Shown: positions 1-64,000 of the stretch, piece after piece
How positions within the stretch are numbered: the stretch's first letter is position 1
Layout: every line of letters begins with the position of its first letter
Notes under the pieces: model-generated
Database searches by the model: none
What the model was told of the DNA's origin: nothing
The model's input: the letters and a program-made list of their open reading frames with translations, nothing else
Program-made: the position numbers and the translations under genes
NCBI RefSeq assembly: GCF_002024165.1
Contig: NZ_MWQN01000003.1
Span: forward strand, 744,001 to 808,000
Direction: 5' to 3'
DNA length: 64,000 nucleotides
Origin: Embleya scabrispora
Lineage (GTDB): Bacteria; Actinomycetota; Actinomycetes; Streptomycetales; Streptomycetaceae

Positions 1-1082
1 CCGTCCTCGGCGAGGGCGTACCCCTCCAGGAACACCGGGATCGCGATCCGCGTCGGGTGCCGGTCCAGCGGCGCGGTCGGTGCCGCGACGGCGGTGGGCA
101 GCGCGACCCGGGCGGTGGCGAAGGCGTCGGCCGGCTCGCCGGTGCGCGCGCGAGCGTCGTCCCAGATCAGGTCGCCCTCGGCGGTGATCGGCATGTCGGT
201 CAGATCCATCGCCCGGCCCTCGCCCGCGGCGGTGAGCAACGACAGGTGGGGGCGCAGGAGTTGCCAGACGCCGACCCCGACGACCGTGTCCGGCTTGGGT
301 ACCGACACGCTCGCCCGGACCAGGCGCGAGGGGCTCCCGTCGGCGGGTTCGAAGACCGCGTGTATCTGGGCCTGTGCGGCGGTCGGGTGCTCGTGGACGT
401 CGACGCCCAGCGGCAGCAGTCGCCCGGTGGCCGTGCCGATCGCCGGTCCGGCGTCGACCCGCGGCCGGGTCGACAGCAGGGCGCGCGACCACAGGTCGGC
501 CCAGCGGCGCAGCGGTATGCGCTCCAGAGTCGCCCCCGGGCAGGACGCGGCCAGTTCGGCGGAGAACCCGTCGAGCAGCGTGGCGAGGCGGCGCAGTGTC
601 GGGTCGGGCAACATCGCGAAGACGACCGGCGCGGAGTCGGCGATCAGGTCGTGGTCGATGCCCTGCCACCCGGCGCGGGCCAGGTCGGCGAGCCAGGTGC
701 GGGCGGCGACGAGCAGATTCGGGACGGACTCCCCCTCCCCCGCCGGGACCGCTTGCGCTTCCTCGCCGCGCCCGCGCCCGATCGCCTCGTCGGCGCGGGC
801 GACGAGCGCGTCGTGGGCGGCGCCCAGGAGTGCGGTACGGGCGGCGGCGAGGGCGACGAGGTGGTCCTCGCTCGCGGTGCCGGCCGCCGCCTTCTCGGCC
901 GCCTCCGCGACGCGGCCGGCCAGGGGTGTACCGGCGACGGCGGCGGCCAGTTCGGCCAGGGCGCCGGCCTGGGTGGGGTGGGGGCGCAGCAGGCCGCCGA
1001 CGAGGGTGCGGTCGAAGGCGTCCACCACGGCCAGGACTTCGTCGAGCCCGTCGACGGGTTCGACGAGCAGGTCGGCGCGCAT
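1..1082 (-). CDS. Partial uncharacterised protein coupled to the SWIM-type gene (3' end outside window)
   Basis: About 360 codons lie inside the window and the frame is still open at the left edge, so the C-terminus is missing. The ATG at 1082-1080 shares its A with the TGA of the upstream SWIM-type gene (TGATG), which points to translational coupling and one transcript. The visible part is soluble, Ala/Leu-rich and acidic, with no signal peptide, membrane segment or catalytic motif that I recognise. SWIM-type genes in actinomycetes can sit beside MoxR-type ATPase/VWA clusters, and this could be part of such a group, but that is only inference. Codon use (GC in third positions, no stop in 360 codons) supports a real gene. 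Confidence 0.7.
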   Translation of the reverse strand, partial: MRADLLVEPVDGLDEVLAVVDAFDRTLVGGLLRPHPTQAGALAELAAAVAGTPLAGRVAEAAEKAAAGTASEDHLVALAAARTALLGAAHDALVARADEAIGRGRGEEAQAVPAGEGESVPNLLVAARTWLADLARAGWQGIDHDLIADSAPVVFAMLPDPTLRRLATLLDGFSAELAASCPGATLERIPLRRWADLWSRALLSTRPRVDAGPAIGTATGRLLPLGVDVHEHPTAAQAQIHAVFEPADGSPSRLVRASVSVPKPDTVVGVGVWQLLRPHLSLLTAAGEGRAMDLTDMPITAEGDLIWDDARARTGEPADAFATARVALPTAVAAPTAPLDRHPTRIAIPVFLEGYALAED

Positions 1083-1588
1083 CAGGCCACCGCCCGCGTC
1101 GGCGGGAACCACTGCATCTCCGGCAGCGGCGCGGTGGTGGGGACGAGTTCGAGGTAGGCCAAGTGGCGCAGGAACCTGCTGAACACGGGGGCGGCGGCCG
1201 TCTTGTCCCCCTGCGGCGGGCGGGTTGTGCTCATGGTCCTGGTGATGTGCCACGCCTCGGATTGCCCGTCCACGATCTCGACCCGCAGGTAGCGGGCGAC
1301 ACGTTCGGCGCCGTATTGCAGCACCGCCTCGCCGATCAGGGTTTCGATGTGCTTGCAGAACCTGCCGTGCGCGCCGCCGCAGGGGCGGTTGTTGTTGGTA
1401 CTGCACGTGAACGCGAAGTCCCCGGCGGCGACCGAGGACACGTAGACCCGCCCGATGTCCGAACCGCTGGACACCACACCCTGAAGGCGCCCGTCGGCCA
1501 GTTCGACGAACGGCACCTTGGCGAGTTTGCGCGGCCGAGCGGGTGGCAACACCCGCGCCACGCTCGACTCCTCCCATGCCGACAACAC
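1082..1588 (-). CDS. SWIM-type zinc-finger protein, 168 aa
   Basis: Small soluble protein. Around residues 57-82 it has a Cys-rich stretch (FTCSTN...RPCGGAHGRFCKH) with the C...C...H..FCKH spacing expected of a SWIM-like zinc-binding motif, a domain used for DNA or protein contacts. The GTG start at 1588 is chosen because an AAGGAG lies 5 bases upstream. The stop overlaps the start of the next gene on the same strand. I cannot name the ligand or partner. The protein is shorter than many SWIM proteins, so it may be a single-domain form that works with the coupled downstream product. Confidence 0.72.
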   Translation of the reverse strand: MLSAWEESSVARVLPPARPRKLAKVPFVELADGRLQGVVSSGSDIGRVYVSSVAAGDFAFTCSTNNNRPCGGAHGRFCKHIETLIGEAVLQYGAERVARYLRVEIVDGQSEAWHITRTMSTTRPPQGDKTAAAPVFSRFLRHLAYLELVPTTAPLPEMQWFPPTRAVA

Positions 1589-1759
1589 ACCATCTCCTTT
1601 GCGCCGAGGGGGATTCCACGCCGAGTCGGAAACGATCGGCGGGTACGGATACGAACCTACTGACGGTGACCGACACGCGCGGGGACGGTGTGGATCCCCA
1701 TCGGCGAACAGGATGAGAAGGGATGAGAGGGGATGAGAGGGGGGAGGCGGATCGCCGGG

Positions 1760-2734
1760 TCAGGCGCGCAGTGTGGCGGCGGCCTTGTAGGTGCGCAGGA
1801 CCGGTGCGGTCTCGATCCGGGTGATGGCGTCCAGGGCGAGCCGGTGGATCAGGTATCGGTGCAGGTCCTCCGCGTCGCGGCACAGGGCGTGTGCGACCAG
1901 GTTGGTGGGACCGGTGGTGGCGGCCACGACGGCGAGTTCGGGGTGGCCCGCCAACACGTGGGCGACCTCGTCGAGGCGGCTGGGGGCGACCTGCATCCAC
2001 AACAGCGCGGACACGGTGGCGCCGAGTACGGCCGGTTCGATGTCGATGTCGAAGAACACCGCCCCGCGGGCCCGTAGTTCGGTCAGCCGACGGGTGACGG
2101 TGGCGGGCGTGGAGCCGGTCGCGGCGGCCAGTTCCGCATAGCCGGCCCGGCCGTCCTCGCGCAAGGCGGCCAGCAGGCGCAGGTCGGCGTCGGTGAACGG
2201 GTACGGCTCGTCGTGCGTCGGGCCGGCCGGGAGGTCGTGGCCGCGCAGCCGGGCCTCTTGTTCGGGGGTGAGCGTGCCGAGCCGACCACGCCACGGGGTG
2301 GGCCCGCCCAGGTAGGTGTGCAGCAGGTAGTGCGCGGAGACGGCGGTGATGCCGGCGGTGCGCGGGATGTCGCGCAGGAGGAGGGAGTGGGCGTCGGGGC
2401 CACTGGGCGGGGTGTGGATGATCGCGACGATCTCGGTACCGCCGGAGGTCAGCCGCACCCACGAGGTGTCGGCGCGGCGGGCCAGCGCGACCGCGATGTC
2501 GTGGGCGGTGCGGGTGGCGGCGGTCAACCGCACGAACCACTGGTGCGCGCGGGTGCTGCGCGGGCTCGGCAGGGCGATCACGCGCAGGCCGGCCTCGGCG
2601 TGCAGGCGACGGTAGCGGCGGGCCACGGTCTGCGTCGACGTGCCCAGGACGTCGGCGATGAGGGTGAACGGCGCGCGTGCGTCCGTATGGAGGGCGTGGA
2701 TCAGGCCGCGATCGAGGTCGTCCGGTTCGAGCAT
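1760..2734 (-). CDS. Lrp/AsnC-family regulator with two helix-turn-helix domains, 324 aa
   Basis: Transcription factor made of two AsnC-type units: an HTH at residues 6-50 with a degenerate effector-like domain to about 140, and a second HTH at 181-228 followed by a RAM-like domain to the C-terminus. Classical Lrp proteins are about 150 residues, so this is the double-length form found in actinobacteria. The gene is divergent from the MFS exporter at 2897, with 162 bases between the starts, and probably controls that exporter and itself (inference). On the minus strand an A/T-rich block (TATTTTATGAATC) lies just before the ATG, so a -10 element almost abuts the start and the mRNA may be leaderless or nearly so. 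Confidence 0.85.
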   Translation of the reverse strand: MLEPDDLDRGLIHALHTDARAPFTLIADVLGTSTQTVARRYRRLHAEAGLRVIALPSPRSTRAHQWFVRLTAATRTAHDIAVALARRADTSWVRLTSGGTEIVAIIHTPPSGPDAHSLLLRDIPRTAGITAVSAHYLLHTYLGGPTPWRGRLGTLTPEQEARLRGHDLPAGPTHDEPYPFTDADLRLLAALREDGRAGYAELAAATGSTPATVTRRLTELRARGAVFFDIDIEPAVLGATVSALLWMQVAPSRLDEVAHVLAGHPELAVVAATTGPTNLVAHALCRDAEDLHRYLIHRLALDAITRIETAPVLRTYKAAATLRA

Positions 2735-2896
2735 GATTCATAAAATAGCCGAGTCGGATGGATGGAATCGACGATCCGATGCCCGGAAATGGAACCGGGA
2801 GCCGGAGCGGAGCCAGGGTGGTGATCGCACGGCGCACCGGACGAGGACGATCCGGCGGCCCGCGCATCCCGACACCACACCACCCGCGGGGAACCC

Positions 2897-4369
2897 ATGT
2901 CCGAACATCCGACCGCCCCCTGCGGCGACCCCATCACCACCGCGCCCGACCGGCCGGCCCTCGGCGCCTATCCGTGGCGCTGGACCGCCCTGATCGCGCT
3001 GCTCGTCGCCGAGGCGATGAACCTCCTCGACGCCACGATCGTCCAGGTCGCCGGCCCCGTCATCCACGCCGACCTCGGCGGCCCGGCCGCCGCGATCCCC
3101 TGGTACAGCGCCGCCTACACTCTCACCTTCGCCCTGGGCCTGCTCACCGCCGCCCGCCTCGGCGACATCGCCGGCCGGCGCCGCGTCTTCCGCGTCGGCG
3201 TCACCGCGTTCGCCGCCACCTCGCTGGCCTGCGCGCTCGCCCCGAACGTGGGCGTGCTCATCGGCATGCGCGCGGCGCAGGGTGTGGCCGCCGCGCTGAT
3301 CGTCCCGCAGACGTTCGGGCTGATCCGCGCCATGTTCGAGGGCGCCGAACTCCCCCGGGCGCTGGGCACGATCGGCCCGGTGATGGGTCTGTCCGCGGTG
3401 CTCGGCCCGGTGGCGGGCGGCGTGCTCACCCACGCCGACCTGTTCGGCACCTCGTGGCGTGCGGTGTTCGTGGTCAATGTGCCGCTCGCGGCGGCCGTGC
3501 TGCTGATCGCCCCGCGTCTGCGCGAGGACCGCGCGCCCGTGCGCCCCCGCCTCGACCCGTCCGGCACCGCACTGGCCACGATCGGCACCGCGCTGCTGGT
3601 CTGCCCGCTCGCCGGCGGCAGCGGTGCGCCGAGTGCGGGCGCGTGGGCCGCCGCCGCGCTCGGGGTGCTCGTCCTGGCCGGGTTCGTCGTCCACCAGCGC
3701 CGCACGACCGCCGCCGGTCGCGCCCCGCTCGTCGAACCGTCCCTGTTGCGCGGTCGAGCGTTCCCCGCCGCTCTGGCCACCTCCACACTGTTCTTCGCGG
3801 TCGTGAACGGGGTGATGATCACCGTGGTGCTGCACCTGGAACTGGGCCTGGACCGGGGTCCGCTCACCGCCGGCCTCACCCTCCTGCCGTGGTCCGCCGG
3901 CCTGGCCGTCGCCTCCTGGGCGGCCGGCGGCATCCTGGTGCCCCGCTACGGCGTCCGCGTCCTGCACGCCGGCATCGCCTTCCTCGCCGTCGGCCTGGTC
4001 GCCGCGGTCCTCGCCTACCGGGTGGCGCCCGCCGACGACTATCCGCGCGGCCTGCCCTTCGCGCTGGCCGTGGCCGGGCTCGGCGTGGGCCTGTTCACCC
4101 CGCCGTTCTTCACCGCCGCCCTGCGCCGGCTCTCCCCGCAGGAGACCGGCTCGGCGGCCGGCCTCCTCAACGCCGTGCAACAACTCGGCGGCACCCTCGG
4201 CGTCGCGATCGTCGGCGGCGTCTACCTGACCGGCGACGCGTCCGGACAGCCCGCGTCGGTCGGCGCCCGACACGCCCTGACCGCCGCCGGCATCCTGCTC
4301 GTCGCCACCGTGCCGGCCGCGTGGGCGATGACGGCGCGCGGCCGACGGGGCGCGGACGCCGGCGGATGA
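2897..4369 (+). CDS. MFS exporter, DHA2 (EmrB/QacA-like) family, 490 aa
   Basis: Integral membrane transporter, predicted to use proton exchange to export a drug-like compound. The length (490) and about 14 hydrophobic segments fit the DHA2 branch. Near residues 30-50 there is the motif with MNLLDATIV typical of this branch, then a motif A-like R-L-G-D-x-x-G-R-R-R after TM2, and a motif C-like region (GPVMGLSAVLGPVAGG) in TM5. The ATG at 2897 follows a GGGGAA. It faces the double-HTH Lrp gene, its likely regulator. A perfect 10-bp hairpin about 90 bases downstream closes the transcript. The substrate cannot be told from sequence. Confidence 0.88.
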   Translation: MSEHPTAPCGDPITTAPDRPALGAYPWRWTALIALLVAEAMNLLDATIVQVAGPVIHADLGGPAAAIPWYSAAYTLTFALGLLTAARLGDIAGRRRVFRVGVTAFAATSLACALAPNVGVLIGMRAAQGVAAALIVPQTFGLIRAMFEGAELPRALGTIGPVMGLSAVLGPVAGGVLTHADLFGTSWRAVFVVNVPLAAAVLLIAPRLREDRAPVRPRLDPSGTALATIGTALLVCPLAGGSGAPSAGAWAAAALGVLVLAGFVVHQRRTTAAGRAPLVEPSLLRGRAFPAALATSTLFFAVVNGVMITVVLHLELGLDRGPLTAGLTLLPWSAGLAVASWAAGGILVPRYGVRVLHAGIAFLAVGLVAAVLAYRVAPADDYPRGLPFALAVAGLGVGLFTPPFFTAALRRLSPQETGSAAGLLNAVQQLGGTLGVAIVGGVYLTGDASGQPASVGARHALTAAGILLVATVPAAWAMTARGRRGADAGG

Positions 4370-4457
4370 CGCGGCACGGAGAATCGACGGAAACGTCGCG
4401 GACACAAAAACGACGAGGAGAAACCCTCTCCTCGCCATAACCAACATATAGCGCACC

Positions 4458-4480
4458 GGGGGCCTTGCGGCAAGGCCCCC
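4458..4480 (+). terminator. Hairpin terminator downstream of MFS gene
   Basis: Perfect inverted repeat with 10-bp G/C-rich arms (GGGGGCCTTG and CAAGGCCCCC) and a 3-base CGG loop, 88 bases after the MFS stop. There is no T-tract, as is common for intrinsic terminators in high-GC actinomycetes. It separates the exporter from the glycosyltransferase remnant and the helicase gene. Confidence 0.7.
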
Positions 4481-4538
4481 GTCGTACCGCACAATCATCG
4501 ACCTGAGCCGAAGCCCCGGCCGGGATCTGCGGAAATGG

Positions 4539-4892
4539 GTGAGCCGAGAAGTGCGTGTGTTGTTGTCGACGTTCGAGTCGCGCGGGGACGTCGAGCCGGT
4601 GTCGGGACTCGCGGTGCGATGGCGAGAACCCGGCGCGGAGATAGTGCTGTGCGCGCCACCGGACTTCGCCGACCGGCCGGCCCCGGTCGGCGTGCCGCCG
4701 GCCCGGCCGGTACGGACGAGGGTCACGGGTGACGAGCCGCCGTCGCAGGACCGGATCGGCGAGATCGGCCGGCGGGCCCTGTTCGACCCGGCGGCCGCGG
4801 TCGGCCGCCGCGGCGGCGCGCACAACCGTCGAGCCGCAACCCGCCACGCACCACGGTCGCCCCGCGACCTCGGATCGGAGCCGAAGCCGTGA
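4539..4892 (+). pseudogene. Remnant of a GT1-family glycosyltransferase N-terminus
   Basis: The frame from the GTG at 4539 reads VRVLLSTFESRGDVEP, then a GLAVRWRE...GAE block, then CAPPDFADR, PVRTRVTG and further matching segments. This is the unmistakable N-terminal nucleotide-sugar-transferase signature of the GtfA/EryCIII-like GT-B family (known form: MRVLLST-x-GSRGDVEPL...CAPPDFAERL). The similarity fades near 4800 and the roughly 300 residues that hold the donor-binding half are absent. Several conserved positions are already changed (E for G before SRGD, W/P inside the first helix). The open frame ends in a TGA that overlaps the GTG start of the helicase gene. I read it as a truncated decaying gene, probably left from a natural-product or antibiotic-glycosylation locus. 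Confidence 0.6.
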
Positions 4893-7036
4893 ACCCCGTC
4901 ACCACCAGCGCGTTCGACCTCCCCGACCGCCTCGCCGCCAAGGCCGACCCGGCGCTGATCGCCGACGACGAGCGGCACTTCGCGGCCATCGCGACCTGCC
5001 TGGACGAGCAGATCGCCGAGTTGTCCGACCGCCTCGACACCGAGCGCAGGTCGCCGGGCGGCCAGGGGCGGGCGGCGATGGACCGCGACATCGAGATCCA
5101 CCGACTGACCTCACGCCTGCGCGCCCTGCGTCGCTTCGGTCTGGACCTGTGCCTGGGACACATGGTCGACGCGGCCGGCGAGACCGTGTACGTCGGACGC
5201 CTGGGCCTGACCGACAGCGCGGGCCGCCGACTGCTGATCGACTGGCGCACCCCCGCCGCCGAACCCTTCTTCGGCGCCACCCACGCCAACCCGATGGGGC
5301 TCGCCAGCCGCCGTCGCTACCGCTGGACCAGGGGCCGGATCAACGACTACTGGGACGAGGTGTTCACCACCGACGGCATCGTCGGCCACGCCGCGCTCGA
5401 CGACCAGTCGGCCTTCATCGCAAGCCTGGGCGGCAACCGTTCGCCCCGGATGCGCGACGTCCTGGGCACCATCCAGGCCGATCAGGACGCGATCATCCGC
5501 GCGGGCTCCGCCGGCGCCCTCGTCGTCGACGGTGGACCGGGGACCGGCAAGACCGTCGTCGCCCTGCACCGCTCCGCCTACCTGCTCTACGCCGACCCGC
5601 GCCTGGGCCACCGCCGGGGCAACGTGCTGTTCGTCGGCCCGCACCAGCCCTACCTGAACTACGTCGCCGACGTCCTGCCCAGTCTCGGCGAGGAGGGCGT
5701 ACAGACCTGCACCCTGCGCGACCTGCTCCCCGAAGGGGCCGGCGCGGCCGCGGAGACCGATCCCGAGGTGGCCGCCCTCAAGGCGTCGGCGCGGCTCGTG
5801 CGGGCGATCGAGAAGGCCGTCGCGCTCTACGAGGAGCCGCCCACCAAGGGCATGACGGTCACCACGCACTGGTCCGACATCCGGCTGACCGTCGCCGACT
5901 GGGCCGAGGCGTTCGAGGCCGCCGAACCCGGGATAGCGCACAACGACGCCCGGGACCGGATCTGGGAGGAACTGCTCACGATCCTGGTCGACAAGCACGA
6001 CGACGACGAGGCCTCGCCGGAATTGTTGCGCCGGTCCCTGCAACGCAACCGGGAACTGCTCGCCGCCTTCAATCGCGCCTGGCCGCTGCTCGAAGCGACC
6101 GACGTGGTCGGCGACCTGTGGACGGTACCCGCCTACCTGCGCATGTGCGCCCCGTGGCTCGACGCGGACGACGTACGGAGGTTGCAGCGCGAGAAGGCCG
6201 ACGCCTGGACGGTGTCGGACCTGCCCCTGCTGGACGCGGCGCGGCTGCGGCTCGGCGACCCCGAGGCGTCCCGGCGCATGCGACGGCAGCGGGCCGCCCT
6301 CGCGGCCCAACGCGAGAACATGTCGCAGGTCGTCGACGCCCTGGTGGCGGCCGACGACGACGGCGAGGGCGTGGTGACGATGTTGCGCGGCGAGGACCTG
6401 CGCACCTCCCTGGTCGACGAGTCCGGCGGGCCCCGCGTCGAACCCGACCTGCTCGCCGGCCCGTTCGCGCACATCGTCGTGGACGAGGCGCAGGAATTGA
6501 CCGACGCGGAATGGCAGATGTTGCTGCTGCGCTGCCCCTCCCGGAGCTTCACCATCGTCGGCGACCGCGCCCAGGCCAGGCACGGCTTCACCGAGTCGTG
6601 GCGGGAGCGGCTGGAGCGGGTCGGTCTGGACCGGATCACCATGGCGTCGCTGAGCATCAACTACCGCACGCCGGAAGAGATCATGACGAAGGCCGAGCCG
6701 GTCATCCGGACCGTGCTTCCGGACGCCAACGTGCCCACCTCCATCCGCACCAGTGGCATCCCGGTCGGGTACGGCTCCACGTCGGAGCTGACCTCGATCC
6801 TCGACGACTGGCTCGCCGCGCACGACGAGGGAATCGCCTGCGTGATCGGCGATCCCACGTTCCGCTCGTCGCCCCGCGTGCACTCGCTGACCCCGGAGTT
6901 GTCGAAGGGCCTCGAATTCGACCTGGTCGTCCTGATCGAACCGGACACCTTCGGCAGCGGCATCGAGGGCGCGGTCGACCGCTACGTCGCCATGACGAGG
7001 GCGACCCGCCGCCTGGTCATCCTCACCGGCGACTGA
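4889..7036 (+). CDS. HelD-like UvrD/Rep-type ATPase (RNA polymerase-associated), 715 aa
   Basis: Superfamily 1 ATPase resembling HelD, which binds RNA polymerase and releases it from stalled or inactive complexes. Visible parts: an N-terminal acidic, helical arm (about 1-85, coiled-coil-like), a Q-motif-like segment near 191-205, Walker A GGPGTGKT at 215-222, a Walker B/DEAQ segment (IVVDEAQ), motif III (IVGDRAQ), SINYRTPEEI, SKGLEFDLVV and a C-terminal MTRATRRL motif VI. Length is typical for actinobacterial HelD (about 700). The GTG start at 4889 has GGAG 8 bases upstream and overlaps the stop of the glycosyltransferase remnant. A plain DNA helicase role cannot be excluded. HelD copies are linked to rifamycin tolerance in other actinobacteria (known for the family, not shown here). 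Confidence 0.85.
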   Translation: MNPVTTSAFDLPDRLAAKADPALIADDERHFAAIATCLDEQIAELSDRLDTERRSPGGQGRAAMDRDIEIHRLTSRLRALRRFGLDLCLGHMVDAAGETVYVGRLGLTDSAGRRLLIDWRTPAAEPFFGATHANPMGLASRRRYRWTRGRINDYWDEVFTTDGIVGHAALDDQSAFIASLGGNRSPRMRDVLGTIQADQDAIIRAGSAGALVVDGGPGTGKTVVALHRSAYLLYADPRLGHRRGNVLFVGPHQPYLNYVADVLPSLGEEGVQTCTLRDLLPEGAGAAAETDPEVAALKASARLVRAIEKAVALYEEPPTKGMTVTTHWSDIRLTVADWAEAFEAAEPGIAHNDARDRIWEELLTILVDKHDDDEASPELLRRSLQRNRELLAAFNRAWPLLEATDVVGDLWTVPAYLRMCAPWLDADDVRRLQREKADAWTVSDLPLLDAARLRLGDPEASRRMRRQRAALAAQRENMSQVVDALVAADDDGEGVVTMLRGEDLRTSLVDESGGPRVEPDLLAGPFAHIVVDEAQELTDAEWQMLLLRCPSRSFTIVGDRAQARHGFTESWRERLERVGLDRITMASLSINYRTPEEIMTKAEPVIRTVLPDANVPTSIRTSGIPVGYGSTSELTSILDDWLAAHDEGIACVIGDPTFRSSPRVHSLTPELSKGLEFDLVVLIEPDTFGSGIEGAVDRYVAMTRATRRLVILTGD

Positions 7037-7091
7037 GCGTGGGCGTGGGCGGGCCCGGCCGGGCCCGCCCACGGCCCGCCCGAATGCCGAA

Positions 7092-7811
7092 CTACAGCCG
7101 CCACCACCAGGCTTCGAGATCCTCGTCGTCGGTGTCTTCGACGGGCGCCGCGTACGGGGATCGTCGGGCGATCGGCAGGGCGTCGGTGCGCCGGACCACG
7201 GCGCGCAGGTCCCGGACGGCGGGCATCTCGGCGAGTTCGTCGACGTCGAACGGGCAGCCCGCGGGGCCGCCGACGAGGGTGGCGCAGCCGAACGCGTACC
7301 ACAGGCCGACGAGTTCGGCGTCCTGCTCCCGCTCGGCGGCCACGGCGATCTCGCGGACCACGTCGATCAGCCGGACGCGGCGCGGCGGCACGGCGTCGAG
7401 GCCGTGCAGTTCGCCGGCGTCGACCATGCGTCGCCACAGCGCGGTGCCGGCGTCGCAGTAGAGGAACGGCGGGTCGACGTAGCCGTCTTCCAGCCACGAC
7501 CGGTATCCGTCGAAGTCGGGGGCATCCTCGTCGAAGGTACGCAGTCCGGTGAACTCGGTCAGCGTGTCGAGGCGTTCCGGGCGCGCGGCGTGATCCGGGT
7601 GCCGGTCGAGCGGGAAGCGGTACGTGTGCCCGCGACGCAGCAGGATGTCCAGCACGCGAAAGTGCGTGAACGAGCAGTCGTATCCGTCCTGGAATCCGTA
7701 CAGCGCCACGAACCAGTCCCGGACGCGCGCATCGTCGGGCGCGGTGTGCGAGTCCAGAACCCGGATCGAGTCCGCGACCAGGTCCTCGATCTCGTGCTCG
7801 GACACCCGCAT
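7092..7811 (-). CDS. Uncharacterised acidic cytosolic protein, 239 aa
   Basis: I do not recognise this protein. The likely start is the ATG at 7811 (MRVSEHEIEDLVADS), where continuous protein-like composition begins; the open frame continues to 8285 but upstream of 7811 it reads as non-coding. The product is acidic and soluble, rich in Asp/Glu and aromatic residues, without signal peptide or membrane segments, and ends in an acidic stretch followed by WWWRL. It is convergent with the helicase gene (55 bases apart). Its upstream region faces the conservon. Confidence 0.65.
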   Translation of the reverse strand: MRVSEHEIEDLVADSIRVLDSHTAPDDARVRDWFVALYGFQDGYDCSFTHFRVLDILLRRGHTYRFPLDRHPDHAARPERLDTLTEFTGLRTFDEDAPDFDGYRSWLEDGYVDPPFLYCDAGTALWRRMVDAGELHGLDAVPPRRVRLIDVVREIAVAAEREQDAELVGLWYAFGCATLVGGPAGCPFDVDELAEMPAVRDLRAVVRRTDALPIARRSPYAAPVEDTDDEDLEAWWWRL

Positions 7812-8527
7812 CCCCGTCCCACGTCGTCTCGCGTCGATCGCGACGTCCGACTGTACCGGCCCGGGGCGTCGGCCAGAGGTGTGGGATGGCGCGCATGACC
7901 GCGTGCCAGGCCCCCACGCAGCAGGGCCGAACGCCCCGAACCAACGTCCGGCGGCCGGTGTGCGGGGGATTCGGTCGAGGTGTGGTGGAGGGGAGGCTGA
8001 CGGTGCGTGAACATCCTCACAACAGATTGTCGGCCTGGCTTCGGGGAGTCGCCCCCGGCGGGCGTCGCGGGGTCGGATCGTGACGCACCGGCGGCCGCGA
8101 CGCGTCCGGGATTCGGGGGGTGCAATGGCCGGCATGCCCCGAATGACCCATGCATTCCAGCCGATTCCCGCGCCCGCCCGGCCGGTTCCGGGAATTCGCG
8201 CCCCGAAGCCTCGGCACGTCGTATTCGGCTGCCATTCGTCGACATGACGGACATATGACTCCATCCCGGGAATGGTCGCCCGCATGCAGTCACGATGAAA
8301 GAAGAAGTGTCGTTCGCCCCCGGAACGGGGAAGTCTGCGCCACTACACTCGCTACGCCCCATCGACGAGAGAGCAACGGCGACAGTGAAATGTGCAACGG
8401 GCGGGTCGCACTTATCGCGATGCGCGGGACGCAGACCCGGTGACGTGCCTCGGGCACCCGGTCGACCCCGGATTCCACTCGCTGCGTGCGCCGTTGCCCG
8501 CCTGATAGCGCGACGAGGACCGTGGGA
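7812..8527. other. 716-bp gene-free stretch before the conservon
   Basis: The divergent promoter region between the 239-aa gene and cvnA. Every open frame here is short and has irregular composition, so I support no gene. A TACACT at 8344-8349 could be a -10 element for a long leader toward cvnA. No clear terminator, RNA gene or repeat is seen. The length is unusual for this dense region and could hold several operator sites. Confidence 0.45.
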
Positions 8528-9850
8528 ATGAATTTTGTACAGGACCCCGCACTCTGGTACGGGGTGGCCGGCACCTGTGCCGCGGCCGTTTACGTGGCCC
8601 GCAGCCGAATAACCGTCAGGGATCTGAGGGAAAGGAATCGCCTGCTGGCCGAGGACGTGCGCATGCGTGACGAGGAGATCGACAACGTCGTCCGCGTGCT
8701 GCTGCCGGCCCTCATCGAGACCGGGGACCGGATCCGGGGATCGCTCCTGCGCCACGAGCAGTTGCGCGGAACCCCCTACGCGCAGGGAATCGAGACGGTC
8801 GTGGGGATGTTCACCACCGCCGTCGAGGACGCCCGCGACCGCGCCGACCACTCGGCCAAGAACGCGCTCAAGGCCGCCATGCGCACCCTCCAGGCGCTGG
8901 CCGGCGAGCAGCAGGTCGCGATCTCCGACATGCAGAACAACTACGTCGACGCGCAACTGCTCCAGGACCTCCTGGCGATCGACCACATGAACTCCCAGTT
9001 CGGCCGCCGCGCCCAGGTCATCGCCGCGCTCTGCGGCGGCTGGACCGGACGCCAACGCGCCGCCGCCCCGCTGTACGACGTCATGCGCGGCGCCAAGGGC
9101 CGCATCCGCGACTACCTGCGGGTGGAGATCCGGATGCAGTCCAACGTCGCGGTGATCGGCCGCGCGGTCGAGCCGGTCGCCCTCGCGGTGGCCGAACTCC
9201 TGGACAACGCCGCCAGTTACTCCCCGCCGCACACCACCGTCGAGATCAACTTCCAGACCGTGCCCAACGGGGTGTGCGTGATGGTCGACGACGCGGGTGT
9301 GGGTATGCACGAGGAGGCCCGGCAGAGCGCGGCGCGCTTCCTCGGCGCCACCGAACCCGTCGGCATCACGCGGCTGGGACACCCGCCCCAGTTCGGCTTC
9401 CCCGTCATCGGCATGCTCGCCGCCCAGTACGGCTTCACCGTCTCCGTGGACACCCGGTCGCCCTACGGCGGCATGCGCGCGGTGGTGATGTTGCCCTCCG
9501 AACTGCTCACCACCGCCGTCGACGCCGATCCCGCCCCGGCCGCCGCCCCCCGGCGCGTGGCCCGCGTATCGCGTGCCGCGGTCGCCGAAGCCGAACCGGT
9601 CGCCGCCGCACCCGCCGCCGCACCCGCCGCCGCGTCCGCCCCCGCCGCAGGAGCCGCCGCCCCGGACGGGGAACTGCCCCAGCGCCGCCGCCGCGCCCCG
9701 CGACCGGTCGAGCGCACGCAGGCGGCGGCGCCGACCGAAACCCCCGACCGTTCGGACGCGGAGACCGCGGGGCTGATGGGCGCGTTCCTGCGCGGAACCC
9801 GCTCCGGTCGCGTCCCCGAGACAGACGACAAAGGGCAAGAAAGCCGATGA
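8528..9850 (+). CDS. cvnA: Conservon protein A: histidine kinase-like ATPase, 440 aa
   Basis: First gene of a conservon, the four-gene set of actinomycetes thought to act like a membrane-linked G-protein signalling complex. A short N-terminal hydrophobic segment (about residues 5-22) could anchor it. The HATPase part has an N-box (AVAELLDNAASYSPP, near 222-235), a G1 box (VDDAGVGM, near 251) and a later G2-like region (GFPVIGMLAAQYG). The C-terminal 100 residues are Ala/Pro- and Arg-rich and probably disordered. The ATG at 8528 has a GAGGA 9-10 bases upstream; an in-frame GTG 6 bases earlier is possible. The stop overlaps cvnB by ATGA. Confidence 0.9.
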   Translation: MNFVQDPALWYGVAGTCAAAVYVARSRITVRDLRERNRLLAEDVRMRDEEIDNVVRVLLPALIETGDRIRGSLLRHEQLRGTPYAQGIETVVGMFTTAVEDARDRADHSAKNALKAAMRTLQALAGEQQVAISDMQNNYVDAQLLQDLLAIDHMNSQFGRRAQVIAALCGGWTGRQRAAAPLYDVMRGAKGRIRDYLRVEIRMQSNVAVIGRAVEPVALAVAELLDNAASYSPPHTTVEINFQTVPNGVCVMVDDAGVGMHEEARQSAARFLGATEPVGITRLGHPPQFGFPVIGMLAAQYGFTVSVDTRSPYGGMRAVVMLPSELLTTAVDADPAPAAAPRRVARVSRAAVAEAEPVAAAPAAAPAAASAPAAGAAAPDGELPQRRRRAPRPVERTQAAAPTETPDRSDAETAGLMGAFLRGTRSGRVPETDDKGQESR

Positions 9851-10248
9851 ACAACGACCTGGCCTGGATTCTCAACGACGCCCTCAAGGTCCCGGAGGCT
9901 CGGCACGCCATCCTGTTGTCCGCGGACGGAATACTGCGCGCGCATTCCGACGGGATATCCCGGGACGAGGCGGACCGCCAGGCCGCGGCGCTGTCCGGAC
10001 TGCAATCGATCAGCCGAAGCACGGCGGAGTTCATCGACGATTCCGAGTCACCCTGGCGGCAGACGCTCGTCGAGTTCGGCAACGGATTCATTTTCCTGGT
10101 GGCGGCGGGTCCCGGCGCCTATTTGGCTGTATCCGCCACGCAGAACGTGGACATGGAGATCATCACGTTCCGCATGCAACAGCTCGTGCGCCAACTGGGA
10201 AAGGAAATGACCAGCCCGCCCCGACGGAATGCGGATCATTCGGTATGA
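9847..10248 (+). CDS. cvnB: Conservon protein B: roadblock/LC7 domain protein, 133 aa
   Basis: Roadblock/LC7-fold protein that in conservons bridges the kinase-like ATPase (A) and the GTPase (D), in the manner of MglB acting on MglA. The whole chain is the domain: it starts with DLAWILNDALKVPEARHAILLSADG and continues through SGLQSISRSTAEFI to a hydrophobic FIFLVAAGPGAYLAV strand. Start and stop both overlap neighbours by ATGA (9847-9850 with cvnA, 10245-10248 with cvnC), so translation is coupled along the operon. Length is normal for the family. Confidence 0.92.
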   Translation: MNNDLAWILNDALKVPEARHAILLSADGILRAHSDGISRDEADRQAAALSGLQSISRSTAEFIDDSESPWRQTLVEFGNGFIFLVAAGPGAYLAVSATQNVDMEIITFRMQQLVRQLGKEMTSPPRRNADHSV

Positions 10249-10613
10249 CCGACGACCCCGCGGCGAAATCCGACGCCGCCGACTTGGTACGTCCCTACGT
10301 CATCACCCGCGGCCGCGGCCACCCGACCCGCGAGGGCCTGGACCTGGTCAGCCTGGTGATCGCGCTGCCCGGCGACGAGTCGCCGCACATCCTCGACCCC
10401 GAGAGCACCCGCCTGCTCGCCCTGTGCCGCGGCGGGATCCTGTCGGTCGCCGAGGTCGCCGGACACCTGGCCCTGCCCATCGGCGTGGTCAAGGTGCTGC
10501 TGTCCGATCTCATGGACACCGGCCTGGTCGCCACCCGTCGGCCCATTCCCGCCGCCGAACTCCCCAAGACCCGACTCCTGCAGGAGGTGCTGGATGGCCT
10601 TGCCCGTCTCTGA
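10245..10613 (+). CDS. cvnC: Conservon protein C: DUF742 protein, 122 aa
   Basis: DUF742 protein, the third conserved member of conservons. It has the VRPYVITRGRG motif near the N-terminus, the LVSLV segment, then a winged-helix-like ILSVAEVAGHLALPIGVVKVLLSDLMDTGLV region and a short C-terminal tail. The family probably works as an adaptor, possibly DNA-binding, in the complex. The start overlaps cvnB by ATGA. The 3' end overlaps the start of cvnD by 20 bases, typical of this gene set. Confidence 0.92.
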   Translation: MTDDPAAKSDAADLVRPYVITRGRGHPTREGLDLVSLVIALPGDESPHILDPESTRLLALCRGGILSVAEVAGHLALPIGVVKVLLSDLMDTGLVATRRPIPAAELPKTRLLQEVLDGLARL

Positions 10614-11202
10614 CGGCGCCGCCGCGGACGTATACCTGGCCGACTCCGTCAAGATCGCGGCGAAGATCCTGATCGTGGGGCACTTCGCCGTCGGCAAGAC
10701 CACCTTCGTCGGCACCATGTCCGAGATCCGTCCCCTCAGCACCGAGGAGACGATGACGCAGGCCGGCGCGCACGTCGACGATCTGACGGGCGCGGGACGC
10801 AAGACCACCACCACGGTCGCCCTGGACTTCGGCCGCCTCACCCTCAGCGACCGACTCGTGCTCTACCTGTTCGGCACCCCCGGGCAACAGCGCTTCGCCC
10901 GGGTGTGGAAGGACATGACCGTCGGCGCACTCGGCGCGCTCGTCCTGATCGACCCCCAGCGCTTCGACCAATCCTTCGACGTCATCGGCCTGTTGGAGGA
11001 GTACGACGTGCCCTACGCCGTCGCCGTCAACCGGTTCGACGGCTCCGTCGAACATCCCCTGGAGAAGCTGCGCGCGGCGCTCGACCTGCTGCCGGACACG
11101 CCGCTGGTCACCTGTGACGCCCGCGACCGCGCCTCCTCGACCGAGGCCCTGATGGCCCTCGTCCGCTACCTCCAGCTCCGGGCATCCAAGGAACTCGCGT
11201 GA
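10594..11202 (+). CDS. cvnD: Conservon protein D: small Ras-like GTPase, 202 aa
   Basis: ATP/GTP-binding protein of the MglA/Ras-like type, the switch component of the conservon. G1 is GHFAVGKTT at residues 29-37, G3 is LFGTPGQQR at 92-100, and G4 is NRFD at 146-149, where Arg replaces the usual Lys of NKxD, as in other actinobacterial relatives. Expected location is the cytosol or inner membrane face with CvnB as partner. It overlaps cvnC by 20 bases and the P450 gene by GTGA. Confidence 0.92.
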   Translation: MALPVSDGAAADVYLADSVKIAAKILIVGHFAVGKTTFVGTMSEIRPLSTEETMTQAGAHVDDLTGAGRKTTTTVALDFGRLTLSDRLVLYLFGTPGQQRFARVWKDMTVGALGALVLIDPQRFDQSFDVIGLLEEYDVPYAVAVNRFDGSVEHPLEKLRAALDLLPDTPLVTCDARDRASSTEALMALVRYLQLRASKELA

Positions 11203-12596
11203 ACACTGGGAACACCGGCCCCTTCGATCGATCGGCCCCCTCCCCCGGCGACCACGCCGGCCCTCCCCCCGGCTGCCCCGCGCACGCCGGCGGGGCCCTT
11301 CCCCTGTACGACAAGACGTTCTCCGCCGACCCGCGCGCCGCGTACGAACACCTGCGCCGCCAGGGCGTGGCCGCGCCGGTGGAACTGGCGCCCGGGGTGG
11401 AGGCGATGCTGGTCACCGACCACGCCGCCGCGCTGCGCGTACTGCACTCCCCCGAACTGTTCGCCAAGGATCCCCGCCGCTGGCTCGCGCTGGCCGACGG
11501 CACCGTCCCCGCCGACAGTCCGGTCGTGCCGATGATGATGTATCGGCCCAACGCCCTGTTCTCCGACGGCGCCGAACACCTGCGGCTGCGGCAGGCGGTC
11601 ACCGACAGCCTCGACCGGATCGACCCCTACCAGCTGCGCCGCTTCGTCGAACGCAGCTCCGACTACCTCGTCGACCAGTGGGCGGCCACCGGTCGCGTCG
11701 ATCTGCTGAACCACTACGCCAAGACGCTGCCGCTCCTGGTGTTCAGCGAACTCTTCGGCAGTCCGCCGGAGTTGGGTGACCGACTGGTCGCCGGCATCGC
11801 GGGCATCTTCGACGCGGTGGGCGACGCGGAGGCGGCCAACACGATGTTGACCGGCGCCCTCGTCGAACTCGTCGCGCTCAAGCGCGAACAGCCCGGCTCC
11901 GACGTCACCTCGTGGCTGATGGCCCACCCGAGCCGGCTCACCGACGAGGAGATGATCCATCAACTCGTCATGCTGATGAGCGCGGGCACCGAACCGCAGC
12001 GCAACCTCATCGCCAACGGGTTGCGGCTGATCCTGTCCGACGAACGGTTCTCGGCCAGTCTGTTCGGCGGCGGCGCCTCCGTCGAGGACGCGCTCGACGA
12101 GGTGTTGTGGACCGACCCGCCGATGGCGAACTACGCCGTGCACTATCCGGTGCGGGACGTGGACCTGTCGGGCGTGGTCCTGACGCGCGGCACCCCCGTG
12201 GTGATCAGCTTCGCCGCCACCAACAGCGACCCCGCGCTGATCGCGCACGGCCGCCGCCCGAGCAACCGCTCGCACCTGGCCTGGAGCGCGGGGCCGCACG
12301 CCTGCCCGGCCAAGGACTCCGCCTGGCTGATCGCCACCGCCGCGATCGAAAAGCTGCTCAACCGCCTTCCGGACCTGGAACTCGCGGTTCCGGTGGCCGA
12401 GTTGGACTGGCGGCCCGGCCCGTTCAACCGGGCGCTGACCGCGCTGCCCGCCCGCTTCACCCCGATCGCGCCGCGCCCGGCAGCCCCCGCCGGTCCGGCG
12501 CCCGCCCGCCCCGCCACCGCTGCGGAACACCCGGAACCCGGGGCGCGCAAGGGCGGCGTGTGGAGCTCGTTCCTGAACTGGTGGCGAGGCCAGTAG
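11199..12596 (+). CDS. cvnE: Conservon-linked cytochrome P450, CYP157-like, without the ExxR arginine, 465 aa
   Basis: P450 fold with the haem-binding segment WSAGPHACP (Cys369, with Trp where Phe is usual), an I-helix near 256-270 (MLMSAGTEPQRN) and a K-helix motif E301-V-L-W304. In nearly all P450s this is ExxR; here Trp replaces Arg, which is the known oddity of the CYP157 family found in Streptomyces conservons. Both ends carry Pro/Ala-rich tails. The GTG start overlaps cvnD by GTGA, so it belongs to the operon. Substrate and redox partner are unknown. It may have a signalling or structural role, or act together with the P450 gene downstream. Confidence 0.87.
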   Translation: MNTGNTGPFDRSAPSPGDHAGPPPGCPAHAGGALPLYDKTFSADPRAAYEHLRRQGVAAPVELAPGVEAMLVTDHAAALRVLHSPELFAKDPRRWLALADGTVPADSPVVPMMMYRPNALFSDGAEHLRLRQAVTDSLDRIDPYQLRRFVERSSDYLVDQWAATGRVDLLNHYAKTLPLLVFSELFGSPPELGDRLVAGIAGIFDAVGDAEAANTMLTGALVELVALKREQPGSDVTSWLMAHPSRLTDEEMIHQLVMLMSAGTEPQRNLIANGLRLILSDERFSASLFGGGASVEDALDEVLWTDPPMANYAVHYPVRDVDLSGVVLTRGTPVVISFAATNSDPALIAHGRRPSNRSHLAWSAGPHACPAKDSAWLIATAAIEKLLNRLPDLELAVPVAELDWRPGPFNRALTALPARFTPIAPRPAAPAGPAPARPATAAEHPEPGARKGGVWSSFLNWWRGQ

Positions 12597-12848
12597 CCCT
12601 ACTCCCACCCCGCGCACCAGGCGGGCGGCACCACCCACCACCGGTGCCGGCGTCGCGGCCCGGGAGGCTCACCCGCTCCCGGGCCCGGCCTCGGCGCGCC
12701 CGAACGAGGCGGCGGCGCACGCGTGCCGCATGCCCCGCCCGACAACCGCAGACACCCTTCCTCGTCGGCCGCCCCATCCCGGCCGCCCGATCGATCAGCG
12801 CTGTGCCGAGCCGTCCGCCGACGTCGTGTCGAGTTCGAAGGAGCCGTC

Positions 12849-14102
12849 GTGCAGTCTTCCGCATCACCCACCGTCGTCGACAGCAGAAGCGTCGTCGCCC
12901 TGTTGTCCCGCCTGCGCTCCGTGGCCGGGCAGGCGGATCCCCTGCCGCTCTACGCCGGTTTACGGGAGATGGGTGACGTCGTACCCGCGCCCTGGGGCGG
13001 CTACCTCGTGACCCGCTACCGCGCCTGCGACGAGGTGTTGCGCAGCCCCGACTGGCTCGCCCTGGACCATGCGTGGCGCGCTCGACAGTCCGACGACTCC
13101 CGCTGGTCGACCCCGTCCTCCCGCGAACTCGAACAAACGCTGGTGGCGCTGAATCCGCCCGAGCACACCAGGGTTCGCAGATCGGTGAACACCATCTTCG
13201 ACCGCGCCACCCTCGAGGCGCTGCGCCCGAAGGTGCGCCGGGTGGCGAACACACTCCTCGACACCCTGATCGAGCAGGCCGGGGACGCCGACGCGGACTT
13301 CGCCGAACTCGTGGGCGAACAACTGCCGGTGGCCACCGTCGGACACTGGCTCGGCGTGCCCCCCGAGGACTTCGACCTCCTGCGCTCCCTCACCCACGCC
13401 CAGGCGTACGCCCAGGAGTTGCTGCCCGTCAAACGCCAACTCCGCGCCGCCGACGAGGCCATCCGCGGTCTGCGCGCCTACTTCACCGCCCTGGTCGCAC
13501 GCCGCCGGGCCGAGCCCGGCGACGACGTGATCTCGGCCTGGCTGCGCGCCTGGGACGCACTGGAGCCGGATCGCGATCTCGCCGACGAACAGGTCTACGC
13601 GCTGGCCATGTTCACCGTCATCGCGTCCCTGGAGACCACGTCCACCCTGCTGTCCACGATGGTCTGGACCCTCGACCGGCATCCGCGACAGCGGGCCTGG
13701 CTGCGCGCCCACCCGATGGCCCTCGCCGACGCCGTGGAGGAGGTCTTCCGCTACGACCCGCCGATCGCCGTGACCACGCGCTACGCGGGTAGGGACCTGG
13801 TGTTGGCCGGGATTCCGATCGCGCGGGGCGAGGTGGTGCACACGATGCTGGCCTCGGCGAACCACGACCCGTCCCTGACCCCGGACGCAGCCGCCTTCGA
13901 CGTCACGCGCCGGGCCCGGCACATCTCCTTCGGCGGCGGCATCCACTACTGCATCGGCGCCGGCCTGGCCCGTCTGGAGGCCGGTCTCCTGCTCGAGGCG
14001 ATACTGCGCCGGTTGCCCGCACTTCGGGTCACCGCGCCGCCGACATGGGAACCCCGACTGGCGTTTCGGCGGATCACCGCGATGCGGGTGAGCGTGCGCT
14101 GA
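12849..14102 (+). CDS. Cytochrome P450, CYP154-like, 417 aa
   Basis: Monooxygenase with a full set of P450 motifs: I-helix FTVIASLETTST, K-helix EEVFR (E and R near 297-300) and haem segment FGGGIHYCIGAGLARLEA (Cys near 367). The GTG start at 12849 is chosen because AAGGAG lies 5 bases upstream; the frame is open for 42 more codons upstream with poor composition. It sits 252 bases after the CYP157-like gene, the same pairing seen in Streptomyces conservons, where CYP154 members hydroxylate steroid- or polyketide-like compounds. A 13-bp hairpin follows. Unlike its partner it has the normal catalytic architecture. Confidence 0.88.
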   Translation: MQSSASPTVVDSRSVVALLSRLRSVAGQADPLPLYAGLREMGDVVPAPWGGYLVTRYRACDEVLRSPDWLALDHAWRARQSDDSRWSTPSSRELEQTLVALNPPEHTRVRRSVNTIFDRATLEALRPKVRRVANTLLDTLIEQAGDADADFAELVGEQLPVATVGHWLGVPPEDFDLLRSLTHAQAYAQELLPVKRQLRAADEAIRGLRAYFTALVARRRAEPGDDVISAWLRAWDALEPDRDLADEQVYALAMFTVIASLETTSTLLSTMVWTLDRHPRQRAWLRAHPMALADAVEEVFRYDPPIAVTTRYAGRDLVLAGIPIARGEVVHTMLASANHDPSLTPDAAAFDVTRRARHISFGGGIHYCIGAGLARLEAGLLLEAILRRLPALRVTAPPTWEPRLAFRRITAMRVSVR

Positions 14103-14113
14103 TCCGTCCCGAC

Positions 14114-14150
14114 GGAGGCCGGTCGCGCCGCGCCGATGCGACCGGCCTCC
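14114..14150. terminator. Strong hairpin between P450 and enoyl-CoA hydratase genes
   Basis: Perfect 13-bp arms (GGAGGCCGGTCGC at 14114-14126, GCGACCGGCCTCC at 14138-14150) around an 11-base loop. It lies between two convergent genes, so it can end transcription from both sides. Confidence 0.78.
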
Positions 14151-14162
14151 GGGCGGAGGGGA

Positions 14163-14921
14163 TCAGCGGGCCGTCCCGGCGCCCAGGAACGCGGACAGGA
14201 AGGGCCCGTCGAGCAGGGAGAGATCCCCGTACCGGTCGCTTCGGCTGTACGCGTTCATCAGCGTCTTCGTCGCGTGCAGCGCCGCGACCGGGCGGCGCAC
14301 CACGGGCTTGACCCAGCGGCTCACCGCGTCGTCGAGGTCGACGGCCGGCACCACCCGATGCAGGATCGACAGCCGGTGGGCGGTGGAGGCGTCGAACATG
14401 TCGGCGGTCAGCACGAGTTCGCGGATCCGCGCGGCGCCGACCTCACCGATCAGCCGGGCCATCGCACCGCCCCACGCGGTCGGCACCCCGAGGGCCAGCT
14501 CCGGCATGCGGAAGCGGGTCTCGAAGTCGCCCACCCGCAGGTCGCAGAAGATCGCCAGGGCCAAGCCGGCCCCGACCACCTGGCCATGCACCCGGGCGAT
14601 GGTGACCGGATCGGCGGCGGCCAACCCCTCGCACACCGCCCGCGCCTTCTCGCCGAGCCGACGCACGGCCGGCCCCCCGGGATCGTCGGCCGCCAGCCGC
14701 AACATCTCGCCGCGATCACCACCCGCGCAGAACGAATCGCCCTCGCCCGACAACACCACGACCCGCACATCCGAGCGCACGCGCAACTCGGCCAGCACCG
14801 CGAGGAGATCGTCCAGCATCTGCTCGTCCAGCGCGTTGCCCACCTCCGGCCGGGCCAACCGCACCCGCAACACCGCCCCGTCGAGGTCGGCGCGCACCGT
14901 CTTCAGATCCAGCGAGTCCAC
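14163..14921 (-). CDS. Enoyl-CoA hydratase/isomerase family protein, 252 aa
   Basis: Crotonase-fold enzyme acting on acyl-CoA thioesters in the cytosol. The oxyanion-hole segments are visible as FCAGGDRGEM and HGQVVGAGLALAIFCDLRVG, followed by FRMPELALGVPTAWGGAMARLIG. The acidic residue pair of true hydratases is not clearly preserved (PTAWGG in the second position), so an isomerase, hydrolase or other crotonase is possible. No ATG is well placed. I choose the GTG at 14921, which has AAAGGG 8 bases upstream; the open frame goes on to 15275 without protein-like composition. Convergent with the P450 gene, it forms no obvious operon. Confidence 0.8.
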   Translation of the reverse strand: MDSLDLKTVRADLDGAVLRVRLARPEVGNALDEQMLDDLLAVLAELRVRSDVRVVVLSGEGDSFCAGGDRGEMLRLAADDPGGPAVRRLGEKARAVCEGLAAADPVTIARVHGQVVGAGLALAIFCDLRVGDFETRFRMPELALGVPTAWGGAMARLIGEVGAARIRELVLTADMFDASTAHRLSILHRVVPAVDLDDAVSRWVKPVVRRPVAALHATKTLMNAYSRSDRYGDLSLLDGPFLSAFLGAGTAR

Positions 14922-15409
14922 GAACGTGACCCTTTCCGGTGGTGGGAAAAACGCCGCCGCTCCGGCGGAAGCCCCGTCGATCACCAGATCGTCGCATTGA
15001 TGATCACGACTTGAGGAGCCGAATCCACGCCATTCGAACACCCCTCCGAGGCACCCGCTCCACAGCCGGCCGGCGCCGGCGCCGCACCCCGCTCGACCTC
15101 GTCCGTGAGCGGCCGTACACGCTGCGTGGCCTACCCCGTCGCCGCTCCACACCCGCGCGGGCGGTCGCGCCGAGACGTCGGCGCACCCCGTCCACGACGA
15201 TCCCCACGACCTCGGAAACCGCCGAATCCGCGCCCACGTGCCGGCCGAAACCACCCGGTACCCGCTCCGATTCACGGTCGGGCCGGGCCGAGTCGGCGCC
15301 GGGCGCGTCGCGGGCCGCCGGAGGTGTACTCGATGACGGTGGATCGGGTTGTGGCATTGTGGCGGGTTGTGTGGGCGACGGCCGTCCGCCGAGTGTGAGG
15401 GGTCCCGAC
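14922..15409. other. 488-bp divergent intergenic region
   Basis: Lies between the divergent enoyl-CoA hydratase and mutarotase genes. Open frames run through it on both strands but with irregular composition and no ribosome site, so I support no gene. No hairpin or clear operator was found. Confidence 0.4.
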
Positions 15410-16318
15410 GTGCCCGAAGACGTATTCGTCCTTCCCGTCGACCGGCGACTGGGTGCGTACACCACGCTGCGTCGGGTCGGTGCGCTGCCGGTGGTCGTGG
15501 TGACCCATCCGCGCGTGCGCGCCGCGATCACCCTCCAGGGCGCCCAGTTGGTGCACTGGCAACCGGCGGGCGAGGAGCCGGTGTTGTGGCTGAGCGAGAC
15601 CACGGCGTTCGAGGAGGGGCGGGCGGTTCGCGGCGGAGTGCCGATCTGCTGGCCGTGGTTCGGCGCGGCGGGTCGACCCGCTCACGGCTTCGCGCGCGTG
15701 CTGCCGTGGGAACTGCTCGACGTCGACGAAAACGGAGCCGGGGACGAGGCCGGTTCCGGCGACGAGGCGGTGCGGTTGACGCTGGTGTTGCGGGCGAGCG
15801 AGGCGTCGCGGGCGTACTGGCCGCACGAGTTCGAGGTGTCGGCCCGGTTCGTACTGGGGCGCGAGTGCCGGATCGAACTGGAGGCCCGGGGCGACTTCGA
15901 GAGCACCGCCGCGCTGCACACCTATCTACGGGTCGGTGACCTGGAGGAGGTGCGGGTCACCGGTCTGGGCGGGCCGTACGTCGACAAGGTCCTCGACGCG
16001 CCCGTGCACACCGCGCCGGCCACGGACGGGATCGCCTTCCGGGGGCGGACCGACCGGGTCTACACCAGCCCCGACGATGTGAGCCGGGCGGCGGATCCGG
16101 CCGGCAAGCGGGTCGTCGAGGTGCGCCACGAGGGCCATACCGACGTGGTCGTGTGGAATCCGGGCGCCGACCTCGCGCGCTCGATGGCGGACGTCCCCGA
16201 CGACGGCTACCGGGAGTTCGTCTGCGTGGAGAGCGCCCATGTCTCGCGGCCCCTGGTGAGCAGGCCGGGCACACCCGCCCGCCTGGGTGCGACGCTCCGG
16301 ATCGTGTCCGACGCGTAG
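15410..16318 (+). CDS. D-hexose-6-phosphate mutarotase-like (aldose 1-epimerase family), 302 aa
   Basis: Galactose-mutarotase-fold enzyme, closest in layout to YeaD-type hexose-6-phosphate epimerases that speed interconversion of sugar anomers. Family signs: ITLQGAQLVHWQP, then VLWLSETTAFEEGRAVRGGVPICWPWFG, AHGFARVLPWEL, the His-containing AALHTYLRVGD and the C-terminal VVVWNPGA...EFVCVESAHV with the catalytic Glu. The GTG at 15410 has GAGGGG 7 bases upstream. Convergent with the sigma-fusion gene, with 16 bases between the stops. Soluble cytosolic enzyme, normal length. Confidence 0.87.
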   Translation: MPEDVFVLPVDRRLGAYTTLRRVGALPVVVVTHPRVRAAITLQGAQLVHWQPAGEEPVLWLSETTAFEEGRAVRGGVPICWPWFGAAGRPAHGFARVLPWELLDVDENGAGDEAGSGDEAVRLTLVLRASEASRAYWPHEFEVSARFVLGRECRIELEARGDFESTAALHTYLRVGDLEEVRVTGLGGPYVDKVLDAPVHTAPATDGIAFRGRTDRVYTSPDDVSRAADPAGKRVVEVRHEGHTDVVVWNPGADLARSMADVPDDGYREFVCVESAHVSRPLVSRPGTPARLGATLRIVSDA

Positions 16319-16334
16319 ACGGGCTGCGCCGGGG

Positions 16335-19004
16335 CTACGGGTAGTACGGCGACGCGGTCAGGTAGGAGAGTCGGAAGCCCTTGTCGGCCGGCGCGCCGGT
16401 CGCGGTGTAGCAGGCCAGGTACATCAGGACGTCGTCCTTGGTGCCGTAGTCGTTGCGCAGCACGGTGGTGCAGTAGCCGCCGCCGACGGCCGTCAGGTGG
16501 GCGTAGCTGGTCAGGTAACCGACCGTCAGGTGCAGTGTGTAGCGGCCGGTCGCGGTGCGCGTCACGTCGGCCGAACCCGGTCGGGACATCCACGATCCGG
16601 TGATCGTCGGCGCGGCGCCGCCGGGTGCGTCGGCGACGGTCAGGTGTACCGCGTGCGGGACCCGGGTGTCGTCGAGCGGGCTCTGCCGGCCGGTGTGGCT
16701 CAGGGTGAACGCGGTGTCGGCCGGCGCGCCGCCATGGGTGGCGCAGGCCACGGACGCGGTGCCGCCGGCGAGCGCGGTGAGCGCGCAGTGCCGAGGCGTC
16801 GTCCCGACCGGTGAGACCTGGACGGATTCCGTGTCCGCCGCGACCGCCACCGCGTAGCGTCCGGTGCCGGTACGGGTCACCGCACCGGTGTTCTGCCGGG
16901 ACGCGGCGGCGGGGAGTTGGCGGGCGGCGGCCGGCTCGTCGGCGTGGACGTATCCGCGCGAACTCGCCTGCTGGTAGGGGCCGTTGCGGTCGCCGGCGAG
17001 GAAGAGTCCGGTGAAGGGGATGTCGGCGGGGGTGCCGGTGCGGTCGAAGCAGGCCACCTCGACGCGCTCGTCGGTGCCCTGCGGCCACCACCGCACGGGT
17101 TGGCAGGACACGCCGTTCGCGGCGTAGTCGGAGACCGAGACGTGCGCGATGCCGCCGGGGGCGGCGCTGTCCGGGAGGATCACCACGTGCCGGCCGACGG
17201 CGGTGTGGGTGACGCGTACGGTCTTGACCACGGGTGGGTTGCCGAGGCGCCGGATGCCGTAGGTCCAGTTCGGTTCGTGGCTGTCCGGGCGTTGCGGGGT
17301 GGGGGTGAGTTCGCGGGTGGTGCCGATCGGGTCGTCGGCGTAGCGGACCATCCAGAAGCCCCAGGTGGCCGGCACGGGGGTGGGGGCGTTGGCTCCGCCT
17401 CCGTTGCCTCCGTTGCCGCTGTTGCCGCCGTTGCCTCCGGCCCCGCCGCCGCCGATCGGTGCGGCGCCGGTGTCGCTTCGGCCGCCCGTGCCGGGTGTGC
17501 CGGTGGGGCCGTCCGGATCGGGGTCGCTCTCGCCGCCGGGCGTCGCCGCCGCCCCGTCCGGGGGCGTCGGGCCGCCGGGCAGCCGGTCCGACGGGACGTC
17601 CGTCGGGGTGGGACTCGGGGGCGGGGTTTCGTCCGCCACCGCCTTCGCCGCCCCGCCCGGACCGGTGGCGCCGGGGGCCGCCGAGGGGCCGGCGGACGGC
17701 CGGGCGGACGGGGTGTGCGCGGAGTCGGGCGCGACGGCCGACAGGGTCAGGGCCGCCGCGGTGGCGAGCGCGACGGCCGTGCCGCCCACGCGCACCGCCA
17801 ACGGATTGTCCGCGGCGATTCGGGTCGCGGTGTTCACCGCCGGCGCGACGCCGGGGACGCGGAGCAACCGGTGCAGGACGGCATCGCGTGCGGCACGCGT
17901 CGCGGTGAGCGCGGGCCGCACGATCCGGACGACACTGCCCGACGCGCCGGGATCGGCGGCCGCGGCAGCGACGTCCAGGGCCGGGACGGGTGCCGCCATC
18001 GGGACTTCGGTCGCGGCCTCGGCCGTGGTCGCCGGCCGCCCCGTCCACCAGGCCACCGCCGCGCGGCGCCGCTCGTCGTCGTCCTCGCCCTGCCGGGCCG
18101 CCGCCAGGGCGAGCCCCGGTCCGAGCACCCACGTGCGCTGGACGATGGCGTCCTTGGCCACGGCGGAGCAGGTGGGACAGGTCGCCGCGTGGGTGCGAAG
18201 GACGCGATACTCCGCCCGGGTCGGCACCAGGCCGGAGGCGATCTCCTCGGCCGCGAACAGTCGTGCGAGTCCTTTGACTTCGGCCGCCGCCGAGCAGGAG
18301 AAGCGCATCGAGCGCGCCGCCGCGAGCAGTCCGACCCGTTCGCGCACCTTCTTCAGGCCCCGGCTCAGTTCGCGGTCGACCCGAACCCGGGGCCAGCCCA
18401 GACGCGCCGCGAGTTCGGCCCCCTTCACGGGGCGCATCTCGGCGAGCGTGTGGTCCAAGTGCGCGCTCACCACCGTGCGTTGGGTCTGCGACAGCGCGTC
18501 GGTGGCGGTGTAGAGCGCGGCGAACGCCTGGGTCTTGCCGTAGGCGTGGCCGAGGTCGCCGCCGGGCGCGGACACCTCGGAAAGGGTCGTCTTCTTCGCG
18601 TCGTCGGGCGGGATGTCCTCGTCGACCGGGCGATCCGCGGCACGTTGCCGTGCCCTCAGTTCCGCCATCCATACGTGCTTGGCGATGCCCCACAGCCACC
18701 GGTCGACGCCCCGGGTCGGCTTCAGGTCGCGGGCGATTCCGTCGAGCGCGCGGACGAACACCTCGCTGACGCAGTCGTCGGCCTCCGCCGCCGACGGCAA
18801 CTTCGCCCGGAACCAACGGGCCAGCGCATCGTGATGCCGCTCGTACAACGCGACGCGGGCGGCCTCGTCGCCGTCGCGCAACAGCTGCCACGTGTCGTCG
18901 GAAGCGCCGTCGGGATCCGCGTCCGGATCCTCGGCCCACAGGCTTTCCGGCAGCCCCCGCTCCGACGACGAGTCCCCGGACGGGTCCGGTCCGATCCGTG
19001 TCAT
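16335..19004 (-). CDS. ECF sigma factor fused to anti-sigma-type zinc motif, membrane segment and extracellular modules, 889 aa
   Basis: Single chain with clear parts. Residues 38-225 form an ECF sigma factor: region 2 (VALYERHHDALARWFR...DDCVSEVFVRA, then the DRWLWGIAKHVW promoter-melting part) and region 4 near 165-222 (LSQTQRTVVSAHL, LGWPRVRVDRELSRGLKKVRE). At 272-279 lies HAATCPTC, exactly the H-x3-C-x2-C signature of zinc-binding anti-sigma domains. A single membrane helix spans about 404-426. A Pro/Thr then Gly/Asn-rich linker (430-545) leads to about 340 extracellular residues with three repeats of the type T-x-TG-x-Y...C...C...G-x-PAD-x-x-F. The expected state is a sigma factor held at the membrane by its own chain and freed by proteolysis or a conformational signal. 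Related fused ECFs are known in actinobacteria; this module set I do not recognise. It is divergent from the DUF3592-like gene. Confidence 0.87.
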   Translation of the reverse strand: MTRIGPDPSGDSSSERGLPESLWAEDPDADPDGASDDTWQLLRDGDEAARVALYERHHDALARWFRAKLPSAAEADDCVSEVFVRALDGIARDLKPTRGVDRWLWGIAKHVWMAELRARQRAADRPVDEDIPPDDAKKTTLSEVSAPGGDLGHAYGKTQAFAALYTATDALSQTQRTVVSAHLDHTLAEMRPVKGAELAARLGWPRVRVDRELSRGLKKVRERVGLLAAARSMRFSCSAAAEVKGLARLFAAEEIASGLVPTRAEYRVLRTHAATCPTCSAVAKDAIVQRTWVLGPGLALAAARQGEDDDERRRAAVAWWTGRPATTAEAATEVPMAAPVPALDVAAAAADPGASGSVVRIVRPALTATRAARDAVLHRLLRVPGVAPAVNTATRIAADNPLAVRVGGTAVALATAAALTLSAVAPDSAHTPSARPSAGPSAAPGATGPGGAAKAVADETPPPSPTPTDVPSDRLPGGPTPPDGAAATPGGESDPDPDGPTGTPGTGGRSDTGAAPIGGGGAGGNGGNSGNGGNGGGANAPTPVPATWGFWMVRYADDPIGTTRELTPTPQRPDSHEPNWTYGIRRLGNPPVVKTVRVTHTAVGRHVVILPDSAAPGGIAHVSVSDYAANGVSCQPVRWWPQGTDERVEVACFDRTGTPADIPFTGLFLAGDRNGPYQQASSRGYVHADEPAAARQLPAAASRQNTGAVTRTGTGRYAVAVAADTESVQVSPVGTTPRHCALTALAGGTASVACATHGGAPADTAFTLSHTGRQSPLDDTRVPHAVHLTVADAPGGAAPTITGSWMSRPGSADVTRTATGRYTLHLTVGYLTSYAHLTAVGGGYCTTVLRNDYGTKDDVLMYLACYTATGAPADKGFRLSYLTASPYYP

Positions 19005-19252
19005 GGCACCCTCCGCAACGGCGACGCGACTTCGTCACCAGCGACGTGTCTCGGGGGAGGCGAATCTCTCCATCTTCGCGCGACCGATTATCCGCCGGCG
19101 TGCGGCCGTCGGCCCGGGAAAAGCGCATATCACGACCGAAACGATGAAATCGGCGCCCGCAAAAGATTCCCGACCGAAAAGTGGAGAGATTCCCCGGCGC
19201 CCGACCACGTACCGGACAAGTCGACACCGGTACACCCCGAAGGGCGGCCATC

Positions 19253-19747
19253 ATGCGCGACCATGCGCACTCCTTCCTCGTGGCACGGCAACTCGTCGTG
19301 GTCCTCGGACCGTTCGTCATCCTCCTGATCGCCCTGCGGGTCCACTACCTGCGCCGGTGGGGCATCCGCACGAACGGCACCGCCGTATCCACCTTCCGCG
19401 AGCGCCGCACCCGGCGCGGCAGCGACCCCGACCGCATCCGCGACGACGTCTACTTCGTGGACATGACCGTCGTCGAGTACACCGCCCACAACGGCATTCC
19501 GTACCGCTGCACGGTCGAGGGCCGCCACCGCGCGGGCTCACCGGTCGCCCTGGTCTACCCGCCGCGCAGCCCGCACCGCGCGAAGGCCGCGGCGGCGGCC
19601 TCCTACGGCCGGGTGGTCGTCGCGATCGTGACCTACACGATCCTGGTGGTCGGCCTCTCCTACATCGCACACCGGGTCGACGACCAGGTCGACGATTTCT
19701 GCACACCCCTGACCCCGGCGGCCCGTACCTTCCACGACTGCCCGTAG
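19253..19747 (+). CDS. DUF3592-like membrane protein, 164 aa
   Basis: Two hydrophobic segments, one near residues 11-30 (VARQLVVVLGPFVILLIALRV) and one near 121-140, flank an extracytoplasmic or cytosolic beta-rich domain with the DUF3592 pattern: G-T-A-V near the start, a Y-x-A-x-N-G-x-P-Y-R-C strand, then AGSPVALVYPPRSPHRA. The ATG at 19253 follows AAGGG by 8-9 bases; upstream codons in the same frame are not needed. It starts 248 bases from the divergent sigma-fusion gene and could be one of its targets (inference only). Function unknown. Confidence 0.68.
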   Translation: MRDHAHSFLVARQLVVVLGPFVILLIALRVHYLRRWGIRTNGTAVSTFRERRTRRGSDPDRIRDDVYFVDMTVVEYTAHNGIPYRCTVEGRHRAGSPVALVYPPRSPHRAKAAAAASYGRVVVAIVTYTILVVGLSYIAHRVDDQVDDFCTPLTPAARTFHDCP

Positions 19748-19755
19748 CGGCCGCC

Positions 19756-19772
19756 CCTCGCCACCGGCGAGG
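19756..19772. terminator. Short hairpin between DUF3592-like gene and bioA
   Basis: CCTCGCC (19756-19762), ACC loop, GGCGAGG (19766-19772): a perfect 7-bp stem in the 25-base gap between two convergent genes. It probably acts in both directions. Confidence 0.55.
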
Positions 19773-21125
19773 TCACGTCGCGGCGGCGGCCGCTCGGGCC
19801 GCGGTGGTGATCGTGGCCAGGTCCTCGTCGGTGGTGATGTACGGCGGCATCGTGTAGATCAGGTTGCGGAACGGGCGTAGCCAGACGCCGTGTTCCGTCG
19901 CCGCCTCGGTGGCGGTCGGCAGGTCGATCTCGTGGTCGAGTTCGATCACGCCGATCGCGCCGAGGACACGAACGTCGCGAACGCCGGGGATGGTTCGGGC
20001 CGGGGCCAGGCCGGTGGTGAGGGCGGTCTCGATCCGGGCGACGTCGCTACGCCGATCCTGGGCCAGGAGCAGGTCCAGGGAGGCGTTCGCGACCGCCGCG
20101 GCCAGGGGGTTGGCCATGAAGGTGGGGCCGTGGGCGAGTACGGGCGATTCGCCGGTGCCGATCCCGGCCGCCACCTCCTCCGTGCACAACGTCGCGGCCA
20201 TGCTCAGGTATCCGCCGGTCAGGGCCTTGCCGAGGCACATGACATCGGGACTGATCCCCGCGTGGTCGGCGGCGAACAGTTCGCCGGTGCGGCCGAAGCC
20301 GGTGGCGATCTCGTCGAACACCAGCAACACGTCGTGGATGGTGCACAGTTCGCGCAAGGCCCGCAGGTAGCGCGGGGAGTGGAAGCGCATCCCCCCGGCG
20401 TTCTGCACGATCGGCTCGACGATCACGGCCGCCACCTCGTCCCGGTGGCGGGTCAACAGCGCGTCCAGGTGGTCGACGTACGCGGGGTCGAAGTCGCGCG
20501 GCGGGGCGTCGGCGAAGACCTGTTCGGCCAGCGCTCCCTGCCACATGTGGTGCATCCCGCCCTCGGGGTCGCACACCGACATCGGATGCCACGTGTCGCC
20601 GTGGTAGCCGCCGCGCCAGGTGAGCAGGCGCCGCTTGCCGCCGCGACCCCGGGCCCGCCAGTACTGGAGGCACATCTTCATCGCGACCTCGACCGAGATG
20701 GAGCCGGAGTCGGCGAGGAAGACGTGCCGCAGCGGTTCCGGGGTGATCTCCACCAGGGTGTGGGCGAGGCGGATCGCCGGCTCGTGGGTGAGGCCGCCGA
20801 ACATCACGTGACTCATCCGCCCCACCTGGTCGAGGATCGCCGCGTCCAGCACGGGATGGCGGTAACCGTGCACGGCCGCCCACCACGAGGACATGCCGTC
20901 GATCAACTCCTCGACGTCCCCGATCGGTTCGGCCAGGCGCAGCCGTACCCCCTCGGCCGATTCGATCAGGAGCGGCCGCATCGTGCCGGGCATGGCGGCG
21001 TACGGGTGCCAGACGTGCTCCCGGTCCAGGTCGAGCAGTTCGCCGGGGGTGCGGTCCCGGCGGCCGGTACGCACGCGGCCCGGCCACCCGTCGAGCGGCG
21101 CCGGGGAGCGCCTTTCGGCCGTCAT
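19773..21125 (-). CDS. bioA: Adenosylmethionine-8-amino-7-oxononanoate aminotransferase, 450 aa
   Basis: PLP enzyme of biotin synthesis: it transfers the amino group of S-adenosylmethionine to 7-keto-8-aminopelargonate to give 7,8-diaminopelargonate. Signs: [12 protein letters not shown] near the N-terminus, [25 protein letters not shown], the [16 protein letters not shown] cofactor segment, [11 protein letters not shown] with the Schiff-base Lys near residue 300, and [11 protein letters not shown]. The ATG overlaps the bioB stop by ATGA, so the two form an operon read from bioB. Length is normal. bioD and bioF are not in this window. Confidence 0.93.
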
Positions 21126-22183
21126 GTGTTGGCCGGCAGGTCGCTGCCCGCGCCGCGCCGCCGGATCGCGACCAGGTCGTGCCGGGCGTCGGGCAGGGTC
21201 CGTTCGTCGACGCCCTCGATGACGAAACCCGCGTCGGTGAGCATCTGCCGGTCGTCCGTACCCGGTTGGCCCTCGCTGGTCAGGTAGTCGCCCAGGAACA
21301 TCGAGTTGGCCAGGTGCAGTGCGAGCGGCTGGAGGCCGCGCAGGTGGATCTCCCGGCCGCCCGCGAGACGGACCTCGACGTCGGGGAAGAAGAACCGGAA
21401 CAGCGCCAGGATGCGCAGGCAACGCTCCGGCGTCAGCTCCCAGTTGCCCGCGAGCGGGGTGCCCTCGAACGGGATGAGGAAGTTGACCGGCACCGAGTCC
21501 GGGTCCAACTCCCGCAGTGCGACGGCCAGATCGACGATGTCCTCGTCCGACTCGCCCATCCCGAAGATCGCCCCGGAGCACGGCGACAGGCCCGCGGCGC
21601 CGGCGCGACGGAGGGTGTCGGTACGGTCGGTGAAGGTGTGCGTCGAGCAGATGTCGGCGTAGCGCGCCTCGCTCGTGTTGAGGTTGTGGCTGTACGCGTG
21701 CGCCCCGGCGGCGGCCAGTCGCTCGGCCTGACCGTCGGAGAGCAACCCGAGGCAGACACAGATCTCCGCCTCGGGGCTGCCCTCCTTGACCGCGGCGATC
21801 GTGTCCTCGATCCGGGTGATGTCGCGTGCACCCGGGCCGCGTCCGCTGGCCACCAGGCAGATCCGCTTGGCGCCGGCCCGTACGGCCTGATCGGCGGTCC
21901 GCGCGGCCTCCTCGGGCGAGATCCACGAATACTTCAGGATCTCCGCCGAAGACCCGAGCCGCTGCGAGCAATAGGAGCAGTCCTCCGGGCACAGCCCGCT
22001 TTTCATATTGATGATCGTATTCAGCTTCACTCGCCGACCGAAGAAGTGCCGCCGCACGCGCCCGGCCGCCGCGACGATGTCCAGCGTCTCCTCCGCCCCC
22101 GCCAATACGGCCAACGCCTCGTCGCGAGAGGGCGTTTCGCGCCGCAGCGCCTTGTCCACGAGTCCATCGAGCATTGTCGTCAT
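21122..22183 (-). CDS. bioB: Biotin synthase, 353 aa
   Basis: Radical SAM enzyme that inserts sulfur into dethiobiotin, the last step of biotin synthesis. The CPEDCSYC motif (C65, C69, C72) binds the 4Fe-4S cluster; YSHNLNTSE, the [10 protein letters not shown] stretch and SGAIFGMGE follow as in known BioB proteins, with the Cys residues expected for the second cluster. I choose the ATG at 22183 (MTTMLDGL) with a weak GGTGAG upstream; a GTG at 22198 in the same frame is also possible. Operon with bioA (ATGA overlap). A perfect 12-bp palindrome lies about 20 bases upstream. Confidence 0.93.
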
Positions 22184-22201
22184 GGCTCGCAGTCTCACCG
22201 G

Positions 22202-22213
22202 GTGTGATCACAC
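22202..22213. promoter_or_regulatory. Perfect palindrome upstream of bioB
   Basis: GTGTGATCACAC, a perfect 12-bp dyad, 18 bases before the chosen bioB start and within the promoter region on the minus strand. It may be an operator for a biotin repressor, but it does not match the BioQ-type sites I know, so the binding protein is open. Confidence 0.4.
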
Positions 22214-22442
22214 GCAACAATGAAGCAACCCCACAACATCACCCCCCTGAACTCTGTCCCCGGCCACCCCACCACCCCTCACCCGGCCTGGAAACATGAA
22301 TCGATCGGGGCGAGGTCGCCGCCGGGACGGGTGCGCGTAACCCGCCCGGGGGTGCGGGCGTTAGGGAAGGTGCGGCCTTTGCCCACGGCTGCGTGGGGTG
22401 TCCTCGGCCTGTACGTATGTGCGCACGCATCGGGAGTCTTCA

Positions 22443-22877
22443 GTGGTGCTTCGTGGTCTCGCCGTGTCCGCCCTGGTCCTTGCCGTAGGGCCGTGCCTGG
22501 CTCCCGCCGCCCTGGCCGACTCGGCGCCCGGCGCGACCGGCGCCTCCGGGATGGGGGACCGGCTGACCGTCACCGTCACGGACGTTCCCGGCGGGGCGGG
22601 GGTGTACACGCTGGAGTGCCACCCCGCCGGCGGCGGCCATCCCGCGCCCCGGCAGGCGTGCGACAGGTTGGACTCCGTGACGATGTCGGGCAGGGACCCG
22701 TTCGCGCCCGTGCCGCAGGGCGCGCTGTGCACGATGATCCACGGCGGACCCGCCGCCGCGCACATCACCGGCGTATGGGCGGGCCACCCGGTGGACGCCG
22801 CGTTCGACCGGACCAACGGTTGTGAGATCACCCGGTGGGACGACCTCGTCCCGGTCCTGCCGAGGGTGGGCGGCTGA
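22443..22877 (+). CDS. Subtilisin-inhibitor-like secreted protein (SSI family), 144 aa
   Basis: Secreted proteinase inhibitor, a family abundant in Streptomyces culture fluids. A Sec signal peptide (hydrophobic core VSALVLAVGPCLAPAALA, ADS-type cleavage) precedes the SSI fold: LTVTVTDVPGGAGVYTLECHP, QACDRLDSV, GRDPFAPVPQGALCTMI, then GVWAGHPVDAAFDRTNGCEITRWD. The four mature Cys give the two usual disulfides. The reactive-site loop reads C-T-M-I, so P1 would be Met and P1' Ile, close to the Met-Val of classical SSI. The GTG at 22443 is chosen because GGGAG lies 6 bases upstream; an ATG at 22398 would only lengthen the signal peptide. Confidence 0.88.
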   Translation: MVLRGLAVSALVLAVGPCLAPAALADSAPGATGASGMGDRLTVTVTDVPGGAGVYTLECHPAGGGHPAPRQACDRLDSVTMSGRDPFAPVPQGALCTMIHGGPAAAHITGVWAGHPVDAAFDRTNGCEITRWDDLVPVLPRVGG

Positions 22878-23042
22878 GGCGGACACCGCTTCTCCCCGAC
22901 ACGCCCCCGATCGACGACGAGCACCGGCCCCGTGCGTACCGTCGGCGGAGCGATTCGCGCATCACCGTTGACCCGGTATCGGGGAGCCGGGATAAGGTCC
23001 CGTCCAAGATCACGAAATTTGATCAACACGGGGGGATCCGCC

Positions 23043-23495
23043 ATGGGCAACGCCGAAGACGGCAGGCACGAGGGCTTCTCGGCCGACGAACGCGCCGCGA
23101 TGAAGGACCACGCCAAGGAGCTGAAGGCGGCGTCGCGGCGTGCGTCCAAGGCCGAGAAGGCGGCCGAGGCGGAGCGGGAACTGCTCGCGAAGATCGCCGA
23201 GATGCAGGACGCCGACCGCGTCCTGGCCGAGCGTGTGCACGCCGTCGTCACCGCCAACGCGCCGACCCTGGAGCCGAAGCTCTGGTACGGCATGCCGTCC
23301 TACGCGATCGACGGCAAGGTCGTCTGCTTCTTCCAGAGCGCGGAGAAGTTCAAGGCCCGCTACGCGACACTCGGGTTCAGCGACCTGGCCAAGCTCGACG
23401 ACGGCCCGATGTGGGCGGCCGGTTTCGCCCTGACCGAGGTAACCCCCGAGGTCGAGGCGCGCATCGCGGAACTCGTCAGGCGGGCGGTCGGCTGA
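23043..23495 (+). CDS. DUF1801/YdhG-like protein, 150 aa
   Basis: Small cytosolic protein. Residues 1-60 form a charged helical arm (AMKDHAKELKAASRRASKAEK...), and the C-terminal half has the DUF1801 pattern: HAVVTANAPTLEPKLWYGMPSYAIDGKVVCFFQ, then KARYATLGF and a WAAGFALTEVTPEVEARI end. Members of this fold include frataxin-like iron-handling proteins, but the family is mostly uncharacterised. The ATG at 23043 has GGGGGA 6 bases upstream. A hairpin follows directly after the stop, so it is monocistronic. Confidence 0.78.
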   Translation: MGNAEDGRHEGFSADERAAMKDHAKELKAASRRASKAEKAAEAERELLAKIAEMQDADRVLAERVHAVVTANAPTLEPKLWYGMPSYAIDGKVVCFFQSAEKFKARYATLGFSDLAKLDDGPMWAAGFALTEVTPEVEARIAELVRRAVG

Positions 23496-23498
23496 GCC

Positions 23499-23524
23499 CG
23501 GGCCCGGGTGACGCACCGGGCCCG
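23499..23524. terminator. Hairpin after DUF1801 gene
   Basis: G/C-only stem: CGGGCCCGGGTG, ACG(C) loop, then CACCGGGCCCG with one bulged G. It begins 3 bases after the stop codon. Confidence 0.6.
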
Positions 23525-23639
23525 CCTCACGCGCGTACATCGGCGGCCGACACCCGGTCGACCGGAGGCACGGGGCGCCCCGACGGGCCTCCGGCGAAGG
23601 AGTCCGGCCGCCGCGCCACAGGGACGCCCGCCCCCGCGC

Positions 23640-25325
23640 TCAGCCCCCGGTCCCGCGACCGCCCGTACCCGCGACCGGGATCGGCGTACCCGCCTCCCGG
23701 ACCAGCGTGACCGTGTCGATCTGCGCGCCCGTCGCACTGAGCGTACGGATCGTCATCGTGGTCTCCCGCCCGGCGGCGGCCGGCCGCACGTCGACGGCGA
23801 TGAAGGCGTTGCCGCGAAACCGCACCCGCGACCACTCGACGGTCTCGTCGAGCTTGCCGGCCTTCGTGTAGTAGCCGCCCTTGACCGCGTCGGTGACATC
23901 GGCCGGGCCGCCCGCGTACGTCTCCGGAGCGGAGAACTCGTAGCCGCTCTTCCCACCGCTGCCCACGGTCAGGTAGGTGGTGCCGTCGGTGGCCGGCCGG
24001 ATCCGGTCGCCGATGTCGGCCCGCCGGGTGCGTACGCCGCCGCGCATCGGGTCGGCCCGCTCGTAGACGTGGTTGTGCCCGTTGATCACCAGGTCGACCT
24101 GGTAACGATCGAACAGCGGGATCCACTCCTCGCGGATCGCGCCGTCCGAGACGTGGTCGGTCGCCGTGCAGTAGGCGCAGTGATGGAAGAAGGCCACCAC
24201 GAAGTCGATCCCGGGCGTACGCCGCACCTGGGCCAGATGGCCGGCCAGCCACGCCGTCTGCGCTCCGGCGGTGTAGCCGCGGTTGTGCGGGATCTCGTGC
24301 GAGACGTCGTTGGCGTCGAGGCTGACCACCGCCACGTTGCCATAGCGGAAGCCGTACGTGGCATGCGAGTTGCGCGGCCCGTTGCCCGGCAGGTGCCAGC
24401 GGGCCAGGTGGCCGCCGTAGCCGTCCGGCGAATACAGCGCCTCCATGTCGTGGTTGCCCATCGCCACCATCCACGGCACCGACGCGGCGACGGGGTCGAT
24501 CATCCGCAGGTATTCGTCCCACATCTCGGGTTGGAGCTTGTCCGCGCCTTCGGCGCTGTGGTGGCTGGACGGCAGTCCGGCGCCCGAGGCGGCGTAGGCG
24601 ATGTCCCCCGCGAGCAGGTGGAACGCCGGGTTCTGACGAAGCATCAGGGTCTGGTTGGCGGCGCCGCCGAACTCCACGCCCTCGTCGCCGAACGCGGTGA
24701 ACGTGAAGGGTTCCGGGACGCCGTCGACCGCCGGCGCGGTGCGAAACGAGCCGACGGTGGCGGCGACGGACGCGGCGTCCAGCCCCTCGTGGCCGAGCGC
24801 GTAGTAGTAGCGCGTGCCCGGATCGAGGCCGTCCAGGGCGGCGTGCAGGTGGTACTGGTCGTAGTCGAAGTAGGCCGAGGCGGGGTTGTCGGCGTATTCG
24901 ATCAGGTGTGAGTGCAGGTGCCGGATCTCGGCGGGCACCACCTGGTCCAGCTGCTTCGGGGACGTGCCCAGGCGCAGGTACGGCCGGCGCACCGGCTGCG
25001 GCACCTGCCAGCTCATCGCCGCCTGGCCGCGCGGATCGGCGCCGAACGCGAGATGCCGGGCGGCGGGCTTGAGCGCGTTCCCGTCGATGTAGTCCGTGCC
25101 CGAGAGCAGCGACGGCGCGCGGCGCGGGCCGGCCGACGAGGTGGCGCCGAAGAGCGGAACGGCCGCGCCGCCGAGGCCGATCGCGGTGAGTACGCCGCGA
25201 CGGGAGACGGTGCGGCGGCGGGCGCGCAGGTATTCGTGTTGCTCGGCGATGCTCATCGTCGCGGCGAGCCGGTCGGGCACGCCGGAACGGGGCAGGTGGG
25301 GGTTGCGGTCGGGGACGGGGGTCAT
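23640..25325 (-). CDS. Tat-exported purple-acid-phosphatase-like metallophosphoesterase, 561 aa
   Basis: Extracytoplasmic phosphoesterase. A twin-arginine signal sits near residues 36-62 (RRTVSRRGVLTAIGLGG). An N-terminal fibronectin-like domain (about 85-195) precedes the metallophosphatase core with the expected metal motifs in order: GDEG, GDIAYA (near 239), GNHD (near 290), a HH pair in VAFFHHCAYC and GHNHVYER (near 415). It probably releases phosphate from organic esters outside the cell. The ATG overlaps the stop of the upstream wall-protein gene (ATGA), so both are made from one transcript and may act together at the surface. Confidence 0.87.
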   Translation of the reverse strand: MTPVPDRNPHLPRSGVPDRLAATMSIAEQHEYLRARRRTVSRRGVLTAIGLGGAAVPLFGATSSAGPRRAPSLLSGTDYIDGNALKPAARHLAFGADPRGQAAMSWQVPQPVRRPYLRLGTSPKQLDQVVPAEIRHLHSHLIEYADNPASAYFDYDQYHLHAALDGLDPGTRYYYALGHEGLDAASVAATVGSFRTAPAVDGVPEPFTFTAFGDEGVEFGGAANQTLMLRQNPAFHLLAGDIAYAASGAGLPSSHHSAEGADKLQPEMWDEYLRMIDPVAASVPWMVAMGNHDMEALYSPDGYGGHLARWHLPGNGPRNSHATYGFRYGNVAVVSLDANDVSHEIPHNRGYTAGAQTAWLAGHLAQVRRTPGIDFVVAFFHHCAYCTATDHVSDGAIREEWIPLFDRYQVDLVINGHNHVYERADPMRGGVRTRRADIGDRIRPATDGTTYLTVGSGGKSGYEFSAPETYAGGPADVTDAVKGGYYTKAGKLDETVEWSRVRFRGNAFIAVDVRPAAAGRETTMTIRTLSATGAQIDTVTLVREAGTPIPVAGTGGRGTGG

Positions 25326-27487
25326 CGGGCGCTCCTGGAACGTGCGGCGAACAGCAGGACGAGGCCGGCGCCGAGCGCGGCGGTGCCGAGGAGGACGGGG
25401 AGGACGATGTCGGCGCCGGTGCGGGAGAGGCTGCCGCCGGTGCCGGTCGCGCTCTCGGGGACGGTGGGGGAGCCGCCGGAGCCGCCGCTGTTCGAGCCCG
25501 GGCCGGCACCGCCGGACCCGGTGGGCGTCGAGGTGTCGGTCGGCCCACCCGAGGGCTCACCGGTCGACGGCGCGCTCGTGGGCGGCGTGCTCGTGGGCGG
25601 CGTGCTCGTCGGCGGCGCACTCGTGGGCGGCGTGCTCGTCGGCGGCGTGCTCGTCGGCGGCGTGCTCGTCGGCGGCGCCGTGGTCGGTGGTCCGCTCGTA
25701 GGCGGCGTCGTAGGTCGCTCCCGGCCGAGTGCCCAGCACCCGCCGACCGGCCTGAGCGCGGCCTGCTTCGCGCCGTCCCCACCGCGGTGGTCGGCGCCCA
25801 GCGCCACCAGGCTCCACCCGTTCGGCACGACCGCCGCGACCTGCCCGGGCCGGGTGCCCACCACGTGCGCGGCGGGCCCCGCCGGCCACGGCTGCCCCCA
25901 GACCGGCCCGGCGCCGGTGGCCACCTCGTGCCGCGCACCGCTCTCGTCGGCGAAGGTGAACACCGCCGACGCGATCGCCGGCGCCCGCACCCCGCCGTCG
26001 CCCAGCGCCGCCGTGAACACGGCCCGGTCCGCCGGGACCCGCCACTGCGCCGCCGTCACGCAGGACTCGGGAAGGTCGCCCGCCTTGACCGCCGACCCCG
26101 CCCACGAGGCGTGCCGGACCGGCCCCTCGTCGGTGGGACTCGGCGGCGCACCCGTCGCGGTCGTGGGAGGACCGGAACTGCCGGCGCCCGGGCGCGGGAA
26201 ACTCCCGGCGCTGCCCTCCCCGTGGTCGCCGACCACGAGCACCCCCTTGACGGGCGTCGCCCCGACCGGCACGGCGAAGGCGAGCGAGGTACCGTCGGCC
26301 GCCACCCGCAGCGCGTCACCGGTGATCCGCTCGGGCGAACCGTCCACGTACACGCCGATCCCGCCCGCGTCCAGGCCGCTCCCGGTCACCGTGACCGTGT
26401 CCCCCGGTCCGGCTCCCGGCGGGCCGAACCCGCTCACGGTGGTCGTCGGCACCGCCGGGCGCCGGAACACCGCGGCCGGGTCGCCCGCGGTCACCTCGGC
26501 GATCCGGGTATCCACGTACCGCTCGTTGCCGTCGATGCGCAGTTGCAGGGTGTCCCGCGCGTCGATGCCGACCCGCCACCGCATGTCGATGGTGACACCC
26601 AGTCCGGCCCGCGCGGAGTCGGCCGTGGTGGAGGCGAGATCGGCGATCATCACCGTCCAGGTGGCGTCCAGGAAGCCGGTGCCGTCGCCGAGCATGGCCC
26701 GGTACATCGCCGGATCGCCCTTGTACAGGCTCTTCATGGCCAGGCCGTCGTCGTCCGTGCGGAAGTGCAGCGTACGGCTGAGCAATCCGCCGGGAATGCG
26801 CCCACCGGGTAGGTCCACCCGCTCCTCACGCGTCGACCCGGGGAAGAACGTGAGGCCGGTGACCTCGGTCGCCGCACGCGGAGCGTCATCGGCGCCGGCG
26901 CCGGCGGGCCCGGCGTCGGCCGCGGCGCTCGGAGCACCCACCTCCGCGTGCACCTTGTCGATGCGCACCAGCGACGTCACACCGACCACCTGGTCCAGTT
27001 CGCGGAACTGGTTGAGCGGGTGGTCGAATCCGCGCACGTCCGACGTGGCCTTCAGGCTCTGCGCGGTGCGCGAGACGTTCAGCGCCGCCGACGTGATGGC
27101 GGCCGTACGTTTGCCCAACGGCGTGCCGGCGGGCACCGATCGATCCGCCGAGGCGCCACCGTCCGCGCCGGCCGCGGGCACCGTCAGCCAGTCGGCCGCC
27201 CGCGAACGGGTGTCGCCGAAACTCTCGTCGGGCCCGGAGGCCAGTTCGGCGTAGCTGCCGGACCGGGTGACCAATCCCGGCGTCATGGCGCGTTGTTCGC
27301 CGGTCAGGTAGTCGGCCCGCGCACCGCGCACCGGCGGTGACTCCGCGGCCGAGGACATCATCGGAAAGAGCAGAACCAGGAGACCCAGCACGATCAGACC
27401 GACCGCGACCCGTCGCAGCCGAAGGGCGCCGATCATGAACAGGGGACGACTACGCGTTGTACCCATGTGGAGGTGATGACCCGTCAC
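25322..27487 (-). CDS. Stalked, wall/membrane-anchored surface protein with TIG-like domain, 721 aa
   Basis: Large exported protein. An N-terminal hydrophobic helix (about 26-48) is followed by a long extracellular part of unknown fold, an IPT/TIG-like domain near 350-440 (FGPPGAGPGDTVTVTGSGLD), a Pro-Thr-Ser stalk made of PPTSTPPTS repeats near 600-640, and a C-terminal end LSRTGAD + hydrophobic helix + RSRSAR. That order (LxxTG-like motif, helix, basic tail) is a sortase-type wall-anchor signal with Ser-Arg where LPxTG/LAxTG proteins have P/A-x. The start is uncertain: GTG 27487 or ATG 27466. It is the first gene of an operon with the Tat phosphatase. Function unknown; adhesion or display of an enzyme partner is possible. 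Confidence 0.72.
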   Translation of the reverse strand: MTGHHLHMGTTRSRPLFMIGALRLRRVAVGLIVLGLLVLLFPMMSSAAESPPVRGARADYLTGEQRAMTPGLVTRSGSYAELASGPDESFGDTRSRAADWLTVPAAGADGGASADRSVPAGTPLGKRTAAITSAALNVSRTAQSLKATSDVRGFDHPLNQFRELDQVVGVTSLVRIDKVHAEVGAPSAAADAGPAGAGADDAPRAATEVTGLTFFPGSTREERVDLPGGRIPGGLLSRTLHFRTDDDGLAMKSLYKGDPAMYRAMLGDGTGFLDATWTVMIADLASTTADSARAGLGVTIDMRWRVGIDARDTLQLRIDGNERYVDTRIAEVTAGDPAAVFRRPAVPTTTVSGFGPPGAGPGDTVTVTGSGLDAGGIGVYVDGSPERITGDALRVAADGTSLAFAVPVGATPVKGVLVVGDHGEGSAGSFPRPGAGSSGPPTTATGAPPSPTDEGPVRHASWAGSAVKAGDLPESCVTAAQWRVPADRAVFTAALGDGGVRAPAIASAVFTFADESGARHEVATGAGPVWGQPWPAGPAAHVVGTRPGQVAAVVPNGWSLVALGADHRGGDGAKQAALRPVGGCWALGRERPTTPPTSGPPTTAPPTSTPPTSTPPTSTPPTSAPPTSTPPTSTPPTSAPSTGEPSGGPTDTSTPTGSGGAGPGSNSGGSGGSPTVPESATGTGGSLSRTGADIVLPVLLGTAALGAGLVLLFAARSRSAR
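25571..25713. repeat. 15-bp tandem repeats encoding the PPTS stalk
   Basis: About nine imperfect copies of a 15-base unit (plus strand ggcggcgtgctcgtc) inside the surface-protein gene. Read on the minus strand each unit gives the five residues PPTST or PPTSA. Length variation between strains would be expected here through slippage. Confidence 0.8.
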
Positions 27488-27789
27488 TCACCCCGACACC
27501 GGCGGCCACCCGCGGGAAGACCATGGGGAGCGTGCATGGGATCGGGAAGCCGAAAGGAGCGAAGCCGACGCCTTCCGACCACGGCACGTCGACAACGATC
27601 GTGAGTATGCAGGGCGGCCCGGTCGCAAACCCGACGAAACCGACACCTTCGATGGGAATTACCCCACGGTTCCGCCGACATGACTCCGAGATTCACCAAC
27701 CTCCCCGAGTCTTCGCCCTCCACCACCGACGCCACTACGCGGCGTAGCAACGGTCGGCGGTAGGGTCCCGTCCGGGGAAGGGTGATCAC
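27488..27789. other. 302-bp divergent intergenic region
   Basis: Separates the surface-protein operon from the dehydrogenase gene. A GGAGGTGATG at 27469-27478 looks like a plus-strand start site but its spacing (2 bases) is too short and the frame behind it is only about 42 codons of Arg-rich sequence. I see no convincing gene or hairpin. Confidence 0.4.
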
Positions 27790-28848
27790 GTGGAACCACC
27801 GCGAGTCCTGGTCTTGGAAGCCGCTCCGGGCGAGCTGCTCGCCCGGGAACTGGAACGCCTGCTCGACCACGGGCTGAGCATCACGCTGAACCTGCGCCGG
27901 GTGGTCGACCCGGTGGGGACGCGGGCCGCCTGGGCCGGGCGGATGCGGTTCACCGATTTCGACGCCTTCGACGAGTCGGCGCTGATCGCCGAAACCGTCC
28001 GGGACGGGATCGGCCATCACGCGATCAAGTCCCGCGCGGGTGTCCCGCTACGCGCCGCGTTCCTCGCGGCGGCGACCGACCCCGCCCTGACCCACCGGCT
28101 GCGGGTGATCGGCCGCGCCGGAGCCGGCACCGACCACGTGGACCTCACCGCCGCCGCCCGGCACGGCGTCACCGTCACCCACACCCCGGGCTCCAACGCG
28201 AACGCCGTCGCCGAATTCGCCCTCGCCCAACTGCTCGCCCTGACCCGAGACCTCCCGGCCCACAACGCGGCCGCACACCGGGGTCGTTGGAGCACACCAC
28301 CCGCCCCCGCAGCGGAGCTGTCGGACCTGACCCTGGGAATTCTCGGCCTGGGCCGCATCGGTCGGGCACTGGCGACCCGGGCGGCCGCCCTGGGCATGCG
28401 CGTCCAGTCCTACACCCGACGCCCGACCGAATCCCCCATACCGACCACGAGTTCCCTGCACGCCCTCTTGGCCACCAGTGACGTGGTCTCCGTGCACCTC
28501 CCGCTCACCCACGGAACCCGAGGACTGATCGGCCGAACCGAACTCGCCTCCATGCGACCGGGATCGATCCTCCTCAACACCGCCAGAGGCGGCATCGTCG
28601 ACGAACAGGCCCTGGCCGACGCGCTCACCACCCCGACACACCCCCTGGCGGCAGCGGCCGTCGACACCTTCGAACACGAACACGCCCGCTTCGCCTCACC
28701 CCTCTTCGGCCTCCCCAACGCCCTGCTCACCCCCCACATCGCCGGCATGACGGGATCCGCCATGACCACGGCGGCCCTGCGCTGCGCGGACCACATCGCC
28801 GCCCTGCTCACCGGCCGCCCCGACGCCGTCCCCGTGGCCACCCCGTGA
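27790..28848 (+). CDS. D-isomer-specific 2-hydroxyacid dehydrogenase, 352 aa
   Basis: NAD(P)-dependent oxidoreductase interconverting 2-hydroxy and 2-keto acids. The Rossmann motif LGILGLGRIGRAL is near 181-193. The catalytic Arg lies in LNTARGGIVDE (near 262), and the catalytic His in TPHIAGMT (near 315). GRAGAGTDHVDL is also typical of the family. It is closest in layout to phosphoglycerate-dehydrogenase-like members, but lacks an ACT domain. The GTG at 27790 has GAAGGGTGA about 6 bases upstream. The last 153 bases lie antisense to the 3' end of the TetR gene. Confidence 0.87.
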   Translation: MEPPRVLVLEAAPGELLARELERLLDHGLSITLNLRRVVDPVGTRAAWAGRMRFTDFDAFDESALIAETVRDGIGHHAIKSRAGVPLRAAFLAAATDPALTHRLRVIGRAGAGTDHVDLTAAARHGVTVTHTPGSNANAVAEFALAQLLALTRDLPAHNAAAHRGRWSTPPAPAAELSDLTLGILGLGRIGRALATRAAALGMRVQSYTRRPTESPIPTTSSLHALLATSDVVSVHLPLTHGTRGLIGRTELASMRPGSILLNTARGGIVDEQALADALTTPTHPLAAAAVDTFEHEHARFASPLFGLPNALLTPHIAGMTGSAMTTAALRCADHIAALLTGRPDAVPVATP

Positions 28849-29475
28849 ACCCGTGACCGATCGACCGGGCCCCCGGCCGGACAGGGTCATCCGCAGGACC
28901 TCGATCCACCAGTCGAGCGTGCGCTCGCGCGCGCTCGCGTCGAGGCCGACGCTGCGCCGGAAGTCGTCGCCGAACAGGGGCTCCATCGCGACGGCCTGAT
29001 GCAGGCCGGCCATCGTCAGCCGGATCGCCTCGTGCGTCGGCGGCGTTCGACCGTCGGCCGCGCACCGCTCCCGCGCCTGTGCGTACAGGCGTTCCACCAC
29101 CTCGTCGAGCAGCCCGCTGCCGGTATCCCGCCGGCCGGAACGGTGCAGCGCGAGCGCCAGTTCGGCGTAACCGTCGGCGTACAGCGCGGCCAGCGCGCGC
29201 ACCAACTCGGCGGGATCGGCCGGGCCGTCGCTCCACGCGTCCAGCACGGCGCGCGACTCGGCCTTGAGCCTGGCCCCGCCGAAGCGCAGCAGCGACTCCA
29301 GGAGTCGGTCCCGCGTGCCGAAGTGGTGGTTGACCGCGGCGTCCGTCATCCCGATCTCGGCGGCGACGGCGCGCACCTGCACGGCGGCCGGGCCACCCGC
29401 GGTGAGCAGCCTGCTCGCCGCCTCCAGGATCATCCGCCGGGCGTCATCGGGATTGCGTCGCACTCGGGTGGCCAT
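28696..29475 (-). CDS. TetR-family regulator with antisense-overlapping C-terminus, 259 aa
   Basis: Repressor-type protein. The HTH is at residues 10-57 (ARRMILEAASRLL...VRAVAAEIGMTDAAVNHHFGTRDRLLESLL) and the ligand/dimer domain runs to about 205 (LDWWIEVLRMTLSG). Beyond this the frame stays open for another 55 residues of Gly/Arg-rich sequence that are the antisense of the dehydrogenase gene; TetR proteins usually end near 200-210. The ATG at 29475 is immediately preceded (on the minus strand) by two operator palindromes, so it probably represses itself and the divergent hydrolase. Confidence 0.83.
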   Translation of the reverse strand: MATRVRRNPDDARRMILEAASRLLTAGGPAAVQVRAVAAEIGMTDAAVNHHFGTRDRLLESLLRFGGARLKAESRAVLDAWSDGPADPAELVRALAALYADGYAELALALHRSGRRDTGSGLLDEVVERLYAQARERCAADGRTPPTHEAIRLTMAGLHQAVAMEPLFGDDFRRSVGLDASARERTLDWWIEVLRMTLSGRGPGRSVTGSRGGHGDGVGAAGEQGGDVVRAAQGRRGHGGSRHAGDVGGEQGVGEAEEG

Positions 29476-29484
29476 ACCCGCAGC

Positions 29485-29506
29485 CTACCTTGACCCATCA
29501 AGGTAG
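29485..29506. promoter_or_regulatory. TetR operator copy 1
   Basis: Inverted repeat TACCTTGA-N4-TCAAGGTA (core 29486-29505, flanked by a further C/G pair), 10 bases upstream of the TetR ATG. The same core recurs 27 bases away, which is strong evidence of a specific binding site. Confidence 0.8.
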
Positions 29507-29511
29507 ACGGC

Positions 29512-29533
29512 TTACCTTGAGTCCTCAAGGTAG
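29512..29533. promoter_or_regulatory. TetR operator copy 2
   Basis: Second copy of TACCTTGA-N4-TCAAGGTA (core 29513-29532), 29 bases before the hydrolase GTG. The spacer differs (GTCC instead of CCCA) while both arms are identical, as expected for conserved contacts by a dimer. Confidence 0.8.
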
Positions 29534-29561
29534 TGCGGAAGACGGGAAGGACGGAGGCGCC

Positions 29562-30446
29562 GTGCCCGGACGATCCACGATCGCGACGATGACCGAGTTG
29601 GCGACGGCCCTGGGTGTGCCGATCCACGATCCGACCCCGCCCCGCGAGTTCCACCACTCCCGTGCGGGCTGCCGGTTGCACGGATTCGACTGGGGCGGCA
29701 CCGGAACTCCCGTGGTCCTGCTGCACGGCGGCGGATTGACCGCCCGCACCTGGGATTTCGTCTGTCTCGGCCTGCGCGGCGCCGTCCGGCCGATCACACC
29801 GGATCTGCGCGGCCACGGCGACAGCGGCTGGTCCGACGACTACCGCATCGACACCATGGCGGCCGACGTCGTCGCCGCGGCCGACCATCTCGGCCTCGAT
29901 CGATTCGCGCTGGTCGGCATGTCCCTCGGCGGCGTGGTCGCGGCCCACGTCGCCGATGCGCGGCCCGACCGGGTGGAACGCCTGGCACTCGTCGACGTCG
30001 CACCGGGCGTGAACTTCGAAAGCACCCGGCGGGTACGGGCGTTCATGGCCGGACTGGGCCCCGTACCGGAACTGGGCACGGTGGTCGAAGCCGCGATGCG
30101 GGTCAATCCGCGCGCCTACCGCCCGAGTGTCGCCTACCGGATGAGCACCCTGTTCCACCGGGCGCCCGACGGCAATTGGGTACCGAAGGGCGATCCGCGT
30201 CCGCCGGACTTCCCCGCCATCCTCGCGGCCATGGATCGAATGGCCGCCCGGCTGACCAAAGTTCCGGTCCTGCTCGTGCGCGGTGGCCGCAGCAGGGTGC
30301 TCCCCCAGAGCACCGCCGAACACCTGGTCGAGCACGTCCCGGACGGGCGACTGGCGGTCGTCCCGAACGCCGGGCACAACGTCCAGGAGGACAACCCGGC
30401 CGCATTGGTCACCACGCTGCGTACGTTCCTGACCCACCCCTCGTGA
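29562..30446 (+). CDS. Alpha/beta-hydrolase, 294 aa
   Basis: Soluble hydrolase of the haloperoxidase/lactonase/epoxide-hydrolase-like type. VVLLHGGGLTARTWD gives the oxyanion-hole HGG, LRGHGDSGW follows, and the nucleophile elbow GMSLGG has Ser near residue 121. The acid lies late in the chain and the catalytic His in VVPNAGHNVQEDNP. The GTG at 29562 has GGAGG 4 bases upstream. It is divergent from the TetR gene with two TetR operators between them, so its expression is probably induced by a small ligand, perhaps its own substrate. Confidence 0.83.
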   Translation: MPGRSTIATMTELATALGVPIHDPTPPREFHHSRAGCRLHGFDWGGTGTPVVLLHGGGLTARTWDFVCLGLRGAVRPITPDLRGHGDSGWSDDYRIDTMAADVVAAADHLGLDRFALVGMSLGGVVAAHVADARPDRVERLALVDVAPGVNFESTRRVRAFMAGLGPVPELGTVVEAAMRVNPRAYRPSVAYRMSTLFHRAPDGNWVPKGDPRPPDFPAILAAMDRMAARLTKVPVLLVRGGRSRVLPQSTAEHLVEHVPDGRLAVVPNAGHNVQEDNPAALVTTLRTFLTHPS

Positions 30447-30459
30447 CGTTCGTCCTAGG

Positions 30460-30476
30460 ATGGACGGGTCGTCCAT
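30460..30476. promoter_or_regulatory. Inverted repeat between hydrolase and small membrane protein gene
   Basis: ATGGAC-GGGTC-GTCCAT, 6-bp arms and 5-base spacer, 13 bases after the hydrolase stop and 42 before the next start. It could be a weak terminator or an operator for the small gene. Confidence 0.35.
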
Positions 30477-30518
30477 GAGCGCGCCGTGGGTGCGGCTCGA
30501 CGGAGGTGACCGAGGGCC

Positions 30519-30683
30519 GTGAAGCACATCGCCTTGGGGTTTCTGATCGCCCTGGTCGTATTCGTCCTCCTCGCGGGACTCGCCTGGCTTCTGGTGTCCG
30601 CCCAGGACAAGGACCGCGACAAGTGCCACGCGGGGACCGACGAGAAGGGTGTGCGCACGGAGTGCATCGTCGTGGTCGGGTAG
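30519..30683 (+). CDS. Small single-pass membrane protein, 54 aa
   Basis: Short reading frame with a GTG start preceded by CGGAGG. The first half is one membrane helix (IALGFLIALVVFVLLAGLAWLLV), the second a charged tail (QDKDRDK) with two Cys residues (in KCHAG and TECIV), and the protein ends VVVG. The two Cys in the extramembrane tail might form a disulfide. I do not recognise the family. The downstream gene is convergent with it, 8 bases away. Confidence 0.55.
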   Translation: MKHIALGFLIALVVFVLLAGLAWLLVSAQDKDRDKCHAGTDEKGVRTECIVVVG

Positions 30684-30691
30684 CGAAGCGC

Positions 30692-31348
30692 CTACTGGTC
30701 GCCGGCCGTGTCCGGCTTCGACGAATTGCGCGAACGAGCGCTCTTCGCGCGAGCGGCGGAACCGTTCGCGGAAGCGGAACCCGAACGGGAAGCCGACCCT
30801 GAGCCGGAACCGGCCCTGCCCTTCGAAGTGGCGCCCCCGGTCCCACCTTTCGGCTCCTCGGCGTCCCGGGCGGCGTCGACCTTGAGTGCCTTGGCGGCGT
30901 CCTGAACGGCCCGGCCCTTCAGCTCCCGCGCATTCTCGGCAGCCTCGCCCGTGAGCCCCTTCGCATCCCGAACGGCCTTGCCCGTGAGCTCCTTCGCGTC
31001 CCGGGCGACCTCGCCCGCGAACTCCTTCGCGTCCTGCCCGGCCTCGTCGGCCCGGCCGCGAACGCGGTCGACCACCTCGTGCCCCCGCGCCGCCAGCCCC
31101 TGGTAGGTCTCACGGGCGTCCTTGGCCACCGCCTCGAACTTCTCGCCGAGCCGATCCCGGACGTCCGCGGCGGAGTCGGCGACGCGTTCCCGGACGGGCT
31201 TGCGGTGCGCCGGCTTGGCGCCCCGCAACTCGGCGATCCTCGCGGGCACTTCGCGGATCTTCGCGACCGCCAGGTCACCGGCTCCGACGAACGCGTACAA
31301 CGGGGTGGTATCGGTCGGAGTCCTTTTGCTGTCCGTGTCGTTCGCCAT
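30692..31348 (-). CDS. HBHA-like helical protein, 218 aa
   Basis: Resembles mycobacterial heparin-binding haemagglutinin in layout: TPLYAFVGAGDLAVAKIREVPARI near the N-terminus, then about 110 residues of amphipathic coiled helix with 11-residue-like repeats (DAKEFAGEVARDAKELTGKAVRDAKGL...), and a low-complexity Ser/Gly/Arg/Lys-rich basic tail from about 175. In mycobacteria the tail binds heparin and the helix binds lipid bodies or membranes; here only the architecture supports the call. The ATG at 31348 has GGGAGG about 9 bases upstream. The open frame continues far upstream antisense to the CDF gene but is not coding there. Confidence 0.72.
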   Translation of the reverse strand: MANDTDSKRTPTDTTPLYAFVGAGDLAVAKIREVPARIAELRGAKPAHRKPVRERVADSAADVRDRLGEKFEAVAKDARETYQGLAARGHEVVDRVRGRADEAGQDAKEFAGEVARDAKELTGKAVRDAKGLTGEAAENARELKGRAVQDAAKALKVDAARDAEEPKGGTGGATSKGRAGSGSGSASRSGSASANGSAARAKSARSRNSSKPDTAGDQ

Positions 31349-31510
31349 GACCGTCTCGCCTCCCGGATCGAGGTACTCATCCTCGACCCACTGCCCTTCC
31401 CTGCCCCGCCGATGCCATGCGCGCCCGGGACACATCCGGAACCTGTTTCTCTCCCGCCCACCGCTCTCCCCGCTCGCATGCCGCCCCGGCGAGGGGGTAG
31501 CAGCCCCGGC

Positions 31511-32611
31511 GTGGCAGACGAGCGCACGAACCCACCGCCCCCGCCCGCCGAAACCACCGCCGGCACCGGCCCCGCCGGCACCGCGGGTGACACCGACGAG
31601 GACGCCGGAACCCGGTTGACCGTATGGGTCGCACTCGTCGCCAACGTCGTCATCGCGATCGCCAAGGCCGTCGTCGGCGTACTCGCCGGGGCACCCGCGC
31701 TGCTGTCCGAGGCCGCGCACTCGGTCGCGGACACCCTCAACGAGGGATTCCTGCTCGCCTCCCTGTCCCGCAGTCGCCGCGCGCCGGACGCCGAACACCC
31801 CTTCGGCTACGGCAAGGACCGCTACTTCTGGTCCCTGCTCGCCGCCGTCGGGATCTTCGTGACCGGCGGCTGCTTCTCCGTCTTCCAGGGCTTCGAGGCG
31901 CTGCGCGAACACGGCGAGCCGAAGACCGGCGCCTACGTCGCGGGCCTGGCCGTACTGGGCCTGGCCCTGATCGCCGAGGGCGGGTCGCTGCTGCGCGCCG
32001 TCGTACAACTGCGCGGCCAGGCACGCGCGGCCGGCGTGTCCGTACTGCGCCACGCCCGCGAGACGCCCGACCCGACCCTGCGCACGGTTCTGGCCGAGGA
32101 CGGCAGCGCGGTACTCGGCGTCCTGCTCGCGGCGGGCGGCCTCGGGCTGCACATGGCCACCGGCGACGCCGTCTGGGAGGCGGCGGCGTCCTGGGCGATC
32201 GGCCTGCTGCTGGTATTCGTCGCATACCGCCTCGGCCGGGCGGCCCGGGACCAACTGATCGGCGAGGCGGTCGACGTCGAGCTGCAACGGCGGATCCTGG
32301 CCCGACTCGCCGAACAGCCCGAGATCGACGTGGTCACCCAGGTCCTGACCATGCGCATGGGCCGCCACTCCACCCTCCTCGCCGCCCGCATCGATCTCGT
32401 CGACGGCCTCGACAGCACCGAGGTCGAGGACATGTCCGAACGCCTCAAGCACACGATCCGCGAGTCCTGGCCGACCGTCGACCAGATCTTCCTCGACATC
32501 ACCCGCGCCGGAACCGACGCCCGCCAAGCCGCCCACCGCTACCACCAGTCCCTTCACCGGACCACCCCCGGCCCCGCCGACCCGCCGACCGAGAACGACC
32601 CGCCCGCCTAG
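31511..32611 (+). CDS. Cation diffusion facilitator (CDF) metal transporter, 366 aa
   Basis: Membrane transporter that exports divalent metal (Zn, Mn, Co or Fe) by proton exchange. A Pro/Thr-rich, acidic N-terminus (about 35 residues) is followed by TM1 with VVGVLAGAPALLSEAAHSVADTLNEG, where the H-x3-D of the metal site is visible, then HPFGYGKDRYFWSL, later TM segments and a cytosolic C-terminal domain (VDGLDSTEVEDMSERLK). A second D-x-S-A-VLG site is present in TM5. The start is taken as GTG 31511; ATG 31478 is an alternative. Its TAG stop shares bases with the stop of the convergent MFS gene. Confidence 0.87.
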   Translation: MADERTNPPPPPAETTAGTGPAGTAGDTDEDAGTRLTVWVALVANVVIAIAKAVVGVLAGAPALLSEAAHSVADTLNEGFLLASLSRSRRAPDAEHPFGYGKDRYFWSLLAAVGIFVTGGCFSVFQGFEALREHGEPKTGAYVAGLAVLGLALIAEGGSLLRAVVQLRGQARAAGVSVLRHARETPDPTLRTVLAEDGSAVLGVLLAAGGLGLHMATGDAVWEAAASWAIGLLLVFVAYRLGRAARDQLIGEAVDVELQRRILARLAEQPEIDVVTQVLTMRMGRHSTLLAARIDLVDGLDSTEVEDMSERLKHTIRESWPTVDQIFLDITRAGTDARQAAHRYHQSLHRTTPGPADPPTENDPPA

Positions 32612-34107
32612 GCCCCGCGCTCGTCGGCCGACGTCAGTGGCGGGGCGATGTCCTCCAGCGAGCGGCGTTCCGCGTTCACCGCGAGGAACCCGGCCACCAC
32701 GCCCGCCGCGACCATCAGGCCCGCGCCGATGCAGAACGCCAGTACGGTGTCGCCCACATCGCCCGACTTGGTGAGGTCGGAGAACACCAGCGGTCCGGCG
32801 ATCCCGCCCGCCGCCGTGCCGACCGCGTAGAACAGCGCGATGGCGGAGGCGCGCGCCTCCATCGGGAAGATCTCCGAGACGGTCAGATACGCACTGCTCG
32901 CACCGGTCGAGGCCAGGAACAACACCACGCACCAACAGGCCGTGAGCGTGGAAGCGTTCAGATGCCCGGCACCGAACAGCCAGGCCGTGCCGAAGAGCGC
33001 GAGGCCACTGCCGACGTACGTCGACGTGATCATCACCCGCCGCCCGAGCGAGTCGAACAGGGGCCCGAGCAGCAGCGGCCCGAGCAGGTTGCCGACCGCG
33101 ATGACCGCGAAGTAGTACCCGGTCCGACCACTCGGCACGTCGTAGAACGTCTCCAGAATGGACGCGAAGCCGAAGGTGATGGCGTTGTAGAGGAACGCCT
33201 GCCCGATGAACAGCGACAACCCCAGCACCGAACGCCGAGGATAATCCCGCACCACCGCCCGGGCGATCGTGCCGAGCCCGGCGGACTTGCTCTCGTCGAT
33301 GGTCACTTCGCCTTCGGGGGCGGGCAACTCCCGGCGCTCGCCGGTGCCGTGCGCACCCTCCGCGACCAACTTCTCCTCGACCCCCGAGACCAGCCGCTCG
33401 GCCTCCTCACCGCGGCCGTGCAGATACAACCACCGCGGGGATTCGGGGACGTGCCGGCGCACCAGCAGAATCACCAGCCCCAGCACCACGCCCAGCGCGA
33501 AGGTCAACCGCCAGCCGATGTCGGCCGGGAACAGCCCGGTGTTCAACATCGGCACGGACAACAACGCCCCACCGGCCGCGCCGGCCCAGTAGGTGCCGTT
33601 CACCGCGAGATCGACCCGGCCCCGGTAGCGAGCCGGCATCAACTCGTCGATCGCGGAGTTGATCGCCGCGTACTCCCCGCCGATGCCCAGTCCGGTGACG
33701 AACCGGAACAGGAAGAACATCCACGCCTCGACGGACAGCGCGGTCAGCGCGGTGCCGGCCAGATAGACGGCGAGGGTGACCATGAACAACTTCCGGCGCC
33801 CGAAGCGGTCGGTGAGCCACGCGAAGAACAGGGCACCGACACAGGCTCCCGCGACGTACAACGCGGCGCCCGGGCCGGTCACCTGCGCCGCGGTGATGTC
33901 GAGGCCGCTGTCGGGTTCGGACAACCTGCCCGCGACGTTGCCGACCACGGTGACCTCGAGGCCGTCGAGGATCCACACCGTGCCGAGGCCGATCAGGATG
34001 CGCCAGTGCCACGTCGACCACGGCAATCGATCCAGACGGGCCGGCACGTCCGTGGTGAACGTCGTGGACTTCCTCGGTCGGGTACTCGGTCTCGATGCTT
34101 CGGACAC
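32608..34107 (-). CDS. MFS metabolite:proton symporter (sugar-porter-like), 499 aa
   Basis: Twelve-TM transporter. RFGRRKLF after TM2 is motif A, GIGGEYAAINSAIDELMPARYRGR is the TM4-5 signature typical of metabolite:H+ symporters, and PESPRWLYLHGRGEEAE the sugar-porter motif after TM6, followed by a long cytosolic loop. The second half repeats DSLGRRV. The GTG at 34107 has AGGAGGGG 7 bases upstream. It is probably an importer for an organic acid or sugar. It converges with the CDF gene in a shared CTAG (32608-32611), so the two mRNAs overlap. Confidence 0.87.
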   Translation of the reverse strand: MSEASRPSTRPRKSTTFTTDVPARLDRLPWSTWHWRILIGLGTVWILDGLEVTVVGNVAGRLSEPDSGLDITAAQVTGPGAALYVAGACVGALFFAWLTDRFGRRKLFMVTLAVYLAGTALTALSVEAWMFFLFRFVTGLGIGGEYAAINSAIDELMPARYRGRVDLAVNGTYWAGAAGGALLSVPMLNTGLFPADIGWRLTFALGVVLGLVILLVRRHVPESPRWLYLHGRGEEAERLVSGVEEKLVAEGAHGTGERRELPAPEGEVTIDESKSAGLGTIARAVVRDYPRRSVLGLSLFIGQAFLYNAITFGFASILETFYDVPSGRTGYYFAVIAVGNLLGPLLLGPLFDSLGRRVMITSTYVGSGLALFGTAWLFGAGHLNASTLTACWCVVLFLASTGASSAYLTVSEIFPMEARASAIALFYAVGTAAGGIAGPLVFSDLTKSGDVGDTVLAFCIGAGLMVAAGVVAGFLAVNAERRSLEDIAPPLTSADERGA

Positions 34108-34339
34108 GGTGCGTCCCCTCCTGCTCGGGGTGGGTTCGGGCAGCGTCGAACGGCTCCGACAGGGCCATGCGCCCGGGAGTTCGTATGTCGTCGGATGTCG
34201 TCGGAATCCGTCGTCGCCGGCGAACCGGTGGCTACCCCGAATTCCCGTCCCGACACGATCGGGCAAGGTTGTGGTCGGACCATCCGGGTACCCGCTCCCG
34301 TCAGGTAGGACCGACCGCATCCTCGCCCGGAAGGCACCC

Positions 34340-35017
34340 GTGACCGACAAGCCACAGTCCCCCGCGCGACACCGTGCCACCGTCCGGGCCCTGCTCGCCG
34401 AAGCCGGCACGACCTACGCCGAGGAAGCCGACGTGCGGCTCGCGGACAAGCCCGCGCCGCTGTGGCGATTGCTGGTCCTGAGCAATCTCGGCGCCACCCG
34501 GATCAAGGCCTCGATCGCCGTCGCCGCCGCCCGCGAACTCTTCGCGGCCGGCGGCGGCACACCCACCGGCCTGGCCGAACTCACCTGGCAACAACGCGTC
34601 GACGCGCTCGGCCGCGCCCACTACGTCCGCTACGACGAGGGCACCGCCACCCGGCTGGGCGACTGCGCCGACCTGATCCACCGCCGCTACGCCGGAGACC
34701 TGCGCCGGCTCGCGCGCGACGCCGACGAACGGCCCGAACGGGTCCGGGAACTGCTCTGCGCGTTCCCCGGCATCGGGCCGACCGGCGCGGGGATGTTCTG
34801 CCGGGAGGCCCAGGCCGTCTGGCCGTTCCTGCGCCCGACCCTGGACGATCGGGCCCTGCACGGCGCCGCCCGGCTCGACCTGCCCACCACCGCCGAGGCC
34901 CTCGCCGCCCTGGTCGCCGCCGACGACCTGGCCCGACTCGCCGCCGCACTGGTCCGCGTCGACCTGGACAGGCACCTGGCCGACCGCATCACCACCTCGA
35001 GTCCACCATCCGAGTGA
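34340..35017 (+). CDS. HhH-GPD-like (endonuclease III-like) protein, 225 aa
   Basis: Helical protein with the fold of endonuclease III/HhH base-excision enzymes: helix-hairpin-helix FPGIGPTGAGMFCREAQ near residues 150-166, followed by DDRALHGAARLDLP. The catalytic Lys of true EndoIII, normally just after the hairpin (GxGxKTA), is Thr here, the conserved Asp may be one of the DD pair, and the C-terminal 4Cys iron-sulfur loop is absent. It may therefore be a binding-only or monofunctional relative. The GTG at 34340 has GGAAGG 5 bases upstream. Divergent from the MFS gene. Confidence 0.72.
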   Translation: MTDKPQSPARHRATVRALLAEAGTTYAEEADVRLADKPAPLWRLLVLSNLGATRIKASIAVAAARELFAAGGGTPTGLAELTWQQRVDALGRAHYVRYDEGTATRLGDCADLIHRRYAGDLRRLARDADERPERVRELLCAFPGIGPTGAGMFCREAQAVWPFLRPTLDDRALHGAARLDLPTTAEALAALVAADDLARLAAALVRVDLDRHLADRITTSSPPSE

Positions 35018-35122
35018 ACCCGCGCACCCACACGGACGTGTCATCGACCACGACCCGGGTAGCCGCCCCACAGGAAGACACGGAGCACGTTACGCCCCAC
35101 CGCAGGAAGCGAGACGACAACC

Positions 35123-35323
35123 ATGGGCAGCCGCCACGAATCCCGCGCCGGAACCAAAGCCCGCATCGTGACCCCGACCCCCGACGCCGTCAAGGACCGC
35201 GCGGCCGGCCACGGCGCCGCCCCCGGGCGTCGCGCCAAACGGGGCGTACCCGCACTCGGCGCGGCGGCCGGAGTCGCCCTCCTGCTCTGGAAGCGCACCA
35301 GGTCCCGCCGGCACGGCCGGTAG
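35123..35323 (+). CDS. Small basic protein with C-terminal hydrophobic segment, 66 aa
   Basis: Unrecognised. Thirty-plus basic and polar residues (GSRHESRAGTKAR, GRRAKRG) lead into a short hydrophobic run (VPALGAAAGVALLLW) and a strongly basic tail (KRTRSRRHGR). This could be a tail-anchored membrane protein or a nucleic-acid-binding protein. The ribosome site is weak (AGGAAG, 13 bases away). It lies 105 bases after the HhH gene and 54 before another tiny gene with similar basic character. Confidence 0.5.
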   Translation: MGSRHESRAGTKARIVTPTPDAVKDRAAGHGAAPGRRAKRGVPALGAAAGVALLLWKRTRSRRHGR

Positions 35324-35377
35324 CCCCGAGCCCGCGGCGGGCGCCCGTCGTACGCACGCACACCGAAGGAGGCCGGA

Positions 35378-35503
35378 ATGTCGACGGAATCGGTGCTGCG
35401 CCTACGCATCGCGGCGATCGTGCTGATCGCCGTCGTCATCCTGCTGGTGGTGTTGACCACCCGATGGCTGGCCAGACGCCACAGCGGCCATCGCAGGCAC
35501 TGA
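35378..35503 (+). CDS. Tiny membrane protein, 41 aa
   Basis: Starts with ATG preceded by a strong AAGGAGG at good spacing (5 bases). A single helix (IAAIVLIAVVILLVVLTT) lies between an N-terminal stretch with two Arg and a basic tail RWLARRHSGHRRH. No family recognised. The strong ribosome site and the hydrophobic/basic pattern support a real gene. It probably shares a transcript with the 66-aa gene upstream. Confidence 0.6.
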   Translation: MSTESVLRLRIAAIVLIAVVILLVVLTTRWLARRHSGHRRH

Positions 35504-35511
35504 CCCGCGAC

Positions 35512-36108
35512 CTACGTTCGCACCCGAGGCACGCCCCGGCCGCCGTGTACGTGGGCCCGCGTGCCCTGGAGGTCGAACAGGACCAAGAGCTCCACCGCCC
35601 CGCCGTCCGCGCTGCCCAGCCAGTGCGGCAGCGAGGTGTCGAACTCGACGGCGTTGTCCGCCGGCACCGTGACGTCCCGCTCGCCGACCACCAGGCGCAA
35701 CGTGCCGCCGAGCACGTACAGCCACTCGAACCCCTCGTGGGTCTGCAACGTCGGTTCGAGCGGTTCCGGCCGCGCGGGGATGATCATCTTGAAGGCCTGT
35801 GTGCCGCCCGGCCGTCGCGACAGCGGTACGAACGTCATTCCGAACCGCCGGATCGGCTTCAGGTGGATGCGCGGATCGCCGGCGCGCGGGGCGCCCACCA
35901 GATCGTCCAGCGGGACGTCGTAGGCATCCGACAGGAGCAGCAGCAGTTCGAGGGTCGCCCGGCGCCGACCGCTCTCCAGTCGGGACAGGGTGCTCTCGGA
36001 CACCCCGGTGGTGGCGGAGAGATCGGCGAGGGTGATGCCACGCGCCTGCCGCAGCGCCCGCAGCCGCGGTCCGACCGCGTCGAGCACGTCTTCCAGTGCA
36101 GAGTCCAT
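35512..36108 (-). CDS. XRE-family regulator with cupin sensor domain, 198 aa
   Basis: DNA-binding HTH_3 at residues 14-68 (RLRALRQARGITLADLSATTGVSESTLSRLESGRR) followed by a cupin domain at about 115-185 (THEGFEWLYVLGGTLRLVVGERD, then FDTSLPHWLG). Typical of the single-protein sensors that bind a small molecule in the cupin and regulate the neighbouring gene. The ATG at 36108 faces the methyltransferase gene; a perfect 17-bp inverted repeat lies 9 bases upstream of its start and is the probable operator. Confidence 0.87.
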   Translation of the reverse strand: MDSALEDVLDAVGPRLRALRQARGITLADLSATTGVSESTLSRLESGRRRATLELLLLLSDAYDVPLDDLVGAPRAGDPRIHLKPIRRFGMTFVPLSRRPGGTQAFKMIIPARPEPLEPTLQTHEGFEWLYVLGGTLRLVVGERDVTVPADNAVEFDTSLPHWLGSADGGAVELLVLFDLQGTRAHVHGGRGVPRVRT

Positions 36109-36116
36109 GGGACCAG

Positions 36117-36133
36117 CTTGCCGAAACGGCAAG
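36117..36133. promoter_or_regulatory. Probable operator of the XRE-cupin regulator
   Basis: CTTGCCG-AAA-CGGCAAG, perfect 7-bp arms with 3-base spacer, in the 91-base gap between the divergent regulator and methyltransferase genes. Confidence 0.65.
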
Positions 36134-36199
36134 GAAGCGCGCCACCCGGTGGGGTGTCGGCCGAAACTGGCCGCACCGACACCGAGGGGAAGGAACCCC

Positions 36200-36889
36200 A
36201 TGGACCACTCCGACGCCGCGCCACACCGGGACGACACGGCGGCACACCCCACCGAAGCGCACCCGTCCGGGAAGGATGCCGCACGCTACTGGGACTCGAT
36301 CCACGCCCGGCGCCCCGCGCCCACCGACCCGCGACCGAACCCCCGCCTCGTCGAGACGGTCACCCCACTGCCCCCGGGCGACGCACTGGACCTCGGATGC
36401 GGCGGCGGGGGCGACGCCCTGTGGCTCGCGGACCGCGGCTGGCAGGTCACCGCCCTCGACGTCTCGGCCGTGGCCACTTCCCGGCTCGCCCGGCAGGCCC
36501 GCGCCCGCGGCCTGGCCGATCGCATCACCGCCACGGCGCAGGACATCCGCGCCGCGCTGCCCGACCTGCGCTTCGACCTGGTCAACGCGCACTACTTCCA
36601 CACCCCGTACGCGCAGGACCGCACGGCCGTCCTGCGCTCCGCCGCCGACCTGCTGCGCCCGGGCGGACGACTGCTGGTGGTCGACCACGGTTCGACGGCG
36701 CCGTGGTCGTGGAACCAGGACCCGGACGTGCGGTATCCGACGCCCCGGGAGGTCGTGGAACCGCTGCGCCTGTCCCCCACGCGGTGGCGGGTCGAACGCG
36801 CGGACACGCCGCACCGGATCGCGGCCGGCCCCGACGGCCGCACCGCCGAGGTGATCGACCACGTCCTGCTCGTCCGCCGCATCACGTGA
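36200..36889 (+). CDS. Class I SAM-dependent methyltransferase (tellurite-resistance/UbiE-like), 229 aa
   Basis: Soluble methyltransferase with motif I ALDLGCGGGGDALWLA near 62-77, the acidic residue at the end of strand 2 in VTALDVS, motif II-like DLRFDLVNAHYFH, and LLRPGGRLLVVDHG at motif III. The N-terminus has the YWDSIHA motif seen in thiopurine/tellurite-type methyltransferases. The ATG at 36200 follows GAGGGGAAGG. Divergent from the XRE-cupin gene, its probable regulator. The substrate is unknown; a detoxification role is plausible. Confidence 0.83.
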   Translation: MDHSDAAPHRDDTAAHPTEAHPSGKDAARYWDSIHARRPAPTDPRPNPRLVETVTPLPPGDALDLGCGGGGDALWLADRGWQVTALDVSAVATSRLARQARARGLADRITATAQDIRAALPDLRFDLVNAHYFHTPYAQDRTAVLRSAADLLRPGGRLLVVDHGSTAPWSWNQDPDVRYPTPREVVEPLRLSPTRWRVERADTPHRIAAGPDGRTAEVIDHVLLVRRIT

Positions 36890-36952
36890 CACCGCCCCCG
36901 CCGAATCGACCCCCTCGCACCACGAGCCCCCACCCCGCACCAGGAGAACCCC

Positions 36953-37438
36953 GTGCCCACCCGCCGCCGTGACACCCCGCCGCCCCGCACCGCGAACACC
37001 GAAGTCGACGTCCTGCGCGGATTCCTCGACTACCTGCGCACCTCGATCGCCGCGAAGGTCGACGGGGCCCCGGAACCCGCGGTCCGTACCGCGGCGGTGC
37101 CCTCGGGTACGAACCTGCTCGGCCTGCTCACCCACCTGACCGCCGTCGAGGGCGCGATGTTCCTGGGCGAGAAGGTCACCGACTGGCAGGCGACGTTCCG
37201 ACCCGCCGCCGAGGACGGGGTGACCGATGTCGTCGCCCGCTACCGGGAGACCGTCGACCGGGCGAACACGGTCCTCGACACGTGCGCCGATCCCGGTGCC
37301 CCGCTCCCCCGGCCGGGCCGCCCCGGCGCGGCGCCGAGCGTGCGCTGGGCGCTCACCCACATGATCGAGGAGACCGGTCGCCACGCCGGCCACGCGGACA
37401 TCCTCCGCGAACTCGTCGACGGCACCACCGGTCGCTGA
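36953..37438 (+). CDS. DinB/DUF664-family protein, 161 aa
   Basis: Four-helix-bundle protein of the DinB superfamily, whose actinobacterial members often use mycothiol or bacillithiol chemistry. The likely metal ligands are the His in LGLLTHLTAVE near residue 60 and the two in MIEETGRHAGHADILRE at the C-terminus, the pattern of DUF664. The GTG at 36953 has AGGAG 6 bases upstream. It follows the methyltransferase gene by 63 bases on the same strand and may share its transcript. Confidence 0.8.
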   Translation: MPTRRRDTPPPRTANTEVDVLRGFLDYLRTSIAAKVDGAPEPAVRTAAVPSGTNLLGLLTHLTAVEGAMFLGEKVTDWQATFRPAAEDGVTDVVARYRETVDRANTVLDTCADPGAPLPRPGRPGAAPSVRWALTHMIEETGRHAGHADILRELVDGTTGR

Positions 37439-37657
37439 TCCCGCCGCCGGACCCCGCTACGAGACCGTCGGGGCCGCCGATCCGGGACGGAAAGTCATCG
37501 CCGCTCACCAGATGTAACGCACATCACGTCCGCAGTCACCGCTCGATGTCGTTCGGTGGCTCACAGTCGTGCAAGTATGTGTCATGTGAGATGTGCAATG
37601 TCACACCTCATAAGCGATGAACGTTCGTTCCGGGCTTCACAAAACGGAGGTACTCCC

Positions 37658-38116
37658 ATGAAGAAGGTCATCACCACCGCGGCGGCCATATGCGTGACGG
37701 GCCTGAGCGTCCTCGCCACGGCGCCGGTCGCGTCCGCCGACGATGCGCAGCCGACCACGCCGACGTCGGTCACCTGTGGCACCTACGGCCTGCAATCGGG
37801 CCTGTCGACCAAGGTGTGCGCCGAGGTCACCGGTGGCAATGTCCAGCTCTTCGGCCAGGTCGGGCTCGCCGGTCCCCCGTCCCCGGGCGGCCCGTACCCT
37901 CGGCCGCTCCCGGTGACGTTGCGCCTGACCGGCAACGTGTCCGGCGTGTCCCTCGGCGCGGTCGGCCGCAACGAGGTCTTCGACTTCACCACGATCAAGG
38001 TCTACGGCGTCGGCGGCGCGATCACGTGCGGCTCGACCATCCACGGCAGCTTCGAGGTGGAGTCCTACCAGTGGCCCGCCCGCCCGGTGACCCTCGACCT
38101 GCCCGCCCCCTGCTGA
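37658..38116 (+). CDS. Small secreted protein with four cysteines, 152 aa
   Basis: Sec signal peptide MKKVITTAAAICVTGLSVLATAPVASA, then about 125 mature residues with four Cys, Gly/Pro-rich loops and alternating beta-type strands (LPVTLRLTGNVSGVSLG). No enzyme motif. The ATG at 37658 has CGGAGG 7 bases upstream. The 219-base region before it is unusually A/T-rich with repeated TGTG/CACA steps (37560-37615), so it probably holds its own promoter. A hairpin follows the stop. Unknown function; similar in kind to small spore-coat or antimicrobial-like exported proteins, but I do not recognise it. Confidence 0.7.
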   Translation: MKKVITTAAAICVTGLSVLATAPVASADDAQPTTPTSVTCGTYGLQSGLSTKVCAEVTGGNVQLFGQVGLAGPPSPGGPYPRPLPVTLRLTGNVSGVSLGAVGRNEVFDFTTIKVYGVGGAITCGSTIHGSFEVESYQWPARPVTLDLPAPC

Positions 38117-38134
38117 CCTCGCATCGCGCAACGG

Positions 38135-38165
38135 CGGTCCCCGGAAGGCGAGTTCCCGGGGACCG
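38135..38165. terminator. Hairpin between secreted-protein gene and hydrolase gene
   Basis: Arms CGGTCCCCGG (38135-38144) and CCGGGGACCG (38156-38165) pair perfectly and can extend by two A-T pairs past one bulge. It lies between two convergent genes. Confidence 0.68.
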
Positions 38166-38174
38166 TCGAACCGC

Positions 38175-39134
38175 CTACTTGGATTCGACGCGGCCGATGG
38201 GGTTCGGGCCGGACGCCAGGGCGTCGCACGCGGATTGCCACGCGGGGTCGTCGGGGTGGAGCGCGGTGCGCAGGTAGGCGCAGGTAAGGAGTTGGACCGT
38301 GCTCACGCGCTCGGGGTTCTCGTCCGTGGTTTCGGCGACGTCGTAGCCGGAGATTCCGCCGAGTCCGTGTTCGGCGTCGAACAGGGTGAGCAGGGACTTG
38401 GGGCCCGGCGCGAGAACGTACGGGTCGGTGTGCCACTCGGGGCCGGCGACCGTCAGATGGGCGGAGGCGTCCTTGTCACCGGCGACCACGAGGGTGGGCG
38501 TGGTCATCCGGGAGAAGTCCGGTGTCGCGAGGAAGGGGAAGTGCTCGGCCATGGGCGCCGTGAGGGCGGCGCCGCCTCGGCCGGGCGCGGCGAGCAGTAC
38601 GCCCGCCTTGATCCGCGGGTCGGCTGGGCGCACCTCGTTCCCGTCGTCCGGATCGATGAGCCGGGCACCCAGCAACAGGCTCGCGGTGTGGCCGCCCATC
38701 GAGTGTCCGGCGACGGCGACCCGGCTCGGGTCCAGGCGCCCGCCGAGTTGCGGCACGGCGGCCTCGATCACGTCGAGCGCGTCGAGGATGCGGGTCATGT
38801 CCTCGACGCGCGATCGCCAGTACATGGGTGCCCCGGGGGTGTCGGGGGCGAGTTTCAGCGTCGTCGAACTCAGATGGGTGGGCTGGACGACCGCGAAGCC
38901 GTGGCTCGCCCAGAAGTCCACGAGGGGCGCGTAACCGTCCAGCGAGGAGAGGTGGTTCGAGTGCCCCTGCCCGTGTGAGAGCAGGAGGATCGGCAGTTCG
39001 CCGCCGGTCACGGGCGCGGTGACGCGCACCTGGAGGTCCACGACACGGCCGGGCGTGGGGATCACCACTGGACGGACGGACAGCACGGGGGCGGGTGGGC
39101 CGAGAAGGTCGGCGATTCGGGGTGGCGTGGTCAT
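38175..39134 (-). CDS. Alpha/beta-hydrolase, PAF-acetylhydrolase/dienelactone-hydrolase-like, 319 aa
   Basis: Serine hydrolase without signal peptide. ILLLSHGQGHSNHLSSLDGYAPLVDFWASHGFAVVQPTH gives the oxyanion region, VAVAGHSMGGHTASLLLG the nucleophile Ser, TPTLVVAGDKDASAH the likely Asp and FDAEHGLGG the His. It resembles bacterial chlorophyllase/acetylhydrolase-like enzymes. The ATG at 39134 has GAGGG about 9-10 bases upstream; an ATG at 39143 (MRPM) is possible. Three GTTCCG half-sites lie 35-65 bases upstream and probably control it. Confidence 0.82.
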   Translation of the reverse strand: MTTPPRIADLLGPPAPVLSVRPVVIPTPGRVVDLQVRVTAPVTGGELPILLLSHGQGHSNHLSSLDGYAPLVDFWASHGFAVVQPTHLSSTTLKLAPDTPGAPMYWRSRVEDMTRILDALDVIEAAVPQLGGRLDPSRVAVAGHSMGGHTASLLLGARLIDPDDGNEVRPADPRIKAGVLLAAPGRGGAALTAPMAEHFPFLATPDFSRMTTPTLVVAGDKDASAHLTVAGPEWHTDPYVLAPGPKSLLTLFDAEHGLGGISGYDVAETTDENPERVSTVQLLTCAYLRTALHPDDPAWQSACDALASGPNPIGRVESK

Positions 39135-39167
39135 GGGGCGCATTCCCTCGGAAAGAAGCGGAGCATC

Positions 39168-39197
39168 GTTCCGTTTAATATACGGAACCTGGTTCCG
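39168..39197. promoter_or_regulatory. Three GTTCCG/CGGAAC half-sites upstream of hydrolase
   Basis: GTTCCG (39168-39173), CGGAAC (39183-39188) and GTTCCG (39192-39197) form two overlapping dyads, CGGAAC-N3-GTTCCG and GTTCCG-N9-CGGAAC. They lie upstream of the hydrolase start and overlap the last codons of the CGNR gene. Possibly a TetR/MarR-type operator; no regulator gene is adjacent except the CGNR protein. Confidence 0.55.
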
Positions 39198-39741
39198 TTT
39201 CGTCAATTCCCCGCCGACCCCGGTACGCGGCCACCCTGACCCGGGTGGCGCAGCGGGGGGTGCAGTACCGCTGCGGGGTACGGCGGCCGGTGTCGATGAA
39301 GAAGTGGTCGCAGTCGGGCGCGGCGCACCGCCCCCAGGCACAGCGACCGCGCTCGCCGAGCCACAGTCCGAGAGCCAGGGCACAGGTGGCCAGGAGCCAG
39401 TGGGCGGGGTCGGCACCCCGGGGCGCCTTCGCGTGCATCGACCAGGGGCGCCCGGGGAGGCGGACCAGACAGGGCTGCGCGGGGTATTCGTCGAGGAGGC
39501 CGTTGATCGCCTCGGCCGCCCGATCCTCGTCGTCCGTCTCCAGGATGCGGATCAACCGCGCGGCGGCCACGCGCAGTTGCCGGGCGTCGTCCCCGGAAAG
39601 CGTGAACGGTGGGCCGCCGTGGTGCGCCAGGAGGGCCTGGAGGGCCGGCGCGCCGACCTCGGGGTCGCCCTGGACGGTGTTCGCCAGGTCGGCGATGAAG
39701 TAGAGGCCGCGGGGATTGTCCGCACCGAAGTCCTCGGGCAT
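39175..39741 (-). CDS. CGNR zinc-finger (ABATE-domain) protein, 188 aa
   Basis: Putative regulator. An N-terminal ABATE/DUF1470-like ligand domain (LYFIADLANTVQGDPE...) precedes a C-terminal zinc finger C-x4-C near residues 138-143, then FFIDTGRRTPQRYCTPRCATRVRVAAYR; the diagnostic CGNR tetrad reads CATR here. The family is thought to bind DNA and a small ligand. The ATG at 39741 is divergent from the FAD monooxygenase. The 3' end runs into the operator region of the hydrolase, so the two genes on this strand may be separately regulated. Confidence 0.8.
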   Translation of the reverse strand: MPEDFGADNPRGLYFIADLANTVQGDPEVGAPALQALLAHHGGPPFTLSGDDARQLRVAAARLIRILETDDEDRAAEAINGLLDEYPAQPCLVRLPGRPWSMHAKAPRGADPAHWLLATCALALGLWLGERGRCAWGRCAAPDCDHFFIDTGRRTPQRYCTPRCATRVRVAAYRGRRGIDETEPGSVY

Positions 39742-39800
39742 GCGCTTCGTCCTTTCCGACGCTCCGTCGCGGGGTTTCCCTCCCGGGCGACCATGCCATG

Positions 39801-39830
39801 GTAACGTCTAAATATTCTTCCGAGCGTTAC
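39801..39830. promoter_or_regulatory. Long-spaced inverted repeat between CGNR and monooxygenase genes
   Basis: GTAACG-N18-CGTTAC around an A/T-rich centre (taaatattc). It lies in the 141-base divergent gap, so it may bind the CGNR protein or another dimer. Confidence 0.4.
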
Positions 39831-39882
39831 GATGGTGATGATCGCCCACTCCACCGCTCGCCACTCGCCCCCGGGGAGAGCC

Positions 39883-41505
39883 ATGCACGCACCACCATCG
39901 ACGACTCCCGTCCTCATCGTGGGCGGCGGACCGATCGGCCTGACGCTGTCGATCCTGCTGTCCCGATACGGCGTGGACCACCTGCTGGTCGAAGCGCGTC
40001 CGGGCACCTCCCGCCACCCCAAGGCCCGTGGCATCGCGGCCCGTTCGATGGAGATCCTGCGACGCTGCGGGCTCGAGGACGCGGTGCGCGACGCGGGTCT
40101 CCCGGCCGCACAGGTCTTCTTCTACCGGGGTCGGAACCTGGTCGATCCGGATTTCGTCCGCACCGGCGTCGCCCACGACGCGTCCTGCGGAGATGAGCAC
40201 ACCCCCGCACCCGGGGTGATCTGCTCCCAGGACGCGCTGGAACCGGTGTTGCTGCGCCGGGCCCGCGAATGGGCACCCGACCGCATCCGATTCGGCATGC
40301 GCCTGCTGTCGTTCACCGGGGCCGAGGCCGAGGCAGGAGACGAACGCACGTCCGAAACCGGGGCCGGGGCCGGCCTCGACGTCCTCCTCGAAGACCGGGA
40401 CACCGGCCGCCGGCACACCGTGCGCGCCGCGTGGCTCGTCGGTTGCGACGGGGCCGCCGGTACGGTCCGCCCCCGCGCGGGCATCGCCATGGACGGTCCC
40501 ACCGGCCTCGCCCACTACCTCAGCATCCGCTTCGAGGCGCCGCTCGGCGCCGTCGTGGCCGACCGGGCCAGTGCCGCCTACTTCCTGGCCCCGCCCGCAC
40601 TCGGCGGCTTCATGGCCGTGGACAACGACCGCAACTGGATCTACCAGTACCCCTTCGACCCCGAGCACCCGCGCGCGAGCGAAGACCTCGACGACCCGCA
40701 CCGGCTCGCGGCCCTCGTCCGCACCGCCGCCGGCATCCCCGACCTCGACGTGACCGTCCGCGACACCCTGTCCTGGCGGATGGACGCCCGACTCGCGGCC
40801 GGCTACCGCAGTGGGCGCGTGCTCCTGGCCGGCGACGCGGCCCATGTCGTCCCGCCCACCGGCGGACACGGGATGAATACCGGGATCGGCGACGCGGACA
40901 ACCTCGCCTGGAAGCTCGCCGCCGTCGTGGCCGGGCGCGCCGACCCGGCCCTCCTGGACAGCTACGACGCCGAACGCCGCCCGGTCGCCCGCCGCGTGAT
41001 CGACGTATCCGACGGCAACGCCCGCTCCCGGACCGGCTACCGCATCGACGACGAACTCCTGCTCACCGCCGCCTACCGCTCCACCGCCGTCGCCCCCGAC
41101 CCCGATCTCCCGGCCCCACCGCCCCTGGACGTCACCGGCTACCACCCGAGCGGCGCCCCCGGACACCGCGCCCCGCACGTCCGCCTCGTCGGCCCGCCCG
41201 AAGTCGCCTCCACCCTCGACCTCGTCGGCCCGGACTTCACCCTGATCACCGCCGCCGACACCCCCGCCTGGCACCGACAGGCCGACGCCGCCGCGGCGGT
41301 CGGGATCCCCGTCACCGTCCACCCGCTCGACGGCGTCCGCCTGCGCGAGGAACACCCGGGCGCCTTCCGGCGGTTGTACGGCCTGCCCGCGAGCGGCGCC
41401 GCCCTGGTCCGCCCCGACGGGCACATCGCCTGGCGCGCCGCCGCGCCACCGGCGAACCCCGAACTGCGCGAGGTGCTGCGGCGCGTCCTCATCGGGGGCG
41501 GATGA
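39883..41505 (+). CDS. FAD-dependent aromatic monooxygenase (PheA/TfdB/RdmE-like), 540 aa
   Basis: Flavoprotein hydroxylase for an aromatic or polyketide substrate. The FAD Rossmann motif GGGPIGL is near residue 13, the DG motif GCDGAAGTVR near 190, and the GD motif LLAGDAAHVVPPTGGHGMNTGIGDADNLAWKLA near 315. The C-terminal domain is thioredoxin-like and short of the usual catalytic parts. The ATG at 39883 has GGGGAGAG 4 bases upstream. Homologues act in rifamycin- and tetracycline-type pathways and in antibiotic inactivation, but the lone position here with a CGNR-type regulator suggests catabolism or detoxification. Confidence 0.85.
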   Translation: MHAPPSTTPVLIVGGGPIGLTLSILLSRYGVDHLLVEARPGTSRHPKARGIAARSMEILRRCGLEDAVRDAGLPAAQVFFYRGRNLVDPDFVRTGVAHDASCGDEHTPAPGVICSQDALEPVLLRRAREWAPDRIRFGMRLLSFTGAEAEAGDERTSETGAGAGLDVLLEDRDTGRRHTVRAAWLVGCDGAAGTVRPRAGIAMDGPTGLAHYLSIRFEAPLGAVVADRASAAYFLAPPALGGFMAVDNDRNWIYQYPFDPEHPRASEDLDDPHRLAALVRTAAGIPDLDVTVRDTLSWRMDARLAAGYRSGRVLLAGDAAHVVPPTGGHGMNTGIGDADNLAWKLAAVVAGRADPALLDSYDAERRPVARRVIDVSDGNARSRTGYRIDDELLLTAAYRSTAVAPDPDLPAPPPLDVTGYHPSGAPGHRAPHVRLVGPPEVASTLDLVGPDFTLITAADTPAWHRQADAAAAVGIPVTVHPLDGVRLREEHPGAFRRLYGLPASGAALVRPDGHIAWRAAAPPANPELREVLRRVLIGGG

Positions 41506-41518
41506 ACCCACCGAATCG

Positions 41519-43192
41519 TTACCGCGCCCCCGTGGACCGCGCCGCGTCGTCCCCGACCGATCCGCCCGACTGCGGCCCCATCAGCCGCAGTTGCAGCGTC
41601 ATCGCGAACCGCGCCGCCGGGTCCTGAAGGTCGACCCGACCCACCTTGGCCATGCGACGCATGCGGTAGCGGAACGTGTTCGGGTGCACGAACATGCTCG
41701 CCGACGCGGAGGTCACGTCGCCGAAGGCGTCCAGCCAGGCCCGCAGCGTCTCGACCAGGTTCGACTGGTGCTTGGCGTCGTAGGCGACCAATCGGGCCAG
41801 CGGGCCCACCAGTTCGTCGCCGTTGACGGCGGCGAGGTCGCGCATCTCCAGCAGCAGCGCGTCGATGTGCACGTCGGCGATCGAGGCGACCCGCAGCTTC
41901 ACCTCACCGCTCGACAACACCCGCAGCGCACGGTCGGCGTTTCGACGCGAGCGGCGCAGCGCGGTGGGCTCCTCCGCGATCGATCCGACGCCGACCAGCG
42001 CCTTGACCCGATCGCCGGTGCGTTCCAGGAAGTTGTCGGCGATCTGTACGGCACGCTCGCGCGCGGCGACCGGATCGCCCGGCGCGGGCAGCACGGCGTA
42101 GGCCACATCGCCCAGGAGCGCGACGGCCGAACGGGGTTGCACGGCGTGGAGGTGCACCGCGAAGGCCGACGTCAACCGTTGTCGCTCGGCGGTGAGTCGG
42201 GTGTCGTCCTCGGCCCCGTCCGGGACCACGCCCAGCGCGAGCACCACCGTCGGCTCGTGCACCAGCCCCAGGCGGGCCAGCGCGTCGGTCGCGCCGGCGC
42301 CGCCCTCCAGAACGGTGGTGACCAGGTCGGCGCGCAGCCGGTGCTCGGCGTCGGTGCCGGCCCGATGGCGCAGCAGGTGCAGGGCCACGAGTTGGGCGGC
42401 GTCCCGGAACGCGGCGGTGCGCTCCGGGCTGAGCGGTTCGCGGACCGCGGCCCACACCGAGCCGAGGATCTCGTCGCCCGCCCGGACCACGACCGCCGTG
42501 CGCCAGAGCGCGGGTTCGTCCGGGTCGTCGACGGCCGGGGCGATGAGCAGCGGCTCCCCGGTGCGGTACAGCTCCTTGAACACGCCCCGGCTCTCGAAGA
42601 CGCGCAGGTACTTCTCCGGGACGCGGCGGGCGAGGATGGTCTCCACGCGCGACGGGTCGGCCTCGTCCTGTCGGCCGGAGAAGGCGAGGATGTGCGAGCG
42701 GCGGTCCTCGATGGTGATCGGCGCGTCGAGCAGCGTGGCCACGGCGTTGGCGAGGGCGAACAGGTCCCCCGAGGGCACCCCGCCCAGGGTCTGCCCGCCG
42801 GCGTCGCCGAAGTCGCCTTCGGTGAGCAACGTGCGGAGCATGGCCGCGAGCTGGGCCCAAGAAGCGCCCCGGGTCAGTGCCAGCACGGCGATGCCCGTCT
42901 CGGCTGCGACGCGCGCGACCTCGTCGTCGGGCTCGACGGGTCCGCGCACGATCAGGGCGGCGACGCCGTGCACCCGGGGTGTGCCCAGGAGCCGGGCGAT
43001 CTCGACGGGTCCGTGCACGGCCGGTCCCAGCACCACGGCGTGCCGGGGGTAGGCCGGTTCGTCGTACGGGTCGTGAATGACCACCCCGCCGATCTCCTCC
43101 ACGGTGTCCGCGTCGCCGTGGACGAGATCGAGGAAGGTACGGCCGAAATCCTCGACCACGCGGGCAAGGCTTCGGCGGTGGTGGTTCGTCAC
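41519..43192 (-). CDS. PucR-family transcriptional regulator, 557 aa
   Basis: Large activator-type regulator: an N-terminal PucR-like sensor (about 1-130, VVIHDPYDEPAYPRHAVVLGPAVH...), a GAF-like middle, a GGDEF-related CdaR domain, and a C-terminal HTH (LVETLRAWLDAFGDVTSASASMFVHPNTFRYRMRRMAKVG) near residues 480-525. The family controls purine or amine catabolism and similar pathways. The GTG at 43192 has GAGGTG 8-9 bases upstream. It is convergent with the monooxygenase (13 bases), not an obvious partner. No target operon is adjacent. Confidence 0.87.
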   Translation of the reverse strand: MTNHHRRSLARVVEDFGRTFLDLVHGDADTVEEIGGVVIHDPYDEPAYPRHAVVLGPAVHGPVEIARLLGTPRVHGVAALIVRGPVEPDDEVARVAAETGIAVLALTRGASWAQLAAMLRTLLTEGDFGDAGGQTLGGVPSGDLFALANAVATLLDAPITIEDRRSHILAFSGRQDEADPSRVETILARRVPEKYLRVFESRGVFKELYRTGEPLLIAPAVDDPDEPALWRTAVVVRAGDEILGSVWAAVREPLSPERTAAFRDAAQLVALHLLRHRAGTDAEHRLRADLVTTVLEGGAGATDALARLGLVHEPTVVLALGVVPDGAEDDTRLTAERQRLTSAFAVHLHAVQPRSAVALLGDVAYAVLPAPGDPVAARERAVQIADNFLERTGDRVKALVGVGSIAEEPTALRRSRRNADRALRVLSSGEVKLRVASIADVHIDALLLEMRDLAAVNGDELVGPLARLVAYDAKHQSNLVETLRAWLDAFGDVTSASASMFVHPNTFRYRMRRMAKVGRVDLQDPAARFAMTLQLRLMGPQSGGSVGDDAARSTGAR

Positions 43193-43372
43193 GTGGGTGT
43201 CACCTCGGTGCGGCAAAACGATACGGTCCCCCGATGTCGTACCCGACGATCACCGTCCAGGGGAAGATCACCGGGGGGTCGAACCGCGCGGAACGCCGGG
43301 CGGGGCCCGGCACGAGCCGTGGGCCGCGGGCGAGCGTCGGTGGCGGCGACGGGCACGGGTCCACGAGCGTGG

Positions 43373-44365
43373 TCAGCGTCGCGTCGAGTCGCGCAGCCGG
43401 AGCTCCCACGGGTGTTCACGGACGGTGCCCGGTTGTTCGGCGCCGGCGAGCAGGTCGGACAGCAGGTCGGCACAGGCGCGGCCGTAGCCGGCCGGGTCCA
43501 GGTCCACGGCGGTCACCGGCGGTGTCGCGTTGCGCATGGCGGCGCCGTCCACGCAGGAGGCGACCGGCAGGTCCGTGCCGACGCGGCGCCCCGCGCGCTT
43601 GGCCGACCGCAACACGCCGGGGGCCGCGCCGTCGGGCGCGCACACGATCGCGTCGACCTCCGGGTCGCCCGCGAGCAGCGCCGCCGCGGCCTCCTCGGCC
43701 TCGGCGGGCGAGCAGACGAACGGCACCAGCCGGACCGGTACGTCCATGTCGCGCGCGCGGGCCCACTCCGCCGCGGTGTCGCGCAGCGCGACCGCCCACG
43801 CGGACGTCCCGTCCGGAGCCAGCAGGGCCGGGCGGCGGGCGCCCCGCTCGCGGACGTGGTCCAAAAGCGCGTTCAGCGATCCGGCCGTGTCGCAGACCAC
43901 GACCCCGTGCGGAGCGGCGGCCGGTCCGGGGTAGCGCTCACCGGTCACGACCGGAACTCCCGCGTCCAGGAGCGCGGGCAGCGCGGCGTCCTCGGCGTCG
44001 GGGTCGACGATCACCAGGCCGTCGACCCGGGCGGCCAGGCCGTCGGCCGATCCCCCCGGGGCCAGCAACATCACGTCGAGCCCGGCCTCCTGGGCACGTT
44101 CGACCGCGCCGAAGGCCAGCGACATGTAGTAGTCCAGCCGGGTGGCGGTCCGGGGCAGGCGCAGCCCGATGCTCCCGGTGCTCGACCGGCGCAGGCTGCG
44201 GGCCGCGCTGTTGGGCCGGTAGCCGAGTTCGCGGGCCACTCGGCGGACCCGCTCCCGGGTCGCCTCAGCCACCCGGCCGGTGCCTTGGAGGGCGTCGGAC
44301 ACGGTGCTCTTGGACAGCCCGGACACGCGGGCGACGTCGAGCAGGGTTGCGGGGCGGCCGGTCAC
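43373..44365 (-). CDS. LacI-family regulator, 330 aa
   Basis: Repressor with HTH at residues 6-30 (ATLLDVARVSGLSKSTVSDAL), hinge helix to about 60 (ELGYRPNSAARSLRR), and a periplasmic-binding-protein-like sensor domain. The GTG at 44365 has no ribosome site; a -10-like TACACT lies 8 bases upstream on the minus strand, so the mRNA is probably leaderless. A perfect 16-bp palindrome lies 32 bases upstream. Divergent from the GH114 lipoprotein gene, its likely target. Confidence 0.85.
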   Translation of the reverse strand: MTGRPATLLDVARVSGLSKSTVSDALQGTGRVAEATRERVRRVARELGYRPNSAARSLRRSSTGSIGLRLPRTATRLDYYMSLAFGAVERAQEAGLDVMLLAPGGSADGLAARVDGLVIVDPDAEDAALPALLDAGVPVVTGERYPGPAAAPHGVVVCDTAGSLNALLDHVRERGARRPALLAPDGTSAWAVALRDTAAEWARARDMDVPVRLVPFVCSPAEAEEAAAALLAGDPEVDAIVCAPDGAAPGVLRSAKRAGRRVGTDLPVASCVDGAAMRNATPPVTAVDLDPAGYGRACADLLSDLLAGAEQPGTVREHPWELRLRDSTRR

Positions 44366-44726
44366 ATCGAGGGAGTGTAGCGGGTTTCGCACTGCTTGCC
44401 GGAACGTTCCGGCTTCGTTACGCCGCAGCCGACGGCCTGCCCGCGGCCACACCCGGTCGAGCGGGATGCGCCCGCAGGCCGGCCGCTCCGGGTCCGTGAC
44501 GCGGCCGGAACGCACCAGTTGCCCGATGGCGCCGGTGACGTCCCGGACGTTGACGTTCATCCCGCCCGGCACGCGGCCCCCGGCCGTCCGGAAGGCGCTG
44601 GACTTCCCCGTGTCGTTCGTGGACGAAAGCCGTCGCCCGCTCACGATTTCCTCACGGTCGGGGGCGCACGATGGGCCCGTTCCGCGCACCCGTACCCCGC
44701 CCGCCGATCCTTCCGGAGTCCCGACC
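44366..44726. other. 361-bp divergent region between LacI and GH114 genes
   Basis: Contains the LacI-type palindrome near the LacI start and a long leader toward the GH114 gene. Frames cross it on both strands but none has a ribosome site and protein-like composition. No other feature is seen. Confidence 0.4.
44398..44413. promoter_or_regulatory. LacI-type operator palindrome
   Basis: GCCGGAACGTTCCGGC, a perfect 16-bp dyad with central CG, the form expected for a LacI/GalR operator. It overlaps the likely promoter of the regulator itself. Confidence 0.7.
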
Positions 44727-45599
44727 ATGCGCCCACCGGCCCGCCGTCGCCGCACCCTCCTCTCGCTCGCCGGAGTGGTGACGGCCACCCTGCTGACGGC
44801 GTGCGCGGCGGAGGGCATCGAGATCGCTCCGGTGCCGGCGCCGAATCCGCCACAGCCCGCGTCGATCGCCCCGCCCGCTCCCGGCGTGGTGCGCCCCGAG
44901 CCGCACGCCCGGTTCGACTACCAACTCGGCGGCGCGTACGTCCCGCCGCCCGGCGTACGCGTGGTGTCCCGCGACCGTACCGCCCGTCCCGAACCGGGCC
45001 GATACAACATCTGCTACGTCAACGCCTTCCAGGTCCAACCCGACGCCCTCGACCGGTGGCAGCGCGAACACCCGGACCTGCTGCTGCGCGACGGCGGCAC
45101 CATCGTGATGGACACGGAGTGGAACGAGGCCCTGCTCGACATCTCCACCGACGCCAAACGCACCGCCCTCGCCGCGATCGTCGGCGACTGGATCGACGAG
45201 TGCGCCCGGTCGGGGTTCCAGGCCGTCGAGCCCGACAACTTCGAGTCCTACACCCGCTCCCACCGACTCCTCACCCCGGCCGACGACATCGCCTTCGCCC
45301 GCCTGCTCGCCGTCCGGGCGCACGCCGCCCACCTGGCCATCGCCCAGAAGAACGGCGCCGAACTGCTCGACCGCAGCACCGATATCGGCTTCGACTTCGC
45401 GGTGGCCGAGGAGTGCGGCCGGTACGACGAATGCGGCGCGTACGCCTCGGCCTACGCGAACCGCGTCTTCGTCGTCGAATACGCCAAACCCCGCTTCACC
45501 GCGACCTGCCGGGTCTGGGGCGAGACGTTGTCGGTGGTCCTGCGCGACCGGAACGTGACGCCGGCGGGCAACCGGGAGTATCGCTACGAAACCTGCTGA
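44727..45599 (+). CDS. Lipoprotein glycoside hydrolase GH114 (endo-alpha-1,4-polygalactosaminidase-like), 290 aa
   Basis: Exported enzyme attacking galactosamine-type polysaccharide. Lipobox LLTAC (Cys at residue 26) after an Arg-rich signal start, then a Pro-rich linker. The catalytic domain starts at FDYQLGGAYVPPPGVRVVSRD and contains GRYNICYVNAFQ, the VMDTEWNEALLDIS strand, FQAVEPDNFESYTRS, IAQKNGAELL and FAVAEECGRYDECGAY, the usual GH114 order of acidic residues. Four or more Cys may pair. The ATG at 44727 has GGAG 8 bases upstream. Probably controlled by the divergent LacI protein. Confidence 0.82.
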   Translation: MRPPARRRRTLLSLAGVVTATLLTACAAEGIEIAPVPAPNPPQPASIAPPAPGVVRPEPHARFDYQLGGAYVPPPGVRVVSRDRTARPEPGRYNICYVNAFQVQPDALDRWQREHPDLLLRDGGTIVMDTEWNEALLDISTDAKRTALAAIVGDWIDECARSGFQAVEPDNFESYTRSHRLLTPADDIAFARLLAVRAHAAHLAIAQKNGAELLDRSTDIGFDFAVAEECGRYDECGAYASAYANRVFVVEYAKPRFTATCRVWGETLSVVLRDRNVTPAGNREYRYETC

Positions 45600-45708
45600 G
45601 CGTCGGCGGCTTCCCCCACCCGGATCAACCCTCGCCGATCCTTGCACCCGTGCCCGAGCAAGCCGCTACGGTTCCGGTCAAAGCGCACCCATCCAGACCG
45701 GAGAGCAC

Positions 45709-46029
45709 GTGAGCAACGACGAACCCCTGGAAGACTGGGCGGCCCGACGCGAGCAGCGACTGCGTCCCGTCGGCGAACGCAAGGCCGTACACCTCACCGG
45801 CCCGCCCCGCGCATCCCACGTCGACCGTGAGGCACCGCGCGTCGTCCTGGAGTGGGACGGCTACCAGTGGGTCACCCTGGCCGTCGCCGCGAACTACCTC
45901 GAAGCGGCACGACTGTTGTACCCGTCGTCGCGGGAGGAAGTCGGCAAGGACGGTGCGGCGGCCGCCCACCGCACGCAGCCGGGCCCGTATCTGAACGAGG
46001 GCACCGGCCGCCACCGCCGGACCACGTAG
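45709..46029 (+). CDS. DUF6087-like small protein, 106 aa
   Basis: Small soluble protein with the DUF6087 pattern: DEPLEDWAARREQRLRP, then GPPRASHVDREAPRVVLEWDGYQWV and VAVAANYLEAARLLYP. Members are known only from streptomycete-like genomes and have no known function. The GTG at 45709 has GGAGA 6 bases upstream. It follows the GH114 gene by 109 bases on the same strand and could be co-transcribed. No catalytic residues are recognisable. Confidence 0.72.
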   Translation: MSNDEPLEDWAARREQRLRPVGERKAVHLTGPPRASHVDREAPRVVLEWDGYQWVTLAVAANYLEAARLLYPSSREEVGKDGAAAAHRTQPGPYLNEGTGRHRRTT

Positions 46030-46089
46030 CACGCTTGCGACAACTCGGCGGCACCACTGGCGAGTTCGGCCGCCGATTCGCCGCCTCCG

Positions 46090-47016
46090 TCATCGCCCGG
46101 GCAGTCGCGACAGGCCCGTGACGGCGGAGACCAGGGAGTACAGGGCGTTGTTGGCGGCGATGAACATGCGGTTGCGCTTGGCGCCGCCGAAGGTGATGTT
46201 GGCGACGGGTTCGGGGGTGCGGATGCGGCCGATGAGGGTTCCGTCGGGGGCGTAGCAGTGCACCCCGTCGGCCATCGCCGCCACCCACAGCCGACCCGCG
46301 TCGTCGAAGCGGATGTTGTCGAACCGCCCGTCGCCGGCCCGGCATTCGACGAACACCTCGCCCTCCGAGAGGGTCCCGTCGGCGCGGACGTCGAACACGC
46401 GCACATGGTTGGCACGGGTGTCGGAGACGTACAGCCGACGCTCGTCGGCGGAGAACACCAGGCCATTGGGCCCGGCGAACCCGTCGGCGACCAGCCGCAC
46501 ATCCGCCGTGACCGGGTCGATCCGGTACACGTTCGGCGCGCCGATCTCGCTCTCGGCGCGGTGACCCTCGTAGTCGGTGGTGATGCCGAAGTCGGGGTCG
46601 GAGAAGTAGATCGATCCGTCCGAGTGCACGACGGCGTCGTTGGGGCTGTTCAGCCGCTTGCCCCCGAAACGATCGGCCAACACGGTGACGGAGCCGTCGT
46701 GTTCGGTGCGGGTGACCCGGCGATTGCCCTGTTCGCACGTGATCAGTCGACCCTGCGCGTCGAGGGTGTTGCCGTTGGGATGCCCGGCCGGCGAACGGAA
46801 GACGCCGACCACCCCGGTGGTCTCGTCCCAGCGCATCATGCGGTCGTTGGGGATGTCGCTCCAGATCAGGAAGCGCCCGGCCGGGAAGTACAGCGGCCCC
46901 TCCGACCAACGACCACCGTCGTACAGCGTCTCCAGTCGGTCGTCGCCGTAGATGCACCGTTCGGTGCGGAAACGTTCGTCGATCACGTCGTAGATCGGAG
47001 TTCGTGCGTCGGACAT
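46090..47016 (-). CDS. SMP-30/gluconolactonase/LRE-family protein, 308 aa
   Basis: Six-bladed beta-propeller lactonase. The visible blade motifs include RWSEGPLYFPAGRFLIWSDIPNDRMMRW, HPNGNTLDAQGRLITCEQGNRRVTR, the metal-site segment LNSPNDAVVHSDGSIYFSDPDFGI, and FDNIRFDDAGRLWVAAMADGVHCY. Metal ligands Glu, Asn, Asp are in the expected places. It opens sugar lactones in pentose or hexose catabolism. No signal peptide. The ATG at 47016 has GAGGAG about 10 bases upstream; upstream ATGs in the same frame would add unrelated residues. Confidence 0.87.
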   Translation of the reverse strand: MSDARTPIYDVIDERFRTERCIYGDDRLETLYDGGRWSEGPLYFPAGRFLIWSDIPNDRMMRWDETTGVVGVFRSPAGHPNGNTLDAQGRLITCEQGNRRVTRTEHDGSVTVLADRFGGKRLNSPNDAVVHSDGSIYFSDPDFGITTDYEGHRAESEIGAPNVYRIDPVTADVRLVADGFAGPNGLVFSADERRLYVSDTRANHVRVFDVRADGTLSEGEVFVECRAGDGRFDNIRFDDAGRLWVAAMADGVHCYAPDGTLIGRIRTPEPVANITFGGAKRNRMFIAANNALYSLVSAVTGLSRLPGR

Positions 47017-47190
47017 CGTCTCGCAACTCCTCATCATCACGGAACACCATCTCGTGCTCCGCAATGATTACAGAATATGATTCCGTTACGTCAACACCGG
47101 GCCGAACGCACCGCACCTCCCTCCCGACGCCGCCGGCCTCGCCCGCTAACATCGAGCCCCCGCGATCGGCACCATCCCCACGGAGGACCC

Positions 47191-47670
47191 ATGGACGACG
47201 TCGACCGGGACCTGCTCGCACTGCTCCAAACCGACGCGACGCGCACCTACGCCGACCTCGGCCGGGAGATCGGCCTGTCCGCCGGCGCCGCCCACGAGCG
47301 GGTCCGCAAGCTGCGGGCCGCCGGCGTCATCCGCCGCACCACCGTCGACGTCGACCCCGCCGCCGTGGACCTCGACGTGCTCGCCTTCGTCACCGTCGAC
47401 TCGGTGGCCTGGATCGGCGACTCCGGACCGGCCTTCGCCGCGATCACCGAGATCCAGGAGGCGCACATCGTCGCCGGCACGGCCTCCGTTCTCCTCAAGG
47501 TCCGCACCACGTCGACCGGCGCCCTCCAGGATGTGCTGCGCCGCATCCACGCCATCGCCGGAGTGAGCAGCACCCAGGCCACGATCGCCCTGGACACCCT
47601 CTTCGAACGCCCCGTCCCCACCGGCGGCGGCACACCGGCACGAGACGGGGCCGAGCCCGACCGACGTTGA
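47191..47670 (+). CDS. Lrp/AsnC-family regulator, 159 aa
   Basis: Single-unit Lrp protein of normal length: HTH at residues 4-46 (DRDLLALLQTDATRTYADLGREIGLSAGAAHERVRKLRAAGVI) and a RAM domain at 65-140 ending near TFERPVP-type residues. The ATG at 47191 has CGGAGG about 5 bases upstream. Divergent from the SMP-30 gene, 174 bases apart, and may regulate it. The C-terminal tail is short and basic. A global role is possible, since Lrp proteins are often amino-acid responsive. Confidence 0.87.
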   Translation: MDDVDRDLLALLQTDATRTYADLGREIGLSAGAAHERVRKLRAAGVIRRTTVDVDPAAVDLDVLAFVTVDSVAWIGDSGPAFAAITEIQEAHIVAGTASVLLKVRTTSTGALQDVLRRIHAIAGVSSTQATIALDTLFERPVPTGGGTPARDGAEPDRR

Positions 47671-47720
47671 CCCGGTCCGGGCCACACGCCCGTCGGGCCG
47701 CACGTCTGCCCCGCCGCGCC

Positions 47721-48614
47721 CTACGAACCGCCGGACGTCGCCCCGACCGCCTCGCCGGCAGAGCGTGACGTACGCCTGCCGCGCCACCACGCGTCCGGAT
47801 CCCACCTCGGCCGCCCGCGCGCGAAGCGCAGGCAGCACAGTCCGATCAACGCCGCGCACAGATGCCCGGTCGCGGTGACGTCCCGGTGCGAGAGCAACGG
47901 CAGACCCACATACAGGGCCAGGCCCACCGCGTAGGCCCACCGCCAACGGCCGGAAATGCCGTGGAACAGCAGCCCGGCGACCGCCATGTAGCCGTAACTG
48001 GGTCCGACATCCACCTGGAGGCGCGCGCTCTCCGCCAGCGTGCCCTCGTGGATCCGGACCAGGACCAGCGCCTGGCTGATGCACGTGGCGCCCACGTGAC
48101 CGAGCGCGGCGACGGTGAGCATGCGCCGAGTACCCACCCACCGTTCGGCAACGGCGCACAGCGCGGTCAGTATCACCACGAATCTGATCACGTGCCAGCC
48201 CTCGGCCCACACCGCGCTGGCCACCATCACCCGCAGCGGCCTGGTGTCGAGATTGTGCAGATTCGTACTCTGCCGACGCAGAAAGGCCACCCGCTCGTCG
48301 GCGGTCAGCCGGACATACATGTCGAGCGTCGTGACGTGAATGATCAACAGCCAGAGGTACGTGGCCGGTGCCGACACGACCCAGGCGCGTACCGCGCCGA
48401 CGGTACGCCGCGCCGACTCCAGGGTGAGCGCGAGCAAATGGTTCCCCCATCGGGAGGCGGACGTCCGTACCGATCCAACCGTGCGGATCCCCGACCGAAC
48501 CCCCGGCCCCGACGCGCACAAACGCACACGGCCGCACGGCTCGGGGCCGCACGACGCGTACAGATAACAGGGTATGCCGGCGGCCTCCGCGCCCCCGGTC
48601 GTCGCACCGACCAC
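47721..48614 (-). CDS. Rhomboid-like membrane protein, up to 297 aa
   Basis: Multi-pass membrane protein with the layout of rhomboid-like proteins of actinomycetes. A likely nucleophile region is VDVGPSYGYMAVAGLL (G-P-S-Y, where active proteases have G-x-S-G) and a His lies in TGHLCAALIGL, the second half of a rhomboid dyad. Six hydrophobic segments can be counted from about residue 80. The start is uncertain: the first 60 residues of the frame from 48614 do not look membrane-like, so the real start may be further in. Convergent with the Lrp gene. Could be an inactive homologue. Confidence 0.62.
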   Translation of the reverse strand: MVGATTGGAEAAGIPCYLYASCGPEPCGRVRLCASGPGVRSGIRTVGSVRTSASRWGNHLLALTLESARRTVGAVRAWVVSAPATYLWLLIIHVTTLDMYVRLTADERVAFLRRQSTNLHNLDTRPLRVMVASAVWAEGWHVIRFVVILTALCAVAERWVGTRRMLTVAALGHVGATCISQALVLVRIHEGTLAESARLQVDVGPSYGYMAVAGLLFHGISGRWRWAYAVGLALYVGLPLLSHRDVTATGHLCAALIGLCCLRFARGRPRWDPDAWWRGRRTSRSAGEAVGATSGGS

Positions 48615-48730
48615 CGGGTCGGCGACGACCTCGGCGCCGCCCGGCGGAAAACCGGCGTCGTGGCGAATGCGTGTCGCTATCGTTACTCACCGTTCGCACC
48701 CGTTCGGGGTGCGCCACGGAAGGGCCCACG

Positions 48731-49201
48731 GTGTTCACGAGCGTCCTGATGGTCGAGCAGCCGCTGTCCGCGGCGGACGTCGACTTCGTCACCTCCCTCC
48801 ACGACGACACGATGTCCTTCGTCGTGTTGCTACAGCCGCGCGGCGGCGATGAACGCCTGCTGCGCGCCATCGATGATGTCGCCCTGGGCGAACTCCGGCA
48901 GGCGGCCCACGAATCCGACGAGCCCGAGGGCGAGGAGGCCCGCCGGCCCGCCGCCCTCGCCCTGGAGCACTCGCTCCGCGGCCTGCGGAACGCGGGAAGC
49001 GAGGCCGTCGGACAAGTGGTCGAGGGCCATCCGCTGGATCTGCTCCGGTCCGTGGTCGAGCGGACGCAGGCCGACGAGGTGATCGTCCTGACGGCCCCGC
49101 ACCTGGTCGAGGAGTTCTTCCACCGGGACTGGGCGAGCCGTGCCCGGCACAAGGTGGGTGTCCCGGTGCTGAAGCTGTACGCCCACAGCGACGAGGAGTG
49201 A
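48731..49201 (+). CDS. Universal-stress-protein-like fold, unknown function, 156 aa
   Basis: Soluble protein with alternating strand/helix pattern: VFTSVLMVEQPLSAADVDFVTSLH, then VVLLQPRGGDERLLRAIDDVALGELRQA, an acidic stretch, VVERTQADEVIVLTAPHLVEEFFHRDWASRARHKVGVPVLKLYAH. The strand VIVLTAPH and the VGVPVLKL end resemble Usp-like nucleotide-fold proteins. Related proteins are common in streptomycete genomes, sometimes labelled as indole-glycerol-phosphate synthase without reason. The GTG at 48731 has GGAAGGG 6 bases upstream; ATG 48749 is possible. Confidence 0.68.
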   Translation: MFTSVLMVEQPLSAADVDFVTSLHDDTMSFVVLLQPRGGDERLLRAIDDVALGELRQAAHESDEPEGEEARRPAALALEHSLRGLRNAGSEAVGQVVEGHPLDLLRSVVERTQADEVIVLTAPHLVEEFFHRDWASRARHKVGVPVLKLYAHSDEE

Positions 49202-49217
49202 CGCGGGTCGCCGCGCG

Positions 49218-50249
49218 TCACCCGGGTCGGCGCGGGTCGGCGGCCGCCAGGGGTGCGGCCACGCCCTCGGCAGTGGGCTCCGGTGGCGGCGTCACATAGA
49301 CGGGAGTGGGATCCGCCTCCGGGGTGGCGGGGGTCGCGGGCGTCGGGGTGGGGGCGGGGAGTTGGCCTGCGACGATGGCGGCCAGGGCGAGGGCGAAGCC
49401 GGCGAGCTGGATCGGACCCAGCGTCTGGTCGAGGACGACGGCTCCCAGCGTGGCGGCGACCAGCGGGGAGAGCAGGCCGAGGACCGCGACGGAGGTGACG
49501 GGCAGCAGTCCGATGCCCTGGAACCACAGGACGTAGGTGATCAGGCCGCCGACCACGCCCAGCCAGAGGTAGCCGGCGGCGGCGTTCGCGTCGATCGCCG
49601 GCGGCGCTCCCTCGGCCAGGAAGGTGACCGGTACCAGGAACAGGCCCCCGGCGGTCATCTGCCACCCGGCGAAGGCCAGCGGGCCGACCCCGTCCGGGCG
49701 TCCCCAGCGTTTGGTGAGCGTCAGGCCGGACGCCATCATGGCCGCGCTCCCGAGGCCCGCCGCGATGCCGACGGTGTCGAGCGCCGCGTTCGGCCCGATC
49801 ACCACCAGACCGACGCCGACGGCACCCGTCACGCCCCAGAACAACCGCCGCAAGGACAGGCGTTCGTGCAGCACGCCGACGGCCAGGACGGCGACGATCA
49901 GCGGTTGCGCCGCGGACAGCGTGGCGGCGACGCCACCGGGCAGGCGTTCGGCCGCGATGAACAGCAGTGGCAGGAACAGTCCGATGTTCAGGACGCCGAG
50001 CGCCGCGGCCTTGGCCCACCAGGCGCCGCGCGGCAGCGTCCGGGTAAGCGCCAGCGCGATCAGGCCGGCGGGCAGCGCGCGCATCAGGCCCGCGAAGAGC
50101 GGGTGTCCGGACGGAAGCAGTTCGGTGGTGACGATGTAGGTCGTGCCCCACACCAGGGGTGCCAGGGCGGTCAGGGCGGTGCGCGGCAGGCTCCCGTGGC
50201 GGGCGCCGCCCGCGCCGCCGGACGGCCCTCGGCCGGCTCGGCTTGTCAT
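49218..50249 (-). CDS. EamA-family (DMT) exporter, 343 aa
   Basis: Ten-TM drug/metabolite transporter with two EamA repeats (about 25-155 and 165-295): WGTTYIVTTELLP, AAQPLIVAVLAVGVLHERLS ends the first, LSPLVAATLGAVVLDQTL the second. The C-terminal 45 residues are Pro/Thr/Ala-rich and probably disordered (PTPTPATPATPE). It starts 80 bases from the divergent LysR gene, a typical arrangement in which LysR controls the exporter. Likely substrate an amino acid or similar metabolite. Confidence 0.87.
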   Translation of the reverse strand: MTSRAGRGPSGGAGGARHGSLPRTALTALAPLVWGTTYIVTTELLPSGHPLFAGLMRALPAGLIALALTRTLPRGAWWAKAAALGVLNIGLFLPLLFIAAERLPGGVAATLSAAQPLIVAVLAVGVLHERLSLRRLFWGVTGAVGVGLVVIGPNAALDTVGIAAGLGSAAMMASGLTLTKRWGRPDGVGPLAFAGWQMTAGGLFLVPVTFLAEGAPPAIDANAAAGYLWLGVVGGLITYVLWFQGIGLLPVTSVAVLGLLSPLVAATLGAVVLDQTLGPIQLAGFALALAAIVAGQLPAPTPTPATPATPEADPTPVYVTPPPEPTAEGVAAPLAAADPRRPG

Positions 50250-50329
50250 GGCTCGAAGTCTGACCCGGGATCGATCGATGAGTCCAAGACATGTTTGTCA
50301 CCGCATCGATCTCGATTCAAGATGGATGC

Positions 50330-51322
50330 ATGGAGCTCCAACAGATGCGCTACGTCGTCGCCGTGGCCGAGACCAACAGCTTCACCCGCGCGGCGGAACG
50401 CTGCCTGGTCGTGCAGTCGGCCCTCAGCCACCAGATCGCCCGGCTCGAACGCGAACTCGGCGCGCGACTGTTCGCCCGAACCAGTCGGCGTGTGCAACTC
50501 ACCGCCGCGGGCGAGGCGTTCCTGCCCGCCGCTCGGCAGTGCCTGGACGCGGCCGAACGGGCCGCGGCCGAGGTCGCCGCCGCCGTCGGCGAAGTACGCG
50601 GACGCCTCGCCGTCGGCCTGATCCCCACCGTCTCCGCCGCCGACATCCCGGACGCGCTCGGCGACTTCCGCCGGCGCTACCCGCAGGTACGGATCAGCCT
50701 GCGGGTCGGTGCCAGCGACGACCTGCTCGATCAGGTCCGGGACGGGACACTCGACGTCGCCTTCCTCGGCCTGCCCACCACCGCCCACCCCCAGGGCGTG
50801 GCCGCCCACGAACTCGGCCGGGACCACCTCGTGGCCATGGTCTCCCCCGACCACCCGCTCGCCGGCGCGTCGACCGTCGACCTGCACCGGCTCTCCGCCG
50901 AGGTCTTCGTGGACCTCCCGGCCGGGACCGCCGGACGCATCCAGTCCGACCAGGCCTTCGCGGCGGCCGGGCTCACCCGCGACGTCGCCTTCGAGATCAC
51001 CACCACCGACTTCATCCCCCGCCTGGTCGGCCGCGGCCTGTGCGTGGCGATGTTGCCGGCCGCCTACGCGCCGCGCTTCGCCGGTGTCGTCACACTGGAG
51101 ATCGTCGACGCGCCGGCGCGGGTCGAGTACGTCGTCTGGAGTCGCTTCGCCCGCACCCCGGCGGCAAGCGCGTTCCTCGGCGTGCTCGGTATCCCCGGCG
51201 AGCCGACGACGCGTGAGCCGACGGCCGGAAAACCCGGGCGCACCCCGCCGATCCCGGGCGCAGCGTCCGGGGCGGCCGGTAGCGTATCGGCAGCCACGAC
51301 CACCCCGGGAGATCGCTCGTGA
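50330..51322 (+). CDS. LysR-family regulator, 330 aa
   Basis: N-terminal winged HTH at residues 1-60 (MELQQMRYVVAVAETNSFTRAAERCLVVQSALSHQIARLE), then the LysR substrate-binding domain from about 88 to 290 and a Pro/Thr-rich tail. The ATG at 50330 has no good ribosome site. A GATCGATCGAT dyad and a spaced TCGAT/ATTCAAG block lie in the 80-base gap toward the divergent EamA gene, the probable target. The stop overlaps the NIPSNAP start by GTGA. Confidence 0.87.
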   Translation: MELQQMRYVVAVAETNSFTRAAERCLVVQSALSHQIARLERELGARLFARTSRRVQLTAAGEAFLPAARQCLDAAERAAAEVAAAVGEVRGRLAVGLIPTVSAADIPDALGDFRRRYPQVRISLRVGASDDLLDQVRDGTLDVAFLGLPTTAHPQGVAAHELGRDHLVAMVSPDHPLAGASTVDLHRLSAEVFVDLPAGTAGRIQSDQAFAAAGLTRDVAFEITTTDFIPRLVGRGLCVAMLPAAYAPRFAGVVTLEIVDAPARVEYVVWSRFARTPAASAFLGVLGIPGEPTTREPTAGKPGRTPPIPGAASGAAGSVSAATTTPGDRS

Positions 51323-51654
51323 TTCTCGAGATTCGTACGTACCGCCTGAAGCCGGGCACCACCGACGACTTCGTCCGCGTGATGCGGGAGGAGGCGGTGC
51401 CGATGCTGGAGAAGGCCGGCATCCGCGTCGTCGCCTGCGGATCCTCGCTCGTCGCCGAGGAGGGCCACGAAGAGGCCTACCTGATCCGCGCGTTCGCCTC
51501 ACTCGACGAACACCGCGAACAGGAGGATGCCTTCTACGCAAGCGACACCTGGCGCCAAGGCCCCCGCGAGGGCGTCGTATCACGCATCGAGAGCTACCAC
51601 TCGATCGTCATCGAAACCCCCGAAGAGGCCGCCACGATCCTCCACCGGGCCTGA
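51319..51654 (+). CDS. NIPSNAP-family protein, 111 aa
   Basis: Small dimeric ferredoxin-like alpha/beta protein: MILEIRTYRLKPGTTDDFVRVMREEAVPML, a central strand VVACGSSLVAEEGHEEAYLIRAFASLDEHREQEDAFYASDTWRQGP and a last strand ESYHSIVIETPEE. This is the NIPSNAP pattern; the enzymatic role of the family is unclear. The GTG start overlaps the LysR stop (GTGA), so it is made from the same transcript. It is followed by the unusual repeat array. Confidence 0.85.
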   Translation: MILEIRTYRLKPGTTDDFVRVMREEAVPMLEKAGIRVVACGSSLVAEEGHEEAYLIRAFASLDEHREQEDAFYASDTWRQGPREGVVSRIESYHSIVIETPEEAATILHRA

Positions 51655-52330
51655 CCCAGACCCCCGTACACCCGAACAGATCCCGGCCCTCGGCGAACCA
51701 CAACGCCCGCACGGCACTCCGCGACCCACCAAGGCCCGCACACCCCTGCACTCACAACCCGCACCCGCACACCACCTTGCGTATCACCGGGCCCCGCGCA
51801 CGCCTTCAGAAACCACAACACCCGCCCGGCACTCCGCTTTCACCGAGGCCCGTACGCCCCTGCGCAAACCACCGGGCCCCGGACACCACCTTGCGTATCA
51901 CCGGGCTTTCGCACGCCCCTACACGAACCACAGCACCCACACGGCACTGCCGCGTTTCGCCGAGGTCCCCGCGGCCCTGGCCGTACCCACCAAGCCCCGC
52001 GAGCCACTTCGCGTATCACCGCACCTCGTACGGCGCTTCGCGAACCGCCGTATCCGCAGGGCACTTCGCAACCCACCAAGGCCCGCACGCCCCCGCGCGC
52101 ACAACCCACCCCCGCACACCATCTTGCGTATCACCGGGGCTCGCGCGCCCCTACACGAACCACAGCGCCCGCACGGCACTGCCGCGTTTCGCCGAGGTCC
52201 GCGCGGCTCCGGGCGTACCTACCCCGCCCCGCAAGCCACTTCGCGTATCACCGCGCCTCGTAGGGCGCTTCGCGAACCGCCGCATCCGCACAGCACTTCG
52301 CGATTCGCGCTTCGTCGAGCGCCGCACGGC
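51655..52330. repeat. Array of about 116-bp degenerate tandem repeats with GCGTATCACCG cores
   Basis: Five copies of GCGTATCACCG occur at 51779, 51893, 52011, 52126 and 52243, spaced 114, 118, 115 and 117 bases. Copies 1, 2 and 4 are in the form CTTGCGTATCACCGG, copies 3 and 5 in the form CTTCGCGTATCACCGC. The sequence between them is also repeated: 51921-52070 matches 52153-52302 (offset 232) and 51724-51790 matches 52071-52137 (offset 347, three units), each about 85% by eye. All frames stay open by chance of base composition and give Pro/Arg/Thr-rich strings, so I read it as non-coding. It is not a CRISPR array: the units differ and no separate spacers exist. Confidence 0.75.
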
Positions 52331-52604
52331 TCTACGCGTACCTCCCGGGCCCGTACGGCACTTCGACTGCCGGCGGGCCGCGCAACCCCTCGGCTGCCAC
52401 CCGCCGCGCGGTACGGTGATCCTCGTGCATCGCCATCGCGTCATCACCCCGCCGCCCCGCCACTGAGCGGGGCGTCTCTCGGGTCCGGCAGGCCGTTGTC
52501 GCCGAGGCCCCATTCGGTGCTGCCCGATGTGCAGTGATCCGTGTCGAATCGCCGACTCCCCGCTCCGACGTTGTCCTCGTCCACGTCGAAGTCGGAGCTT
52601 CCCC

Positions 52605-53537
52605 ATGTCCGCACGTCCATCGTCGTTCCTTCCGGCATCCTCCTCGGCCGCCGCCCGCAACCCGCGCGGCGGCACCGGCCTGCTGATCCTCGCCGGCCTG
52701 CTCTGGGGCACCGGCGGCCTCGCCGGCTCCCTCCTCGCCTCCCGCGCGGGGCTGAGCCCACTGGCCGTCGCCGCATACCGCCTGCTGCTCGGCGGCATCC
52801 TGATCACCGCCTACGCCGCGGCCGGCGGCCGCCTCGGGATCCTTCCGCGCGGACGGGCCGCACTGACCCGGATCACGACCTCCGGCCTGTTGCTCGCGAT
52901 CTTCCAGGCCGCGTACTTCGGCGCGGTGGCGGCCACTTCCGTCGGTATGGCCACGCTGACCACGATGGTCGGCGTCACCGTCATGGTGACCGTCGGATCC
53001 GCGCTGCTCGACCGGAGGCGGCCCTCGCGCCGCGCCCTCGGCACCCTCGTCGCCGCCGCGAGCGGCCTGGTCCTCCTGCTCGGCTCACCCACCGCCGGAG
53101 GCCACCGGGTGGCGGGCGCCGCGCTGGCCCTGCTCGCCGCGGCCGGCTTCGCCGTATTGTCCCTGGACCGCCGCGAACAACCGGCCGGGCTGGACCGCAT
53201 CGCCTCCACCGGCCTGAGCTTCCTCGCCGGAGCGGCCCTGCTCCTGCCCGCCGGACTCGTATCCGGGATGACCTTCCAGGTCCGCCCCGACACCCTCGGC
53301 GCCCTGCTCTTCCTCGGCCTGTTCCCGACCGCCGCCGCCTACACCGGCTACTTCGCCGGACTCCACCGTGCCGGCCCCGGCGCCGGCACGATCGCCGTAC
53401 TTCTGGAACCGCTCACCGCCACCGTCCTCGCCGTGCTGCTCCACGGCGAACACCTCGACGGCCGCCGGATCCTCGGCGGCCTCCTCGTCCTGATCGCCGT
53501 CTCCATCCAACAGATGGCCTCCCGCAATACCTCCTGA
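52605..53537 (+). CDS. EamA-family (DMT) exporter, 310 aa
   Basis: Ten-TM transporter with two EamA units. GLLWGTGGLAGSLLASRAGLSPLAVAAYRLLLGG starts the first, ending near GSALLDRRRPSRR; FPTAAAYTGYFAGLHRAGPGAGTIAVLLEPLTATVLAVLLHGEHL ends the second. The ATG at 52605 follows GGAG about 8-9 bases upstream. The gene is downstream of the repeat array and followed by a perfect hairpin, so it is monocistronic. It differs clearly from the other EamA gene in this window. Substrate unknown. Confidence 0.87.
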   Translation: MSARPSSFLPASSSAAARNPRGGTGLLILAGLLWGTGGLAGSLLASRAGLSPLAVAAYRLLLGGILITAYAAAGGRLGILPRGRAALTRITTSGLLLAIFQAAYFGAVAATSVGMATLTTMVGVTVMVTVGSALLDRRRPSRRALGTLVAAASGLVLLLGSPTAGGHRVAGAALALLAAAGFAVLSLDRREQPAGLDRIASTGLSFLAGAALLLPAGLVSGMTFQVRPDTLGALLFLGLFPTAAAYTGYFAGLHRAGPGAGTIAVLLEPLTATVLAVLLHGEHLDGRRILGGLLVLIAVSIQQMASRNTS

Positions 53538-53550
53538 CCCCTGCCGCCCG

Positions 53551-53584
53551 CCCGGGAGTTGCCGCAGACCGCAACTCCCGGGCA
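53551..53584. terminator. Strong hairpin after EamA gene
   Basis: Perfect 13-bp arms (GCCCGGGAGTTGC at 53551-53563, GCAACTCCCGGGC at 53572-53584) and an 8-base loop, 13 bases after the stop. It separates the exporter from the convergent lipase gene. Confidence 0.78.
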
Positions 53585-53756
53585 TCCAACCCGTCCCACC
53601 GGCCCGTCTCGGGCGACGGCGACGAGATCCTGCCGCAAGCCCCGGCGAGCACCGGCAACGGCGTCTTCCGCGTCCCCGCCCAGGACACTCGCACGTTGCC
53701 CACCCGGATGACCACCGCCCCGCGCGTGGACCCGCTCGGAGCGCGGTACGGGCCGG

Positions 53757-54650
53757 CTATGCCCTGCTGTTCGACGGGGTCAGGTTTTTCTCGATGGCCG
53801 CGATGTAGCGGGTCACGGAGTGGTCCTTGACGCCGTCGGTCGCCGATCCGAACGGGTCCCCGACCATCGACGTGGCGCGACCGGTCAGGCCGCCGAGACC
53901 CGCGACGCCCGCCGACTTCTCGGTCAGGCGCCCGTCGCCGTCGAACCAGCGGAGCCGGTCGACGTGCGTGAACGCCGGCTCCGGCGGCAGTTCCGGAACG
54001 ATGTCGTGGTGATTGACGAACCGGTGGTACCGATCCTTGAACGCGGTCCGGTGCGCCGCGGCCAGCAGCCGCTCACAGGTGCGCGGCTGGCCGAACGTGT
54101 ACACGCCGTCCGGGAGGCGCCGCGGGTCCTCGAAGTACAGCCGCGCCCCGGCCAGCATCGCCAGCGCGCCGCCGAGGCTGTGCCCGGTGAACCACACCGT
54201 GCGGCCGTCGCCGTCCAACTCCGCCAGCGCGTCACGAAGTTGCGGATACACCGAGGACAACGCCCGGTCGAATCCGTAGTGCACGAAGCCCTTGCCGCCC
54301 GGTCCCGGGGAGGGCGGGGTGGTGCCGTCGGTGAGCCAGTCCCGGATCTGCGCCGGCTCGGTACCCCGGAACGCCACCACGATCATCCGGTCGGACACGG
54401 CGACATACGCCTGCGTGTCCTCGATCGGAAACGGCATCGCGTGCGTCGACTTCAGGTGCCGCACCTCGTCGAACCCCCACTCCCGGGCCTGTTGTTCGAC
54501 GACATCCGGTTCCTTGTACGCGAGCGCGGCGGCCTGAGCCATCCAATAGGCCTGCTCGAGGCTGTAACCGGACGCGGAATGATCCAACGGCGCAACCACC
54601 ACGGCATACTCCCGATCGAAACGACTGTGAACGAAGGTCGTGATCCGCAT
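53757..54650 (-). CDS. Lipase class 3 family protein, 297 aa
   Basis: Triacylglycerol-lipase-like alpha/beta hydrolase without signal peptide. VVAFRGTEPAQIRDWLTDG is the oxyanion/lid-side signature of class 3 lipases, GHSLGGALAMLAGARL the nucleophile elbow, GVYTFGQPRTCERL follows as in the family, then FVNHHDIVPELPP with the Asp. The His is probably in the C-terminal part (VKDHSVTRYIAAIE). The ATG at 54650 has GAGGCGG upstream; the frame goes on to a GTG at 54683. Substrate unknown. Confidence 0.85.
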   Translation of the reverse strand: MRITTFVHSRFDREYAVVVAPLDHSASGYSLEQAYWMAQAAALAYKEPDVVEQQAREWGFDEVRHLKSTHAMPFPIEDTQAYVAVSDRMIVVAFRGTEPAQIRDWLTDGTTPPSPGPGGKGFVHYGFDRALSSVYPQLRDALAELDGDGRTVWFTGHSLGGALAMLAGARLYFEDPRRLPDGVYTFGQPRTCERLLAAAHRTAFKDRYHRFVNHHDIVPELPPEPAFTHVDRLRWFDGDGRLTEKSAGVAGLGGLTGRATSMVGDPFGSATDGVKDHSVTRYIAAIEKNLTPSNSRA

Positions 54651-54850
54651 GCCCCGCCGCCTCGACCGCGACATCGTCCCCACCGGGATTCACCCGTCCG
54701 GGCCGGCACTCCGGGGGCCAACGGGAGCAACGTATCGGTCCGTTCGGGCCGGCCGGCGGCCGTGTCGGGTCAGAGGCCGTCGTCGACGCCGTCGAAACCT
54801 TCACCATCCGGGTCCGTACCCGCGCTGCGGGAGGGCGTGTTGACGGAGTC

Positions 54851-54872
54851 AGTAGTTAGGAGCCATACTACT
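54851..54872. promoter_or_regulatory. MarR operator upstream of marR-type gene
   Basis: AGTAGT-N10-ACTACT dyad with centre TAGGAGCCAT, overlapping the leader just before the MarR ATG. The inner TTAGG-AGC is shared with the site at 55508-55535, so both are probably bound by the MarR protein. Confidence 0.65.
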
Positions 54873-54876
54873 TGTC

Positions 54877-55395
54877 ATGCACCACGACCCACTGCCCGAG
54901 GAAACCCCCACGCTCGATCAGGCGGCCCGCCAGATCCGGCGCTACGGGCTCGACGCCGACCCGCAGGCCGTGCTGGTCGCCGTACGATTGCTGGCGGCCG
55001 GGGCGCGACTGGGGCAGGCGGTCGAGGCGCACTTCGCCGGATTCGGCCTGTCGGCCGGCCGCTATCGGTTGCTGGCGGCCCTGGAGGACGCCGACGGGGA
55101 GATGACCCCCTCGGGCCTCGCCGATGTACTCGGGGTCACCCGGGCAACGGTGACCGGACTGCTCGCCGGCCTGGAGCGGGAGGCACTGGTGCTGCGCCGA
55201 CCGTCCGCCGAGGACGGCCGCTCCGCCGTGGTCGTGCTGACCGCACGGGGGGCGCGGAAGATGCGCGAGTTGGCTCCGACGCACTTCGGCCGACTCCAGG
55301 AGATGGTGAGCGCGCTCGACCCCGGGGAGCGCACCGTCTTCCTGGACCTGCTCGGTCGTGTGGTCCGGGGGATCCCCGCGCTGACGGCCGAGTAG
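54877..55395 (+). CDS. MarR-family regulator, 172 aa
   Basis: Winged-HTH repressor of the MarR type: helix-rich N-terminus (VAVRLLAAGARLGQAVEAHFAGFGLSAGRYRLL), recognition helix region TPSGLADVLGVTRATVTGLLAGLEREALVLR near 72-102, wing RRPSAEDGRSAVVVLTARGARK and C-terminal dimer helices. The ATG at 54877 is 12 bases after TTAGGAG, so the ribosome site is weak, and the operator overlaps it, which fits autoregulation. Probable target: the membrane protein/NmrA pair behind the second operator. Confidence 0.87.
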   Translation: MHHDPLPEETPTLDQAARQIRRYGLDADPQAVLVAVRLLAAGARLGQAVEAHFAGFGLSAGRYRLLAALEDADGEMTPSGLADVLGVTRATVTGLLAGLEREALVLRRPSAEDGRSAVVVLTARGARKMRELAPTHFGRLQEMVSALDPGERTVFLDLLGRVVRGIPALTAE

Positions 55396-55507
55396 CACCC
55401 GGATTTCCCCCAGCACTTCTCGCGCCCCGCCCCGCCCCGTCGTGTAGGTATGCCGTCCCAGGTTGTCGTCACGTGTGTGCGATGACCGGAGGCGGCCTTT
55501 TCTTCGG

Positions 55508-55535
55508 CCATATAGTTAGGGAGCTAATTATATGG
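55508..55535. promoter_or_regulatory. MarR operator and -10 element of the membrane protein/NmrA operon
   Basis: Near-perfect dyad: CCATATAGTTAG, GGAG spacer, CTAATTATATGG, with 11 of 12 pairs matching. It includes TATAGT, a good -10 element, so a bound repressor would block the promoter. The inner part repeats the TTAGG-AGC of the site before the MarR gene. Confidence 0.72.
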
Positions 55536-55562
55536 CGACCCCGAAACGGAGCTCGATATCCC

Positions 55563-56042
55563 ATGAGGCAGGAACGTTCCATCGGACGTGGCGCCGGCCC
55601 ACCCCCCTTCACGCTGTGGCGGGAGGTATTGGTCGCCTACCTCGCCCCCGCCCTGATGGCCGGAGCGGGCGGCGTGGCCACCGGACAGCAGGAGTTGACC
55701 ATCGCCGCCTGCACGTCGATCGCCGGAACCTCGGCGATCGTGGCCGCACTCGTCGGCTCCTGGCTGCAACGGCGCGGGCCGCGCCGGAGCCGGCTGACCT
55801 CGATCCCCCGGGTGGTCCCGACCGCCGTCCTGGCGCTCGCGGTCACCGCCCTCGCGGCGTGCGTCGGCTGGTTCGTCGGGGGCCAGGTGCCGGAGCGGAT
55901 CATCCCGCACCACGGGAACTGGCCGGACCGGCTGCGCCTGGACCTGCCCCTGTCGGCGGCCCTGGCCACCACCATCGTCACCTGGCGCTGGCTCGGCGCC
56001 CAACGGCACCATTCACCCACGACACAGGGAGCACGGACATGA
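55563..56042 (+). CDS. Small membrane protein, 159 aa
   Basis: Four hydrophobic segments (about 22-40, 46-66, 84-106 and 130-150) with short loops; the first loop contains the ATGQQ...TSIAGTSAIVAALVGSW stretch. No transport or enzyme motif is recognised. The ATG at 55563 is chosen as the first good start after the operator; a GGAG lies 11-12 bases upstream, rather far. The stop overlaps the NmrA gene by ATGA, so the two are co-translated under the MarR-type operator. Confidence 0.65.
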   Translation: MRQERSIGRGAGPPPFTLWREVLVAYLAPALMAGAGGVATGQQELTIAACTSIAGTSAIVAALVGSWLQRRGPRRSRLTSIPRVVPTAVLALAVTALAACVGWFVGGQVPERIIPHHGNWPDRLRLDLPLSAALATTIVTWRWLGAQRHHSPTTQGART

Positions 56043-56905
56043 TCGTCGTCATGGGCGCGACCGGAACCACCGGAAGCGCGGTTCTCCACCGCCTGGTCGC
56101 CCTCGGCGTCCCGAGCCGCGCGCTGAGCCGGGACCCGGACGCGCTGCGCAACCGCCTCCACGGGCCGGCCCGCGCGCTGGTGGAGGTACGGGGGGCGGAC
56201 GCGACGGACCCGGATTCGCTGCGCAAGGCGTTCGACGGCGCAAGCCAACTGTTCCTCGCCATGGCCAACAGTCCGGCGCAGGTGGCCCACGAAACGTGCG
56301 CGATCTCCGTCGCGGCCGCCGCCGGCTTCCGACACGTCGTCAAACTCTCGGCTCCGGAGGCCGCGTCGGACTCGCCGGTCGCCGTCTCGCGCGGCCACCA
56401 CATCATCGAGCGGGCGCTGCGCGACACGGGCCTGCCGCACACCGTGCTCCGGCCGTACGCGTTCATGCAGAAACTGCTGACCCTCGCCCCGTCGATCGCC
56501 GCCGAAGGCGTGTTCCCGGGCAGCATGGGCAACGCCCCCTGCAACTACGTCGACTGCCGCGACATCGGCGACGTGGCCGCCGAGATCCTGACCCGTCCGG
56601 ATCTCGGCGGCCACACCTACACCCTCACCGGCGACCGCACCTACACCAACCCCGAACTGGCGGACCTGCTCAGTCGCACCCTGGGCCGCCCCATCCGCTA
56701 CATCGACCTGCCGACCGAGGCCATGCACACCACCCTGACCACCGCCGCCGGCCTCCCCGTCTGGCTCGCCGACCACATCGTCGAGATCCAACAACTGGCC
56801 ATCACCCACCCGGAGTCGCCGACCCGAACGGTCGAAACCCTCCTGAACCGCCGGCCACGCACACTGGAGTCCTTCCTCACGGAGAACGCCCACCACTTCC
56901 AATAG
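56039..56905 (+). CDS. NmrA-family NAD(P)-binding protein, 288 aa
   Basis: Atypical short-chain dehydrogenase with Rossmann motif VVMGATGTTGSAVLHRLV at residues 4-21; the family includes redox sensors and quinone or NADPH-dependent reductases (QorB-like). VVKLSAPEA and ADLLSRTLGRPIRYIDLP are also typical. The SDR tyrosine is absent, as is usual in NmrA proteins. The start overlaps the membrane-protein gene by ATGA and the operon is under a MarR-type operator, a pattern often seen for oxidative or electrophile-stress defence (inference). Confidence 0.83.
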   Translation: MIVVMGATGTTGSAVLHRLVALGVPSRALSRDPDALRNRLHGPARALVEVRGADATDPDSLRKAFDGASQLFLAMANSPAQVAHETCAISVAAAAGFRHVVKLSAPEAASDSPVAVSRGHHIIERALRDTGLPHTVLRPYAFMQKLLTLAPSIAAEGVFPGSMGNAPCNYVDCRDIGDVAAEILTRPDLGGHTYTLTGDRTYTNPELADLLSRTLGRPIRYIDLPTEAMHTTLTTAAGLPVWLADHIVEIQQLAITHPESPTRTVETLLNRRPRTLESFLTENAHHFQ

Positions 56906-56941
56906 CCACGCGCGCACGCGCACTTCGGGGCGGTCGAGTCG

Positions 56942-57658
56942 TCACACCAGTGCCGCGCCGCCGTCTATCCCGAGCGTGACGCCGGTGACGTAGGCGTTGG
57001 TCATGACGAACAGGTAGGCCGCCGCGGCTTCCTCGGCGGTGCCGACGCGCCGCGTGAGCAGCTCGGTCCCGGCATGCCGGAGGAAAGCCTCGGGGTCGGG
57101 AACACTGGCGTCCCACAGTTCGGTACGGATCACACCGGGCTGGATCACGTTGACGCGCAGAGGGGCGAGTTCGACGGCGAGGGCCCGGGACAGGGCCTCG
57201 ACGCCGCCGGTGATACCCGCCGCGAGCACGGTTCCGGCCTGGGGGCGGATCGCGAGGACGCCGGAGCTGAAGGTGATCGAGCCGCCGTCGCGCAGTCGCG
57301 GTGCGGCGTACTTGGCGGAGAGGAACGCGCCCCAGAACCGGCGCTCGAAGACGGCCCGGGCCTCCTGCGGGGTGGTGTCGACCAAAGGCTTGATCAGCAG
57401 GGATTCGCCCGCGGTGTAGACGAGGTGGTCGAACTCCCCGACCTGCTCGAAGAACGCGGCGATGGCGTTGCCGTCGGCGACGTCCAGGCGGCGGCCTTCG
57501 GCCGGCGCGCCCAACCGCTTCGTCGCGGCATCCACGCGGTCCTGGTTGCTCGAGGCGACCACGACGTCCGCGCCGGCCGCCGCGGCCTGTCGGGCCACCG
57601 CGAACCCGATGCCGGAGGTTCCACCGATGATCACGATCTTCTTGCCGGCCAAAGACAT
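56942..57658 (-). CDS. SDR-family protein lacking catalytic Tyr and Lys, 238 aa
   Basis: Rossmann fold with VIIGGTSGIGFAVARQA near residues 9-25 and the usual SDR layout (VYTAGES, SITFSSG, VELAPLRVNVIQPGVI). Where classical members have Y-x3-K before VEAL, this one has A-A-G-I-T-G-G, so both catalytic residues are replaced. It may be a binding/regulatory protein or use other residues; close relatives of this type occur in actinomycetes. The ATG at 57658 has GAAGGG 8 bases upstream; a GTG at 57667 is possible. Divergent from the AraC gene. Confidence 0.82.
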   Translation of the reverse strand: MSLAGKKIVIIGGTSGIGFAVARQAAAAGADVVVASSNQDRVDAATKRLGAPAEGRRLDVADGNAIAAFFEQVGEFDHLVYTAGESLLIKPLVDTTPQEARAVFERRFWGAFLSAKYAAPRLRDGGSITFSSGVLAIRPQAGTVLAAGITGGVEALSRALAVELAPLRVNVIQPGVIRTELWDASVPDPEAFLRHAGTELLTRRVGTAEEAAAAYLFVMTNAYVTGVTLGIDGGAALV

Positions 57659-57744
57659 GGGATCCACCCTTCGTCGATGCGGCGCCGGGGTTCGGCAACC
57701 GCCATGACCAAAACCTACGCCTGCACAGCGAGACGGTGAATGAC

Positions 57745-57763
57745 CAAAGATCTCGATTCTTTG
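57745..57763. promoter_or_regulatory. Inverted repeat between SDR and AraC genes
   Basis: CAAAGA-N7-TCTTTG, with GTCTCGTCGTCTCG direct repeats directly after it (57764-57777), in the 142-base divergent gap. Possible site for the AraC protein. Confidence 0.45.
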
Positions 57764-57800
57764 TCTCGTCGTCTCGTTATGCAGGCACTAAAGTGGCGCC

Positions 57801-58796
57801 ATGGACATCCTGAGCGACACCCTCGAAGTCCTGCGCTCGGGACGCCCGATGGTGACTCGCACCGACGCGCACGCCCCGTGGGCCCTGAAGTTCCAGCCCA
57901 TCTCGGGAGCCGGGTTCCACGTGGTCGTGGAAGGGCACTGCCACCTGCTGCCACCGCGCGGCCGACCGCTCGCGCTCGGACCCGGCGACATCGTGTTCCT
58001 CCAGCGCGGCAGCGGACACACCCTGTGCGACGTGCCGGACCGCGATCCGGTGGACTTCGTTCCGGACCGCGTGGACCGTTCCTCGCCGATCGGCCAGGTC
58101 ACCGTGGACGGACCCGGGCCGCACACGGTGCTGGTGTGCGGCGCGTACGCGATCGACGTCGATCGCCCGCATCCGCTGTTCGGCGATCTACCCGAGGTCA
58201 TCCACCTCCCCGCGGTGCCCGGCCGCCACCCGGTGCTGCGCTCGGCGGTGGATCAGCTGTGCGCCGAGTTCCACACGCCGCAGCCGGGCTCGGACGCGGT
58301 CGTCACGGCGCTCATCGATCTGCTGCTGCTGTACATCCTCCGGTCGTGGTACGCCGATCTACCGAAGGAGCGGACCCGGGGTTGGGCGGCCGCGCTGACC
58401 GACCCCGCGGTCGCCCCGGCCCTGAAGGCGATCCACGACGATCCCGGCCGTCCCTGGACGGTGGAGTCCCTGGGCACCCGCGCCGGGCTGTCCCGCGCGG
58501 CGTTCGCGCGGCGCTTCACCTCGGTGGTCGGCGAGCCGCCGTTGACCTACCTGACCAACTGGCGGATGGCCACCGCGGCGCGGTTGTTGCAGCAGTCGTC
58601 GACCCCGCTGAGCACCATCGCCCAACATACGGGGTACACCTCGGAGTTCGCCTTCGCCAAGGCCTTCAAGCGACACTTCGGATCACCGCCGGGGGCGTAC
58701 CGCAAACAGACCGGAGCGGCAGGCGACGGAGCAGGCGAACCCAACCGGCCGTATCGCGGAGGAGTGCGTCCGGGTGGCCGGGCACCGGCCCATTAG
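57801..58796 (+). CDS. AraC-family regulator with cupin-type sensor, 331 aa
   Basis: N-terminal cupin domain about 8-185 (FHVVVEGHCHLLPPRGRPLALGPGDIVFLQRGSGHTL) and a C-terminal AraC double HTH about 210-305 (ESLGTRAGLSRAAFARRFTSVVGEPPLTYLTNWRMATAARLL, then IAQHTGYTSEFAFAKAFKRHFGSPPGAYR). The tail after 308 is Gly/Pro-rich. The ATG at 57801 has no strong ribosome site. Divergent from the SDR gene, its most likely target. Typical length for AraC with cupin_6. Confidence 0.87.
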   Translation: MDILSDTLEVLRSGRPMVTRTDAHAPWALKFQPISGAGFHVVVEGHCHLLPPRGRPLALGPGDIVFLQRGSGHTLCDVPDRDPVDFVPDRVDRSSPIGQVTVDGPGPHTVLVCGAYAIDVDRPHPLFGDLPEVIHLPAVPGRHPVLRSAVDQLCAEFHTPQPGSDAVVTALIDLLLLYILRSWYADLPKERTRGWAAALTDPAVAPALKAIHDDPGRPWTVESLGTRAGLSRAAFARRFTSVVGEPPLTYLTNWRMATAARLLQQSSTPLSTIAQHTGYTSEFAFAKAFKRHFGSPPGAYRKQTGAAGDGAGEPNRPYRGGVRPGGRAPAH

Positions 58797-58842
58797 GGTG
58801 GACCGCACGAGAGCTGGGTGACGCGATGGGCCCGGAGGTGCC

Positions 58843-59214
58843 ATGTCCCCGCAGATGAAGTTGGTCGCGATAACGCTCGATTGCCCCGATCCACTGGCGT
58901 TGGCGGCCTTCTACCAGGAGGCGACGGGCTTCGCGCCGCACCCGAAATCGGACGCCGACTTCGCGGGTCTCAACCGTGAGGACGGGCTCTTCATCGGTTT
59001 TCAACGGGTCGACGACTACCGGGCTCCGCACTGGCCCGGGCAGACGGTTCCCCAGCAGTTGCACATGTGCTTCGACGTCGCCGACCTGGACGAGGCCGAG
59101 GCCCGACTGTTGGAGCTGGGCGCCGGCAAGCCGGACCACCAGCCCGACGATCCGGCCAAGACCCGGGTGCTCACCGACCCGGCCGGGCACCCCTTCTGCA
59201 TCTGCCGAGGGTGA
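58843..59214 (+). CDS. VOC/glyoxalase-family protein, 123 aa
   Basis: Small vicinal-oxygen-chelate-fold protein with the beta-alpha-beta-beta-beta pattern: LVAITLDCPDPLALAAFYQEATGF, FIGFQRVDDYRAPHWPGQTVPQQLHMCFDVADLDEAEARLLELGA and LTDPAGHPFCICRG. Candidate metal ligands are the His in QLHMCFDV and the residues near DPAGHPFC. It is similar to bleomycin-resistance or glyoxalase proteins but the substrate is unknown. The ATG at 58843 is 46 bases after the AraC gene, so co-transcription is possible. Confidence 0.83.
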   Translation: MSPQMKLVAITLDCPDPLALAAFYQEATGFAPHPKSDADFAGLNREDGLFIGFQRVDDYRAPHWPGQTVPQQLHMCFDVADLDEAEARLLELGAGKPDHQPDDPAKTRVLTDPAGHPFCICRG

Positions 59215-59246
59215 CCGGGGCGTTCGGGTCCGGCGGCTCGGCGGAC

Positions 59247-59834
59247 ATGGACGCGCCTGCGCGGAGGTATCGCTATGTCGGGCCCGCCGAGCTGACGGCC
59301 CTCGTCCGTTCGGACAACGCGGGGCGATCGATCGGCTCGGCCGCGGACGTCGACGCGTGGATCTCGGCACGCGGGCCGCGGGAGGCGTCCGAGCCGTTCA
59401 CGTTCGTCGTCGATGTCGCGGGTGTGCTTCGCCTGGCTCCACGCCGGAGCGAGCACGTGGTGTGCGCGGGTGGGGGCGAGGTGCTGAGCGCCGGGGAGAT
59501 CACCTTCCGTGCGGACGCGGGACGGTGGGCCGCCGACGAGATCAGCAACCAGTCCACCGGCTACTGCCCCGACCCCGGCTCGTGGCCGGCCGTCGCCGAC
59601 GCGCTGACCCGGGCCGGGATCGCGCACCCGGGCGGCTTCACCCACGAGATGGTCTTCCGCCGCTGCCCCTCCTGTCGGCAGCTCAACATCGTGCGCGATC
59701 GGCACTACGCCTGCGCGGTCTGCGACGAGGCGCTTCCCCACACGTGGAACGTCGATGAGGGCCGACTGCCCCGACCACGCGAGGACTTCCGCGACTTCCG
59801 CCCGAGACCGGGCCCCGGCCCGCACGTCACGTAG
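59247..59834 (+). CDS. Uncharacterised protein with C-terminal zinc ribbon, 195 aa
   Basis: Soluble protein of a family seen in streptomycete-like genomes but without known function. It begins RRYRYVGPAELTALVR, then a domain with FTFVVDVAGVLRLAPRRSEHVVCAGG and EISNQSTGYCPDPGSWPAV, and ends in a four-Cys ribbon: R-C-P-S-C-R near residue 144 and A-C-A-V-C-D about 15 residues later. The start is uncertain: ATG 59247 or GTG 59211 (overlapping the VOC stop as GTGA, but without spaced ribosome site). Probably co-transcribed with the VOC gene. Confidence 0.68.
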   Translation: MDAPARRYRYVGPAELTALVRSDNAGRSIGSAADVDAWISARGPREASEPFTFVVDVAGVLRLAPRRSEHVVCAGGGEVLSAGEITFRADAGRWAADEISNQSTGYCPDPGSWPAVADALTRAGIAHPGGFTHEMVFRRCPSCRQLNIVRDRHYACAVCDEALPHTWNVDEGRLPRPREDFRDFRPRPGPGPHVT

Positions 59835-59970
59835 CCCGCCCGGTCGGTCCGTCGGCGATGTCCGGTCGGAAGCCCGCCGTGTGTTCGCCACGCCCTCGAC
59901 GCGGCACCGGGGCGGATGTGGAAACATCCCATCGTCGGAGCCCAACTCCCGCCCGGTAAGGAACCACGCC

Positions 59971-61206
59971 ATGACGACCTCGCGCGCCTTCCCTCTGGAA
60001 CCCACCCCGATCCACGTGGCCGACGAGGTCCTCGACGATCTGCGCGCCCGACTCGCGCTGACCCGCGCGCCGCTGGACGAGGGGAACGAGGACTGGTCAT
60101 ACGGCGTTCCGGACGGCTACCTGCGCGAGTTGGTGGCCCACTGGCGGAACGGCTACGACTGGCGCAAGGCCGAGGCCGCCATCAACGCCCACGAGCACTA
60201 CCGGGTGAACGTCGCCGGTGTCCCGGTGCACTTCATGCGCAAAGCCGGCCGCGGCCCCCACCCGATCCCGTTGATCCTCACCCACGGCTGGCCGTGGACG
60301 TTCTGGCACTGGTCGAAGGTGATCGACCCGCTCGCCGACCCCGCCGCGTTCGGCGGCGACCCCGCCGACGCGTTCGATGTCATCGTGCCGTCGCTGCCCG
60401 GCTTCGGTTTCCCCGGCCCGCTCACCGGCTTTCCCGACGTCAACTTCTGGAAGGTCTCCGACCTCTGGCACACCCTGATGACCGAGACCCTGGGATACGA
60501 GAAGTACGCCGCCGGGGGCTGCGACATCGGCGGGCTCGTCTCCAGTCAACTCGGCCACAAGTACGCCGACCGGCTGTACGGCATCCACATCGGCTCGGGG
60601 CTGCCGCTCGACTTCTTCACCGGCCCCCGGGCCTGGGACTTCGCCCGGAACCGGCCCCTCACCGACGACCAGCCCACCGAAGTCCGCGCCCGCATCGTGG
60701 AGATGGACCACCGCTGGGCCACCCACCTCGCCGTGCACATGCTCGACGGCGCCACGCTGGCCCACGGGCTGAGCGACTCGCCCGCCGGACTGCTCGCCTG
60801 GCTGCTGGAGCGCTGGAGGGCCTGGAGCGACAACGGCGGCGACGTCGAGTCGGTCTTCACCAGGGACGACCTGCTCACCCACGCCACGATCTACTGGGTG
60901 AACAACTCCATCGCCACGTCGATGCGTTACTACGCCAACGCCAACCGCCACCCGTGGACCCCCGCCCACGACCACACCCCGGTCGTACAGGCCGCGGTCG
61001 GCGTCACCCTGGTCACCTACGAGAACCCGCCCGGCATCCACACCGCCGACGAGCGGGTCCGCGCGTTCGAAACCGGCCCGCAGGCCGCGTGGTTCAACCA
61101 CGTCAACGTCAACGCCCACGACCACGGCGGCCACTTCATCCCCTGGGAGAACCCCGACGCCTGGGTGGACGACCTGCGCCGCACCTTCCGCGGCCGCAGG
61201 CCCTGA
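59971..61206 (+). CDS. Epoxide hydrolase (EHN-domain type), 411 aa
   Basis: Alpha/beta-hydrolase that opens epoxides. The N-terminal EHN domain (about 1-105) is visible from FPLEPTPIHVADEVLDDLRARLALTRAP, then LILTHGWPWTFWHWSKVIDPL gives the HGWP oxyanion motif, AAGGCDIGGLVSSQLG carries the nucleophile Asp, and NAHDHGGHFIPWENP the catalytic His. The two Tyr of the cap are plausible in SMRYYANANRHPW. The ATG at 59971 has GGTAAGG about 8 bases upstream. It is the last gene before a convergent regulator. Role could be detoxification or side-chain metabolism. Confidence 0.85.
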   Translation: MTTSRAFPLEPTPIHVADEVLDDLRARLALTRAPLDEGNEDWSYGVPDGYLRELVAHWRNGYDWRKAEAAINAHEHYRVNVAGVPVHFMRKAGRGPHPIPLILTHGWPWTFWHWSKVIDPLADPAAFGGDPADAFDVIVPSLPGFGFPGPLTGFPDVNFWKVSDLWHTLMTETLGYEKYAAGGCDIGGLVSSQLGHKYADRLYGIHIGSGLPLDFFTGPRAWDFARNRPLTDDQPTEVRARIVEMDHRWATHLAVHMLDGATLAHGLSDSPAGLLAWLLERWRAWSDNGGDVESVFTRDDLLTHATIYWVNNSIATSMRYYANANRHPWTPAHDHTPVVQAAVGVTLVTYENPPGIHTADERVRAFETGPQAAWFNHVNVNAHDHGGHFIPWENPDAWVDDLRRTFRGRRP

Positions 61207-61247
61207 AGCGGCGGGACCCCGACCGGACCGCGACCTCGACGGTGCCC

Positions 61248-62030
61248 TCAGCCTCGCCCGGGGGTTCGGGACCCCTCCGGTGACGGCGCGGCGGGGTGGG
61301 CCAGGGTTCCCGCGAAGACCGCTGCCTGGACGCGGCGTTCGAAGCCGAGTTTGTGGAGCATCGTGGAAACGTAGTTCTTGACGGTCTTCTCCGCGAGATG
61401 CATACGCTCGGCGATCTGTCGGTTCGTCAGGCCCTCGGCGACGAGGTCGAAGGTGCGCCGTTCCTGGTCGGAGAGGGTGGCGACGAGCGAATCCTCGCGG
61501 TTCCCGGTCCGCACACGTTCCAGGACCTTCGCGGTACTGGCCGGATCCAGCAGCGAACGGCCGGCGGCGATCTCCCGGACGGCGCGCACCAGATCGTTGC
61601 CCCGGATCTGCTTGAGGACGTAGCCCGCGGCGCCGGCCATGATCGCGGAGAACAGCGCTTCCTCGTCGTCGTACGAGGTCAGGATCAACGCGTTGATCTC
61701 CGGGAACGACGAACGCACCGCGCGGCACACGTCGATCCCGCTGCCGTCCGGCAACCGCCCGTCCAGGATGGCGACATGCGGGCGCAGCGCCGGTATCCGG
61801 CGGGTCGCCTCCGCCGCCGACGCCGACTCGCCCACCACCTCGATGTCGCCCTCGGCGCCGAGCAGATCGGCCAGGCCGCGTCGGACGATCTCGTGGTCGT
61901 CCAGCAGGAACACCCGGATCGTGCCGAGCGGTTGCCCGGTGATCGGCTTCGGCGCGGAAGTTCGCGTGGCACCGCTGTCGCGGGACCGACGGGCCCCGGC
62001 GACGACTTCGGTGGTGGACCCGGCTTCCAT
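61248..62030 (-). CDS. DevR/DosR-like NarL-family response regulator, 260 aa
   Basis: Receiver domain at about 38-155 (RVFLLDDHEIVRRGLADLLG; phosphoacceptor D90 in AILDGRLPDGSG, T118 and K140) and LuxR HTH at 186-240 (LSDQERRTFDLVAEGLTNRQIAERMHLAEKTVKNYVSTMLHKLG). The order and sequence resemble the dormancy/hypoxia regulator DevR. The N-terminal 36 residues and the Ser/Pro/Gly tail are extra. No histidine kinase gene is adjacent, so the partner is elsewhere. The ATG at 62030 has GGGGAG 6 bases upstream. Neighbours are stress proteins of the type DevR controls in mycobacteria. Confidence 0.85.
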   Translation of the reverse strand: MEAGSTTEVVAGARRSRDSGATRTSAPKPITGQPLGTIRVFLLDDHEIVRRGLADLLGAEGDIEVVGESASAAEATRRIPALRPHVAILDGRLPDGSGIDVCRAVRSSFPEINALILTSYDDEEALFSAIMAGAAGYVLKQIRGNDLVRAVREIAAGRSLLDPASTAKVLERVRTGNREDSLVATLSDQERRTFDLVAEGLTNRQIAERMHLAEKTVKNYVSTMLHKLGFERRVQAAVFAGTLAHPAAPSPEGSRTPGRG

Positions 62031-62556
62031 GGTGTGCTCCCCGGCGGTGACGAACGGGCGCCACCCGGTCGGGTCGGCGTCGGGCTCATTCTGCGCGGGG
62101 CGAACCGCGCCCGACAGGGCCGGAGGTCCCGAACCCACCAGGGCCGAGAGACCTTCATCGGTGGCCGCGAGCGTCGGCGCGCATCCGGCGACAGCGGTCA
62201 TCCGGGCCGAACGGCCCTGGGGACCGGGCAATCCGGCCCTGCCCGCCCGTCCGCTTCGACGCCATGCTCGACGGGTCCGGCCGAGGACGCCGATCCCGCT
62301 GCCGTCGGCCACTTTTCACCGGCGGTCAAGGGGGTACGCATGGGTGCACGGGAAGAGCGACGACATCGTGCCCCGGCGGACGCCTGCCAGGAAAACTCCC
62401 GCACACACGCCGGGTTTTCGGCCATCCGGCCGCCGACGGCCCGGTCCGGGCGTACTCGTCGGCCGACGCAACGAGCAGCGAAGTTCCCCGTCCCGCCGCG
62501 CACCACCTCGCACGTGGTCCGACAGCCCTATCCCACCCGAACCCCGGGAGCAGTCC
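62031..62556. other. 526-bp divergent regulatory region
   Basis: Lies between the DevR-like regulator and the universal stress protein gene. I looked for a DevR box (GGGACTTNNGNCCC-like) and found no good match. Open frames run across but lack ribosome sites, and no hairpin was seen. Confidence 0.4.
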
Positions 62557-63465
62557 ATGAACCACAACCCCTCGTCCGCCCCCACCCCCGAGCGCAACGG
62601 CGCGCCCCTGCGCGGCCACGTGGTCGTCGGCGTCGACGGCTCCGGGCTCGCGGATCTCGCCGTCGAACAGGCCGCCGACGAAGCGGCCTTCCGAGGCGTG
62701 CCGCTGGAGGTGCTGCACGTCGTGGACCGGGCGCCGGACCGCGAGGAGGACCAACAGGCCGCGGAACTGCGGGAGGAAGCGGAATCCCTGGTCCGAACCG
62801 CCGCCGAGCGGGCCCGGCTGCGCCGTCCGGACCTGGCGATCGTCACCACGGTCGCACTCGCCCGCATCGTGCCGACCCTGGAGCAGACCACCGACCGAGC
62901 CGCGCTCGTCGTTCTCGGCAGTCGCGGACTGGGCGGCTTCGCGGGTCTGTTGCTGGGTTCGGTGTCGCTGTCCGTCGCCGCCGCCGCGCGCTGCCCGATC
63001 CTGGTGGTCCGCGCGCCGCACGCGAACGTCCCACTGGACGCGCCCGGCACGGTCGTCGTGGGGGTGTCCGGCCTCGACTGCGCCCCCGCCGTGGAGGCCG
63101 CGTTCGTCGCGGCCCAGGCGCGCGGCGTGGCACTGCGCGCGGTGCACGCGTGGGCACCCCCGGTGTCGCCCGCCGCGCCCTACGCGGCCCCGCTGTGGAT
63201 CGGCGACGACGGCCGCAAGAACGCCGAGGCCACCCTCGCGGCGGCCCTCGAACCCTTCATGAACCGCTATCGCCAGGTACCGCTGACCGAGCAGATCGTC
63301 TGCGACATCCCCACCCACGCGCTGCTCGCCGCCGGCGACGAGGCCGAGTTGGTCGTCCTGGCCGCCCACCGCCGCCACGGCCGCTTCGGACCCAACCTCG
63401 GCCGCGTCACCCACGCGCTGCTGCACCACTCCAAGGCACCGGTACTGCTGGTCCCGATCGCCTGA
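62557..63465 (+). CDS. Tandem-domain universal stress protein, 302 aa
   Basis: Two UspA-type domains. The first (about 20-150) starts VVVGVDGSGLADLAVEQAADEA and has the ATP-binding loop GSRGLGGFAGLLLGSVS; the second (about 167-300) starts VVVGVSGLDCAPAVEAAF and has a degenerate loop (AHRRHGRFGPNLGRVTH), so perhaps only the first binds nucleotide. In mycobacteria such tandem Usps are part of the DevR regulon. The ATG at 62557 has CGGGAG about 6 bases upstream. Divergent from the DevR-like gene. Confidence 0.86.
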   Translation: MNHNPSSAPTPERNGAPLRGHVVVGVDGSGLADLAVEQAADEAAFRGVPLEVLHVVDRAPDREEDQQAAELREEAESLVRTAAERARLRRPDLAIVTTVALARIVPTLEQTTDRAALVVLGSRGLGGFAGLLLGSVSLSVAAAARCPILVVRAPHANVPLDAPGTVVVGVSGLDCAPAVEAAFVAAQARGVALRAVHAWAPPVSPAAPYAAPLWIGDDGRKNAEATLAAALEPFMNRYRQVPLTEQIVCDIPTHALLAAGDEAELVVLAAHRRHGRFGPNLGRVTHALLHHSKAPVLLVPIA

Positions 63466-63796
63466 CCGGCTCCCATCACGCCCGGACACGCCGCGTCGAG
63501 GTACAGGTGGAGGCCGACGCGGCGCGGGTGTGGGCGCGGGTACGCGGCAACGGCGCCGACCCGCCGCCCACCCCGGCCCGCGACAGCGGCCCGGCAACAG
63601 TCGCGAACGCGCCGAACCCCTCGACGGCACCCACACCTTCGGCCCGGCACCGGGCGGCGGCGCGGCCCTGGAGCGGCGCGTCCCCCTGCCCTGACGGCCC
63701 CACGGAGCCGTCAGGGCCGCGGCGCGGCGCGTGGTGCGGCGAACTCAGGGCCGTTCGGCCCTGTGCCACACCCGCCCCCGGTTCGACAGTGGAGCC
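63466..63796. other. 331-bp intergenic region with one hairpin
   Basis: Between the universal stress protein and the FMN-type gene. The only clear element is the hairpin at 63688-63717. Frames here are antisense or of irregular composition and I support no gene. Confidence 0.4.
63688..63717. terminator. Hairpin upstream of partial FMN-type gene
   Basis: Perfect 11-bp arms (GCCCTGACGGC and GCCGTCAGGGC) around an 8-base loop, 220 bases after the stress-protein stop. It could end that transcript or act as a leader structure before the next gene. Confidence 0.6.
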
Positions 63797-64000
63797 ATGA
63801 GCAAGCCCCCATCCACGAACCACCCCCTCGACCGTCGAGAAACCCTCCGCCTGATGGCAAGCGAACCGATGGGACGCGTCATCGTCAGCGAGGGCGCCCT
63901 CCCGGCCGTCCACGTGGTGCCGTTCGCCCTCGACCGGGAATGCGTGGTGTTCCGCACCCCGCCCGACTCGCCCCTCGCCAAGGCCGCCCTCGACACGGTG
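63797..64000 (+). CDS. Partial FMN-binding split-barrel (pyridoxamine 5'-phosphate oxidase-like) protein
   Basis: Runs off the right edge after 68 codons. The start ATG has GTGGAG 6 bases upstream. The visible part reads LDRRETLRLMASEPMGRVIVSEGALPAVHVVPFALDRECVVFRT, the N-terminal pattern of small flavin/F420-binding split-barrel proteins that in mycobacteria are often in the DevR regulon. Full length is probably about 140-150 residues (family norm). Its place beside the Usp and the DevR-like regulator fits a stress/dormancy group. Confidence 0.8.
   Translation, partial: MSKPPSTNHPLDRRETLRLMASEPMGRVIVSEGALPAVHVVPFALDRECVVFRTPPDSPLAKAALDTV

Follow-up and report, generated by a model that had tools for sequence, protein, structure and literature searches.

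The closest described systems are one-chain sigma factors of Actinobacteria that carry their own anti-sigma part. The overall layout is already known from the ECF52 and ECF53 proteins, of which SCO4117 of Streptomyces coelicolor is an example. SCO4117 consists of a sigma factor, a zinc finger, a membrane region, a Pro-rich stretch and a carbohydrate-binding domain, and its deletion delays sporulation and actinorhodin production (PMC5826349). A strain with the sigma domain alone also sporulates late, yet earlier than the deletion strain (PMC5826349). According to a review, ECF48, ECF52 and ECF53 are expected to be released by proteolysis, and the sole characterized release of a fused protein named there is that of IutY (ECF243, Pseudomonas putida), a sigma/anti-sigma membrane protein that is released by Prc and RseP (PMC8999054). 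Membrane proteins that join a sigma factor to its anti-sigma part are found repeatedly in these bacteria.

How does the Embleya protein compare with these systems? The protein encoded by Embleya scabrispora is real and of known architecture; its outer part differs, its sigma lineage is unplaced, and a candidate private promoter pair accompanies the gene. The gene lies in the analyzed stretch of 64,000 nucleotides (hereafter, the window) and has the following parts.

16335-19004, minus strand: whole sigma-fusion gene, 889 aa; open frame, orthologues intact
18630-18893, minus strand: sigma region 2 (residues 38-125); Pfam Sigma70_r2, model compared with solved region 2
18321-18524, minus strand: sigma region 4 (residues 161-228); Pfam match below threshold, A3 profile against SigW, dN/dS 0.10-0.18
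18093-18320, minus strand: zinc anti-sigma-like domain (residues 229-304; C237, H272, C276, C279); exact motif, invariant ligands, fused relatives
17727-17795, minus strand: likely membrane helix (residues 404-426); hydropathy peak shared in position by three orthologues
17370-17726, minus strand: Gly/Pro-rich linker (residues 427-545); sequence, dN/dS 0.49-0.92
16338-17369, minus strand: outer module (residues 546-889); exported relatives, dN/dS 0.28-0.36
16992-17225, minus strand: outer repeat 1 (residues 594-671; C634, C652); repeat alignment, conserved in orthologues
16689-16886, minus strand: outer repeat 2 (residues 707-772; C740, C754); repeat alignment, conserved in orthologues
16356-16571, minus strand: outer repeat 3 (residues 812-883; C845, C865); repeat alignment, conserved in orthologues

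As in ECF52 (SCO4117), an ECF sigma factor, a putative zinc finger, a membrane region, a Pro-rich stretch and an outer domain are combined in one chain, and a separate anti-sigma gene is not needed (PMC5826349). Judged by its composition, linker 427-545 serves as the proline-rich extension that is one feature of ECF52. ECF53 and ECF48 share with the Embleya protein the fused, zinc-finger-like anti-sigma part with one or two membrane helices, and some ECF52 and ECF53 members bear predicted glycosyl hydrolase or carbohydrate-binding domains, closeness being judged from the published descriptions (PMC8999054, PMC10766802). Unlike SCO4117, the Embleya protein has an outer domain that is not NPCBM and a far diverged sigma part, and its gene neighbors differ from the atrA context described for SCO4117 (PMC5826349). 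Neither the whole protein nor its outer part gave a Pfam match to NPCBM or another carbohydrate-binding domain. IutY differs from the Embleya protein in that the outer repeat module is absent. Among the titles and abstract openings listed for ECF52, ECF53, ECF48, fused ECF proteins and Embleya, there is no description of the Embleya protein or of its outer module on a sigma factor.

The single 889-residue chain of the original prediction corresponds to an intact frame. The minus-strand frame at 16335-19004 starts with ATG and runs for 889 codons without an internal stop, and the gene is also unbroken in two other Embleya, encoding 950 aa in Embleya scabrispora DSM 41855 (L003) and 977 aa in Embleya sp. 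NBC_00888 (L091). A frameshift or an assembly error is ruled out because the gene is unbroken at three loci. A search of the genus found full-length matches in two of four Embleya genomes (G000 and G002), the second of which encodes at L004 the same 950-aa protein as L003, and only weak sigma hits in G001 and G003, the latter consisting of 1650 contigs.

The predicted order of parts, from the sigma factor through the zinc motif, helix and linker to the outer repeats, is reflected in the conservation of the three orthologues. Over the three orthologue pairs, dN/dS is 0.10-0.34 in sigma region 2, 0.10-0.18 in sigma region 4, 0.25-0.28 in the zinc domain, 0.19-0.24 in the membrane helix and 0.28-0.36 in the outer module, whereas linkers 126-160 and 427-545, like the N-terminal tail, show higher values of 0.49-1.28. 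Low values in the sigma regions and the outer module, together with high values in the linkers, form the pattern expected of separate working domains. C237, H272, C276, C279 and the six Cys residues of the outer repeats are invariant in the three orthologues; C78 is not. The most hydrophobic 17 residues ahead of the outer part, as judged by hydropathy only, coincide with the helix position in all three orthologues, in agreement with the proposed single membrane helix, and the hydrophobic stretch of L091 contains one Asp.

The ECF sigma factor assigned to the N-terminal part is confirmed by Pfam Sigma70_r2 at residues 53-121 (E=3.5e-9, above the cut-off) and by a profile, A3, whose match to solved SigW extends over both region 2 and region 4 (E=4.8e-12). 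A3 comprises three rows, namely the Embleya protein, its orthologue and a distant relative that is a more typical sigma factor (L031). The region 4 assignment leans on L031, because A3 includes it and the Pfam match to region 4 by itself is below the cut-off (E=0.012). AlphaFold models of the cytoplasmic part (58.3) and the outer part (mean pLDDT 49.8) were built from two sequences each, and the cytoplasmic model is trusted for region 2 only. Modeled region 2 resembles a solved sigma region 2 (4lup, TM 0.84 by target length, Foldseek E 0.23), and the cytoplasmic model as a whole had no Foldseek match in the PDB at E 0.001 or better. Among plasmid records, the sigma/zinc part retrieved a single match from Embleya; another 412 matches were weak (E up to 1) and came mostly from Klebsiella. 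The best non-Embleya match among the 20 listed is a sigW/anti-sigma stretch of Anoxybacillus (E=0.002).

The sequence HAATCPTC at residues 272-279 is, as claimed, an exact H-x3-C-x2-C motif. Together with C237 as the upstream fourth ligand, H272, C276 and C279 make up the ligand pattern that defines class I zinc anti-sigma domains. The Pfam zf-HC2 model scores the Embleya protein below its cut-off (E=0.29), as it does the SCO4117-type protein L036 (E=0.0074). A Cys residue stands 20-38 residues ahead of the motif His in 41 of 42 motif-bearing fused rows, compared with 4 of 42 in a control stretch, where the rows were picked for holding the motif, include the three orthologues and are related rather than 42 independent events. 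The Cys-to-His spacing is 35 in the Embleya lineage versus 22-31 in the other fused rows with a Cys in range. The exact motif is not universal in fused proteins, given that it is missing from a subset of the relatives, such as the first frames of L083, L084 and L085. An AlphaFold check of the packing between the zinc and sigma parts used two sequences only and gave a pLDDT of about 33-72 in the zinc part. A built-in anti-sigma-like zinc domain is supported by the exact motif, the ligands invariant in three orthologues and the matching fused relatives. Consistent with a built-in domain, the predicted absence of an adjacent anti-sigma gene holds by Pfam on the neighbors: no anti-sigma gene directly adjoins the sigma gene, the neighbors belong to other families, and the divergent 164-aa gene has no zinc-finger match. 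A putative fused relative, L009, was dropped since its sigma and zinc motifs sit in two different frames and represent a separate pair.

What would the zinc domain do in this chain? RsrA is a redox or zinc sensor with a ligand set like C237, H272, C276 and C279. By analogy, the Embleya zinc domain could be a cytoplasmic redox or zinc sensor, with the outer module merely positioning the protein at the surface. The shared ligand set favors such a role; however, conservation of the outer module equals that of the zinc domain (dN/dS 0.28-0.36 versus 0.25-0.28), and a mere anchor needs no such conservation, which makes this alternative quite improbable. We instead favor a zinc domain that most likely keeps sigma regions 2 and 4 of the same chain inactive in the cytoplasm.

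Fused ECF/anti-sigma proteins are, as stated in the original prediction, an established type in actinobacteria, being represented by ECF52 and ECF53 and by long fused frames in the order. The A3 profile has matches in 80 of 80 genomes of the order. Many of the matches listed are ordinary sigma factors, and a good number of the others are long frames with sigma region 2, H-x3-C-x2-C and then a membrane helix. The genome that contains the window encodes at least three other fused proteins, one on L014 (642 aa) and two in neighboring frames on L079 (551 and 669 aa). Two fused sigma/membrane frames lie side by side in this genome, as they do in several members of another family (L079:1702-5428, L080:1892-5577 and L082:900-5281, among others), and the first frame of such adjoining pairs often lacks the exact zinc motif. 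SCO4117-type proteins exist in the family, and one of them (L036) carries NPCBM at E=1.7e-28. In another (L034), Gly/Ala-rich repeats that total several hundred residues separate the zinc domain from the predicted helix.

Filing the Embleya protein under ECF52 was not adopted, because the carbohydrate-binding domain is absent and a tree leaves the lineage unplaced. This tree covers the sigma-to-zinc part of 64 rows, which remained after the omission of redundant copies, several plain ECF rows and then six more far rows; it was built by a quick method with long-branch warnings, and SCO4117 itself is not among the rows. The Embleya trio diverges at an open fork, and its branch is 2.42 changes per column long. 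Constrained groupings of the trio with the SCO4117-type proteins (p-AU 0.612), with the other fused clade (0.717) or with L031 alone (0.433) were not rejected. Under the first two of these constraints, the trees outscored the free tree, indicating that the free search was not exhaustive. The sigma fusion of the Embleya lineage may therefore have arisen apart from ECF52.

The outer part departs most clearly from the described systems. Residues 546-889 contain three repeats, whose pairwise alignment scores are 50 for repeats 1 and 2 (shuffled mean 26.3, reached by 1 of 1000 shuffles), 62 for repeats 1 and 3 (22.7, 0 of 1000) and 80 for repeats 2 and 3 (27.1, 0 of 1000). Of the motifs ascribed to every repeat, the Cys pair and G-x-PAD do occur in all three, but T-x-TG-x-Y is limited to repeats 2 and 3, and TAVGRH takes its place in repeat 1. 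The conserved Cys pairs suggest that disulfides form within the repeats. None of the Pfam or NCBIfam models reached its cut-off on the module, and none of the Pfam models did so on its relatives. Likeness to Dr-family adhesin (E=0.35), DUF4851 (0.077) and LWXIA (0.036) lies below the cut-offs and differs between two orthologues, and we take it as chance. A fold search with the outer-part model yielded nothing to keep and no Foldseek match at E 0.001; the best match of the module profile among solved structures (E=0.19) is to unrelated enzymes, and phage records gave no match to the module.

The module is found in 5 of 41 genomes searched, including G000 and G002, and a wider profile finds it in 7 of 79 genomes of the class, including the Embleya genome of the window and, marginally, G133. 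Plasmid records with the module comprise one Embleya orthologue and five others (one Nonomuraea, four Streptomyces). WP_176145641.1, WP_134663904.1 and WP_331740348.1, annotated as 369-aa 'hypothetical protein', are stand-alone exported relatives. These and other exported three-repeat actinobacterial proteins (L088-L090, L092, L095, L103 and L105-L108) share the module, mostly over its whole length, with the Cys pairs. They differ from the Embleya protein in being free, lipoprotein-like or the tail of a metalloprotease-like protein, and in having no sigma factor. Lipobox-like starts are visible by eye in L106 and L107, and in Nonomuraea gerenzanensis (L092:2583-6071, plus strand) the module forms the tail of a protein that carries the metalloprotease motif HELGHSLGLDH, whose peptidase matches in Pfam are below threshold.

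A hydrophobic stretch resembling a signal peptide, lipobox or anchor precedes the module in 13 of 13 non-Embleya relatives above threshold, a count that has no shuffled control, takes starts that are not fixed, includes two near copies (L096 and L103) and leaves out L109 as below threshold. These exported relatives are the best support for an extracellular module in the Embleya protein as well, and they bear out the earlier proposal that the outer part lies across the membrane. The original prediction mentioned neither the recurrence of long fused frames in the order nor the occurrence of the module in secreted proteins. The module profile found no sigma frame with the module outside the Embleya orthologues among the frames examined. 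As far as these sequences go, an actinobacterial exported-protein module is thus joined to a sigma factor only in Embleya, which is new. The Embleya protein also provides a handle on an exported module that is unrecognized by the Pfam and NCBIfam models used.

How could an outer module of this kind control the sigma factor? A single helix would anchor the chain, and a flexible linker would hold the three repeats of the module outside the cell. Once the module meets a surface ligand or stress, proteases would cleave the chain and thereby set the sigma part free. Proteolytic release is proposed here from the ECF52 model and from IutY. IutY itself belongs to an iron-signaling system of a Gram-negative bacterium with an outer-membrane receptor. 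M50 site-2-type proteases are encoded at two places in the Embleya genome and are likewise present in 14 of 14 control genomes. Alternatively, the sigma factor might work, or be held, at the membrane without any release, with the module altering the grip of the zinc domain through the helix. One chain with one helix would permit such coupling; however, related architectures set a precedent of proteolysis (PMC8999054), and the long, fast-evolving linkers fit cutting better than rigid coupling. We regard a permanently tethered sigma factor as unlikely. Could cleavage instead serve above all to release the outer module as an exoprotein, in the manner of its free relatives, with the freeing of sigma tied to this shedding? 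The module is indeed stand-alone and secreted in other species, but the own genome has no free copy of it at E<=0.001, and we consider this scenario very improbable. Proteolytic release of the sigma part remains the preferred reading, and its targets are suggested by the DNA between the sigma gene and its divergent neighbor.

19253-19747, plus strand: divergent gene, 164-aa likely membrane protein; weak likeness to DUF3592/DUF7269, below cut-offs
19064-19078, minus strand: element CGAAN{1,3}TGGAGAGAT, copy 1; faces the sigma gene, 59 bases before its ATG
19175-19190, plus strand: element CGAAN{1,3}TGGAGAGAT, copy 2; faces the divergent gene, 62 bases before its ATG

The two copies are inverted and face outward in the stretch common to the back-to-back sigma and 164-aa genes. 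CGAAN{1,3}TGGAGAGAT occurs once per strand, both times at the sigma locus, in each of G000, G002 and the 5.7-Mb record NZ_CP108785.1, and a reversed control pattern has no match in any of the three. The pattern was drawn from the same sites, and the result lies not in their presence but in their absence elsewhere and their keeping at three loci. A paired outward-facing element in the divergent promoter region, unique to the locus in two genomes and one record, is new. The ungapped form with up to three mismatches finds only the plus-strand copy in the window (0.34 expected by chance), the minus-strand copy being one base shorter. A homologue of the divergent gene is present in L003/L004 with 71% identity over 164 residues. 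At about 5194-5541 of L091 (minus strand), only residues 49-164 of its product are found in a single frame; the first 48 codons, start included, have probably been lost there, while the sigma gene and both elements are kept.

With the two matching elements as its sites, freed sigma would probably target the promoters of its own gene and of the divergent membrane-protein gene. Taken jointly, we hold it somewhat more probable than its negation that the Embleya protein is a membrane-held one-component sigma factor with a zinc brake, surface-triggered proteolytic release and action on its own and the divergent promoter. Retention of the element in L091, where the divergent gene has lost its start, counts against this explanation. 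Divergent genes frequently share operators, and the paired element may instead be the operator of another regulator, or some other site, rather than a promoter of this sigma factor. The element is one conserved block, as opposed to the two spaced boxes expected of an ECF promoter, and one copy overlaps a terminator-like hit (1 found versus 0.5 expected). Such features give an operator a substantial chance, if one short of even. Against it, both copies are oriented alike relative to the gene that each precedes (in the window, 59 and 62 bases ahead of the ATG), and the genome has no further sites for a separate regulator. A scan for sigma-70 promoters found none (0 hits).

If the element is a promoter of the freed sigma factor, a narrower and more tentative proposal, which we would put clearly on the doubtful side, is that a secreted-protein module became a receptor and that the sigma factor targets only its own and the divergent gene through the twice-occurring element. 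In that case, the module's free relatives would be proteins that bind the envelope or the surface, and the fused protein would relay such binding to transcription. The target is perhaps readable from the DNA through the unique paired element, and the sensor module also exists as a free secreted protein; ligand, release and promoter are therefore each testable with small constructs. The surprise is limited, yet the locus is easy to test, and its outer part and matched element pair make it a good test case for how fused sigma proteins sense the cell surface.

By Pfam, the other neighbors include bioA-like, bioB-like and aldose-epimerase-like genes. The last of these comes next both in the window and in L091 and was not found in the L003 stretch, and bioA and bioB were found in neither the L003 nor the L091 stretch. 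The surroundings are not constant across loci, indicating that the sigma and divergent genes keep together more than their surroundings do. Further along the window, the frame at 22398-22877 (plus strand) encodes a small protein that matches the subtilisin-inhibitor family (SSI, E=4.8e-10). A cytochrome P450 gene lies at 12723-14102 (plus strand; Pfam E=7.1e-20), and the frame before it, at 11199-12596, resembles another P450 by eye.
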